The notes under the pieces were generated by a model. That model searched no databases and was not told where the DNA came from. It worked only from the letters and a program-made list of their open reading frames with translations. 64,000 nt of DNA from Warburgia ugandensis. Its lineage: Eukaryota > Streptophyta > Magnoliopsida > Canellales > Canellaceae. The translations under genes and the position numbers were made by a program. Shown in pieces: positions 1 through 64,000 of this stretch. Each line of letters begins with the position of its first letter. Position 1 is the first letter of the stretch. The stretch covers positions 19,484,990 to 19,548,989 of the forward strand of contig CP141139.1 in assembly GCA_035236585.1 (NCBI GenBank), written 5' to 3'.

Positions 1-3000
1 ATCGAAATATATACAATTTTTCAAAGGATTTCCCCTAACTAACCAACTAGTTGGTTCCACTAGCTAGTCGATCTAAAAACCAGTTGTTCAAATCCATTGT
101 GCTATCTCAAGAAACCAATTGAAGGATTTTTTAGACTAACTAATTGTGCCCATACTAAGTAAAGTTTTCCGTTTCTTTTTAGTCAGTAGACTGTGGTAAA
201 AGACCAATTGACTTCATTCAAAGTAAAGTTCCTCTTCTTCTTCAAGTTCAAGTTTGTCATGAGTCAGTTGTTCAAATTATATTAACCTATTGATGCTACC
301 AATAATGTTTGAGTATCTTATCACACTTTGAGCAATTGGTTGGCTGGCATGTTGACTGGTTGAATTCTCATTTCAAGTTAATTTCTTCTCCGTAAGTTAG
401 TTGGAGCCAATGACCAAGTGAAAATAATTAAAGCATTTTGCACTTATGTGAGAGATTCTGGTAACCGGTTGGATGTGTTTGAACTTGATTGAATCTCCTT
501 TATTTGTTGAGCATCAACTACTTATTCTATGAAGTAGATCGGTTGGCGGTTCTAAATACATAGAAATTCATCTATTTTTATGAGACTAAGATTAATTCAT
601 TAGCACTATTCTAGCTAATGTATGTAGGTCATTATAGGTTGTTCTTGCACATACAAACATGGTTAGATCTCTAATGTTAATGGTTTCTTGTCCTCAAAAT
701 AAAAAAGGGCTTGGGCTAACACCTATCACAAGGTGGAGGCACTTGGGATGTTTTTCTGGAAGGAATGGTAATTTGTCTCAAATCTTAGGACAAGATACAT
801 ATGGGCAAGGAGTCTTCCTTCCAACATGTATGGTGCAATGAAGATCTTGCTTTGAGGCCTTCAAAATGGAATCTAAAAATAGGGAGGAAATAATAAGATT
901 AGGAGAAAAGTTTCAAATCATATTCTGTGAACTAGGAAATATGCTTATAAGACATGGAAAAAAGAATGGATGCTCAAGCAGGTGAGACTCTTACGGATAT
1001 AATAAGGAGGATGTTGGGAGGAATTGGTTTACCATCACTTGCTTTGAGTAACAGACAGATAAACATAGACCATGTTTGATTTGAATTGTTTCTATATGAA
1101 ATTTAAATATAAGTATGTTTTTCGGACATGTCATATACTTCTTACTTCATTAATTTTAATAGTAAGCAAATGTTGGCTTCCATTAGTAGGATTTGTTGCA
1201 TCTAGGGGTATGCTCATCTTTAGATAGCCATGTAGCTCCATCCACAGAATGACGACTCAAGAATGTTTTCTTACTTTTTTCTTTTTTACAATTTTTTCTC
1301 TTTTGCACATATGTTGTGTTTACTTGAAATTAGACTTCTGGGTGTCTTAAGTTTATAATTTATCTGGTTGTTGCAATAAGACTTGAACATATAATAATAT
1401 CACCCATATTATTAGTTTCATTTTCTTTTTTATTCTTGTGCTCATTTCATCAGATTTTTTGTTTTATTTCATTTATATAAGTGATGCATGTTCACTAACT
1501 AACTGGGCTAGTGTCGCTTAAGTTGAACCTTTTTGATTCCCTATTCAGTTATGTCCTTCCTTGTCTTTTCAATCTCAATTCACCAGCTCATGCTTTGCAT
1601 GCAGATTTTCTTGGATATGTTGTTTGATTCTGAACCCTTGCAGCTATTCTAAATGAAAGTTGTGAACTTCATGCTCATCAAGTAGTCATGTAACCAACTA
1701 CCTGTGCATTGAATTGACATTTTGATATACTTATCTCTTAATTATAATTTTAACTGATCTTATTTTTACATATTTTGAAGGTAAATAAGGCAACTCAAAT
1801 AGTACTTACTAGTTCTAGCACTACACCAACTCACCATCATTTATATGATACTTGCTTTCCATTTATACTCACTAGCTATTAATCAAGCCTTATAGGCATT
1901 ATTCACCCTTATTATTGCTTGTACATTGATAGATGTGTAGTGAATGTCTAACCATATAGGTAGAAATTATGGTAAGTGTTTGCTGATTTATTTATATATT
2001 TAAATATGCATGTAATATGATACTTTAGTTGCATACTATTTTGATGGTTTTAGGAAATACTATGATTTTAAATGTGTCAAGTGCAAGTGGGCAAATGATT
2101 TTCAAACTCGTGGTTTGCTAAAGCTATAGTTATCTTTGGATTCTTCCAAATGTCTTAGTTACTAATATTATACTCAAAACTTGTGATATTTGAAAGACCA
2201 ATACAAGCTTCAAGGCAATCCATCTGTTCTTCTTGAACTTCCTTTTTTGTTAAGCTGCTAAAACCTATTTTAATATTTCTACTTCAAATCTACAACGTGG
2301 CATAGGTTTGCTATTAACTGACTTATGGACCGATGGTCATGATTGCATCCTTGTTTCTGTATTTCTTTCAATTTTGCACCTGATAATTGCTTAAGAACAT
2401 TTTCTTATTTTGAATTAGCTTTTCCTCATGATTATTCATTATTCTATGATGTGAATTAGCGATCACTTTCTTGGCTTCTTAGGATACAAATGATCATTGA
2501 ACATGTTGTATGGTTTTATGAAGTGAAAACTTTCATCCCCTTGTGAGAAATGATTTTTTCATTTGATTTCTTAAGTGGTAGTTTTGATGCTGTTTGTATC
2601 ACTCTTCTATGGTGACTAAGGGCTTCATTGTACAATCTTTCAGCCTATGTTTGAAAATTCAGCCTCGTATATCAGTCCACTAAAGAGTAATTGCCATTAG
2701 ATGAAATTGTAGCAACATTTTGATTTCCTACTAAAGGCTAAATATTTGTAAAGGGTTGAAGTGTTGGGTGTGTATTTTGTTACCTCTCAAATCTAAGTGC
2801 TAACTCTTACAGGTTATTGGTGCTTTACATATACTCTATTTTTTGTTTAAGGGGACTGATATTTGATTTGTGTTCCTATGAGCGTCAATCATGGTTTTTT
2901 TTTTTTGTCTGAAAATAAAGTACATCAATTACATGGTGGGCTTGCTCTGATATAGTTGCTAATATGGTTACTGATAACTTTGTAATGCTAGTTTGAAGAA

Positions 3001-3130
3001 TACGCATCGATATGCTCTGCATATTAGTTCTGAAACTTCTATTTGGTTTCAAAGTCCTTGAAGAGTGGATGAAGATTCAGTGATTCGGAGGTTTTAACCA
3101 GTATGGATGCTTTGTCATTGTGATTACAGT
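1..3130. repeat. Dispersed repeat R, copy A (3' part, left end outside window)
   Basis: This stretch aligns base for base, with scattered substitutions and small indels, to about 29091-32205 (copy B). Its first 1.25 kb also aligns to about 62710-64000 (copy C). All three copies are in the same orientation. By eye A and B are about 95% alike and C is more diverged. No long reading frame is present. Short frames around 659-1080 recur in all copies but are cut by stops and frameshifts, so I assign no product. Homology to copy B stops at about 3130 only because B is cut there by a truncated Athila LTR, so the true right edge of R is unknown. It could be an unclassified transposon or retroelement, or part of a segmental duplication. 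Confidence 0.8.
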
Positions 3131-5165
3131 CTGATTTTGTAGTAATGACATTGCGTTGGTTAGAAACAAATTTCAGTGCATCTAAAGTAGAGAATTCACA
3201 GTTAAGTCTTTTACTATCAAATATAACTTTAGAGCATCTTTGACAGTTTAGTTGATGTTGAATTGATTTGAATGCAGTTATGTACTCTAAATATTCAATT
3301 TGTTATTCTAGTTTTAGAACGCTACTTAGATATATTTTTGTTGTTGTTTTCTTGACTTGGTTGTTCCCTCTTACCCATATACTAAAGTGGATGAAACGGC
3401 GACATTTAAGTTCTCTTCCATCATATAAGCTGATCAAATTTCAAGGGAACGATGGAAGAGCATTAGTATCCTTACAGAATCTGAAGGAATGTTTGTCAAA
3501 TGAAGGCTGACTGTTCAGCTTGTGTTTCGTCTAGTTTTCAGTACCTCCATGATCTTTGTTTTCATACATGCTTCAGAAGAACTATTACTCCATGTTCCCT
3601 CGCTGTCTTTCTTGAGTAAAAAGACTGTGCATACCTCCCTACCCTTAATAGTTTTACAAGCTGTTCATGTAAACTCAACCTTATTCTTCATAGGTGGTGA
3701 GGCTTCTTATTTATAGGATTTGGAGATGAACTATAGAGCTGTTGTGCACCTATTAACTTCTACAAGTGCACCCAGTTATTCCTTTGAACTTATTAGACTG
3801 GTTTTGTTATTGACTTTAAGTCATCTATTAGCTATTCTTCACTAACAAGGATTATTTTACTTTGTTGTAATGCAAGCATGAAAAATAGGCTATAACTACT
3901 AGTTAGTAGCTACAATTTGTAAACAAGTGGAGACGTGTATGATAAATCTATCTTTTTTAATATATATATATATATTTTATAACCTTTGGTGTAACGTAGA
4001 GTTGTCGTCATGTGATCTCAACGTCATGAGTTCAAGGCATGGAAACAGGCTTTTGTAAAAAAAAGCAAGGTCAGATTGCATACTTTAGACGCTTATTGTC
4101 TGCCCCTTCCCTTGACCCTATATATGTGAGAGCTTCGTGCATTGGGCTGTCCTTTTAATAATAATAATAATAATAATATTTTATCGGCAATGGGTAAACC
4201 ACTGCAATAGATAAAATAAATGCCATGAACATTGGGCTATTGGGAAAAAAGTCACGGCTCTTGTATTATTTCAATGGTTTACTGGCAGATTCCCTCTTCA
4301 AAAAATAAAGGGTATTTGGCATTTTTGAAAAAAGATCAATATTTTTTATTTTTCAAATATGCCAGTAAGTTTTAGTGAGCTTTGTAAAATTGTGTTTCTT
4401 TTAGTGTCCCATCTTCTTTCTCAGTTAGGTCTTTTTTTTATTGAAATTTTAATATTAACTTTTAACAAACCGACAATAGTGAACAAGAGAACTTTACACG
4501 TGATTTTTCATTTCATTAATCAAAATAAATGTTTGAAATTGATCATACTTAAAGGCATCGAATAAAGAGCTTAAAGTCTGCTACATGTTGCTATTCGTGT
4601 AAGCAACAATTGTATTTTGCTTATGACTTAAACTTGAATTTTTCATAATTTATTGTATTTTATTGATCCAAAGCATTGATTATGTTCTAATTCGACAAGC
4701 ATTTTATATCAGTTTTTAATGAGAAATTGAAATTGAAATTGTTAAATTTCATTAAAGAAGTTCATAGGTACTGCTATGCAGGTTGGTGAATATGACATGT
4801 TTTTATGCATTATTCAAGTTGTTTAGTGCATTGTCTTTGATCAACTTAATTTTTCAAAGTCCGCATTTGAGTCTTGACACCTTGATCAAAACCATTTATT
4901 GACCGCTATCCTATTATTGATGTGCCGTGGTGTAGAATACCATCCACCAGAATATCTTTGTCATTTTATTTATTTATTTAGTTTTGAATGGCGTGGACAT
5001 ACGCTTGTGGTGACCCTTTTTGACTAGAAGACTCCTCGAGGATTTCAAAGCTTAGAAGAAGGGTTTGGATTGTTGGAAACTTGACTGGCCAACCTATTAC
5101 AGTATGTAGCTGATCCTTACAAGTTACGCCGGTTGTAGACGACCACCAGTTTGGGTTTGGTCTTT
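3131..5165. other. AT-rich intergenic stretch without recognisable gene
   Basis: Only short open frames occur, such as 3268-3510 and 4359-4565, and none resembles a known protein. The region holds one SINE (3981-4175) and a short TA microsatellite at about 3960-3975. It ends at the 8-bp target-site duplication of the hAT element. Confidence 0.6.
3981..4175 (+). mobile_element. Au-type tRNA-derived SINE, diverged copy
   Basis: The element has the layout of the plant Au SINE family: a tRNA-like head with a degenerate A box (GGTGTAACGTAGAG), a B box (GAGTTCAAGGC), a middle part with CTGCCCCTTCCCTTGACCC, and a tail ending GGGCTGTCCTTTTAATAA. It matches the two better copies at 19211 and 25191. 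A 9-bp direct repeat, ATATTTTAT, flanks it at 3972-3980 and 4176-4184. That repeat is only suggestive because the flanks are low-complexity. It is a non-autonomous element transcribed by RNA polymerase III and moved by LINE proteins. Confidence 0.7.
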
Positions 5166-5370
5166 ACACTCCCTGGGCCTGGCAATTCGGGTTGGCGGGT
5201 CGTGTTTGTATCAACATGAACATGACACGTTAGAGTTATGGGTCGACACGAACACGACCCACTTAAAAATCAAGTTAAGAATTCGTGACCCGAACACGGC
5301 ACGATTATTAAACGAGTCAACACGACACGACTCGTGTAACATGATTAAGTAAATATAAAATAAATAATAT

Positions 5371-5525
5371 GGGACGGTTTCAGAAGAACCATCCTTTATT
5401 ACTCTTGTAATATAGGATGGTTCCAGATGAACCGTCTTATATTACATTTAGAGTTGTAATATAAGACGGTTCATCTTGAACCGTCCTGTAATATAAGACG
5501 GTTCATTTGGAACCATCTTATATTA
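5371..5525. repeat. Left array of GACGGTTC/GAACCGTC inverted repeats
   Basis: Repeating units of roughly 40 bp contain AAGACGGTTC and its reverse complement a few bases apart, joined by TGTAATATA spacers. Each unit can fold into a hairpin. The same units recur at 5809-5884 and 6889-7039. The outer ends (GGGACGGTTTC at 5371, and the inverse of the segment ending near 7036) look like imperfect terminal inverted repeats of an inner element. Confidence 0.75.
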
Positions 5526-5716
5526 GTTGCATTCTTTTTCTAGTTGCAAGGGCAAAAAAGTCTATGTGTAGAGAGTTTGGTGGAGTTGAGGATGAAATGC
5601 ATGATGATGTTGAAGAGGAAGAAGAAAAAGAGCTAGTATGGCATAAGGGAGGCCACCTGTATGGAACTGATGTTGATTGGGAGGTGAGGAATTCAACCTT
5701 CCATCAAGATAATTAA
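5507..5716 (+). other. Short acidic open frame inside the hAT element, product unknown
   Basis: This 69-codon frame contains a Glu-rich run (residues about 35-44) followed by a charged stretch ending in NSTFHQDN. Its first part overlaps the left hairpin array, so the start shown is unlikely to be real. The composition from about 5565 on looks more like coding sequence than its surroundings. It may be a second captured exon or a transposase scrap. I recognise no family. Confidence 0.3.
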
Positions 5717-5808
5717 GATATGAACACCAAGCACTTTATCTTGCTTTTATGCGTATCTGACAGCTTTATATGGAATTTTAAAAGCTGGACTCAAGTGATG
5801 AGGAGGCT

Positions 5809-5884
5809 ATATTACATTGTAATATAAGACAGTTCTAGATGAACTGTCCTATATTACACTTAGTAACCGTCCTATATTACATTT
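5809..5884. repeat. Middle GACGGTTC-type inverted-repeat array
   Basis: A shorter and more degenerate array of the same unit (GACAGTTC, GAACTGTC, AACCGTC) with TGTAATATA spacers. It lies between the acidic short frame and the end of the dUTPase pseudogene. Confidence 0.65.
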
Positions 5885-5981
5885 GATAGAAGTCCTCCAA
5901 TGAATCATCCTTCCAAATTAAGATGAAAAAAACAAAAGAACTAACATAGATGATTAAGTAAACCGTTACATGGATGACTAC

Positions 5982-6662
5982 TCAGACTCCTGTAGATCCA
6001 AATCCTCCCATGCCTCTCGCCGTAGCATCAAGATCTTCAACTTCCAAAACCTTGGGTGTCATTATCCTCTCAATGATCAATTGAGCAATCCGATCTCCTT
6101 GCTTCACTTCAAAATCAACATTAGAATGGTTGAACAAAATCATGCCCACTGAACCTCTATAATTGGTGTCAATCACGCCTGCACCCATGTCAATTGAATG
6201 CTTCTAAGCCAGACCAGATCTCGGAGCTGCAAATAACAAGCCCGTCCATGAGTATATCATGAAACGCATCAAAAGGTTTTCTATTTCGAGCACATACCTA
6301 TGCGAGCGTAGGTTCCTTAGGGTATTCCTATGCTTAAATTGGTAGGAACAAGGGCTTTTCCTCTAGTGGGAATGGTTGTTGATGTAGAACTGGAAAATAA
6401 ACAAATGATGGAAGATTGAGATGGGCATTGCTCAAAATCACTGATAGCCAGATGGATTGAAGCATACATTATCTTGAAAGATCATATCCTGCTGAGAGAG
6501 GAGAACCTTTTGAAGCAAACTGGCATTCTTGGAGAGCCTTTTTACCCTCAAAAGAAAGAGAAGGTTTGGAGAACCTGTGGATACGCCATTTTGGTTGGTT
6601 TTCTGAAGTTTTGGGAGGGGCTCATTGGTTTCAGGGCTTGTGATTTGATCTTGTTTTCCCAT
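5982..6662 (-). pseudogene. DUT: dUTPase (deoxyuridine triphosphatase) pseudogene with introns
   Basis: dUTPase hydrolyses dUTP to dUMP and pyrophosphate, keeping uracil out of DNA. All five trimeric dUTPase motifs can be found in order on the minus strand: SAGYDL (near 6490, in a shifted frame), PRSGLA-KHSI (about 6195-6225), [26 protein letters not shown], and [10 protein letters not shown] just before the stop at 5982. The N-terminal part with PKLQK resembles plant dUTPases. A start at 6660-6662 fits. An in-frame upstream ATG at 6780-6782 would add a hydrophobic extension of organelle-targeting type. Introns are kept: 6227-6297 has GT/AG borders, and a second lies between about 6390 and 6475. 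Breaks are a TAG in motif 2 (6214-6216, normally Trp), a TAA in the preceding exon within IP-GTYARI, and a lost 5' splice site or frameshift after motif 1. It is non-functional as it stands, and because it keeps introns it is not a retrocopy. Confidence 0.88.
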
Positions 6663-6888
6663 TTTTGATTGAAAGCGTTGAGAATTCAGGAAAAGAAGGG
6701 GACGAGTGAAAAATGAAGGCAAGAAGAGAGCCTTTAATAGAGGGAAAATGCGTTGAAGAGGTTGTCGAAAATTGAGCGCCATTTCTTCCTGCAATATTTG
6801 GAATGTTTTCATTTGAAAGGGGGAGAAAGTGAATCCACTACAAGGACGGGTAGGCATTTTGAAGTGAATCCACTTCAACAGAAAGTAA

Positions 6889-7039
6889 CATGTAATATTA
6901 CAAGACTAAATGTAATATAAGACGGTTCAAGATGAATCGTCCTATATTACATTCATAGTTGTAATATAAGACGGTTCCAAATGAACCGTCCTATATTGTA
7001 ATATAAGACTGTTTTTGAAGAACCGTCTTATAGTTTCAA
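6889..7039. repeat. Right array of GACGGTTC/GAACCGTC inverted repeats
   Basis: Three successive hairpin-forming units with AAGACGGTTC...GAACCGTC and TGTAATATA spacers mirror the left array at 5371-5525. The pair brackets the dUTPase pseudogene. Confidence 0.75.
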
Positions 7040-7269
7040 CCACAGGTTAGATGGGCCAACACGAGGAATAAATAGGTCGCGTGTCAAACATGTCAACATG
7101 ACAGGTCACACTGATTGACCCGAACATGACATGATTTTTGGCGTGTCATTTTTGGGTCAACCCAAAAATGACACAAACATGATAAGACTCGACCCAAACT
7201 CGCTAAATTCGTGTCGGGTTCAGGTTGTGTTATCGTGTCGTGTCATAGTTTGCCACCCCTAACACTCCC

Positions 7270-8028
7270 ATCCTTCACCACACGTCTACTTCCATATATT
7301 TGGTATAAAATCTTTTCTTTTACTAATCGATTGAATTATAAAGGAATTGCCCTTAACCAATTCGATTCACTTTGTTTTTGCCATATTGATATTCTATGAA
7401 GCCACTTTTGTAACATACAGATACAGCAACACTGTTTTCATATGTCTTTACTTGGAAAGGAAAAAAAAGAAGAATTTGAAGCAGTAAAATGAGTGCTGAA
7501 AGCGGAAAATAATAAAGGCTAAGATATTGTCGGTTCATCTCTTGGCTGGTAGAAACTACACTATAAGATTCTAAAGTGTTGGTGTTATACAGTCCATTGG
7601 ATGCCATTATCAGGACAAAATGCAACTAGTATCCACTAACACACGATGGGCAATCTTCTGATTAAGGATTGGGTAAGGATCAGGGAATTTCTTGGACCTA
7701 TGGGATGTAAGACTGCTCGCCATATCCATCGTTGTATCTTGCTAGCATTACACTTTAGTCGAATTGTTGGGTGGTTTAGGTCTCACTCATAGCCACATCA
7801 TAACACTACCAAGTTCAAAGGATATATGATATGACCTCAAAAAATTGCTATATCATTTTGTTCCAATATAAACCACATCGAGGGGGAGAACAGTGATGAC
7901 CGAGGGTTCCTAATTAACATAATCAACTACACATATAGGCACCTACATGCGTGCCCTTACAATCCTCATAAATTGACAAGATAAAAGATAATATCCATTG
8001 TGCCAAGCATTACGGTTCATATTTTAAT
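7270..8028. other. Intergenic, no recognisable feature
   Basis: No frame resembles a known protein and no repeat border was found. This stretch lies downstream of the dioxygenase pseudogene, since that gene is on the minus strand, and may contain its old 3' untranslated region. Confidence 0.5.
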
Positions 8029-9784
8029 TCACAGAATTGCATCACACAGCTTGAGATAGTCAAGGGATCTCTCTTCAATTCCTTTCGTGACGTAGTGTTT
8101 AGACAAATCCGCTATGCTAGTTTCCCTGTAGAGAGGGGGATCAGCATTAGATAGTAGTTCCTCGATAGGACCATAGAGCCTGGATGCACAAGGGTACTTG
8201 GCAAAGAAGCAGGCAACAGAAATCCTTGGGTCGACTTTGTTTGCTAGCACCCTATGTTGGACACTTTTAAGCTTGTCGTTAGAAATTAGCTGCATGGATA
8301 CAGTAATAAATCCAAACAGAAGTGTTAGCTTAACTCCAGCATCAGTATTACAAGAAGTGTATGTGAAAATTCTGCTTATTTGGACAGTTCTAAGCCGCTG
8401 ATTCACAAAAGTTCTATAGATGAATGTAAGTATTTGCTTTGTCTCATCTTATAATCATCCTCCAGCACTTCTATTGTTTGTTGGGCACAGTGACAAAGTT
8501 CAGATTTGGGAATAACAAGGGAAGGTACATGTGCAAAGAAGTCAGGAAATATTTAGTAACTTCAAGAAAGTAGTCTGGGAAAAGAACATGATTAGTGTGT
8601 GAACTCCATTGCTTATTTCAGTTCCATAATAAGATCAATAAATATTTTATGAAATTTTGATTAGTCATTCATGAAATTCATGTTTAATTTTCCTTTAATT
8701 TGGTAATTAGACAAAATACTAAATCTTTGAATTTAAAACAAAAATTTATGTCGCCCCAGAGCTGGCATTTGTTGGACAAAATTCGACTATTTGAAAGGGT
8801 CTTGACTATTCGTCTACCTTAAAATTTTCAATGGAAAGAATATCAGTGCCAGTCACAAGAAGGATCAGCTTCATAGAGGAATTTAGATGAATGTCTTCGT
8901 AGTACCTACGTGGGAGGAACATTGATCCATTCATGCTGATGAAGAACTTGGAGACCACCAATGTGGTCTTGTAGAAGGATTGTGAGGAAATCAGGATCAG
9001 AATGCCTCCTAGTGCCGAAAGTGAGCTCTGGCTCAGGACAGACTGGATAATATTTACCAATTATGGTATGAGCTTCGGTGCATCCTATGTTGATGAGGTG
9101 ATTATGTTCCAAGCCTAAAGCATCTCATAGTAATTTGAACAAAGTATTTCCAAGTCTTGTCATATGCTCAGAATATGTTGTCATTATTTCTCTACATAAA
9201 AATATAAATATCATCAGTCTTCCAATCTGATTGAACAGAGGATCTAAACAGAGCAATTGTATTGGACTAAATTTTGTGTTGCTTGATAAATACCTGAGAA
9301 CTGGAGGAAGTTGTTGGGTGGTTTGGTCATCATCAAATACACAAGCGAAGTTATCCCGCCAATTTGCTGCTCGCGATGCAAACAGATCATAATTCGTGTA
9401 GAACTGGACTGCCCTCTTCGGATCGCGACTGTACAAATCCATCTTCAACTCTGTCGGTTGCTCGTGGAATCGACGAACACCTTCGATTATCTGGTCTAAA
9501 ACACTTGGGGGTATTCCATGATTCACCACGTGAAAGAAACCCCATGCTTCGGATGCACGAAGTATCTCTTCGATGATCTTCTGTTGCCCGTGATCACTGC
9601 CGAGGCCTTGAAGATCTATCGTCGGAATTTGAAACTGTGTGTTCGACTTCTTCGGTCGGTTTTCCGGTGGATGAATGAAGAATTGTGGGATCTTAGCCAC
9701 GCCAGAATCTACTAGTCCCTTCACTCCTATTCTTGATTCGTCAAATTCTTTCACCTCTGCCAATCGATCGTAAGGAGTAGCCAT
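8029..9784 (-). pseudogene. 2-oxoglutarate/Fe(II)-dependent dioxygenase (ACC-oxidase-homolog type) pseudogene
   Basis: The family uses Fe(II), O2 and 2-oxoglutarate to oxidise small molecules, and members of this plant clade act in specialised metabolism and defence. Exon 1 is 9294-9784 (ATG at 9784). It has the DIOX_N domain with IPTIDLQG and the HVVNHGIP motif, and ends at a clean GT donor. Exon 2 starts at 9191 after TGTAG and carries [11 protein letters not shown] and the iron-binding HSD (RRHSDPDF). Exon 3 is 8029-8289 after TGCAG and carries the second His (VQHRVLAN) and the 2-oxoglutarate-binding RIS (DPRISVACFF). A TGA at 9125-9127 stops exon 2 in frame. The end of exon 2 (about 8800-8910) is decayed, with a TAG soon after NVPP. 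Catalytic residues survive, so decay is recent or partial. The exact substrate cannot be told from sequence. Confidence 0.9.
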
Positions 9785-10115
9785 GGTTGTTGATGACCAA
9801 GGGCCAATCTACTATGACTCTACATAAAGGCACCATGCGAGCATGAAAGCTAAAGAAATCTTATCAACAGAGTCAGAGCTTGCTAAGAACAAATGACACG
9901 GCCGACGCAAGGGTGGGGTTCAAGACGATGTCATTTGACTAAATTAGGAGGAAGAACTTGGTCATTTCCGAAAAGTCAAATAATGTAATTCATCGTCATT
10001 TTTTCATGTGGAAGAGTATTTTCTCATTTAAAATAAATTTTCTTTAAGCTTTTAGGTGTGCAGTAGCTCTCTGATCGCAGTATTAGGTAGACATTAGTAT
10101 TTCATTAATGAAAAG
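9785..10115. other. Upstream region of the dioxygenase, cut short by a copia insertion
   Basis: This 331-bp stretch lies between the dioxygenase start codon and the TSD of the copia element, and should contain what is left of the promoter. I see no convincing TATA box or other named element. Confidence 0.4.
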
Positions 10116-10120
10116 ATATA

Positions 10121-10396
10121 TATTACAAAATCTGTGGGCATTCACAATTTAAGGAGTAGCACATTCCCAAATTGGATGGCATTCCTAACTTATTGCACCA
10201 AGAAAACCGTTTTTGATCCTCTAGAATCCCCAAAACAAAATCTGGAAATTTTCTATTTTTAGATTTTGGAGACTTTCTTTTAGCCTAGAAATTTTTCTAG
10301 GGACTTTGATTTGTAAATATGATGTGCGTATCTATACACCTTCATTTTCTTAATGAAATGAGTAGATTTTCTCCCATTGTATATTTTTTCTTTACA
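10121..10396 (+). repeat. Copia 5' LTR
   Basis: This 276-bp LTR aligns with 18647-18958. Shared landmarks include GCACCAAGAAAACC, GATCCTCTAGAATCCCC and TTAATGAAATGAG near the 3' end. The initiator-Met primer-binding site starts at the next base. Confidence 0.92.
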
Positions 10397-10462
10397 TGGT
10401 ATCAGAGCTAGGTTGTCATTCATTTTGAACACTGAATTTTTTATTTTTTACGTTCAAATCCT

Positions 10463-11280
10463 ATGGTAGACACACAAACCAAGAATTCTACCAAAGCCAT
10501 GAATGAAAAACTACCCCATTATCATTTGAGTAATTTAGATAGATTAGGTGACTTGTTGGTGTCTCATTCACTAAAGGGGACCAACTATTCAACATGGAGG
10601 AGAGCTGTCATCAACGCACTCTGATCGACACACAAGCTGGTTTTAGTGAATGAAAAATTATTGAAACCAGAAGAGGACGATTGGCTGACTTGCAATACTA
10701 TGGTGGTTGCGTGGTTGTTAAACTCACTCAATGAGTTATATAATAGTGTTGCATACCATGACACTGCTTATGACATCTGGAGGGATTTAGAAGAAAGGCT
10801 TTCACAAGGAAGTGGACCTCGTATTCAATAGCTCAAAAGAGAAATTGTTAACACCAAACAAGGTGAGCTTACAACCTCAAGGTACTATACAAAAATCAGG
10901 GGACTTTGGGATCAACTTGATAGTTTTTCTAAGTCTCATGGATGGACATGTGCAAATTATACGTGCGGAATCTTGGCTAGGGAAAAAGAAGACGAGAAAC
11001 TGCATCAATTTCTAATGGGATTGAATGATTGTTATGGTGTTATAAGGTCGAACATTCTCTGTAAAGATCCACTACCATCACTAACAAGGCCAATTATGGA
11101 GGTAGCATCTTTCAAAGTATATGCTGGGGAAAAGAATCAACATCCAAACAAGAAACCAAAGTATAAACATTGTAAGAAGACAAGTCACATAAAGGAGAAT
11201 TGTTTTGAGATTGTTGGATATCCTTCAAATTGCAAGGGAAGAAAAAGACCTTTCAAGCAAAGACATATATTAATGCAATA
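10463..11280 (+). pseudogene. gag: Copia gag remnant
   Basis: Reading starts at an ATG at 10463. Several frames together show the copia gag (UBN2-like) pattern: a KGTNYSTW-like N-terminal block, then WLLNSLNELYNSVAYHDTA (10646-10831), then LHQFLMGLNDCYGVIRS (10973 onward). The zinc knuckle near 11160-11210 is degenerate (HCKKTSHIKENC) and lacks the first Cys. Stops lie near 10621 and 10829, and frames change, so no capsid protein can be made. Confidence 0.8.
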
Positions 11281-11382
11281 GTAATTGAAACTAAGGAAAA
11301 GGAGGTGGATTCTCAAGAATAAGCAAACAAACAACAGATTGTCCTAAACCCATCTGGGTTATCACAAACCTAGTTTAATTAC

Positions 11383-11814
11383 TTGATGGCCATACTTAGT
11401 GGGGACAAACAAGGAATGCCTACCGTAAACTTTGTTGGTAAAATTTCTTCTTCCCAAAATTGGATTTTGGATAGGGAAGCACCAAATAATGTTGTGTCAA
11501 ATTCAAAGCTACTAAAATGTAAAATTTTAGGAAAATATATTCCACAAGTTATATTACCAGATGGAAGAAAATCACAAGTTGATTGTGTTGCAAATATTCA
11601 ACTAAATCAGAATAACATTCTGAAGGATATTCTTTTCTTACTCAAGTTCACCTACAATTTAGCTTCAATTAGTAGAATTACCAAAGATTTAAAGTGTTCA
11701 GTAACATTTTCTCTAAATGGATGTGTTTTGCAGGACCTTGTCACCAAGGGGGTGATTGGAGAAGGTAGAATGGCAGGGGGTCTCTACTATTTTGAAGAGA
11801 AAAATCAAATCTAG
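11383..11814 (+). pseudogene. Copia protease region
   Basis: A 143-codon open stretch aligns in layout with the copia aspartic protease. The block NWILDREAPNNVVS sits where the family has an active-site D-S/T-G-A triad. Here Ser-Gly have become Arg-Glu, which removes the catalytic motif. It leads into the GAG-pre-integrase segment after a stop at 11814. Confidence 0.8.
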
Positions 11815-11823
11815 GCAAATGCT

Positions 11824-12652
11824 GTGAAATTGAAGAATCAACCAAAATTATTGCATAGGAGGTTGGGACATATCCCATTTTCTAGATTAAAAGGTATATT
11901 TGATGCTTTGATTGGAAATAAAAGCCTTTCCCCATGCAATGCATGTCACAAGGTTAAACAAACTCAATTGTCATTTCCTAGTAGTAGAAATAAAAGAAGA
12001 AAGTTACTTGAATTAGTCCACGTTGATATTTGGGGACCCTATGAGACTAACACACACTCCGAAGCCCACTATTTTTTTACTATTATTGATGATTGTTCGA
12101 GAGGTACTTGGGTTCATTTAATGAAAAATAAAAGTGAAGTCCCATTACTATTTGAACAATTCTTGAAAATGGTGCAAACTCAATTTGGTGCAAAGGGGAA
12201 ATCAATTTAGTTATATAATGCTCAAGAGATGGTGCATGGGAATTACAAGATGCTCATTAGGAAGTATACACCAAACCAGCTGTCTACACACACCCCAACA
12301 AAATGGGGTGGTAGAAAGAAAGCATAGGCACCTATTGGAGGTTGCAAGAGCACTTCGATTTCAAGCTAATCTACCCTTAAAATTTTGGGGAGAATGTGTA
12401 ATGATAGCAACACATTTGGTAAATCTTCTTCCTACACCAATACTTAATGGGAAATCCCCATATGAGATTTTATTTAGAGGAAAATCCTCATATGATCATC
12501 TTAGAGTATTTGGATGTTTGTGTTATGCTTATGTTAAACCTAAGCTCACTGATAAGTTTTCTACGAGATCTAGAAAGTGTGTTTTTCTAGGATATATCAC
12601 AGGAAAGAAGGGTTATAGGGTAATGGAACTCAATACTAGAAATTTTTTCTAA
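11824..12652 (+). pseudogene. Copia GAG-pre-integrase and integrase, frameshifted
   Basis: Two overlapping frames (11824-12210 and 12185-12652) give the pre-integrase zinc-binding block (LLHRRLGH...PCNACHKVKQ) and the DDE core. VHVDIWGP provides the first Asp and HTPQQNGVVERKHRHL the Glu. The middle Asp region falls at the frameshift near 12190 and is lost. KCVFLGY marks the end of the domain. The TRIM inserted 58 bp downstream, at 12711, separates integrase from reverse transcriptase. Confidence 0.88.
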
Positions 12653-12710
12653 TCTCAAGATGTCATATTTTATGAGGATTATTTTCCTTTAAAAAGTGTA
12701 CAACCTTTGG

Positions 12711-12957
12711 TCTAACACCCCGAGGTTCCAACAGTCACAATATTGTCTGCTTTGGGGCGCCCATACACCCCTTACGGTTTTGATCTTCCCTAGTTTCCTA
12801 GGAAAAACGCATTGTGACCGTTAGAGTTTCCCAAACTCTTATAAAGAGCCCAGTTTCCTCTCCCCAGGCAATGTGGGACTAACTCTCTGTCCCTCACCCT
12901 AACCTAGAAGCCTCTCAGCCTTCTCTTTGCCTGCCCTCATTGGCCCAGGGCTTCACA
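12711..12957 (-). repeat. TRIM1 3' LTR
   Basis: This 247-bp LTR reads TGTGAAGCC... on the minus strand. It aligns with 13061-13227 plus 16582-16671 and with the inverted 16331-16576, sharing AGTCCCACAT-type and GAGGCTTCTAGG words. Confidence 0.9.
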
Positions 12958-13227
12958 TCTTCCCCCCCTTAGGGAACATGCGTCCCCGTGTGATAGCCAC
13001 GACCAGGCGCTCTCGTGCGGCTAGCACTACACCACGAAGGGAACCAGCTCTGATACCACTTGTAACAGCCCGAGGGCCGACACCTTGCAATGATATTGTC
13101 CGTGTCAGCAGATTGGGGCTCATACCACCCAGCCCACCCACGGTTTTGTTCTTCCCCTCGAAGGGGAAAAGGCCTCGTTGCAAGGGAAGTCCTCATCACT
13201 CTTATCAAGAGCCTAGTAACTTTCCCC

Positions 13228-16224
13228 TGTAATATCCTTAATTTTAAAGATAAAAATAGGAAATTATTAAATAAATTAAAATAAAAATTTATGGATGAAA
13301 TTCTTTCCTGAAAACATAATAATTAGAAAGTGCTCGTCGATACGAATCCAACGCCACCAAGAACGCGAAAAACGGAGCTCAAACAAGGGAGTTATGAGCC
13401 GTCAAAGTTGTAAGGGCAAAATGGTCTTTTGACAGAAACGTGTTACATAGGGGTCCAAATTGATAACGGCACCCCTGTCTACACACGTCTCTACCAGTCC
13501 GGCGAAATCGCCGGAGAGACGTGGGAAGATACGTGTGGGGAAGAGTTTCTCTTCCCCAAGACTCTAAAACCCTATATCTATGCTCCTCTAGGAGCCAAAA
13601 CGCTCCACTTTGAGCGTTTTCCATGAATGCTACGCAAAACCCTAGACCTGCAAAAATCTGAAGTTTCTGGCGAGTGGAGCCCCGGTAACACGAGCAAACT
13701 CGACCAGGCACAAGGTAAGCCTCAAATCCGTGTTTTTTCTGTATTTATTAATTAGAAAATTAATTAGGAAAGTATTTAAAAATTAGGAAAAAAATCAGAT
13801 TTTTAGGAACCTGTGTGCACGCTACTGTTGGAGTGTGATTTCATAGACCAAACGTTGTCCGTTTGGAAATCGCACCGTCCAACTAGTGAAAAAGACACCC
13901 AAGAGCAAACCCTTTAAATTTGGGAGTGATCCAACGGTGGAATTGCCCAGAAAACTCAAAAACCAGTACCTAGGGAGGTTTTTAGGAACTTGGGAAAAAT
14001 CGTTTAAAAACCATGGTTTTTGAGAAAATTAGTGAAAAAGGAGGGCATAAATGGATTCTAGAGAGAATTCTGAAGAAAATGGCGCAAAAATCACGCAAAA
14101 CGGAGCTCTGTAACTCCACCGGAGACGACCGAAATCCGGCTGTCTTCTCCGACGTCGTCAACGGTGTCGGCGCCTTGGCGCTGACGCCAGGACGCACTCC
14201 ATGACGCCCGAGGGACGACGTCATGTGACGTCATCGTCGCATGCGTGCTCGGCGCCGCGCGCGTGCGGGACGGCCTCGGTGGGCTATCGCGGTGGGACCG
14301 GGACGCGGCGCGTGCGTCACGGTGCCGAAGACGCGCGGCGCGCGTCCCGTGCGGCGTCTGCGACGCCGTGCGTCTTCGTGCGCCAGAGTACGCCGGTGTA
14401 AACCGGCGGAAAAGAGGCGCCACCGGTTTAAACCACCTTATGGTGGTCCGGTAGGCCCCATTTGAGGGTAGTTTTCACTAAAACTTGATTTTTGGGAGCT
14501 AGAGAGGTCCAAATCACGATCCGAAAGAGGCGTTGTGACCGTATTGACGACGCGGACCTAGTTTTAACTTAAAAACTTAGAAATGACCACTTTTTATTTA
14601 GAAAAATTTTAAAATAGTGATGTGACATGTACAGGTGCACTTGAATATACCAATTAAAGGGAGTTATTAGCAAGCTAGTGATCTCACACTGAGGTAGGTG
14701 ACGACAACTAATGTTTTGCCTTGATTTTTAAACCATGTTTAAACATAGCATCATGTGTGATTGTGTTTTAAAATGCAATTATTACTTACCGTGGATTTCA
14801 TGCTACATTGCGTACAGGATGGTTATTCCAAATTGAAATCTTTTACTGAATAAACTTATTTCAAATGCTTTTACAAGTATGATGTTAATTTGTTATGCTT
14901 ACTTAGAGACTTATTTCTTATTATATATATAGAAAATGCATGGATTTACATGGAAATGAGAATAGAGGCTTATTAGCTGGTCCTTTGATAGGCTAACCCC
15001 AGGATGAGGGGCATGTCTTGGGGATTGCAAGCTATAAGTGCTCTTGAGTTTTAGCATATACATATGATTTCCGTGTTTTATATTTGATGACGGGTGCTCT
15101 CGCCCGGTGGGCGTCATGCTAGGAGGGATAGGGCCGGCCACCCACCTTTCCGAGATTATGATGTGATGAGTTTGTGATATGATAGACACCTGCCCATAGA
15201 TGGCATTCGGTAGGGGTTTGGTAACATGGATAGTCCACACTACCGGTCTGAGCCTTTCCATGGGGACAGACGCTAAGTCTCCCGTTATGGTGTCGACGGG
15301 GAGCGGCGGTGGGTGATACCCATGGAGGGTTGCCACCGGCGGCATGATGGCCCATATTCTTATTATGTGTGCATGTATGATGAGCATGGTTATTGATGAT
15401 ATGCCTGGGTGTGACGACACTCAGAGGTTGACTACGTGTACTCCTGATCAGGGATGTTAGTGCGATGTGGTGGGACCCATTACCTTAGGGTGCCCTTATT
15501 CTGGATGTATGCTCCATTTTATTGATTCATGTCATGTTTTAACTCCGTGAATTTCATGTTTTAGCATATGGAATAAATTGGCATTTATTGAACATGGCAT
15601 TATGATATCACTATCTTCATAAATGTTAGATTTTTCATCAGTATTGTTCATTATTTCTTGCATTTATTACATTAATTGTCTATGTACCTACACAAGCGAT
15701 AGCTTCTTTGAGGCATTGCTTTGTTTTGCAATGCCTTAGATCTCGAGCGCGATAACAGAAAGGCAAGGCTGTTGAGAAGCCGTGAGAGCTGTCAAGACCA
15801 TTTTTCTATAGTATTAGACAGTGATGTGAGTCATTAAACAGGATTATCATTTGTATTTTTATTATGGACTGCATATTTTATATTGGGATGTGATTTAGAT
15901 CTTTGGACATATGTTGGACATTTATATGGGATGTTATGATGGATAGACCCTGGGCCATATTATTATTGTCTTTTGAACGTTTATTTGATTTAAAATAAAG
16001 GCGCCTATTTATTTGACGTTGATTTATACGCGGATTATTTATTTATGTTTAAATTACATGTACGCCATTTTGTGAAAGGAAAATTAACACCCGGAGTTTT
16101 TAAGATAGGTATAGTAAAATGTTAAATAAATCTTTTCTCATGGGATCCCAAATGCTCTTATTTAAAATGCCATTATTATATATATATATATATATAAATT
16201 GTCTTAAAAATCCGGGGTGTTACA
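13228..16224 (+). repeat. Large (about 3 kb) LTR, Tekay/Del-like family
   Basis: It begins TGTAATATCCTTAATTTT and ends AAATCCGGGGTGTTACA, directly before AG plus the primer site, which fixes its sense as plus. It aligns along its length with the inverse of 58719-61598, including GTGCTCGTCGATACGA near the start and a conserved block at about 14950-15500. It differs in a GC-rich, CpG-dense stretch at 14130-14420. Open frames inside are not conserved between the two copies. Family assignment rests on LTR length and general similarity to chromovirus LTRs and is an inference. Confidence 0.85.
14217..14234. promoter_or_regulatory. Paired TGACGTCA-type (as-1/CRE-like) motifs in the large LTR
   Basis: GACGTCAT at 14217-14224 and TGACGTCAT at 14226-14234 are adjacent palindromic ACGT-core sites of the type bound by plant bZIP/TGA factors. 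They lie about 1 kb into the LTR, where U3 enhancers would be expected. The solo copy at 58719-61598 has a different sequence at this place. Function is inferred only. Confidence 0.4.
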
Positions 16225-16330
16225 AGTGGTATCAGAGCCAGACCCTGACCCGGTGTGGGTGGCTAGCCGCACGTGGGCGCTTGTGTGTGGTAAGACACGC
16301 GGGGACGCGTGTCCCCTAAGGGGGAGAGGT

Positions 16331-16576
16331 TGTGAAGCCTTGGCCGATGAGGGAGGGCCAAGAGGGCTGACAGGCTTCTAGGCAAGGTGAAAGACTGAGA
16401 GTTAGTCCCACATCGCTAGGGGGAAAGTTACTGGGCTCTTGATAAGAGTGATGAGGACTTTCCTTGCAACGAGGCCTTTTCCCTGGGCAACTGGGGAAGA
16501 ACAAAATCGTGCGGGGTGTATGGGCACTTCGGCACGGACAATATCGTTGCAGGGTGTGGGCCCTCGGGCTGTTACA
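16331..16576 (+). repeat. TRIM LTR at the 3' end of the mixed element
   Basis: This 246-bp LTR reads TGTGAAGCCTTGG...GGGCTGTTACA. It is the sense-strand counterpart of the two TRIM1 LTRs, with the purine tract immediately upstream and the TCCCC TSD immediately downstream. Confidence 0.92.
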
Positions 16577-17040
16577 TCCCCCTACCTATGGAGGACTAAC
16601 TCTCAATCCCTCTCCTTGCCTAGAAGCCTGCCAGCCCTCATCAGCCTGCCCTCATCGGCCAAGGCTTCACATTTGGAAAGTGTACAGGTGCAACCATTGT
16701 TGAGTGTGATTAAACCTGAAGAGTCAACACATACTCAAAGCCAATATGGAGATGTAGAAGACTCAATTGGGTTAAAGGAAAATGAAGAAACAGAAGAAGA
16801 AGGCATGGAAGAATCTAATATTGAAATAAAAAAATGAGGCAATTGAAAGAGAAGTGATAGTTGAGGGCTCAAGACCATAACGGTAAAGAAGGATGCCACA
16901 AAGATTTGAAGATTATGTAATGTCATGCAAGAACATTATAAACCCCCTACCAAGTCTACCATTCCAATCAACCAATTGCATGGTAAGGTATCAAAATACT
17001 CATTCCTTCATAAAATCTTGCAGTATCCTCTACTAACAAT

Positions 17041-17967
17041 GCAGGACTAGAAGAAATCGACGTTGAACCAAATACCTGTGAAAATGATTTCAGAAAACTA
17101 GTGTGGAAAGAAGCAATGAATCAAGAGTTGAAAGCTCTCAATTCAAATAACACATGGAATCTAGTTCCCTTACCAAAAGGAAAAAGGACAATTGGAAGCA
17201 AATGGGTATTCAAGATAAAACAAAGAGTAGATGGAATGATTGAGAGGTACAAAGCACGGCTAATTGCAAAGGGATATAGTCAAACTACTTGACTATAATG
17301 AAAATTTTGCTCTCTCTGCTAAATTCACCACAATTAGCAACTTGTTGGCTATTTTAGCAATTAAAGGATGGAAACTACACCAAATGGACATAGACAATGC
17401 ATTTTTACATGGGAACTGGATGAGGAAGTATTTATGAAGGCTCCTCAAGGTATGAAAATCCCTAATGATTCACTAGTTTATAAATTGCATAAGTCCTTGT
17501 ATGGACTCAAATAAGCACCACGATAATGGTTCAGAAAATTCTCCACTTCTCTTCTCAACTATGGGTTTAAGTAAAGTCCATGAGATCGCTCACTATTCAT
17601 ACTTTCAGATGGGGATAGTTTCTTGGTAGTATTAATCTACGTGGATGACCTTATATTTGTTGGGAACAACAGAGATAAATGTACTCAATTTAAGAAATAT
17701 TTTCATACTTGTTTCAAAATAAAGGACCTAGGACCCTTGCATTATTTCTTGGGGTTAGAGGTTAGAAGAAGTCAAGATGGTATTTATGTAAACCAGCAAA
17801 AATATGCAAGAGATATTATAAGAGAAGCAGGTCTAGAAGATGCAAAGGTAGTACAAATAACTATTCCACAACAACACAATCTATCCAATGAGATAGGGGA
17901 CTTACTCGAAGATATGACTACATATCGAAGACTTGTGGGGAGACTCATCTATTTGACAGTGGGCTGA
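17041..17967 (+). pseudogene. Copia reverse transcriptase remnant
   Basis: WKEAMNQELKALNSNNTW and GSKWVFKIK (17101-17292) mark the start of the copia RT domain. The active-site block is LIYVDDLIFVGNN (about 17630-17665), where the catalytic YVDD is intact. LGPLHYFLGLEV follows. A stop follows QTT at 17292, and the stretch 17293-17622 is frameshifted. The region 16677-17040 between the TRIM and RT is the variable spacer between integrase and RT. Confidence 0.9.
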
Positions 17968-18560
17968 CCAAACATCTCATATGATGTACAAGTTTTAAGC
18001 CAATTCATGTAGACAGCGAGAGCTCCCCATCTTGCTATGGCAAAAAGATTGATTCGATATATTAATAAATCTCTTAAACAGGGTCTTTTCTTTTCTAGTA
18101 TGAACTCTCTTAGCTTAAAGGCATACTACGATTTAGATTGGTCTACTTGTCCAAGTATCTGTCATTTAGTTTCAGGAATACTAATTTTCTTAGGAGACAC
18201 TCCTATTAGCTAAAAATCGAAGAAGCAATAAACGGAATCTAAATCATTAGCCGAAGCCGAATATTGAGCAATGGCAATGACAACTATAGAATTGGTTTGG
18301 CTACATAATGTCCTGAAAGACTTGTCCTTCTCTATTCTGTGATAACAAATCAGCCATGCACATTGCATCGAATCTAGTATTCCATGAACTAACTAAACAT
18401 ATTGAACTGGATTGTCACCTTATTAGAGAACATGTTCAACTAAAAGCTCTTGGCTCTTAGTTTTGTTCCATCACATAATCACCTTGCAGACTTGTTGACA
18501 AAGGGGCTTAGTGCAGAAACATTCAACTCATTGCTAACTTGTATTGGAACTCACACTTCA
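17968..18560 (+). pseudogene. Copia RNase H remnant
   Basis: Short frames with many stops still show the copia RNase H order: a weak LIRYI-like block, SLAEAEY with TTIELVWL around 18240-18300, and the C-terminal LADLLTKGLS-like block near 18490. Decay is heavier than in the RT part. Confidence 0.75.
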
Positions 18561-18646
18561 TTGACTTAAGGGAGGCACAAGATAGATACCCACAACATTG
18601 ATGGCAAGCTCGGTGGAGTCCGAATTCACACCAGCTTGAGGGAGGC

Positions 18647-18958
18647 TATTACAAAATATGTGGGCACCCACAATTCCAAGAGTAGCACATTCCAAAACTA
18701 AATAACATCCCTAACTTATTGCACCAAGAAAACCATTTATGATCCTCTAGAATCCCCAACAACAAAATTTGGAAATTTTCTATTTTCAGATTTTGGAAAC
18801 TTTCTTTAGAATTTTCAGAATTTGGAAACTTCCTTTTAGCATAGCATTTTTTCTAGAGATTTTGATTTGCAATCATGATGTAGAAATTGTATATATATAC
18901 CTTCATTTTCTTAATGAAATGAGAAGATTTTCTTCCCATTGTATATTTTTTCTTTACA
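18647..18958 (+). repeat. Copia 3' LTR
   Basis: This 312-bp LTR is preceded by a purine-rich tract (about 18636-18646) and followed by the TSD ATATA. It is longer than the 5' LTR by a small internal duplication around TTTTCAGAATTTGGAAACTT (about 18805-18835). Confidence 0.9.
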
Positions 18959-19210
18959 ATATACATGTTTGAAAAAGTGATGAAGAAAGTAATGATAGAA
19001 ATCACTGCTATCTTTTGCCTATTTCTCTTTTTAATTGAAGCGAGAAGAGATGCATGCATTCCTTAATCCATAGAAAGAAAGTAAGAGAGACAGTTGCAAT
19101 AGCTCCTATGTATATATAGCCAATGGTTCAGCTGCCAAGGAAAGTTTTTTTTTTTTTTAATATTTTTATTGTAACTCCTAATTATTTCTCAATAAAAGAT
19201 ACTATACTCA

Positions 19211-19350
19211 GAAGGGAGTCTTGGTGCAATGGTAGAGTTGTCATTGTGTTAAGTTCGAGGCGTGAAAACATTCTCTTACAAAATGCAAGGCAAGGCTGCG
19301 TATTGTAAACCCTTGTGGTCTGCCCCTTTTCCAAATTGTGCATACATAGG
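19211..19350 (+). mobile_element. Au-type SINE, 3'-shortened
   Basis: The head GAAGGGAGTCTTGGTGCAAT, A box, B box (AAGTTCGAGGCGTG) and CTTGTGGTCTGCCCC match the copy at 25191. The usual last 40 bases are missing. A perfect 15-bp direct repeat, AAGATACTATACTCA, flanks it at 19196-19210 and 19351-19365, so the short form probably inserted as such. Confidence 0.92.
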
Positions 19351-19529
19351 AAGATACTATACTCATTCATTGACCCAGTTATCATCCACTAAATTATATC
19401 TTCTATTAAGTTAACAAATTCTATACCATGGACGTTAGACCATTGTGTTTAAGTTATAACATAGAAGCCAAAGTGTAAATAACTAGAAGATAACCACTTG
19501 CCTAATGACATAAGTGATACTATAAGACA

Positions 19530-19610
19530 GCACACCAATTGCGCTCCTCCCCCATGTATAAATAAATATCCCATAGTAGACTTACGATCATCTAAGTGAC
19601 TCCTTGTGAT
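19530..19610 (-). pseudogene. Copia RNase H scrap
   Basis: On the minus strand SHLDDRKSTMGYLFIHGGGA matches the highly conserved copia RNase H block. Nothing else of the element is recognisable nearby, so this is a small relic of a different copia element from the one at 10121-18958. Confidence 0.7.
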
Positions 19611-19825
19611 GGAACAACGTGCTAGAAGTGGTAACATGTCAAAGTCATTATCTACCACATAATTGTGAATAAAAAAGAAAAAGAAAAAAGAAATTTCTTT
19701 ATTTGAATGAGGAAAGAAAGGTTTGTACACAAACAAAGTCTTACTTTATTCGAATAAAGTGCCTGCTCGCCCATAGGAAACGAGCTCCCCAATTAGTAGT
19801 CTTTTGGATCACCTATCCTGTGCCA

Positions 19826-19961
19826 CCTATTAAAAGCAGTGACAAGAGGGTTATAGGATATGCAATCCGTCTTTTAATAGGTTTCTCCTCTACTACCTAT
19901 TAAAAGCAGTGACATGAGGTTATAGGATATACCATCTGTCTTCTATTAGGTTTCCTAAAGA
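19826..19961. repeat. Two-copy tandem repeat of about 68 bp
   Basis: Two adjacent units contain ACCTATTAAAAGCAGTGACA, then GGTTATAGGATAT, then ATTAGGTTTC or AATAGGTTTC. They differ at a few positions. No coding or transposon signature. Confidence 0.8.
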
Positions 19962-20158
19962 GGAATAGACATGTTTGCTCAGTTCTGTGTATGTGGGGGA
20001 CGTCACATGCACTGTCCCTAGTTCAAACATGCTTGTCAATTGAGATATAAGAATGTACAAGCTAATGCCTATAGACAGTGGACGTCCAACTTGTTTGTTC
20101 CATGTTCATGGACATTCACTTTTGTCATTTTGTGGATTTTGGGTTTTGTCCATGGTTG
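19962..20158. other. Short unclassified stretch before the Athila-3 derivative
   Basis: No gene or named repeat seen. Confidence 0.4.
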
Positions 20159-22240
20159 GGATGGTTTCCTAATTGGGAATTAAACTACAAAGGAAAGCTT
20201 GCTAAGATGGAAAATGGAAAGCTACAACAAAAGAAGGAGAAGGAAAGTTGCATAATAGAAGGGGATAAGTTTCCAAGTTAAAAAGAACTCTTCACTTTAA
20301 AGGAAGGTGAAGACATGATAAGAAGAGGCAACCGTCATCATCAATTTTCCTCCCTTGGCTGACCCGTAGGAGGAGGTAGTCCATCTCCATTTTTTTCTCC
20401 CTCTCTCTCTTCTCTCTCAACTTTCCCCTTCTCCACCACATTCTTCTTCTCCTATTCCTTCAATGCCCTAGTCACTCCACTACGCCAAACCTCTGCTACC
20501 CATTCCATGCAGCACTCTCTACTCCTCTCCTTCTTCCCCTCCAATCTCTCTTTCTCCTACTCTTTTTCTCTATTGTGTTCTCCCTCAGTCATCACTCCAA
20601 CTCGTCTAAGCAAGTGGGGCACAAGAGCCAAAACCCTATTCTCCTCTGTCTGTCACTGCTCTAGGTAGCACTGCATCTACTTCACGCTCTGCCCAACTCC
20701 TCCTCTCTCAGATTGTTCTTCTTTGGAAGGAACACCCACCTGCCTTCTCCCTCATTCTCTCCTTCCCCTTCTCTATTTTTGTCAGCACCACTAGTCGGCA
20801 CTCCCTAGCATCGGTAACTGCTTCAGCCCTCTTCTTTCTCTCTCTCATACTCCCTCTCTTTCCCATGTCTCTCTCGTTCCTAGTTTCCCTCTCTACCTCG
20901 TTCTTTCTTGCTCCCTTCTCCCTCACTCCTGTTTGCTCCCTCTTCCTGACAATCATTGGTCCAGCACCGATGTTGTCATCCACTGTTTCCCCTCTCCATC
21001 AACTCACTTTCCACCGCAACATTCCCAATCACTCTTCACCGGCATCATTGCCTGAGCCAGCAGGTCCTTGCTTGATACACCCTCCATCCTCCTCTCTGTT
21101 CCAACAGCATGGAACAGCAACCACCGGCTCCCTCATAGCCTGCCCAAAAGAGCCGACAACTTTTGCACCACTCTTTCTCTCTGCGCACCCGCCGCTCCCC
21201 TTCTGTCCACATCAATCCTGTACCAACCCTCCTCTTCCTCTTCCTCTATCTCTGTTCATCGATGCTAGCATCTATATGCCAACCATTCTTCTCCATTCAC
21301 CGGCATCCCCCCTTTGTCTCTAACTTTGTTGGCAACCCTTCCAATCTCTCTCCTCCTCTGCGTAGTTTTTTTCCCCTGGCCAGTTCGGTTACAGAAACCC
21401 AATCAGAGTTTGCTCTCCTCCTCCCGCATCTCCTCTTGCTCCCTTCTCCTCATCTCCACATGCTTTATCTTCTTCCTCATTGGGCAGTTTCCCTCTTCTT
21501 TATTTCTTTGTTTTTTCGTTTCTACTCGAGTTTTGGTGTAATTTTATTTTCCCCCTTTTCAAATTTGATTTAATTCCAGTAGTGTCCTCTTTTTAATTCC
21601 TTCTGAGTCCCTATTCTATTCTAGTTTTATTTTGTCTATGTTTTTCTTATCTAGGAACAGCCCAATCCGAGTCAGATTAATTAAGGCTTAACCCAATCAA
21701 TGGGTTAGCCTTAATAAAAAAGATTTCTCAATTTCTCCTATGTTTCTTCTTTGATTTTCAATTAACTTTTATATTTCATTCTTAGGACATCCCTGAACTT
21801 TAATTAATGTCTCTGATTTTTAATCTAAAATCTAAAAAGTGATCTGGACCGTCCAAATTTTAAAATCACAATTTACTCCAAATCTTTACTATTTTGAGGA
21901 ATCTGACAAATTCAACTGTCAAATCTTTCATCAAATACACGATGAAGATTTATGAAGTATGATCAACTTCAAAAAGACCAGATTTGAAGAAATTGATAGT
22001 AATTAAGAGAAAAAAAAGTAGATATTTCATGTTATTCGATTTATTTTCTTTCTTTTTAGAAGTTGAATAGATCTGAACTTTGATTCCAATTTCAGTAATT
22101 TTTCTTATTTCTTTTCAATTTTTAATAATTTTATTTTATTTAAACTCTCACTTTTTAAGTCGAGTTCTCGTGGGATCGACTTGTACTTGCATGAGCTATG
22201 CTACAATAGCCCTTGCACTTTTTGTAAAACACAATCAATA
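20159..22240 (+). repeat. Athila-3 5' LTR, 5'-truncated
   Basis: It aligns with 23572-25080 of the 3' LTR and, at its 3' end, with Athila-1 (CTACAATAGCCC, CTCGTGGGATCGAC, ACAATCAATA). The pyrimidine-rich zone at 20395-20900 has only short CT runs, unlike the 3' LTR. Confidence 0.85.
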
Positions 22241-23792
22241 AGTTTTTTATGCCATTATCAAGTGCCCGCAATGGAGTTTTCATAAAATTTAATTAAAAGA
22301 GCCAAAAATAAAAAAATATAGAAAAAATAAAAAAATAAAAAATTTAGGATTTGCAATATTTAGCATTTTAAGGTTTTTTTTTCAATATAAATTATCCATT
22401 TTCTTTGAAAGATAAGTTAGAAATAATTGAAGAAATACCTTTTAGTTGCAATGAAAGTAGAAAAGTGAATATCAAGAAAAGAAATGTTCTTCAAAAAGTT
22501 GAAAAGAAAGAAACGTGTTGAAAAAAAGAAGTTTGAAGAATGCAAAGAAAAGTGAAAAAGAAATATTAACTTTAGTGCAAATAAAGCAAAGAAAGAATTG
22601 TCAATTTTAATAGAAGATCTTTACTTATTTTTGAAGAAAATTTGAATACCCTTGTACCCTTTCTTTGGTACTCTGTCCTAAGCCTACGTTTAGTCCTAGT
22701 TAAAGACCTACTGATTCTAGGACGAATATAGTCCTAATGAGGAAATGAATGGATAGGATTTAAAAATTAGTATTTCTAAATATTGAAAGGTAATCACATT
22801 CATTCTAAAGGGATCAACAATTAAATTCCTTAGTAACTCCCATTCCTCATGAGTATATGTGAGATAAATTTGTGTTCATTGACTCAGCTCATATAATTAA
22901 AAGAGAGACATGGATTGAACCCTCTATCTAAGAGATTTTTCTTCTGAGTGTATGTCATTACTAAGGTTTGAGGTCAAAATATATTTCATATGGAGTTCAA
23001 AAGTTAGAAGCCTACTTAGAGATAAAAGATTATTCTGTGTGTAGATTGTACACTTACACACTCACTTTGAGATATGAGATAAGTGGAATGTTTTTAACAT
23101 ATGGGTAGGGTTTTGAATTCTTTAGTTATTTTTATTAGTATGCTAAAGCTAAGAGATTTATTGAAGATAATTCTTTGAGAAAAGGTGGAGTTGGCTTGAA
23201 AATAACTTTTGAAATTTTGTTATTTGGTTTTTCGTATGTTTTACTTGGGATTAGCAAAATGTTGTTTGGGTGTGTGTTAAGTGTTCAATTTTGGTGAAAA
23301 TACCCTTAATTTAGCATTCAATTAGATAATCTAATTGATCAAATTTGTAAGTTTTAGCTTGCTTTTGAATGTAGCTCCAGTTGAACATCCAATCATTAAT
23401 TTGTCAAAATTAATAGTCAGATGATCATCAAAGCTTATCAGATGCTTAATGTATGGTTTAGATGACTCTAATTTAACCTCTTATTTTGTAGATTAACTAG
23501 AAGAAGCTTGGATGGATAAAGATTAAAAGTTAAAGGTGTAGATTATTTTAAAGGGCAATAAAGAAAGCTAGGATGGTTTCCTAATTGGGAATTAAACTAC
23601 AAAGGAAAGCATGCTAAGATGGAAAATGGAAAGCTACAATAAAAGAAAGGAGAAGGAAAGTTGCATAATAGAAGGGGATAAGTTTCTAAGTGAAAAGAAT
23701 TCTTCACTTTAAAGGAAAGTGAAGATATGATAAGAAGAGGCAACTGTGATCATCAATTTTCCTCCCTTGGTTAACCTGTAGGAGGAGGCTGA

Positions 23793-23925
<133 letters not shown>

Positions 23926-24298
23926 CCACATTCTTCTTCTCCTATTCCTTCAACGCCCCAGTCACTCCACCACACCAAACCTCCACTACCCGTTCCCTAC
24001 AGCACTCTCTACTCCTCTCCTTCTCCCCCTCCGCTCTCTCTTTCTCCTACTCCTTTTCTCTATCGTGTTCTCTCTTGGTCATTGCTCCAACTTGCCTAAG
24101 CAAGTTAGGTGCATGAGCCAGCACCCTATCCTACTCTGTCTGCAGCACCACATCTACTGGCTTCACGCTTTGCCCAACTCCTCCTCTCTCAAATTGTTCT
24201 TCTTTGGAAGGAACACCTACTTGCCCTATGCCTCATTCTCTCCTTCCCTTTCTCTATTTCTATTAGCACTACTGGTCAGAACTCCCTAGCACTGGTAA

Positions 24299-24418
<120 letters not shown>

Positions 24419-25190
24419 TAACAATCACCAGCCTAGCACCAATGTCGTCATCTACTATTTCCCCTCTCTCCGTCAACTCTCTTTCCACCGCACCATTCCC
24501 AGTAACTCTTCACCATCGTCATTGCCTGAGCTAATCGATCCCTGCTCGATATACCCTCCATCCTCCTCTCTCTTTCGACAGCATAGCATAGCAACCACCA
24601 ACTCCCTCATCGCCTACCTAGAAGTGCCGTGTAACTTTTGCTTCGTTTTTTCTCTCTGCTCGATACGCCCTTCTGTCCACACCAATCCTGTACCAACCCC
24701 CCTCTTCCTCTATCTCTGTTCACCGGTGCTAGCATCTATAAGCCAACCCTTCTTCTCCATTCACCAGCATCCCCCCTTTGTATCTACCTCTGTTGACAAC
24801 CCTTCTAATCTCTCTCCTCCTCTATGTTGTTTTTTTGCTCTGACTGGCCTAGATACAAGAAACCCAATTCGAGTTTGCTCTCTTCTCCTCCCCCATCTCC
24901 TCTTCCTCCCCTTCTTGTCCTCTCCATCAACTTCATCCTCTTCCTCATAGGGCAATTTCCCTCTTCCCTCTTCCTTGTTTCTTTGTTTTTTCGTTTTAAC
25001 CAGAATTTTGGTGTAATTCTATTTTTACCCTTTACAGATTTGATTTAATTCTAGCAGCATCTTCTTTTTAATTCCTTCGCTTAAATGTCGAAAATGGTAT
25101 CTTTCAAATAAATAAATAAATAAAATGGTAGGAAACTCATTGTATTGATAGACAAAATGATATTTCTAATATTCAAGTTGGGACTGGTTA

Positions 25191-25370
25191 AAGGAAGCCT
25201 TGGTGCAATGGTAAAGTTGTTGTCATGTGACCTTGAAGTTATGAGTTCAAGGCGTAGAAACAGCCTCCTGTAAAATTGCAAGTTAACACTACATACTATA
25301 GACCCTTGTGGTCCTCCCCTTCGCTGGACCCTGCATACGCTGGAGCTTCGTTCATGGGGGCTGCCCTTTT
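25191..25370 (+). mobile_element. Au-type SINE, full length
   Basis: This 180-bp element has a tRNA-like head (GGAAGCCTTGGTGCAATGG), B box (GAGTTCAAGGC), CCTTCGCTGGACCCTGC, and the family tail GGGGGCTGCCCTTTT. A perfect 16-bp TSD, AAGTTGGGACTGGTTA, lies at 25175-25190 and 25371-25386. It is the best preserved of the three SINEs and serves as their reference here. Confidence 0.95.
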
Positions 25371-26095
25371 AAGTTGGGACTGGTTAGTCTTCTCTCAAAG
25401 TTTCAAATTATGGGGGCTGAGAAACTATCATCTGCCGCCAGAAAGAGATGAATGATCCTTCGACCTCTCCTCATTCTCCTCACCTTGCTCCCTGATTCAA
25501 TCTAATCAAACAATTTTTAGTTCATCATCAGGTTCAGAACCATACCTTTCTGATGTTGATTGTTGAATCATCTTAGTCTGGCTCAATACCAGTGGAGTTT
25601 GATCATGAGTTGGATCTAGAATTTCTACTGGGATTACAAAAATTTTGCCATTAACAGTAACAAGCGGCTAGTTGAAAAGGACCCATGTAGTGAGGCACCA
25701 CAGTTCGTCGAAGTCAATTGTCCGTAAGGTTGTTGCAAGAACAATAAGGGAGCTTAATAGACTTAAATCTGATCTGGCATTTAGTAAAGGGTAAAACAGC
25801 AGCTCTAAGAATCCAAAAAATAGAGTTGAGATTGAAGAATTTATCACTGAGAGACGAAGGACATTCTCTAACTTCAGGAAAATAGAATGTAGGATGCTCA
25901 TCTTATGTGGGTCAGATCATGGGGTTCAGTTCAAACTATGATTGCACAGATAAAGATGGGTAGGGGGCTTGGGTGAAATTCTGGTTGTTTTGATGGAGTC
26001 AAAAGTTCAACTTTGCTGGATTCCAGAGTTGGGAGATATTTTATTACTCTTCTTCTAAGTGTTGAACATTTTACCTTAAGTGACGTACTAAGAGC

Positions 26096-26322
26096 CCACA
26101 CTACATCCCATGTGTCGTAGGGCATTTTAAGACCAAGTGCCACACGGGCGTTTGAAAATTTAAACCTGTGACACATGGCCCATGAAGCAAGCAGAATAAA
26201 CAAGTTCACCTTAACAGGGATGTACAACCTATCGGTAATTTCCAATTACATTTTAAGAAACATCTTGACTAGTATTGTGAGAAATAGGGACGTGCTTTCC
26301 CTTTCCATTTGTGATTGGAATG
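26096..26322 (+). repeat. Direct repeat, copy 1 (about 225 bp)
   Basis: It is about 90% alike by eye to 26665-26888. It contains a short inverted repeat, CATGTGTC near the start and GACACATG about 65 bases on, able to form a hairpin. No coding signal. Confidence 0.85.
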
Positions 26323-26664
26323 TTGTTCAAGTCTTACAAACTTGTTTCGTCCTATTCTAATGTTTTGTGTTGTTCATATTATCAACATGCTTATGATTTT
26401 CAGTTGTGACCACCAATGCCGGTCCCAAGCCTGGATAAAAAAGGAGGGTTTTGCGTCAAGTGCCGACTGGCAAGTAAAACCTTTTTTGAAAAAGTTGAAA
26501 ATGATTTTGTTATTTTTTCTTCTTATTTGCAAATAGATATGCATATATGTATTAGTTTCTAAGTATGAAAAAAAAATAATGAAAACCATCTTGAACTTCT
26601 TCAAAGTATAACAACACTAACATGGCATGAATCAATCATTAACTTTCCCTCAAGCTAGGGCATC

Positions 26665-26888
26665 CACACTACATCCCATGTGTCACACGGCATTTCAAGA
26701 CTAAGTGCCGTACAGGTGTCTGAAAGTTTGAGCCTGTGACACATGGCACATGAAGCAAGCGGATTAAACAAGTTCACCTTAACAGGGATGTACAACCTAT
26801 CAGTAATTTCCAATTACATTTTAAGAAACACCTTGACTAGTATTGCGAGAAATAGGGATGCACTTTCCCTTTCCATTTGTGATTGGAG
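26665..26888 (+). repeat. Direct repeat, copy 2 (about 225 bp)
   Basis: Same orientation as 26096-26322, with the 342 bp between them unrelated. Copy 2 is followed by GAGGCAGAAACTG instead of copy 1's flank, so both borders of the repeated unit are visible. Confidence 0.85.
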
Positions 26889-27679
26889 GCAGAAACTGTG
26901 CAAGGGCTATTAGAGCATCCCCTTGGAAATGACGTGCAGCATCAGAACCCAGGTGCAGTGGAAAGTAGATATGGGTTAATGGTGATAATGCAAAATTATT
27001 TTAAGATTGACTTGAATGGAAAACGTTGGGCAACGAAAGATGTGTCCAAGAAGTGAAGAAACTATATGCTGGAGTTAAAATGTGAATGTTATAGTCCTTC
27101 ACTGTCATCTAAAATTTTCCCACCTGTAACGATATTTGGGTGAGATCTAATCAATGGAAGTAGCTTGTTGAATTTTGGGACTCTAGCGAAGGAAACACAT
27201 CAAAACTGTTGACTTGTATGCATAAAACTTGTTTTCCTTGCATTTTCTTGACCCAATTGTAGACATGAAGGTATAACGGTTTTGTACTTGCAAAGCTATT
27301 GAATCCGAGTAACATCAACGGGAATAGTCGAGCAAAGCAAAAATGGCCCATTAGTCAGGGACAAAAAGCTATGTTGGCATCAGGGAAGAGGTGGTAATGT
27401 TTAGATACTCGAACTACATTGTCAGAAAATGTTCCATTTATCTTGCATACAAACTAAAATTTCTGCTGCATATAACACTATAGCGGGCTAAGATAACTAA
27501 CAGGAGTGAGCCCACACAAACCGATACCTTCTCACTATCTCATAAATAAAGATGGGATGCTAGTGGGTCTAGTCTTAGCAGTAGTGATGGTATGTATGTT
27601 TTGATGTCAATTATTTTGTCTATTATCAATCTTCATTTAGTTTTAATATGAGAAATTATTTATACATTATAGGAAAAAA

Positions 27680-30600
27680 TGTAAGTGCTCCTATTATGGT
27701 TCCAAGAGGGGATGAATTGGGCCCAAATAGAACTTCTAATTTTTTTTTGCAAACTTAAAAATTAGAGATGTTCTATTTTTAAAAATAACTAATGCATGGC
27801 ACATATACAACAATGCTATAAGGATATATATTGTATACAGTCAATCCTTGGCACCTACATCCATTGTCACAAAGGCAAATCAGCTTAGAGTCACTCAAGT
27901 TTATCTCTACCTTGAGATTCCACTAAATTTTTGCAATATTTATGTTTTGCTAGTTGACACTATGCTGACCAACAACTAGGAATACATCACTTGCATAAGT
28001 TCTTCCTTTTATAGCCGTTGGAAAGCTATCCCTTTAGAGTAAAATGAGAGTAACACCATTCTCACAAGAGCAACAAAACTCTCTGAGAGATAAGTTTTTA
28101 AAAAACTATATTCTCCCTTTTAGAGTAACAACATCTCTACAAAGATTGTAGGGATATGGAAGATTTATAATCTTTACAAGCAGAAAGAATTAGCACGAGA
28201 ACTTGAACATTTGCTTGATATAGTAGTTTGGATTGCTTGCTTGATGATCCTTCTTTTCATCTTTTTCTCCATTTAAATCTTCAAAATAATCTTCAATTTA
28301 TAGTCATGAATTCAAAATAGTTGTCAGATCTAACAGTCTAGTCATTGGTTTTGAAATAGATTCATTGAACTACAAAATAGCTAGCACTTGAAGTTGACAT
28401 TCTGACTCACTAAGTATCTCATCAACCGAGTATTGTCAACAAGTTAGAGTCGGATCAGATCCACCCATTTCAATATCTTGACCATTAAGAATTCTAATCT
28501 ATTTAGGTCTTAGTAGATAATTCCTCGAATCTTGTGCGCCATGGTCAAATCCTTATTCATTTAGAATAGGATCCAAATTTGAATGGTTTTGGATATGATA
28601 CAAGAATAAAAGTAATAATATTTATTATCATAAAAATAAGTACACATGAATGCAAGGTGACTAAATCATATAAATATTATCACCAAGCTGTACTATCACT
28701 TGGCTATACACAAAAATAAAGAAAGTAGGAAACTTTAGCAGAGAGTTTACTCTATAGAGAAAAACTAGAAAGTTAAGCTCTAAAGGCAAGAGAACCTAGA
28801 AGATAGGAAGCATGATTTACTTAGTAATTTTACAGATTTTGTTATATTAGTATAATAAGGTCTTAAGAAAAATTAAGTACATTTTATTCTTTTAAAAATA
28901 CATAGGATTTCAGATAATTAGACAATTATTAAGCACTTGTTCATATATGAACCAAATAGAAATTGGATCATAAAAGCAATAATCAAATTTGATCAGATTT
29001 ATAATAAATTAAGTGTTCAAATACTAACCAAATCTAGTTGGATGATTTGAATAGGACAAACCGTCCTAACCAATTGACACTCCTACATCAATCAAAATAT
29101 ATACAATTTTCCAAAGGATTTCCCCTAACTAACCAACTAGTTGGTTCCACTAGCTAGTCGATCTAAAAACTAGTTGTTCAAATCCATTGTGCTATCTCAA
29201 GAAACCAATTGAATGATTTTTTAGACTGACTAATTGTGCCCAAACTAAGTAAAGTTTTCCATTTCTTTTTAGTCAATAGACTATGGTAAAGACCAATTGA
29301 CTTCATTCAAAGTAAAGTTCCTCTTCTTCTTCAAGTTCAAGTCTGTCATCAGTCGGTTGTTCAAATTATATTGACCTATTGTTGCTACCAATAATGTTTG
29401 AGTATTTGATCACACTTTGGGCAATTGGTTGGCTGGCATGTTGACTAGTTGAATTCTCATTTCAAGTTAATTTCTTCTTCGTAAGTTAGTTGGAGCCAAT
29501 GACCGAGTGACAGTAATTAAAGCATTTTGCACTTATGTGAGAGATTTTGGTAGCCAGTTGGATGTGTTTGAACTTCATTGAATCTCCTTTATTTGTTGAG
29601 CATCAACTACTTATTCTATGAAGTAGATTGGTTGGCAGTTCTAAATACATTGAAATTCATCTATTTTTATGAGACTAAGATTAATTCATTGGCACTATTC
29701 TAGCTAATGTATGTAGGTCATTATAGGTTGTTCTTGCACATACAAACATGGTTAGATCTCTAATGTTAATGGTTTCTTGTCCTCAAAATAAAAATGGGCT
29801 TGGGCTAACACCTATCACAAGGTGGAGGCACTTGGGATGTTTTTCTGGAAGGATTGGTAATTTGTCTCAAATCTTAGGACAAGATACATATGGGCAAGGA
29901 GTCTTCCTTCTGACATGTATGGTGCAATGAAGATCTTGTTTTGAGGCTTTCAGAATGGAATTTAAAAATAGGGAGGAAATAATAAGATTAGGAGACAAGT
30001 TTCAAATAATATTCCGTGAACTAGGGAATATGCTTAGAAGACATGGAAAAAAGAATGGATGCTCGAGTAGGTGAGACTCTTACGGATATAATAAGGAGGA
30101 TGTTGGGAGGAATTGGTTTACCATCACTTGCTTTGAGTAACAGACAGATAAACATAGACCATATTTAATTTGAATTGTTTCTATGTGAAATTTAAATATA
30201 AGTATGTTTTATGGACGTGTCATATACTTCTTACTTCATTAATTTTAATAGTAAGCAAATGTTGGCTCCCATCAGTAGGATTTGTTGCATCTAGGGGTAT
30301 GCTCATTGTTAGATAGCCATGTTGCTCCATCCACAGAATGACGACTCAAGAATGTTTTCTTACTTTTTTCTTTTTAACAATTTTTGCTCTTTTGCACATA
30401 TGTTGTGTTTACTTGAAATCAAACTTCTGGGTGTCTTAAGTTTATAATTTATCTGGTTGTTGCAATAAGACTTGAACATATAATAATATCACCCATATTA
30501 TTAGTTTCATTTTCTTTTTTATTCTTGTGTTCATTTCATCACCTTTTTTGTTTTATTTCATTTATATAAGTGATGCATGTTTCACTAACTAACTGGGCTA

Positions 30601-32205
30601 GTGTTGCTTAAGTTGAACCTTTTTGATTCCCTATTCAGTTATGTCCTTCATTGTCTTTTCAATCTCAATTCACCAGCTCATGCTTTGCATGCATATGTAG
30701 GTTTCTTGGATATGTTGTTTGATTCTGAACCCTTGCAGCTATTCTAAATGAAGGTTGTGAATTTCATGCTCATCAAGTAGTCATGTAACCAACTACCTGT
30801 GCATTGAATTGACATTTTGATCTACTTATCTCTTAATTATAATTTTAACTAATCTTATTTTTACATATTTTGAAGGTAAATAAGGCAACTCAGATAGTAC
30901 TTGCTAGTTCTAGCACTACACCAACTCACCGTCATATATATGATATTTGATTTCCATTTATACTCACTAGCTATTAATCAAGCCTTATAGGCATTATTCA
31001 CCCTTATTATTGCTTGTACATTGACAGATGTGTAGCGAATGTCTAACCATATAGGCTAAAATTACGGTAAGTGTCTGCTAATTTATTTATATATTTAAAT
31101 ATGCATGTAATATGATACTTTAGTTGCATACTATTTTGATGGTTTTAGGAAATATTATGATTTTAGATGTGTCAACTGCAAGTGGGCAAATGATTTTGAA
31201 ACTCGTGGTTCGCTAAAGTGTAATTATCTTTGGATTCTTCCAAATGTCTTAGTTACTAATATTGTACTCAAAACTTGCGATATTTGGAAGACCAATACAA
31301 GCTTCAAGGCATTCCATCTGTTCTTCTTGAACTTCCTTTTTTGTTAACCTGCTAAAACCTATTTTAATATTTCTACTTCAAATCTACAACGTGGCATAGG
31401 TTTGCTATTAACTGACTTATGGACCGATGGTCATGATTGCATCCTTGTTTTTGTATTTCTTTCCATTTTGCACTTGATAATTGCTTAAGAACATTTTCTT
31501 ATTTTGAATTAGCTTTTCCTCATGATTATTCATTATTCTATGATGTGAATTAGCGATCACTTTCTTGGCTTCTTAGGATACAAATGATCTTGAACATGTT
31601 GTATGATTTTATGAAGTGAAAACTTTCATGCCCTTGTGAGAAATGATTTTTTCATTTGATTGCTTAAGTGGTAGCTTTGATAGTGTTTGTATCGCTCTTC
31701 TATGGTGACTAAGGGCTTCATTGTACAATCTTTCAACCTATGTTTGGGAATTTGGCCTTGTATATCAGTCCAATGAAGAGTAATTTCCAATAGATTAAAT
31801 TGTAGAAGCATTTTGATTTCCTATTAAAGGCTAAGTATTTTTGAAGGGTTGAAGTGTTGGGTGTGTTTTTTGTTACCTCTCAAAGCTAAATGTTGACTCT
31901 TATAAATTATTTTGTTTAAGGTGACTCATATTTGATTTGTGTTCCTATGAGCATCAACCATGGTAATTTTTTCTTCTTCTTAAAATAGAGCACATCTGTT
32001 ACATGGTAGGCTTGTTGTGATATAGTTGCTAATATGGTTACTGATAACTTTGTAATGTTAGTTTGAAGAATACACATCTATGTGCTCTGTATATTAGTTT
32101 TGAAGCTTCTATTTAGTTTCAAAGTCCTTGAAGAGTGGATGAAGATTCAGTGATCTAGAGGCTTGTAACTAGTTTGGATGCCTTTGTCATTGTGATTATA
32201 GTCAG
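27680..32205. repeat. Dispersed repeat R, copy B (longest copy)
   Basis: 29091-32205 matches window positions 1-3130. 27890-29090 matches 61604-62710 of copy C. The possible left edge TGTAAGTGCTCC at 27680 is followed by CCAAGAGGGGATGAATTGGG, a wording seen at the start of some plant LTRs, so R could be part of an LTR element. This is a guess. The right edge is abrupt at about 32205, where a truncated Athila-2 LTR begins. No intact gene is present. Confidence 0.75.
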
Positions 32206-36673
<4,468 letters not shown>

Positions 36674-37855
36674 AGTTTTTGGCGCCGTTGCCGGGGACTT
36701 GAAATGGAGTTTTTATAAAATTTAATTAAAAATCCAAAAAAATTCAAAAAAAAAATTTCAGAAAAAATCCAGAAAAATACAAAAATATTAGGAATTGCAT
36801 TTTAGGCATTCTTAGGTACATCTTTAGGCATTTTTAGTGCATAATCACTTTATTTCCTGAATTTGGTACTAATTGTTATTTTTCTTTTTCAGGAAATAGG
36901 AGTGGAGCTTCATTAATTGATAGATTTTTCTTGCTTTCCTAGATTAGAAATTTTATTTTTGAGTGAATCTTGTAGTGAGGCCCCTTGTAATTTGCATTTT
37001 CAATTTCAATTTTTAAAGGGTTGTAATAATACAGGGCAAGTGTGGGACACGGTGGCCCACACTTGATCTTCATCAGAAACCTCACTGTAAGTCTTCTCAC
37101 TCATTTATTTTCTAGATTAGGGTTTGCATTTAGAATAATTTGCATTGTTTGGTACTTAATTGCATATAGAAAGCATATGTTATAATTGTTGCATCTTAGG
37201 GTTTTGCATTAGTTTATTGCTTTCAAATGCATTTTAGGACACGTCTAACGCTTTAAGGTGGATTATATGTTGATCGAATTGCCATGGTGTGTGAAATTTA
37301 ATTAGTAAGGGCACCCTACCCCACAAGATCAAGGGTGGATTTCATCACCACTCCTTGGCCCACCTAAGATAATCATCTCAAGCGCGCAACCTCTCCTTTC
37401 ACATTAATTTAAAATCAATCAGAAGAGACCTATAGGGTTATCACATGCTCGTAGGACCCTCTTAATAGGACACGAATTACTGTTACTCTGGTTGCTTTTG
37501 ATCACTGTGGTTATTGGGGGTTATCTAATAGAGCCTCGCTCTTCCCCTACCTCCTGTCGACGTTTGTTGAGGTCTAAACGCCTCCTTACACGAGGGTTGT
37601 ATTAACCGCTTTGGTTAGAACCTAACTGGTAAGCAGTAGTCAAATCCTAAAGAGAGTAGGAGCGTTAGAGTAGGTTAATTAAAAGCATTGTCCCCACAGA
37701 AAATCAAGAAAATCAAAATATCTATGCTTGCTAGCCTAAGGGGATTGCTTGATTGTGTCCTGTTTTGTGCATCATTTTAGGCATTTAGGTTGCATCATTT
37801 AGGATAGAAAAAAAATAAAAACATAAAAAAAAAAACCAAAAAGATCTTTCATTGT
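36674..37855 (+). promoter_or_regulatory. Athila-1 leader with primer-binding site and candidate packaging hairpin
   Basis: The Asp-type primer-binding site is 36680-36697. The rest of the 1.2-kb leader is non-coding. At 37037-37065 a perfect 10-bp inverted repeat (CAAGTGTGGG, 9-nt loop, CCCACACTTG) could serve in RNA packaging or dimerisation. CACTGTAAGTC at about 37083 resembles a splice donor. Both roles are inferred. Confidence 0.65.
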
Positions 37856-39531
37856 ATGCCCTTTTGGATACGCGACGAAACCGGTAGGTTAGTCTCGTAC
37901 GACCAAAAAGACAGACCAACAATGGCTGATCAACGATCAAGGGGTAACTCACCCCATGGTAGAATTAGAGGTGATCAAGCTCCACTCATCATGAATGAGG
38001 ACCCACCACCTCTAATTGATGATGAATATCAACCTCCACCAAGGAGGAATAATCATCAACAAAGAAATTGGAGAAGGAATGAAAATAGGGAATGGGACCA
38101 ACAGAGTGACCATGGAGAAAATGATGTTTATCAGAATCCTCATGGACGAACCTTAAGAGACTACCTTCAACCTACACGCACCAGTACACCCTCTTGTGTC
38201 ATTCTTCCTCAAAATGCTGGTGCGTTAGAATTAAAAACGGGAGTAATTCAATTACTTCCCAAATTTCATAGGCTAGATAGTGAGAGTCCTTATTTGCACC
38301 TTAAAGAATTTGATGAGGTATGTAGTACCCAAAGAACCCAAAATATAGGTCTAGATACTGTCAGGCTTAAGCTATTTCCTTTCTCTTTAAAGCAAAAAGC
38401 AAAAATGTGGTTTAATGCACTGCCACCAGGTTCCACAAGGACTTGGAATGAAATGACTAGGGAATTCTTGAAAAAGTTTTTCCCTACACATAAAACAAAT
38501 ACACTCCGTCGTAAGATAATGAACTTTACCCAAAAAGATAAAGAATCATTCTACCAATGCTGGGAAAGGTTCAAAGATCTATTGCTTACTTGCCCACATC
38601 ATGGCTATGAACCATGGCGCATTATCAGCTTCTTTTATGAAGGACTTAATTCTGACATGCGCCAGTTTGTAGAGATGATGTGCAATGGTAACTTTTGAAT
38701 AAACAACCGGATGAGGCGGAGGAGTATTTGGAATGGCTAGCTGAAAGTGCACGGACACTGGTGACTCGGAAAAGAGTAGAACATTCTGATAGACCCAAGC
38801 CCACTACCACATCTACTAGGGGAGGCATGTATGCCATGACTGAAAAAAATGAAATCAGTGCCAAAGTAGCAACACTAGCTAGAAAAGTAGAAGCCATGGA
38901 AATGGGAAAGAAAACCTTAACTAATGATGAACAAGTGTGTAGCATTTGTGAAAGTACATCACATCTTACTCAGGAATGTCCTACCATCCCTGCATTTTAA
39001 GATGTACTTCATGATCAGGCTAATGCACTCAATAATTATAAAAGACCTTTCTCCCCATATTCTGAGACATATAATCCCAATTGGAGAAACCATCCAAATT
39101 TCAATTGGAGAAATGGACCTAATGCAAATGTCTCACAATCAGGCCCATACCAGAGTCATCAACAACCAAACCAAGGACTACTCGCTCCACCACCATACCA
39201 AACTCATCAACCTCATTCTCCTGGACTTTACTTGCCCCCACCTAAAAGGCATGTAGAGGATAATCAAGTTAATCAAAATCAGGAAAGGAAAATTTCTCAA
39301 TTAGAAAAGTCTGTGAATGAACTAAAAAACATGATGAGTCAAATGATGCAAAATATGGAAAAAGGAAAATTCCCAGCTCAACCTCAAGCAAACCCTAAGG
39401 GAGTGCATGCGGTTAGCATTAATGCATCTGATGAAACATCTAGCTCTACCATGGAACAAACTAAAGCTGTTACTATTCTTAGGAGTGGTAAAATAATTGA
39501 GAAAGATGAGCCTAAAAGATTGAAAAGGTAG
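37856..39531 (+). pseudogene. gag: Athila-1 gag, frameshifted
   Basis: The capsid-type retrotransposon gag domain is clear at about 38230-38690 (KLFPFSLKQKAKMWFNALP, TWNEMTREFLKKFFPTHKT, FYQCWERFKDLLLTCPHHG). A Cys-rich block CSICESTSHLTQECP near 38940 is an incomplete zinc knuckle. It continues to ILRSGKIIEKDEP near 39500. The start could be 37856 or the later ATG at 37922. Breaks are a one-base loss at about 38695, a TAA at 38998-39000, and further frame changes between 39500 and 39614. Confidence 0.9.
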
Positions 39532-39613
39532 AAAAACCTAAAGAAAAATCTAAAGAAAAGGACCATGTTTCACTGTTGAGCCATGTCCAGTCCCTGCTCC
39601 ATTCCCTCAAAGG

Positions 39614-40290
39614 TTGCGCCAAGCCCCAAAGTCTGCATCTAATGATGAGATTTTAGAGATTTTCAAACAAGTCAAGATCAACATACCGATCTTAGATGCT
39701 ATAAAACAAATCCCATCATATGTCAAATTCTTAAAAGACTTATGCACCATCAAGAGAAAATTAAATGTCCAAAAGAAGGCATTTTTGACTGAACAGGTTA
39801 GTTCTATTCTTCAACACCATACACCACCAAAGTACAAGGATCCTGGTTGCCCCACTCTTACTTGCATTATTGGCAACTACCAGATAAATCAAGCTCTTCT
39901 TGATTTAGGATCTAGTGTAAACTTATTACCATACTCGGTATACGAACAGTTAGGTCTGGGTGAATTGAAACCTACATCTACTATGCTCCAGCTAGCTGAT
40001 CGTTCTGTAAAAATACCGAGAGGGGTAATAGAGGATGTGTTAGTCTAGGTAGAACAATTTTGCTTCCCTGTCGATTTTCTAGTTCTAGATACACACCCGG
40101 TGGTGAATGAGAAGAATGAAATACCAGTCATCCTGGGACGACCATTTTTGGCTACGTCCAATGCCTTAATTAACTGTAGAAATGGTGTGATGAAATTGTC
40201 CTTTGGCAATATGACAATAGAACTTAACATTTTCAATATCTGTAAGCAACCTGGTGAAACTACTGATGATTTGCACTGTGTTAACATGAT
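39614..40290 (+). pseudogene. Athila-1 protease region
   Basis: DEILEIFKQVKINIPILDAI leads into the retropepsin-like block ALLDLGSSVNLLPYSVYEQLG (about 39893-39955). The active Asp is followed by Leu-Gly-Ser, the usual Athila version. EIPVILGRPFLATSNALI (about 40117-40170) is the second protease signature. A TAG at 40046-40048 interrupts it. The Athila-2 copy has a sense codon there. Confidence 0.88.
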
Positions 40291-40559
40291 CAATTCAGTT
40301 GTGCAAGATCAGTTTCAATCATCTTCCTTATCGGACCCACTTGAGGCATGTTTGGCCCATTTTAATGAGTGTAATGAGGATGCATTAATAGAGGAAGTTA
40401 ATGCTCTCCTTGATTCTGTTCCTATCATGGAAACAGAAAAATGGAAACCTCCTTTCGAGGACCTTCCACTGAGGGAGTCCACTCCCCTTCCATCATTCAT
40501 AGAACCTCCTAAGCTTGAATTGAAATCTCTACCATCAGATTTAAAATATGCCTTTTTAG

Positions 40560-41700
40560 GAGACAAAGAGACTTTTCCTGTAATAATTTCCTCCCAATTA
40601 GAAACATCTCAGGAGGACAAATTAATAGACACTTTAAAAGAACACAAAGGTGCAATAGGATGGACCATAGCTGATATAAAGGGCATTAACCCTTTAATCT
40701 GCACCCATAGGATATATCTAGAGGATGAAGCTAAACCATGTCGTCAAATGCAAAGAAGGTTAAATCCTAATATGAAAGATGTGGTTAGAGCAGAAGTCCT
40801 AAAGTTGCTTGATGTGGGAATCATCTATCCCATAAGTGATAGCAAATGGGTAAGTCCTACTCAGGTGGTTCCAAAGAAGTCCTGAGTGACAAGTAATAAC
40901 TAACGCCAACAATGAATTAATCCCTACCGGGGTTACTACTTGGTTGGCGTATGTGTATCGACTATCGAAAGTTGAATCTTTGTTACAAGGAAGGACCATT
41001 TTCCTTTGCCCTTCGTTGATCAAATGTTAGAAAGGGTTGCAGGACACCAGTACTATTGTTTCTTAGATGGTTATTCAGGGTATAACCAAATAGAAATTGC
41101 ACCCAAGGATCAGGAAAAGACCACATTTACATGTCCTTTTGGCACTTTTGCTTACAAAAGAATGCCATTTGGATTATGTAATGCTCCTGCCACATTTCAA
41201 CGTTGCATGTTAAGCATTTTCAGTGATATGGTGGAGAGAATTTTAGAGGTTTTCATGGACGACTTTTCTATTTTCGGTAATTCATTTGAAACATGTCTTG
41301 AAAATCTAAGAAAAGTCTTAACTCGTTGTAAAGAAAAGAACCTAGTGCTTAATTGGGAAAAATGTCATTTCATGGTTCCTAAGGGAATTGTCTTAGGTCA
41401 CATTGTGTCATCTAAAGGTATAGAGGTAGATAGAGCTAAAGTTGATCTAATTTCCAATCTACCCATTCCAAAATCTATTAGGGACATTCGATCTTTCCTA
41501 GGTCATGCGGGATTCTATCGGAGGTTCATTAAGGATTTTAGTGCAATATCTAGACCACTATGTCACCTCCTCACAAAGGATACTCCTTTTGAGTGGACTA
41601 AGGATTGTCAAGAAGCATTTATAAAGTTGAAAGACAAGTTGACCACTGCACCTATCATGCAGCCGCCTGATTGGAGTCTACCCTTTGAAATCATGTGTGA
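40560..41700 (+). pseudogene. Athila-1 reverse transcriptase
   Basis: Motifs in order: GIIYPISDSKWVSPTQVVPKK (40815-40880), a break with TGA at 40883-40885 and frame changes to 41005, then LDGYSGYNQI, KRMPFGLCNAPATFQ and the catalytic FMDDFSIFG (about 41256-41282, both Asp present), with FLGHAGFYRRFIKDFS closing the domain. Met in place of Val in the xxDD box is normal for Athila. Confidence 0.93.
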
Positions 41701-42231
41701 TGCCGGTGACTATCTTTGTAGGAGCTGTACTAGAATGAGAGAAAAGAAAAGAAGCCATACGTCATCTACTATGCCAGTAGGACCTTAAATAGCACCCAAA
41801 TGAACTATTCTACTACGGAGAAAGAACTCTTAGCAGTTGTTTTCGCATTGGATAAATTCAGGTCTTACTTGGTAGGATCTAAAATAGTCATATTCACTGA
41901 CCATTCGGCCCTCAAGTATCTTCTTTCTAAGAAAGATGCTAAGCCTAGACTAATTAGATGGATTCTCCTACTCCAAGAGTTTGACATTGAAAAAAAAGAT
42001 AAAAAGGGAGTAGAGAATGTGGTAGCTGAACATTTGTCTCGCTTAGTCCTAACAGAGCCTTTAAATGAGTTGCCAATTAAAGACACTTTCCCTGATGAGC
42101 AACTTTTTCATGTTTCCCATCCTCCCTGGTTTGCTGATATTGCAAATTACTTAGTCACGGGGAAAATTTCGGAACATTGGACTAAACAAGAAAAGAAAAA
42201 ATTCTTTTCCAATGTTAAGCACTATTTCTAG
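41690..42231 (+). pseudogene. Athila-1 RNase H
   Basis: MCDAGDY (about 41695) gives the first acidic residue. A frame change near 41710-41790 follows. Then [20 protein letters not shown] (Glu) and [11 protein letters not shown] (Asp) follow in frame from 41800. A TAG at 42229-42231 ends the frame just before [11 protein letters not shown], the start of the integrase zinc-binding region. Confidence 0.9.
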
Positions 42232-43415
42232 GATGATCCATACCTGTTTAAATACTGCCCAGATCAAATCATTAGGAGATGTGTCCCTGACTTAGAACAA
42301 CATAGTGTTATCTCCTTTTGTCATTCAGAAGCATGTGGTGGACATTTTTCTACCCAGAAAACAGTGGCAAAGATTTTGCAGTGCGGTTTTTATTGGCCGT
42401 CGTTGTTCAAAGACACACATGTGTTTTGTAAATTATGTGAGCAATGTCAAAAGTTAGGAGGAATAACCCGTAGGAATATGATGCCTCTAAATCCTATTCT
42501 TATCATAGAAAATTTTGATTGTTGGGGTATAGATTTCATGGGTCCATTTCCACCTTCTTTTGGCTACATTTATATCTTATTGGCCGTAGACTATGTTTCA
42601 AAATGGATTGAGGCTATCCCATGCAGGCATAATGATCACAAAATAGTTCTTAAATTTTTAAAAGAAAACATTTTTTCTAGATTTGGGACTCCTCGAGCCA
42701 TTATAAGTGATAACGGTACACATTTTTGCAACAAACCATTTGAAGCACTAATGAAAAAATATAATATTACACATAAAGTTGCAACACCGTATCACCCACA
42801 AACAAGTGGACAAGTAGAAGTATCAAATCGGGCCATCAAACAAATCCTTCAAAAGACTGTTAATCCAGATCGTAAAGATTGGTCTCTTAGGCGACCGATG
42901 CACTCGGGCTTACAGATCGCACATCGCACCCGATTGGTATGTCTCCCTATCGTATTGTATACGGTAAGGCTTGTCATTTGCCTGTGGAATTGGAACATAG
43001 AGCCTATTGGGCAATAAAGACATTCAATTTCAATATGGATAAAGCAGACTCACATCGCAAGCTCCAACTTAATGAGTTGGAAGAGATCAGGCAAGAAGCT
43101 TATGAGAGTAATAGGATATATAAAGAAAAGATGAAAGTTTTTCATGATAAAAACATAATGTGAAAATCCTTTACTCCAAGCCAAAAGGTTCTACTTTACA
43201 ATTCTAAGCTCCACCTATTTCCAGGTAAGCTTAGATCTCGATGGACCGGTCCATACATAGTAAAAGAAGTTTTTCCATATAGGACTGTCGAGATTGAGAA
43301 TACTAGGACTGGTCATTCTTTTAAAGTGAATGGTCAACGTTTAAAGCCTTTCCTAGATTATGAGAATCCAGAAGTTGAGTCCACAACTCTGGAGGATCCT
43401 GTTTATCAGGATTGA
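42232..43415 (+). pseudogene. Athila-1 integrase
   Basis: The zinc-binding H-H-C-C (HSEACGGH...CKLCEQC) lies at about 42325-42450. The DDE triad follows: [17 protein letters not shown] and [10 protein letters not shown]. Frame changes lie between about 42890 and 42940, then [21 protein letters not shown] resumes. A TGA at 43161-43163 precedes KSFTPSQKVLLYNSKL and the C-terminal RWTGPYIVKEVFPY. The natural stop is TGA at 43413-43415. There is no chromodomain, as expected for Athila. Confidence 0.93.
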
Positions 43416-45120
43416 GTGAATTTGATCTCTTTGTACCATATTTTATATTTTGTTGTTTTCTATATCACCCATATTCATTTTAGGTCCTACTTTTTAAACA
43501 TTGAGGACAATGTTTCTGTCAGATTGGGGGGTGTAGAAAATTCTAGCAAATTCTAGTTTTCTTTTAGTTTTTAGGTGTTTTCCTTGGTTTTAAAAAAAAA
43601 AAAAAAATGAAAATTTTTAGGTCATTTCCTATACCATGATGAGAATTGGATTTTCTGAAGTATAATCTGGATAACTTTAGCTTATTAATAGAATTGAATA
43701 TGATTAATTCATCATTTTACTCATTTTCTAAAGTATTCCATAAAAGCAAAGTCTCATATCACATTTGTACACGCAGTTGCATATAGATAATCTAGATTGA
43801 TAAGTGGCTATAACTTAGAAATTCTGAAGAAATTCAGTGGAGACCTATAACACAAGTGAGTTTTAGAGCCATTCATCCTTTTTGAGAGGTTATAAATGTT
43901 CAAAATTTTCTTCAGCGTGCTTAAAGAAAATTGATCCCAAACTCTTAAATTTGGCTAATTACCTGAATAATTAGAATACTACCTTTAAAATTCTGAAAGT
44001 TCATTGAATTTGATAGATTATATGAAACCTAGAAAATGATTTAGGCCATCCTTGTTATTAACCTAAAGACATAAAGCCTACCCAAAAGTATTTTTACCAC
44101 TAGTTAGCCAAGTTGAGCCTTGAATATAAAGCCATTTTCTTTTGTCACCCAAATTACCATTTACCCATATTAACCCAGTATAAATTATCCATTACCCATT
44201 TTTCTTTGAAAAATAAGTTAGAGAAGAAGGAAAAAAATATCTTTTAGTTGCAACAAAATTAGAAAAGTGGATATCAAGAAAAGAAATATTCTTCAAAGTG
44301 AGTCAAAAATATGAAAATAAAGAAAAGTGAAAAAAAAAAAAAAAGAGTTTGAAGAATGCAAAGAAATGGAAACAAAAATATTCACTTTAGAAAAAAGCAA
44401 AGAAAAGAAGAATTGTCAACTTTAGTAGAAGACCTCTACTTATTTTTTGAAGAAACTTTGAATACCTTTATACCCTTTCTTTGGTACCCTGTCCTAAGCT
44501 TATGTTTCGTCCCAATTAAAGACCTATTGATTCTAGGATGAATATAATCTTGATGAGGAAATGAATGGATAGGATTAAAAGAGTGGTATTTCTAAATATG
44601 CAAAGGTAATGGCATCTATTCCAAAGGGATCAAAAGAAATTCCTTAGTAACTCCCGTTCTTCATGAGTATATGTGAGATATATTTGTTTTCATTGACTCT
44701 TCTCACATAATTAAAAGAGAGATATGATTTAAACCCTCTATCTGAGAGACTTTATTTCTGAGCGTATGCCATTAGTAAGGATTGAGGTCAAAACATATTT
44801 CAGATGGAGTTCAAAAGTTAGAAGTCTACTTAGAGATAAAGATTATTCTATGTATAGACTGCATATGCACATACTCAATCTGAGATCTGAGCTTAAGTGG
44901 AATATTTTTAGCATATGGGTAGGGTTTTTTTGAATTATTCAGTCATCTTTATTAGTTTGCTAAAGTTGATAGATTTATTGAAGATAATTATCTGAGAAAA
45001 AAATGGAGATGACCTGAAAAAAAAAAATTTAAAAATTAAAAATTTAAAAAAAATTTAAAAAAATTGAGTTGATTTCTTCGCATCTTTTGCTAGGGACTAG
45101 CAAAATCTTTGATTGGGGTG
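43416..45120 (+). other. Athila-1 3' non-coding region and purine tract
   Basis: No env-like frame and no frame above 62 codons on the sense strand. A second purine run, AGATTGGGGGGTG, lies at about 43522-43534. The terminal tract GATTGGGGTG (45111-45120) primes plus-strand synthesis. The inverse of this region is at 33041-34451 and 47362-47690 in Athila-2. Confidence 0.8.
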
Positions 45121-47356
<2,236 letters not shown>

Positions 47357-47639
47357 GATTATACTTCAGAAAATCAATTCTCATCATAATGTAGGAATTG
47401 TCCAAAAAAATTTCATTTTTTTTAATTTTTTTTGAAAAATCCAAGAAATCACCTAAAAACCTAAAAAAACTAGAATTTGCTAGAATTCTACACCTCCCAA
47501 CATGAAAGGAACATTATCCTCAATGTTTAAAAAGTAGGACCTAAAAGGAATATGGGTGATGTAGAAAAAATACAAAATATGGTACAGAGGGATCAGATCC
47601 ACTCAATCCTGATAAACAAGATCCTCTAGGCTTGTGGAC

Positions 47640-48240
47640 TCAACTTCTAGATTCTCATATTGTAGGAAAGGCTTTAAATGTTGACCATTCACTTTAAAAG
47701 TATGGCAGTCCTAGCATTCTCAATCTTGACGGTCCTATATGGAAAAACTTCTTAACTATATATGGACCAGTCCATCGAGATCTAAGCTTACTTGGGAATA
47801 GGTGGAGCTTAGAATTGTAAAGCAGAACCTTCTGGTTTGGAGTAAAGGATTTTCTCATTGTGTTTTTATCGTGAAAGACTTTCATCTTTTTTTTATTATA
47901 TATCCTTTTACTCTCATAAGCTTCTTGCCTGATCTCTTCCAACTCATTAAGCTAGTGTTTCCTATATGAGCCTGCTTTATTCATGTTGAAATTAAAGGCC
48001 TTTATTGCTTAGTAAGCTCTATGTTCCAATTCCATAGGCAAATGACATGCCTTACCATATACAATACGATAGGAAGACATATGAATCGAGGTTCGATGTA
48101 CAATCCTATAAGCCCAAAGCGCATCAATTAGTCTAAGAGACCAATCCTTACGATCTAAATTTACAGTCTTTTGAAGAATTTGTTTAATAGCCTCATTAAA
48201 TACTTCTATGGTGTTGCAACTTTATGAATGATATTACTTT
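47640..48240 (-). pseudogene. Athila-2 integrase C-terminal part
   Basis: [32 protein letters not shown] and SRWTGPYIVKKF match the Athila-1 integrase end. Upstream, the CHLP-like region survives in broken frames to about 48240. The catalytic core is missing because of the deletion at 48240. Confidence 0.8.
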
Positions 48241-48960
48241 TTGGGGATGGGTAGATTGGTAATTAGGTCAACTCTGGCTTTATTTACCTCTATACCTTTG
48301 GATGACACGATGTGGCCAAGGACAATTTCCTTCGGAACCATGAAATGACATTTCTCCCAATTAAGCATGTTTCTTCACAATGATTTAAGACTTTTCTCAA
48401 ATTTTCAAGACATGTGTCAAAGAAATCACCAAAAACAGAGAAGTTGTCCATGAAAACCTCTAAAATTCTCTCTACCATATCACTAAAAATGCCCAACTTG
48501 CAGCATTCAAATGTGGCAAGAGCATTGCATAATCCAAATGACATTCTTTTGTAAGTAAAAGTACTAAAAGGACATGTGAATGTGGTCTTTTTCTGATCCT
48601 CAGGTGCAATTTCTATTTCATTATACCCTGAATAACCATCTAGAAAATAACAATAATAGTGTCCTACAACCCTTTCTAACATTTGGTCAACAAAAGGCAA
48701 AGGAAAGCGGCCCTTCCTAGTGATAACATTCAATTTTCTATAATCAATGCACATACGCCAACTAGTGGTAACTCTAGTTGGAATTAATTCATTGTTGACA
48801 TTAGTGGTCACTGTCACTCCAGACTTTTTTGGAATGACTTGAGTAAGACTTACCCATTTGCTATCACTTATGGCATAGATAATTCCCACATCAAGCAATT
48901 TAAGGACCTTTGCTCTAATCGCATCTTTCATATTAGGGTTTAACATTCTTTGTATTTGAG
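48241..48960 (-). pseudogene. Athila-2 reverse transcriptase, catalytic residue lost
   Basis: DVGIIYAISDSKWVSLTQVIPKKSG, MCIDYRKLN, FLDGYSGYN and KRMSFGLCNALATFE are in one frame (48290-48946). The active-site box reads FMDNFSVFG, with the second catalytic Asp changed to Asn. The frame ends where RT is fused to integrase sequence by an internal deletion. Confidence 0.9.
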
Positions 48961-49323
48961 GATATGGTTTAGCATCATCCTCTAAGTTGATTCGATGGGT
49001 GCATATTAAAGGGTAATACCTCTAATGTCCACTAGGGTCCATCCTATTGCACTTTTATCTTCCCTGAGGATTTTAATCAATTGTTCCTCTTAAGATTTTT
49101 CCAATTAAGAGGCAATTATAACATAAAAAGTTTCTTCATCTCTTAGATGGGCATATTTGAGTTTAGAAGGTAGAGGTTTCAAATCTAGCTTAGGAGGTTC
49201 AACTGAGAATGGAATGGGAGTTGACTCCCTCAATGGAAGTTCTTTGAACTGAGGTTTTCATTTTTATGTATCCATATGGGGCATAGAATCAAGGAGGGCA
49301 TTAAAGTGTCCTCATTAAACTCA

Positions 49324-49907
49324 TTAAAATGGGCCAAATAGGCACAAGGAAGATGACTGAAAATGATCTTCCACGACTGAATTTATCATATTGACACAGT
49401 GCAAGTCATCTATGGGTTCTCCAGGTTGCTTACAGATATCAAAGATGTTCAATTCTAGTGTTAAGTTGCCAAATGAAAACTTCATAACACCAATTTTGCA
49501 ATTTATTAGGGTATTGGACATAGCCAAGAATGGACGTGCAAGGATGACAGGAATTTCTCGCTGCTCATACAACCTTAGTTATGTGTCCAAAACTAAGAAA
49601 TTGATTGAAAAAAGAATTACTCTATTTGGACTAACACATCCTCTATTATGCCCGTAGGCATTACCACTGATCTATTAGCTAGTTGGAGTGTAGTGGATGT
49701 TGGCTTGAGGCCTCCTAGTCCTAGTTGAACATAGACTGTATATGGTAAAAAATTAACACTGGATCCAAGATCTAATAAGGCATAATTAATCTTATGATTG
49801 CCAATGATGCAAGTGAGAGTGGGGCAACCCGAATCCTTGTATTTTTGGGATATATGGTGCTGAAGAGTTGAACTTACTTGTTCAGTCACAAATGCCTTCT
49901 TTGGCAT
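49324..49907 (-). pseudogene. Athila-2 protease region
   Basis: KKAFVTEQVSSTLQHHISQ, ALLDLGSSVNFLPYTVY and EIPVILARPFLAMSNTLI match the Athila-1 protease region in order, split over two frames. There is no stop at the position of the Athila-1 TAG. The stretch 48961-49323 is the spacer between protease and RT, much broken. Confidence 0.85.
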
Positions 49908-50042
49908 TCAATTTCCTTTTGATTGTGCATAAATGCTTTAAAATTTTGGCATATGATGGGATTTGTTTTATTGCTTCTAAGATCGGTATGTTGATCTTGA
50001 CTTGCTTGAATATCTGCATAATCCCATCATTAGTGGTACTCT

Positions 50043-50604
50043 TTATGACTTGGTGCAACCTTTGAGGGAATGGACATGGTTCAACAGGTGGATTGGGTCC
50101 CTTTTCTTTAAATTTTCTTTATTTATATTTTTTGTAGGGTTTTTTACCTTTTCAGTCTTTTGGGGCTCATCTTTCTCAATTATTTTACCACTTCTAAGAA
50201 TGGTAACAGCTTTAGTCTCTTCAACGATAGAGCTTGATGATGCATTAGGTGTAGTTTCACTAATCACATGCACACCCTTAGGGTTTACTTGTGGTTAAGC
50301 TGAAAACTTTCCTTTTTCCATACTTTGCATCATTTGACTCATCATATTTTTTAATTCAGTCATAGACTAATTGGTTTGTTTTATTTGACTTTCTAATTGA
50401 GAAATTTTCTTCTAATTGGGGGCAAGTAAGGTCCAGAAGAAGGGGTTGATGAGTTTGGTATGGACATAGAGCAAGTAGTCCTTGGTTTGGTTGTTGATGC
50501 TGGTATAGGCCTGGTTGTGAGACATTAGCAATTGGTCCATTTCTCCAACTAAAATTTGGATGGTTTCTCCAATTAGGTAGTACTTTCACAAATGCTACAC
50601 ACTT
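50043..50604 (-). pseudogene. gag: Athila-2 gag C-terminal part
   Basis: KAVTILRSGKIIEKDEPQK (50043-50273 frame) and the NHPNFSWRNGPIANVS block (50356 onward) match Athila-1 gag positions of about 38930-39530. It ends in CVAFVKV, where the other element's integrase begins. The capsid part is absent. Confidence 0.82.
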
Positions 50605-50873
50605 TCCGACATGATCGAAATTGGCACACCATGCAGACTCACTATTTCCTTGATGTATAATTTGGCCAAGCTCTCTAGTGATTGCTTTTGCCGTATTGGA
50701 AGAAAATGAGCTGACTTGGTCAACCGATTCACAATAATCCACATCATATCATGTCCACTAGAAGTTCTAGGCAACCCAACCATAAAATCCATGGTTATGT
50801 GATCCCATTTCCACTTTGGAAGCTCCAAAGTTTGCAGCAAACCAACTGGCCTCTAGTGTTCTGCTTTCACTTT
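50605..50873 (-). pseudogene. Tekay-like integrase fragment
   Basis: WKWDHITMDFMVGLPRTSSGHD holds the first catalytic Asp. VNRLTKSAHFLP and LHGVPISIMS follow. The next residues should contain the second Asp, but the sequence changes to Athila gag at that point. A stop lies between this piece and the zinc-binding part (HLGGMKMY...CVVRCLTC) at about 50875-50960. Confidence 0.88.
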
Positions 50874-51605
50874 CTAACAAGTGAGGCAACGCACAACACA
50901 CTCTCCAATATCCCACTTCATTCCTAGCCACCAGAAGTTCCTTTTTAAATCCTGATACATCTTCATACCACCTAGGTGTGTGGTAAACTTGGAATCATGC
51001 ACTTCCTTCAACAATTCCTCTTTCAACTCTGAATTTATTGGTACAACAAGTCTCCCATGAAATCTCACACTACCATCAGTCCCTTTATGAAACTCTTTCT
51101 TTTCACTTAAGGTTTGAGTCTCCTCGCACAACTGTTGTGCTTGCAAAACTTGACTCAAGAAAGATGACCTAATGGAGATATTGGCAATTATCCCTTTTGA
51201 TTTTCTGCTAAGTGAGTCCGCAACTACATTAGCTTTGCCCGGATGATATTGGATAATAAAGTCAAAATCTTTGAGGTACTCAACCCAATGTCTTTGTCTC
51301 ATGTTGAGATCACTTTGAGAGAAAATATATTTAAGGCTTTTGTGGTCCGTAAACACTTCAAATTTCTCTCCATATAAGTAGTGTCTCCATATCTTCAAGA
51401 CAAAAACTACAGCGGCAAGTTCTAGGTCATGCAAGGGATAGTTCTGGTCATGATTTTTCAATTGTCTGGATGCATAAGCAATTACCTTGCCATTCTGCAT
51501 AAGTACACATCCAAGTCCCTTTCCAAAAGCATCACTATACACAACGAATCCTCCATGCCCTTCAGGCAAAGACAAAATAGGTGCAGAAGTGAGTCTTTCC
51601 TTCAA
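50874..51605 (-). pseudogene. Tekay-like RNase H and integrase zinc-binding region
   Basis: The frame is open for 243 codons. [22 protein letters not shown] and the Asp of [10 protein letters not shown] are RNase H motifs. [15 protein letters not shown] marks its end, and the H-H-C-C block begins with [10 protein letters not shown]. This is the best preserved part of the element. Confidence 0.9.
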
Positions 51606-52521
51606 CTCCTCTCATAGTCATCTGTCCACAAGAATTTTTGCTCCTTCTTGGTCAATCTCATCAATGGTTGTGCAATATGGGAGAAACCTTTGAAAAAATG
51701 TTGATAGTATCCAGCCAAACTAAGAAAACTGCGTATCTTGGTCGCGGTCTTTGGTTTTTCCCTGTCTGTAATTGCTTCGATCTTCTTAGGATCAACTGTA
51801 ACACCATCCTTAGATATAACATGACCAAGAAATTGAACATGTTCCAACCAAAACTCACACTTTGAGAATTTGGCATATAATTGGTGAGTTTGAAGAGTGT
51901 CTAACATGATCCTCAGGTTCTCTTTATGATCTTCCCCACTATTGGAGTAAATAAGGATGTCATCAACAAAGACAATAAAAAATTTGTCAAGATATTCTCT
52001 AAACACTTTGTTCATCAAGTCCATAAATGCTGCAGGTGCATTTGTCAACCCAAATGGCATCACCAAAAATTCATAATGTCCATAGCGTGTTCGAAATGCA
52101 GTCATAGGAACATCTTCATCTCGAATTCTAAGTTGATGATAGCTTGATCTTAAATCAATCTTAGAGAATACTTTTGCTGATTGAAGTTGATCAAATAGGT
52201 CATCAATATGGGGTAATGGATACTTGTTCTTCACGGTGGCCCCATTTAATAGTTTGTAATCAATGCATAATCGCATAGAGCCATCCTTCTTCTTCACGAA
52301 CAAAATCGGAGCTCCCCATGGTGACACACTTGGCGAATAAACCCTTGGTCCAATAGTTCCTGCAACTGGACCGTCAACTCCTTTAATTCTGTAGGGGCCA
52401 TGATATACGGTGCCTTAGAAATAGGGGATGTTCCAGGTAACAATTCGATGGTGAACTCCATCTCCCGCCTTGGAGGCAATCCAGGTAATTCTTCAGGAAA
52501 GACTTTCTTAAAATCACGCAC
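51602..52521 (-). pseudogene. Tekay-like reverse transcriptase
   Basis: [20 protein letters not shown] (52294-52521) precedes the RT proper (51602-52327): [50 protein letters not shown] and the catalytic FVDDILIYS with both Asp. Two overlapping frames show one frameshift near 52310. Confidence 0.92.
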
Positions 52522-54164
52522 CAGCTCTATTTCCTCAATTTGAGGCCCTGTACTTTCCTAAGCCACAATAGTAGCTAAGTATGCCTGACATCCTTTAGAC
52601 ATTAGACGCGTTGCTTGTATAGCAGAGATTATGCTGACACCTGATGTGTCCAGTTGTCCTTGAAATACAAAGGACTCCCCCTTTGAGCTCATCAGTGTCA
52701 CTCATTTCTTTGTGCAATCTGCCAGGGCCCCATGTTCTGCCAACCAGTCCATGCCCAAAATGACGTCAAAATCAGTCATACTCAATAGGATTAAGTCGAC
52801 ACTAAGTTCTTTGCCTGAAATCACTACCGGTACTTCTCGTAAGAACTCTCATGAGACGACTATTTCACCCATTGCAGTACAAACTTCTAGACAAAATCCC
52901 AATTTATGTATAATAATATCCATACACGATGCAAAGTCACATAAAATGAATGAATGAGTAGAAACAGGATCAATCAAAATACGCGCATGCTTGTCAAATA
53001 TTAACAATGTACCTTCCACTACAGCATTAGATGTGCAAGCCTGGTCGGTAGTCAACGCAAAAGCTCTCCCCTGACTCATGGGTATCTGTTCTACTCTGGC
53101 ACCTAAATCTGTCTGATGCGGTCTCTTACGGCAATCCTTTGCCATGTGCCCATGTTCACCACAGTTAAAACATCTCTGATCACGATAATAACACATCGTG
53201 CCCTTGTGGAATCTATTGCAACAAGGACATGGTTTGAAGTCCCTTTTTCTGTCTGGGTGATAACATTGTCCTTTCTGGGGTTTTTGAGGTCCTAAAGAGA
53301 AACTTGAGCTCTTCCTTTCCCCATGGTATCCTCTGCTGCCACCGTGCCAAAACCTTCCTTTTTCCTTGCCTTTCGTGGTAGTTTGCATCTTCACCTTTTC
53401 CTCCTGAGCAATGGAAGCCATCTCCACTGCCTTAGCCACACTAGAAGGCTGTATCATTCGAACCTTACTTCTCAATCTATGGTTCAACCCTTCCACAAAC
53501 ATCCAAGTTGCTTTTTCCTCTATCGTGCACACATCTGGCATGATTCTCCTAAATTGAGTGAATTTATCTTCAAATTCGAGAACGGTCATGGTTCCTTGCT
53601 TGAATGCTAGGAATTCTTGCTCTTTCTTTGCCTTAATGTGGGGAGGAAAGTATTTGTTGTAGAAAAAATTCTTGAATTCCTCCCAAGGAACATCACCTCG
53701 GTCCTCGAAAAATGTTCTCCTTGCAGACAGCCACCAAAAAGAAGTTGATCCTGTCAAAACAAATGTTGCCACCTTCACCTTCCGATCATCTAGAATATTC
53801 ATAGCCTCAAATATCTTCTCTATCTCATGTATCCATCTCTCTGCAGCTTCTGGCTCACTATTGCCAGTAAATACAGGCCAATCTTCTTAAACCTCTCTAG
53901 CAGGTTATCCACCTTAGTCTTATCCCTGCCCGAACTTCCCTCACCAGTATGAGGTACAAACGAGGTCTAAGGCTGTGCTTGGGGTGGTTGTTGCTGCTGT
54001 TGCTACTGTTGTTGCAGTTGTAGTTGCATCTGTTGTTGCTGCTGCATCAGTTGACTAAGGTTTTGCATCATATTGGCCATGAAGTCCGTCATTTGACTCC
54101 CCTGGTCAGACAGCTCAGCAGAGAGGTTTGTTGTCCTCTGACTCGTCCTCTTAGGTGGCATCAT
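52522..54164 (-). pseudogene. gag: Tekay-like gag and protease
   Basis: Gag probably starts at 54164 or 54161 (MPPKRTSQRTT), followed by a Gln-rich run at about 53980-54050 broken by a TAG. The capsid domain is in frame 52849-53802 (FWWLSARRTFFEDRG, FNKYFPP-like YNKYFPPHIK, FVEGLNHRLRSKV). The CCHC knuckle CFNCGEHGHMAKDC is intact. The protease site reads ILIDPVSTHSFI, with Val where a Gly belongs in the catalytic loop. Confidence 0.9.
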
Positions 54165-54295
54165 TCCCTTCACCACAAGAACTTTTTATGAGTTACTCTC
54201 TACACATCAATTTCAATATCTTTCTTTAGAGACTGCTTAAGATTTACTCAATGTGATTGGTTGTGATTGGACTGAACTTGGGCTCTGATACCAAC

Positions 54296-56305
54296 TGTGA
54301 TGCCCCGAGTTTTCATAACACTTTAAATCCAAAAGACATTGACTTAGCGAGCTCAATTTCTAATAAAATCATTTTTAAAGCATAAACAAATGCAGAAGAA
54401 TCTTTTCTTTTAAATTTGCTTTGAAAAACCCCGAGTGTCATTTTACTTTTATCAAAAATGAGGATTCTCGGTGAAATGAGCGCTCATTTCTACCGACAAT
54501 CCGGTAGAGTTTCCTCTGTTTTTCGAACATATGACATTTAACACATGTCATTGTGAAGTACCTAATAAACATTTTTGACAATTTTAAAATATAAATGGAG
54601 ACTCTGTCTCCTTTTCATACATCTACTCAAATAGAGTCAAATCAGATCCAACAAAAACACAACCAGGAACTTCACACCATAACCAAATCACATAAGTTAT
54701 CCATCTCTCCAAAATTACATATATATATATATATATATGGCAGTCTCTTTCTCATGTCAAATAAAAAGACTTCAAATATAAGCCAATCATTACCTGTCTA
54801 TGTCAAGAGCTTTTTGTCGGTGTAATCCTGTCAACAAGCTCCTACTTCTTGGGAATACTCTGCTCTGAGATATTGTAAACAAATACAATATCTCAGCAAA
54901 CTTGCGTTTGTGTAGGTGGAATAAGAAGCAATTATATATATACAAAATCATGATATTCTACATAATTTAACTTGTCTATGCTGAAACATGTAACTAGTAT
55001 TCAATTATCATTTAGCTTGAAATAATTCGACATTCATCAACATCATAAATTTATGCTAAGATGAAAAAGAAACATCAATGCATTAGTACTAAAACATATT
55101 CTTGAAATGCAAGTATGCAGTCACATGTCAACTCACTAATCATTTTCATTTCATGATACCAGCCTTTGCTCATACGAGCCATTTCGCATTACCAACCACC
55201 AACGCATTGTCGTGTGTATCAAGTACACAATAGACGTTATTATCCTCTTTAGCATAGTGAGTTAGCGCAATGGATTAAACCCAAAGACACACTAACTCAA
55301 AGACACACCTCAAGGCTTTACTCCTGAGAGACTGATAGCTCTTCCAGCCTAGAACCAGTAGATCGTCCAGCCCGAAGGCCCGCTCACATCATAACGACTC
55401 CGTGGGCCACCCACATCATAACGACCCCTTTCGCTCTTATGACCCAACTCACAATTTTCTGGTATCAGTCTTATGTTTTCTTACATAATTCATAATAATG
55501 TCTAGTTTTTGCATGAACAGTTTAATCATGGTTAAATTTTATCATGCACATTCATCTTGCCTTTCATAGAAATTGAAAAGACTTATTTCAATGCTCAAAT
55601 TTCATATACGAATATGTATATAGCAAAAATCTTAGCAATCTCAATTCCACGTACCTCAAAAGGTGCTCGTCTAGTTCACTGACACGAATACTTTCTTCAA
55701 TTAGCATACGAGCTCCCAAATCAATCACGCCTCTGTAAAGTACATGAAAACATATTCAGATATACGACTTTGGGGCTTCTCTTAGCTTTTCTAGTATGAA
55801 AGCTCCCTCTAAGTTAGTCACTAACACTAGTCATCATAAGGCAAAGTGATAGTGCTTAGTTCCGTGGTAAGGGTGTTTCATTAGCTATTGATTGATAGCT
55901 AGTTGAATGACCGATGGTTACTGGATTGCCAATCCATACCATTGGTTCTAGACTAGCTATTCACCACTTTTCTTAAGTGGCTATAAGTTGTTTTCATTGT
56001 TAAATGGTCCCATCTTGAATTTTCAAGTATCTTAACTTATTAAAGGTTAGGGTACACCATGGTAGTGTCTAACCACCAATCAAAAGTGTCAGGTCCTTAT
56101 TTTCCTACTGTCCAATCAAATTATTTAGATTTTTAGATCAATTTCAGTCTAAAGCTTTCAATTTGTGCCATATCCTAGCAATTTCAGTGCTCTAAAACTC
56201 ATTTGTGGCGTCTGATTGTCTATTAGACGTCAAAAGGTTACTGTGTGAACAGTACTCAATCGAACAACTGAGATCGTCTGATCAAAATTCAGCCTAGATG
56301 TGACA
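54296..56305 (-). repeat. Tekay-like 5' LTR
   Basis: On the minus strand it runs from TGTCACATCTAGGC (56305) to CTCGGGGCATCACA (54296), followed by GT and the Met primer site. Length is 2010 bp. It differs from the 3-kb LTR family at 13228 and 58719, apart from general layout, so it is a separate family. An AT repeat lies at 54717-54738. Confidence 0.82.
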
Positions 56306-58537
56306 TTTTTGTATGATCAAAGCTACGGGTCGACCATACAGGGACTCAACTTAAAAGATGGATTTTTAAATTAAAATGAATTAAAAATAAATAATTAAAA
56401 TTACTAGAATTAAAATCAAAGTTCAAATTAGTTCAATTTCTAACAACTATAGAACTTCCAGTTCAAAAAGAAAGAAAATAAACCAAATAACATAAAAAAA
56501 CTTCTTCCCTAGCTTAATCACTATTAATATCTTCAAATCTAGTCTTTCTTGGAGTCAATTACCTTTATAAACATCTTTAGAGTGTCCTTGATTAAAGATC
56601 TGCCAGTTGGATTTGTTAGATTCCTCAAAATCATAAAGATTTGCAGTAAATGGTGATTTTGGGATTTGAAAGGTCTAGATCACTTTATGGAATTCACATT
56701 AGAGATCAGAGATGTTAATTAAGTTCAGGGATGTTCTAAGAATGAAACCTAAAAGTTAATTTGAAATCAGATAAGAAACAGAGGAGAAATTTGAGGTTTT
56801 TGGTTGCTATGGGTAACCCGTTAATTGGGTTAAGCCTTAATCAATCTGGCTTGGATTGGATTGTTCTTGGATAAGAAAAATATAGATAAAACAGAACTGG
56901 AATATATAGGGACATAGAGGGAATTAAAATTAAGACAGAAATGGAATTTTAATTAAAGAGCAAAGGGCAAAATTAGAATTTAACAAAAAATTATGATTTA
57001 AACCAAAAACCAAAAATTTGTCCTAGGAAGAAGATTACTGAGGTAGTGGGAGATGGGGGATAAGGAAGAAGAAGGGAAAAAAGGAAAAATTCGGATTGGG
57101 TTTCCTATTTTTTAGGCTGACTAATGATGAAACTAGCGGAGGAGATGGAGGAGCAGAGATCGGGCCGCGTCAGTGCCATGCAGTGGTGCTGGGCAATCTA
57201 GGTGGTGAATCGGTGCTAGGTGGAGCTAGAACGGTGAAGTTGGCTAGGAATCGATGGTGATTGTCTATTTTGGCAAGTCCAGTTTCCTCTTTCTGTCATT
57301 GATGAAGTAGAGAAAAAGAGACTGGGAGAGGGAAAGATAAAGTAAGAAAGAGGGAGAGAGTGAGGTGTTGGGGTAGGGGCTTGATTGGCTCAGTTGAAGA
57401 AGTTGAGGAGTCGATGACGGAGGGCTGGTCAGTGTAATAGAGAAATCGAGGAAAGAGAGAGGGAGAGTGATTTGAGAAGGATATGGAAAGAAGGGAGTTT
57501 TGGGGTTGCAGTGCAGTGATGCAAGCAGAGAATGACAAAGGGAAGAAAAAAACTTGCCGGCTAATAGAGAGAGAGAGAGAGATGGGCTATGCGATGGTGA
57601 TGGGGAAGAGCAATAGGGTAAAGCAGGTGCCTGACTTGCTCAAGTGAGTTGGGGTGGTGAGAGAGAGACGTTGAGATGTTGAGAAGACAGACAGGGACGT
57701 TGAGAAGAACAAGGAGAGCTATGAGGGCCAGAAAGGGTGTGTGAGAGAGGGAGAAGAAAGAAGGAAAGAGGGAGTGAGGGAAGGAAATAGAAACGGGGAG
57801 AGATGGGTGGTCTGGGAATTGGCCAGAAGGAGGGAGGAGCAGTGCGGTTGGTTGGGTTGTGCAGAGAAGAGGGATCAGATGGAGAAGGGAGAGGTGAACA
57901 TGGGAGAGGGATGAGAATGTGGAGAGGAGAGAAAAGAAGAGAAGAGAAGAAAGGGAAGGGGGTGGTTTGCCTTCTCCTATGGGTCAACCAAGTGAGGTTG
58001 AAGAAGAGATCAAGAGGGGAGAACCAGAGGGGAATAGAGAGAGAGAGGGAATGACTTAAGAGAGAAAGAGATGTGAGAGGTGGAGAAGTGAGAGAGATGA
58101 AGAGGGAGGGGGGTCTACTAGCAGCCCAACCTTGCCAAAACTCCTTTTCTTTAAGATTCTTCCATGTTTATAGATCTTCTAGAGGACTTTGAACTCGTCT
58201 TCTTCCTAATCCATCCAGATTTCCTAGTGATCTTCAAATTCCTCTCCTTCCAGGAAGCTTCCTCATCCTGATCTCATCCATCTGACTTGATCTGGATCAT
58301 CCAATCTTAGCTAATTGATCTGCAATGCACAGGACAAAATTAGAATAATCTAAACCTTTCATTACTCCTCTAATTAGCTCTAATGATCATCTAACTGTTA
58401 AATTTTGCAATTCAATAGTTATATGGCGAATTAGAGCTAAATTGTAAAATTTTATGCAAAATCTCGAAATTGATTACTTAGATGGTCTAATTAGATGCTA
58501 AATTAAGGTTATTTTGGTTGAAATTGAATACTTAACA
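56306..58537 (-). repeat. Athila-2 5' LTR, missing its U5 end
   Basis: On the minus strand it begins TGTTAAGTATTCAATT at 58537. It runs to a degenerate form of the U5 block (ACGGGTCGACC on the plus strand at about 56326), where the Tekay-like LTR abuts. The last 70 or so bases are missing. Its GA-rich zone (57300-58110) holds only short GA runs. The flank beyond 58537 is repeat R. Confidence 0.83.
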
Positions 58538-58718
58538 GTCTTAAGAATAATTAAGCAAATTTTAGTCTTTTAAAAATATATAGGATTTCAGATAATCAGA
58601 CAATTATTAAGCACTTGTTCATGCACGAACCCAATAGAAATTGGATCATAAAAGTAATAACCAACTTAGAGTCACTCAAGGTTATCTCTACGTTCCACTA
58701 AATTTCTGTAAGATTTAT
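58538..58718. repeat. Dispersed repeat R, copy C, part 1 (rearranged)
   Basis: 58538-58660 matches 28858-28985 of copy B, and again 62470-62595 of copy C itself. From about 58668 the match jumps back to 27890 of copy B. Copy C therefore carries a partial tandem duplication of about 1.1 kb. The solo LTR then interrupts it. Confidence 0.8.
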
Positions 58719-61598
58719 TGTAACACCCCAGATTTTTAAGACATTTTTTTTATAATAATAATGGCATTTTGAATAAGAGAATTTGGGATCCCATGAGAAA
58801 AGTTTTATTTAACCATTTGCTAAAACATATCTTAAAACTCTGGGTGTTATTTTTCCTTTCTCAAAATGGCATACATGTAAATTAAACATAAATAAAACAA
58901 TCCGTGTATAAATCAATGTCAAATAAATTAACGCCTTTATTTTAAATCAAATAAATGTCCAAAACACAATAATAATATAGCACAGGGTCTATCCATCATA
59001 ACATCCCATATAAATGTCCAACATATGTCCAAACATCTAAATCACATCCAAATATAAAGTATGCAGGCCATAATAAAATCCAATTGATAATCCTGTTTTA
59101 ATGACTCACATCACTGTCTAAAACTATAGGAAAAATAGTCTTCAGCAGCTCTCACGGTTTCTCAACAGCTTTTCCTTTCCTGGTGTCGCGCTCGAGATCC
59201 AAGGCATTGCAAAACAAAGCAATGCCTCAGCAAGCTATCGCTTGTGTAGGTACATAGACAATAATGTAATAAATGAAAGAAATAATGAACAACTCTGATG
59301 AAAAGTCTAACATTTACGAAAATAGTGATATCATAATGCCATGTTCAAATAAATGTCAATTTATTCCATATGCTTAAAACATGCATTTCACGGAGTAAAA
59401 AACATGACATAAATCAATGTAAATGAGCATACAATAATAATATGGGCACCCTAAGGTAGTGGGTCCCACCACATCGCACTAACATCACCGATCAGGAGTA
59501 CTCATAGCCAACCTCTGAGTGTCCTCACACCCATGCATACCATCCATAACCATGCTCATCATACATGCACACATAATAAGAATATGGGCCATCATGCTTC
59601 AGTGGCAACCCTCCATGGGTATCAACCACCGTCGCTCTCCGTCGACACCATAACGGGAGACTTAGTGTCTGTCCCCATGGAAAGGCTCAGACCGGTAGTG
59701 TGGACTATCCATGTTACCAAACCCCTACCAAATGCCATCTATGGGTAGGTGTCTATCATATCACAATATCATCACATCACAATCTTGGAGGGTGGGTGGC
59801 TAGCCCTATCCCTCCTAGCATGACGTCCATCGAGTGAGAGCACCCGTCATCAAATATAAATACAAAAATCATATGTATATGCTAAAACTCAAGAGCACTC
59901 ATAGCTTGCAATCCCCAAGACATGCCTCTCATCTTGGGGTTAGCCTATAAAAGGACTAGCTAATAAGCCTCTATTCTTATTTCTATGTAAATCCATGCAT
60001 TTACATGATATAATAATCAATAAGTCTCTATTTAATCATAATTAATTAATATCATGCTTATAAACATATTTGAAATAAGTTTATTCAATAAAAGATTTCA
60101 ATTTGGAATAATCATAATGTACTCAAAGTCGCATGAAATCCACGCTAAATGATAATTGCAATTTAAAACACAATCACACATGATGCTATGTTTAAACATG
60201 GTTTAAAAATCAAGGCAAAGCATTAATTGTCATCACCTACCTCAGTGTGAGACCACTAGCTTGCTAATAACTCCCTTTAACTAGTATATTCAAGTACACC
60301 TGTACATGTCACATCACTATTTAAAAAAAATTTTAAATAAAAAGTAGTCATTTATAAGTTTTTAAGTTAAAACTAGGTCTGCGTCGTCAATACGGTCACA
60401 ACATATCTTTCGGACGTGATTTGGACTCCTCTAGCTCCTAAAAATTAATTTTAAGTGAAAATACTTCATAAATTAATATTTATTAATTTATAGGGTGTTG
60501 GGCGGGTGCACTGGTTTACATTGGCGGCCCTGCTTTACACCAAGTTACACCGGCGCCCAGTGTACACTGGGTTACACCGGCGGCCCTCGGTTTACACTGG
60601 GTTACACCGGCACCCAGTTTACACTGGGTTACACGGGTAGCCCGGTTTACACTAACGACGCGGAAACTGGCGCCTGAGAAGACGACCGGCTTCGGGTCAT
60701 CTCCGGTGACCCTACAGGTGTCCAAATCACTTGGTTTTTGAGCCATTTTGCTCAAAATTTTGTCTAGTTTCCATTTATATCATCTTTTTGCATTGATTTC
60801 TCCCAAAATCATGTTTTTTAAATAGTTTTTCCGAAGTTCCTAAAAACATCCCTAGGTACTAATTTTTGAGTTTTTTGGAGAAACCCATCGTTGGATCTCT
60901 TCCAAATTTAAAGGGTTTGTTTGTCGGTCTCTTGTACACTAGTTGGACGGCGCGATTTCCAAACAGATAAGGTTTGATTAGTGAAATCACGCTCCAACAG
61001 TAACATGCACACAGTTCCCAAAAAAATCTGATTTTTTTCCTAATTTTTAAATGCTTTCCTAATTATTTTTCTATTTAATAAATACAGAAAAACAAAGTTT
61101 TGAGGCTTACCTTGCGCCTGGCCAGGGTTGCTCTTGTTGTTGGGGTTCCACTTGCCAGAAAACTCAGACCTTGCAAGGCTAGGGTTCTGAGTTAAAAACC
61201 CCAAAGGAACGCTCAAAGTGGAGCGTTTTGGCTCTTGAGGATGGTTAGATATAGGGTTTAGAGTCTTGGGGAATAGAAACTCTTCCCCACACATCTCTTC
61301 CCATGTCTCTCCGGCAATTTTTCCGGCACTGGTAGAAACATGTGGAAGACAGGGGTGTTGTTATCAATTTGGACCCCTGTGTAACACGTCTTTGTCAAAA
61401 GACCAAAATGCCCTTACGACTTCGACGGTTCATAACTCCCTCGTTTGAGCTCCGTTTTTTGCGTTATTGGTGGCGTTGGACTCGTATCGATGAGCACTTT
61501 CTAATTATTATGTTTTCAGGAAAAATTTCCATATATAAATTTTTATTTTTATTTATTTAATAATTTCCTATTTTATACTAAAAATTAAGGATATTACA
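58719..61598 (-). mobile_element. Solo LTR of the 3-kb LTR family
   Basis: It is 2880 bp, reading TGTAACACCCCAG...GGATATTACA on the plus strand, the inverse of 13228-16224. A 5-bp TSD, TTTAT, lies at 58714-58718 and 61599-61603, and joining the flanks restores repeat R. No primer site, purine tract or second LTR is present, so the interior was removed by recombination between the LTRs. A minisatellite at 60495-60655 replaces the GC-rich block of the other copy. Confidence 0.93.
60495..60655. repeat. GTTACACCGGC/GTTTACACTGG minisatellite in the solo LTR
   Basis: Roughly five imperfect units of 25-30 bp alternate GGGTTACACCGGC with CCCAGTTTACACTG. The copy at 13228-16224 keeps only one related word, CGCCGGTGTAAACC near 14390. 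Confidence 0.8.
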
Positions 61599-64000
61599 TT
61601 TATGCTCCACTAGCTGACACTATGCTGACCAACAATGATGAATAGAACACTTGCACAAGCTCTTCCTTTTATAGCCCTTGGAAAACAATCCCTTTTGAGT
61701 AAATTGAGAGTAACACCATTCTCACAAGAGCAATAGAACTCTCTAAAAGATAAGTTCTGAAAAAATTAGATCTCTTTTAGAGTAACAATATCTCTAAGAA
61801 GATTGTAGAGATATAGAAGATTTATAATCTTTACAAGTAGAAAGAATTAGCATGAGAACATGAGCTTTGCTTGATATAGTGGTTTGGATTGCTTGCTTGA
61901 TGATCCTTCTTTCCATCTTTTTCTCCATTTAAATATTGAAATTAAGCTTCGATTTATAGTCATGAAGTCAAAATAGTTGTAGGATTTAATAGTCTAGTCA
62001 TTGGTTTTGAAATACATTCATTGAACTACAAAATAGCTAGAACTTCAAGTTGACATTCTGACTCACTAAGTATCTCATGAAACAGGGATTGTCAATTAGT
62101 TAGAGTAAGATCAGATCCTCCCATTTCAATATCCTGACCACTAAGAATATAACCAATTTAGGTCTTAGAAAATAATTCATTGAATCTTGTGCTTGATGTT
62201 CAAATCCTTATTCATTTAGAATAGGATTCAAATTTGAATGGTTTTGGATATGATACAAGAAAAAAAGTAAGAATATTTATTATCACAAAAATAAGTAACA
62301 CATGAATGGTAGGTAACTAAATCATATAAATATTATCACCGAGCCGTATAATCACTTGGCTATAAAGAAAAACTAGAAAGTTAAGCCCTAAGGGCAAGAG
62401 AACCTAGAAGAAAGGAAGCATGATTTACTTAGTCATTTTAGAGATTTTCTTATATTAGCATAATAAGGTCTTAAGAAAAATTAAGTACATTTTAGTGTTT
62501 TAAAAATACATAGGATTTCGGATAATCTAACAATTATTAAGCACTTGTTCATGCAAGAACCCAATTGAAATTGGATCATAAAAGCAATAATCAAATTTGA
62601 TCATATATGTATATATATATATATATTGAATTAAGTATTCAAATACTAACCAAATCTAGTTAGATGATTTGAGTACGACATACTGTCTTAATCAATCGAC
62701 ACTCCTACATCTACTGAAAGATATACAATTTTCCAAAGGATTTCCTCTAAACAACCAACTAGTTGGTTCCACTAGCCAGTTGTTCAAACCCATTGTGCTA
62801 TCTCAAGAGACTAATTGAAGGATTTCTTAGATTGATTGGTTGTGCCCAAACTAAGTAAAGTTTTCCAATTCTTTTTAGTCAATAGACAGTGTTAAAGACA
62901 AATTAACTTCATTCAAAGTAAAGTTCCTCTTCTTCTTCAAGTTCAAGTCTTTCATCAATCAGTTGTTCAAGTTATATTAACCTATTGATGCTATCAATAA
63001 TGTTTGAGTATCTTATCACACTTTGAGCAATTAGTTGTTTAGCATGTCGACTAGTTGAATTCTTACTCAAGTTAGTTTCCTCTTTGTAAGTTAGTTGGAG
63101 ATATCCAATGACCATGTGGCAGTAATTGAAGCATTTTGCACTTAGGTGAGGGATTCTAGTAACCAGTTGGATGTGCTGGAACTTCATTAAATCTCCTTTG
63201 TTTGTTGAACATCAACTGCTTACTCAATGAAGTAGTCCGGTTGGCAATTGTTAAATACAAAGAAATTCATCTATCTTTATGTGATTAAGATTAATTCTTT
63301 GGCACTATTCTAACCAATGTATGTAGGTCATCATAGGTTATCCTTACACATAGAAACATGGTTAGATAATTAAGATAATGATTTCTCATCCTCAAAATAA
63401 AAAAGGTCTTGGGCTAACACCTATCACAAGGTGGAGGGACTTGGGATGTTTTTCTGGAAGGAATGGTATTTTGTCTCAAATCTTAGGACAAGATACATGT
63501 GGTCGAGTATGAACATATGGGCAAGGAGTCTTCCTTCTGACATATATGGTGAAACAAAGACCTGCTCTGAGGACTTCAGAATGGAATCTAAAAATAGGGA
63601 GGAAATAATAAGATTGGGAGAAAAGTTTCAGATCATATTCCCTGAACTAGGAAATATGCTTAGAAGACATGAAAGGAAGAATGGATGCTTGAGTAGGTGA
63701 GACTCTTACGAATATAATGAGGATGTTTGGAGGAATTGGTTTACCATCATTTGCTTCGAGTAATAGATAGATAAACATAGACCATATTAAATTTGAATTA
63801 TTTCTATATGAAATTTAAATCAAAGTACGTTTTCGGGATATGTCATATACTTCTTGCTTCATTAATTTTAATAGGGACCAAATCTTAGCTCCCATCAGTA
63901 GGATTTATTGCATATAGGGGTATGCTCATCTTTAGAAAGCCATGTAGCTCCATCCACAAAATGACGAGTCAAGAATGTTTTCTTACTTTTTTATTGTTTA
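61599..64000. repeat. Dispersed repeat R, copy C, part 2 (runs off the window)
   Basis: It continues the match to copy B from about 27940 and to copy A from 62710 on. A short AT repeat lies at about 62605-62625. The frame at 63431-63700 spans a stretch conserved in copies A and B, but it is broken there, so I do not call it a gene. Confidence 0.85.

Follow-up and report, generated by a model that had tools for sequence, protein, structure and literature searches.

Introduction

The closest described systems are template-switching complexes, in which several LTRs and interiors with like outer LTRs are inserted as a unit with one 5-bp TSD, and for which template switching between co-packaged RNAs has been proposed (Sabot and Schulman 2007, PMC1950507). 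The RNAs in those complexes belong to one family and the switch lies between R regions, whereas the elements described here combine families with unrelated LTRs and switch in a patch formed by the LTR end and the primer site. Tandem LTR retrotransposons of rice and other plants also show LTRs and interiors alternating within TSDs; according to the accessible part of that report they are arrays of like units, unlike the present elements, in which unlike LTRs mark each joint, and their origin by recombination or by retrotransposition is left open (PMC11899658, 2025). Tandemly arrayed TRIMs (Gao et al. 2016, PMC4717578) and Cassandra arrays (PMC7215508) include T-I-T-I-T chains (T, TRIM LTR; I, TRIM interior) and an inverted double TRIM with TSDs, which resemble parts of our elements S12, S15 and E9, but in the available excerpts of both papers the chains are without a chromovirus LTR or interior. 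For Onsen, recombination in transposition bursts has likewise been tied to reverse transcription between co-active elements, although the portion of the source at hand concerns related partners and products that keep two like LTRs, unlike here (PMC5668417). As far as the accessible text of these sources goes, the known complex and tandem systems join like with like, and the present case represents a heterologous variation on both template-switch elements and tandem LTR elements. LTR swapping in soybean (said to have been described by Du et al. in 2010) is reportedly also an RT-linked recombination, between related autonomous and non-autonomous partners whose products keep two like LTRs. A full-text literature search covering titles and abstracts, with most subscription journals outside it, turned up no description of a single insertion that carries two LTRs unrelated to each other.

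Here, we analysed an insertion of this kind in Warburgia ugandensis. It lies in a stretch of 64,000 nucleotides of contig CP141139.1, hereafter the window, and joins parts of a chromovirus, whose normal form is L-G-L (L, LTR; G, interior), to parts of a TRIM, whose normal form is T-I-T.

Results

One insertion bounded by two unrelated LTRs

Positions 13228-16576 of the window were read directly as a single insertion, with the chromovirus LTR on the left and the TRIM interior and TRIM LTR on the right. The features of the window are as follows (E1-E6 are mosaic elements listed below).

12711-13227, minus strand: first part of an older inverted TRIM hit by the insertion (blast, flank alignment); own TSD TTTGG at 12706-12710
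13223-13227, no strand: left TSD, TCCCC (read directly; empty-site alignment)
13228-16224, plus strand: L, complete Ty3/gypsy chromovirus LTR, 2,997 bases (direct reading, blast; L copies at both ends of E1-E6; solo copy with its own TSD)
16225-16330, plus strand: I, 106 bases, comprising spacer ag, primer site and TRIM interior (read directly; copies in 20/20 fetched loci)
16331-16576, plus strand: T, complete TRIM LTR, 246 bases (direct reading, comparison with other elements)
16577-16581, no strand: right TSD, TCCCC (read directly; empty-site alignment)
16577-16671, minus strand: second part of the older inverted TRIM (blast, flank alignment); TSD TTTGG at 16672-16676
58719-61598, minus strand: solo L, another copy of the 3-kb LTR (blast); TSD ATAAA

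In the inserted copy, L starts with TGTAATATCC and ends with GGGGTGTTACA, and T starts with TGTGAAGCC and ends with CTGTTACA. Between them, I holds a 13-base primer site (PBS), TGGTATCAGAGCC, at 16227-16239 and closes with the purine tract aagggggagaggt at 16318-16330. L is a genuine LTR, as it recurs in the window as the solo copy with TSD ATAAA and bounds both ends of elements elsewhere. Matches between L and T were limited to 9-12 bases (E 3.7), one of them being the common terminus; the insertion thus lacks the two alike end LTRs of a normal LTR retrotransposon. It also differs from a TRIM, which has the form T-I-T with short alike LTRs, a PBS, a PPT and a noncoding interior, in that the right half is of this kind and the left end is L. 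With the template-switching complexes (PMC1950507) the window copy shares the TSD, but its ends are unlike and it has neither a third, internal LTR nor two cores.

When the flanks were joined and one TCCCC copy was removed, they aligned to T across the breakpoint, with no gap at that point, within a resident TRIM at 12711-16671. The target of the insertion was an LTR of this inverted TRIM, and because the flanks restore an uninterrupted TRIM LTR in a resident element with its own TSD, the hybrid entered as one unit, leaving a matching 5-bp TSD and a clean empty site. Random 5-mers in the window agree by chance with a probability of 0.0017. These results bear out a preliminary description made from the letters alone, according to which one TSD brackets a single unit with a complete 3-kb LTR at the left end, a 246-bp TRIM LTR unrelated to it at the right end and a TRIM interior between; its claim that the hybrid formed before integration is also supported. 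The same description had allowed that the TCCCC repeat might be chance and the left LTR a separate insertion. A TRIM beside a separate solo L was rejected, as no TSD lies between them, the outer flanks match and the empty site is restored.

The sequence surrounding the resident TRIM (12600-12705 and 16677-17401 of the window) resembles an older Copia element, judged by eye.

The parent families have common LTR ends and a common primer site

In mosaic elements E4 and E9, the G adjoining L contained Retrotrans_gag, zinc knuckle, RVP_2, RVT_1, RNase H and Integrase_H2C2 domains above the Pfam cut-offs, with rve and Chromo just below theirs (27.8 bits against a cut-off of 32.6, and 24.0 against 25.1, respectively). 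From this predicted domain set, the source of L is a Ty3/gypsy chromovirus, with gag, protease, RT and RNase H followed by integrase, and with a chromodomain. The TRIM interior, at 106 bases, is too short for any gene. Both families have 5-bp TSDs and the LTR end TGTTACA, so that one integrase could take the ends of both. We take the primer for the site of both families to be the initiator tRNA-Met. According to the part of the Cassandra report available, the Cassandra primer-site string is identical to the present PBS (PMC7215508).

Separate T-I-T copies are present in the host genome. The I-T of the window was 98-99% alike to several T-I-T places without L, and its T was at most 98% alike to the hybrids read. 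The parent junction L-G was found in 40/40 scored places, among the matches listed, and exact L-G junctions occurred 372 times in the host genome, compared to 0 in a reversed control. Exact L-G runs 6.6-7.6 kb apart, located by position only (C1:58652340-58672322, C2:74432048-74447310 and C3:10280197-10295312), suggest same-family tandem arrays, L-G-L-G-L. Within the window, 50605-52546 (minus strand) is a distant, 68% relative of the chromovirus interior.

Hybrid junctions recur in the host genome

The host genome searched comprised 1.12 Gb in 14 contigs. With a 577-base query across the L end, I and T, the arrangement of the window was recovered at other places; L was followed by I and T in 20/20 fetched places, which fall in 18 elements, and further surroundings were read for ten elements (E1-E10). 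The preliminary description had asked for a genome search for the junction of L with the TRIM interior: all 40 scored places spanned it, one of them reaching only base 177 of 226 of the query. With the window included, the L-I junction is thus present at at least 40 places on 10/14 contigs, and with at least 18 mosaics carrying matched TSDs the treatment of this locus as a single case no longer stands. T joined to the chromovirus interior (T-G) was found in 37 of 40 scored places, among the matches listed, the other three being without T; an I-T-G query found at least 5 places that hold all three and at least 14 that hold T-G without I directly before T. A one-off freak event was rejected, the same junctions being found at many loci with their own TSDs.

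A T variant with an extra ~100 bases was seen in L-I-T junctions at C5:25328311-25329014, C5:16559633-16560337 and C4:57021070-57021788.

Matching 5-bp TSDs flanked 18 of the 19 mosaic insertions for which both ends were read, compared to 0.0017 expected per pair by chance. The 19 insertions are as follows.

Short L-I-T: window copy, TSD TCCCC; S09, ACAAA; S21, GGTCT; S25, ATTTA; S28, GTAAT
Short L-I-T without matching TSD: S13, flanks CTCTG and CACAC in a microsatellite
L-I-T-I-T: S15, TSD AAAAG
E1: L-I-T-T-G-L, ends L/L, TSD TCTAG
E2: L-I-T-G-L-I-T-G-L, ends L/L, TSD CTAGT
E4: L-I-T-G-L, ends L/L, TSD TATTG
E5: three times L-I-T-T-G, then L, ends L/L, TSD AGTAC
E6: L-I-T-T-G-L, ends L/L, TSD ATATC
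E7: T-G-L-I-T, ends T/T, TSD ACTTT
E9: T-G-L-I-T-T-I-T, ends T/T, TSD CCAAT
S26: T-G-L-I-T-I-T with a deletion, ends T/T, TSD ACCAG
C6:23390695: T-G-L-I-T from its T-G joint and length, middle unread, ends T/T, TSD GGTAG
E8: long, ends L/T, inverted piece of T after the first L, TSD CAAGC
E10: C1:88600502-88605138 (locus L039), inverted T on the left, T on the right, TSD TCTAG
S12: locus L012, inverted T on the left, T on the right, TSD ATAGT

E3 (L-I-T-T-G-L) was left outside this count because its 3' end is cut. The left TSD of the C6 element was used to predict its right end, which lay 8,263 bases further along, on the correct strand and within the size of T-G-L-I-T; the pattern of LTR end plus GGTAG occurs at 9 places in the genome and also at 9 in the reversed control. 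The mosaics of the E1-E6 style have the features of template-switching complexes, but with unlike units.

At the places read, T comes after I and L comes after G, and after each of the two LTRs stands the primer site of its own family or of the other. The mosaics are chains of the units I-T and G-L linked at the primer site, giving L-I-T, L-I-T-I-T, L-I-T-G-L, T-G-L-I-T and others. The orders I-T and G-L would be expected were each unit, primer site through LTR end, copied from one RNA. Departures were T-T joints in E1, E3, E5, E6, E8 and E9 and one L-T joint; the T-T joints (loci L010, L016, L017, L022, L023, L024) and the L-T joint (L045) hold remnants of spacer or primer site (gt, agt, agtgt, agtggt, agttgt) and resemble cDNA ends that became joined, or else small deletions. 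E10 and S12, with their inverted T, look like products of cDNA self-integration or end-to-end joining.

Spacers at the joints

A patch made up of TGTTACA, 2-4 spacer bases and the 13-base PBS is alike in both families, so the switch can be placed within the patch but not exactly at the boundary of LTR and PBS. The preliminary description had set the switch exactly at the boundary of LTR and primer site; its place within the common patch is supported, its exact position is not. The normal L-G spacer was AAGT in 7/7 junctions with letters shown and four bases long in 93 of 100 listed exact junctions (five were one base shorter, one two shorter and one one longer), and the T-I spacer was AG in 7/7. 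Among 19 L-I joints, the spacer was AAGT in 10, AAG in 6, AAAG in 1 and AG in 2 (the window copy and E3), and was therefore L-type or partly so in 17/19; the T-G joints, counted by element (n = 9), had AG in 2, AGT in 5 and AAGT in 2. These counts indicate that most switches occurred in the spacer or the primer site. The TRIM-type spacer of the window copy and E3 points to an earlier switch, within the common TGTTACA, unless the spacer changed later.

LTR similarity within and between mosaics

Every L copy of E1-E6 had its closest L within its own element. The outermost L pairs of these elements were 97.5, 98.2, 97.9, 96.9, 98.4 and 94.6% alike, respectively, and the best identity of L between elements reached 96.7%; the margin for E6 was slight, its outer L copies being 94.6% alike to each other and 94.4% to E9. 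The two L copies of E8, which has unlike ends, were 95.0% alike and were not nearest to each other. Among the elements bounded by T, the outer copies were identical in E9 (inner T 95.5-97.6% alike to outer), the T copies of E7 were 99.6% alike, and the outer T copies of S26 were 98.8% alike and 95.9-96.3% alike to its inner T, although each was closer to some T of other elements (99.2%). Most same-ended mosaics have like outer LTRs, as a normal second strand transfer gives when all that lies between is treated as interior.

On a tree of 30 L copies, the minimum number of changes called for by the supported branches was 4 (L...L), 5 (short L-I-T) and 3 (T...T), so the structure types are intermixed as judged from these branches. 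L...L was clustered (3/500 shuffles as low), to which near-copies within one element contribute, and short L-I-T and T...T were unclustered (241/500 and 500/500 shuffles as low). Across 19 units, L and I-T distances were unlinked (r 0.04, p 0.28; r -0.02, p 0.58 without two short L copies). As a control, the last 360 L columns showed linkage with the remainder of L (r 0.45, p 0.0002); a second control, the middle 360 columns against the 5' half of L, was weak (r 0.14, p 0.07). The halves of I-T were uncorrelated (r 0.00, p 0.46), and odd against even I-T columns gave r 0.30 (p 0.0004). This test, which has little power, favours repeated assembly of the hybrids.

Discussion

The best reading of these results is that hybrid cDNAs arose recurrently between co-packaged RNAs and were joined in the common patch of LTR end and primer site. 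The window copy would be a hybrid cDNA of chromovirus and TRIM, made in a shared particle and inserted once by integrase; we put the probability that the hybrid formed during reverse transcription at roughly 80%. The RNAs of both families would have been co-packaged in one particle, and the joints suggest that the two families use one copying machinery. Along a first route, L plus-strand strong-stop DNA (LTR and primer site) would anneal at the primer site of the TRIM minus strand and yield L-I-T directly. This is the plus-strand transfer that the preliminary description had put forward, and it remains a good candidate route to L-I-T, but for this copy it predicts the spacer AAGT and the spacer is the TRIM-type AG. 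That spacer, unlike the one of the L donor, counts against our reading. The same holds for the unmatched flanks of S13, the slight margin in E6, the unlike ends and non-nearest L copies of E8, the outer T copies of S26, the failure to find T-G-L and the low power of the linkage test. The window L-I-T could stem from a single intermolecular second transfer or from a comparable switch slightly inside the TGTTACA of both LTRs, and we give this direct route or a close variant of it about even odds for the window copy.

Plus-strand transfer also predicts the reciprocal product T-G-L, which was not found among the few candidates where T precedes G without I (C12:63105008, C6 and C4). The C12 place is L joined to T-G via a cut primer site, and the C4 candidate showed no end downstream and only an opposite-strand match 9 kb upstream. 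At that match, C4:35591027-35591042 (minus strand) is the end of L followed by TTAAG, 9 kb upstream of a T at C4:35600120 (plus strand) whose left flank is TTAAG; the pattern occurs at 18 places in the genome and 2 in the reversed control, and such nearness is unlikely by chance.

Along a second route, the 3' end of a finished minus strand, a primer-site copy identical to the primer tRNA's end, would prime on RNA of the other family. Repetition would build chains, which the usual second transfer would then turn into L-I-T-G-L or T-G-L-I-T; this route probably explains the long mosaics best. A third route would use the second primer site of such an element, so that L-I-T becomes a compound LTR whose solo form would resemble the window copy.

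This third route leads to the rival that we regard as possible though doubtful, in which L-I-T is a solo compound LTR: an L-I-T-G-L primed at its second site, after T, would become (L-I-T)-G-(L-I-T), whose two ends, by recombining, would reduce it to a solo L-I-T flanked by a TSD. The same L-I-T would result as from plus-strand transfer, an old junction would make the T-type spacer of the window copy unproblematic, E1-E6 are examples of elements that have two primer sites, and a solo L is present in the window. However, L-I-T stood at both ends in none of 10 same-ended or E3-type mosaics (E1-E7, E9, S26 and C6, the middle of C6 being unread). Moreover, the last L of E1, E2, E4, E5 and E6 stops at the TSD without I-T, and a compound L-I-T as the standard LTR of the large family is therefore unsupported. 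Even under this rival, the hybrid junction would have arisen earlier by reverse transcription.

Recombination between the L copies of a longer, mixed-ended insertion such as L-G-L-I-T could have removed G and left L-I-T. E8, a long insertion bounded by L and T and flanked by TSD CAAGC, is of this mixed-ended type, but it is the sole example and its start is rearranged, and the places read held no clean L-G-L-I-T; we consider this origin improbable. Still less credible is chromosomal recombination between separate insertions, for instance neighbouring chromovirus and TRIM copies meeting at the 20-odd bases of the common patch. Both families are numerous and the patch TGTTACA-spacer-PBS is common to them, yet such recombination yields no matching outer TSDs, which 18/19 insertions have, and the window flanks rejoin as an uninterrupted TRIM LTR. 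Repeats can be misjoined in assembly, but an artefact that placed the L-I junction at at least 40 places on 10/14 contigs, with matching TSDs in 18/19 mosaics, has a negligible chance of being the explanation.

Returning to hybrid cDNAs made in shared particles, a single circle, cut at different points, yields both L-I-T-G-L and T-G-L-I-T as circular permutations, and an element that has two primer sites could therefore change from one to the other. It is conceivable, at rather low odds, that a working circle [L-I-T-G] unites the families, having two each of primer sites and polypurine tracts, in which the primer site used in each round would decide the terminal LTR, L-I-T-G-L and T-G-L-I-T would interconvert and L-I-T would be a by-product.

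The chromosomal or particle origin of tandem and complex LTR elements is still open in recent work, as far as the accessible text shows (PMC11899658). Because L and T are unrelated, each joint is marked, and the particle route becomes readable from sequence alone. In one large survey, by the part of it available, no retrotransposase-encoding relative was found for 278/289 TRIM subfamilies (PMC4717578). The joints described here mark the chromovirus as a likely helper of a TRIM whose LTR is not similar to its own and, if the working circle is true, the TRIM would travel inside its helper's genome, besides travelling in its particle.
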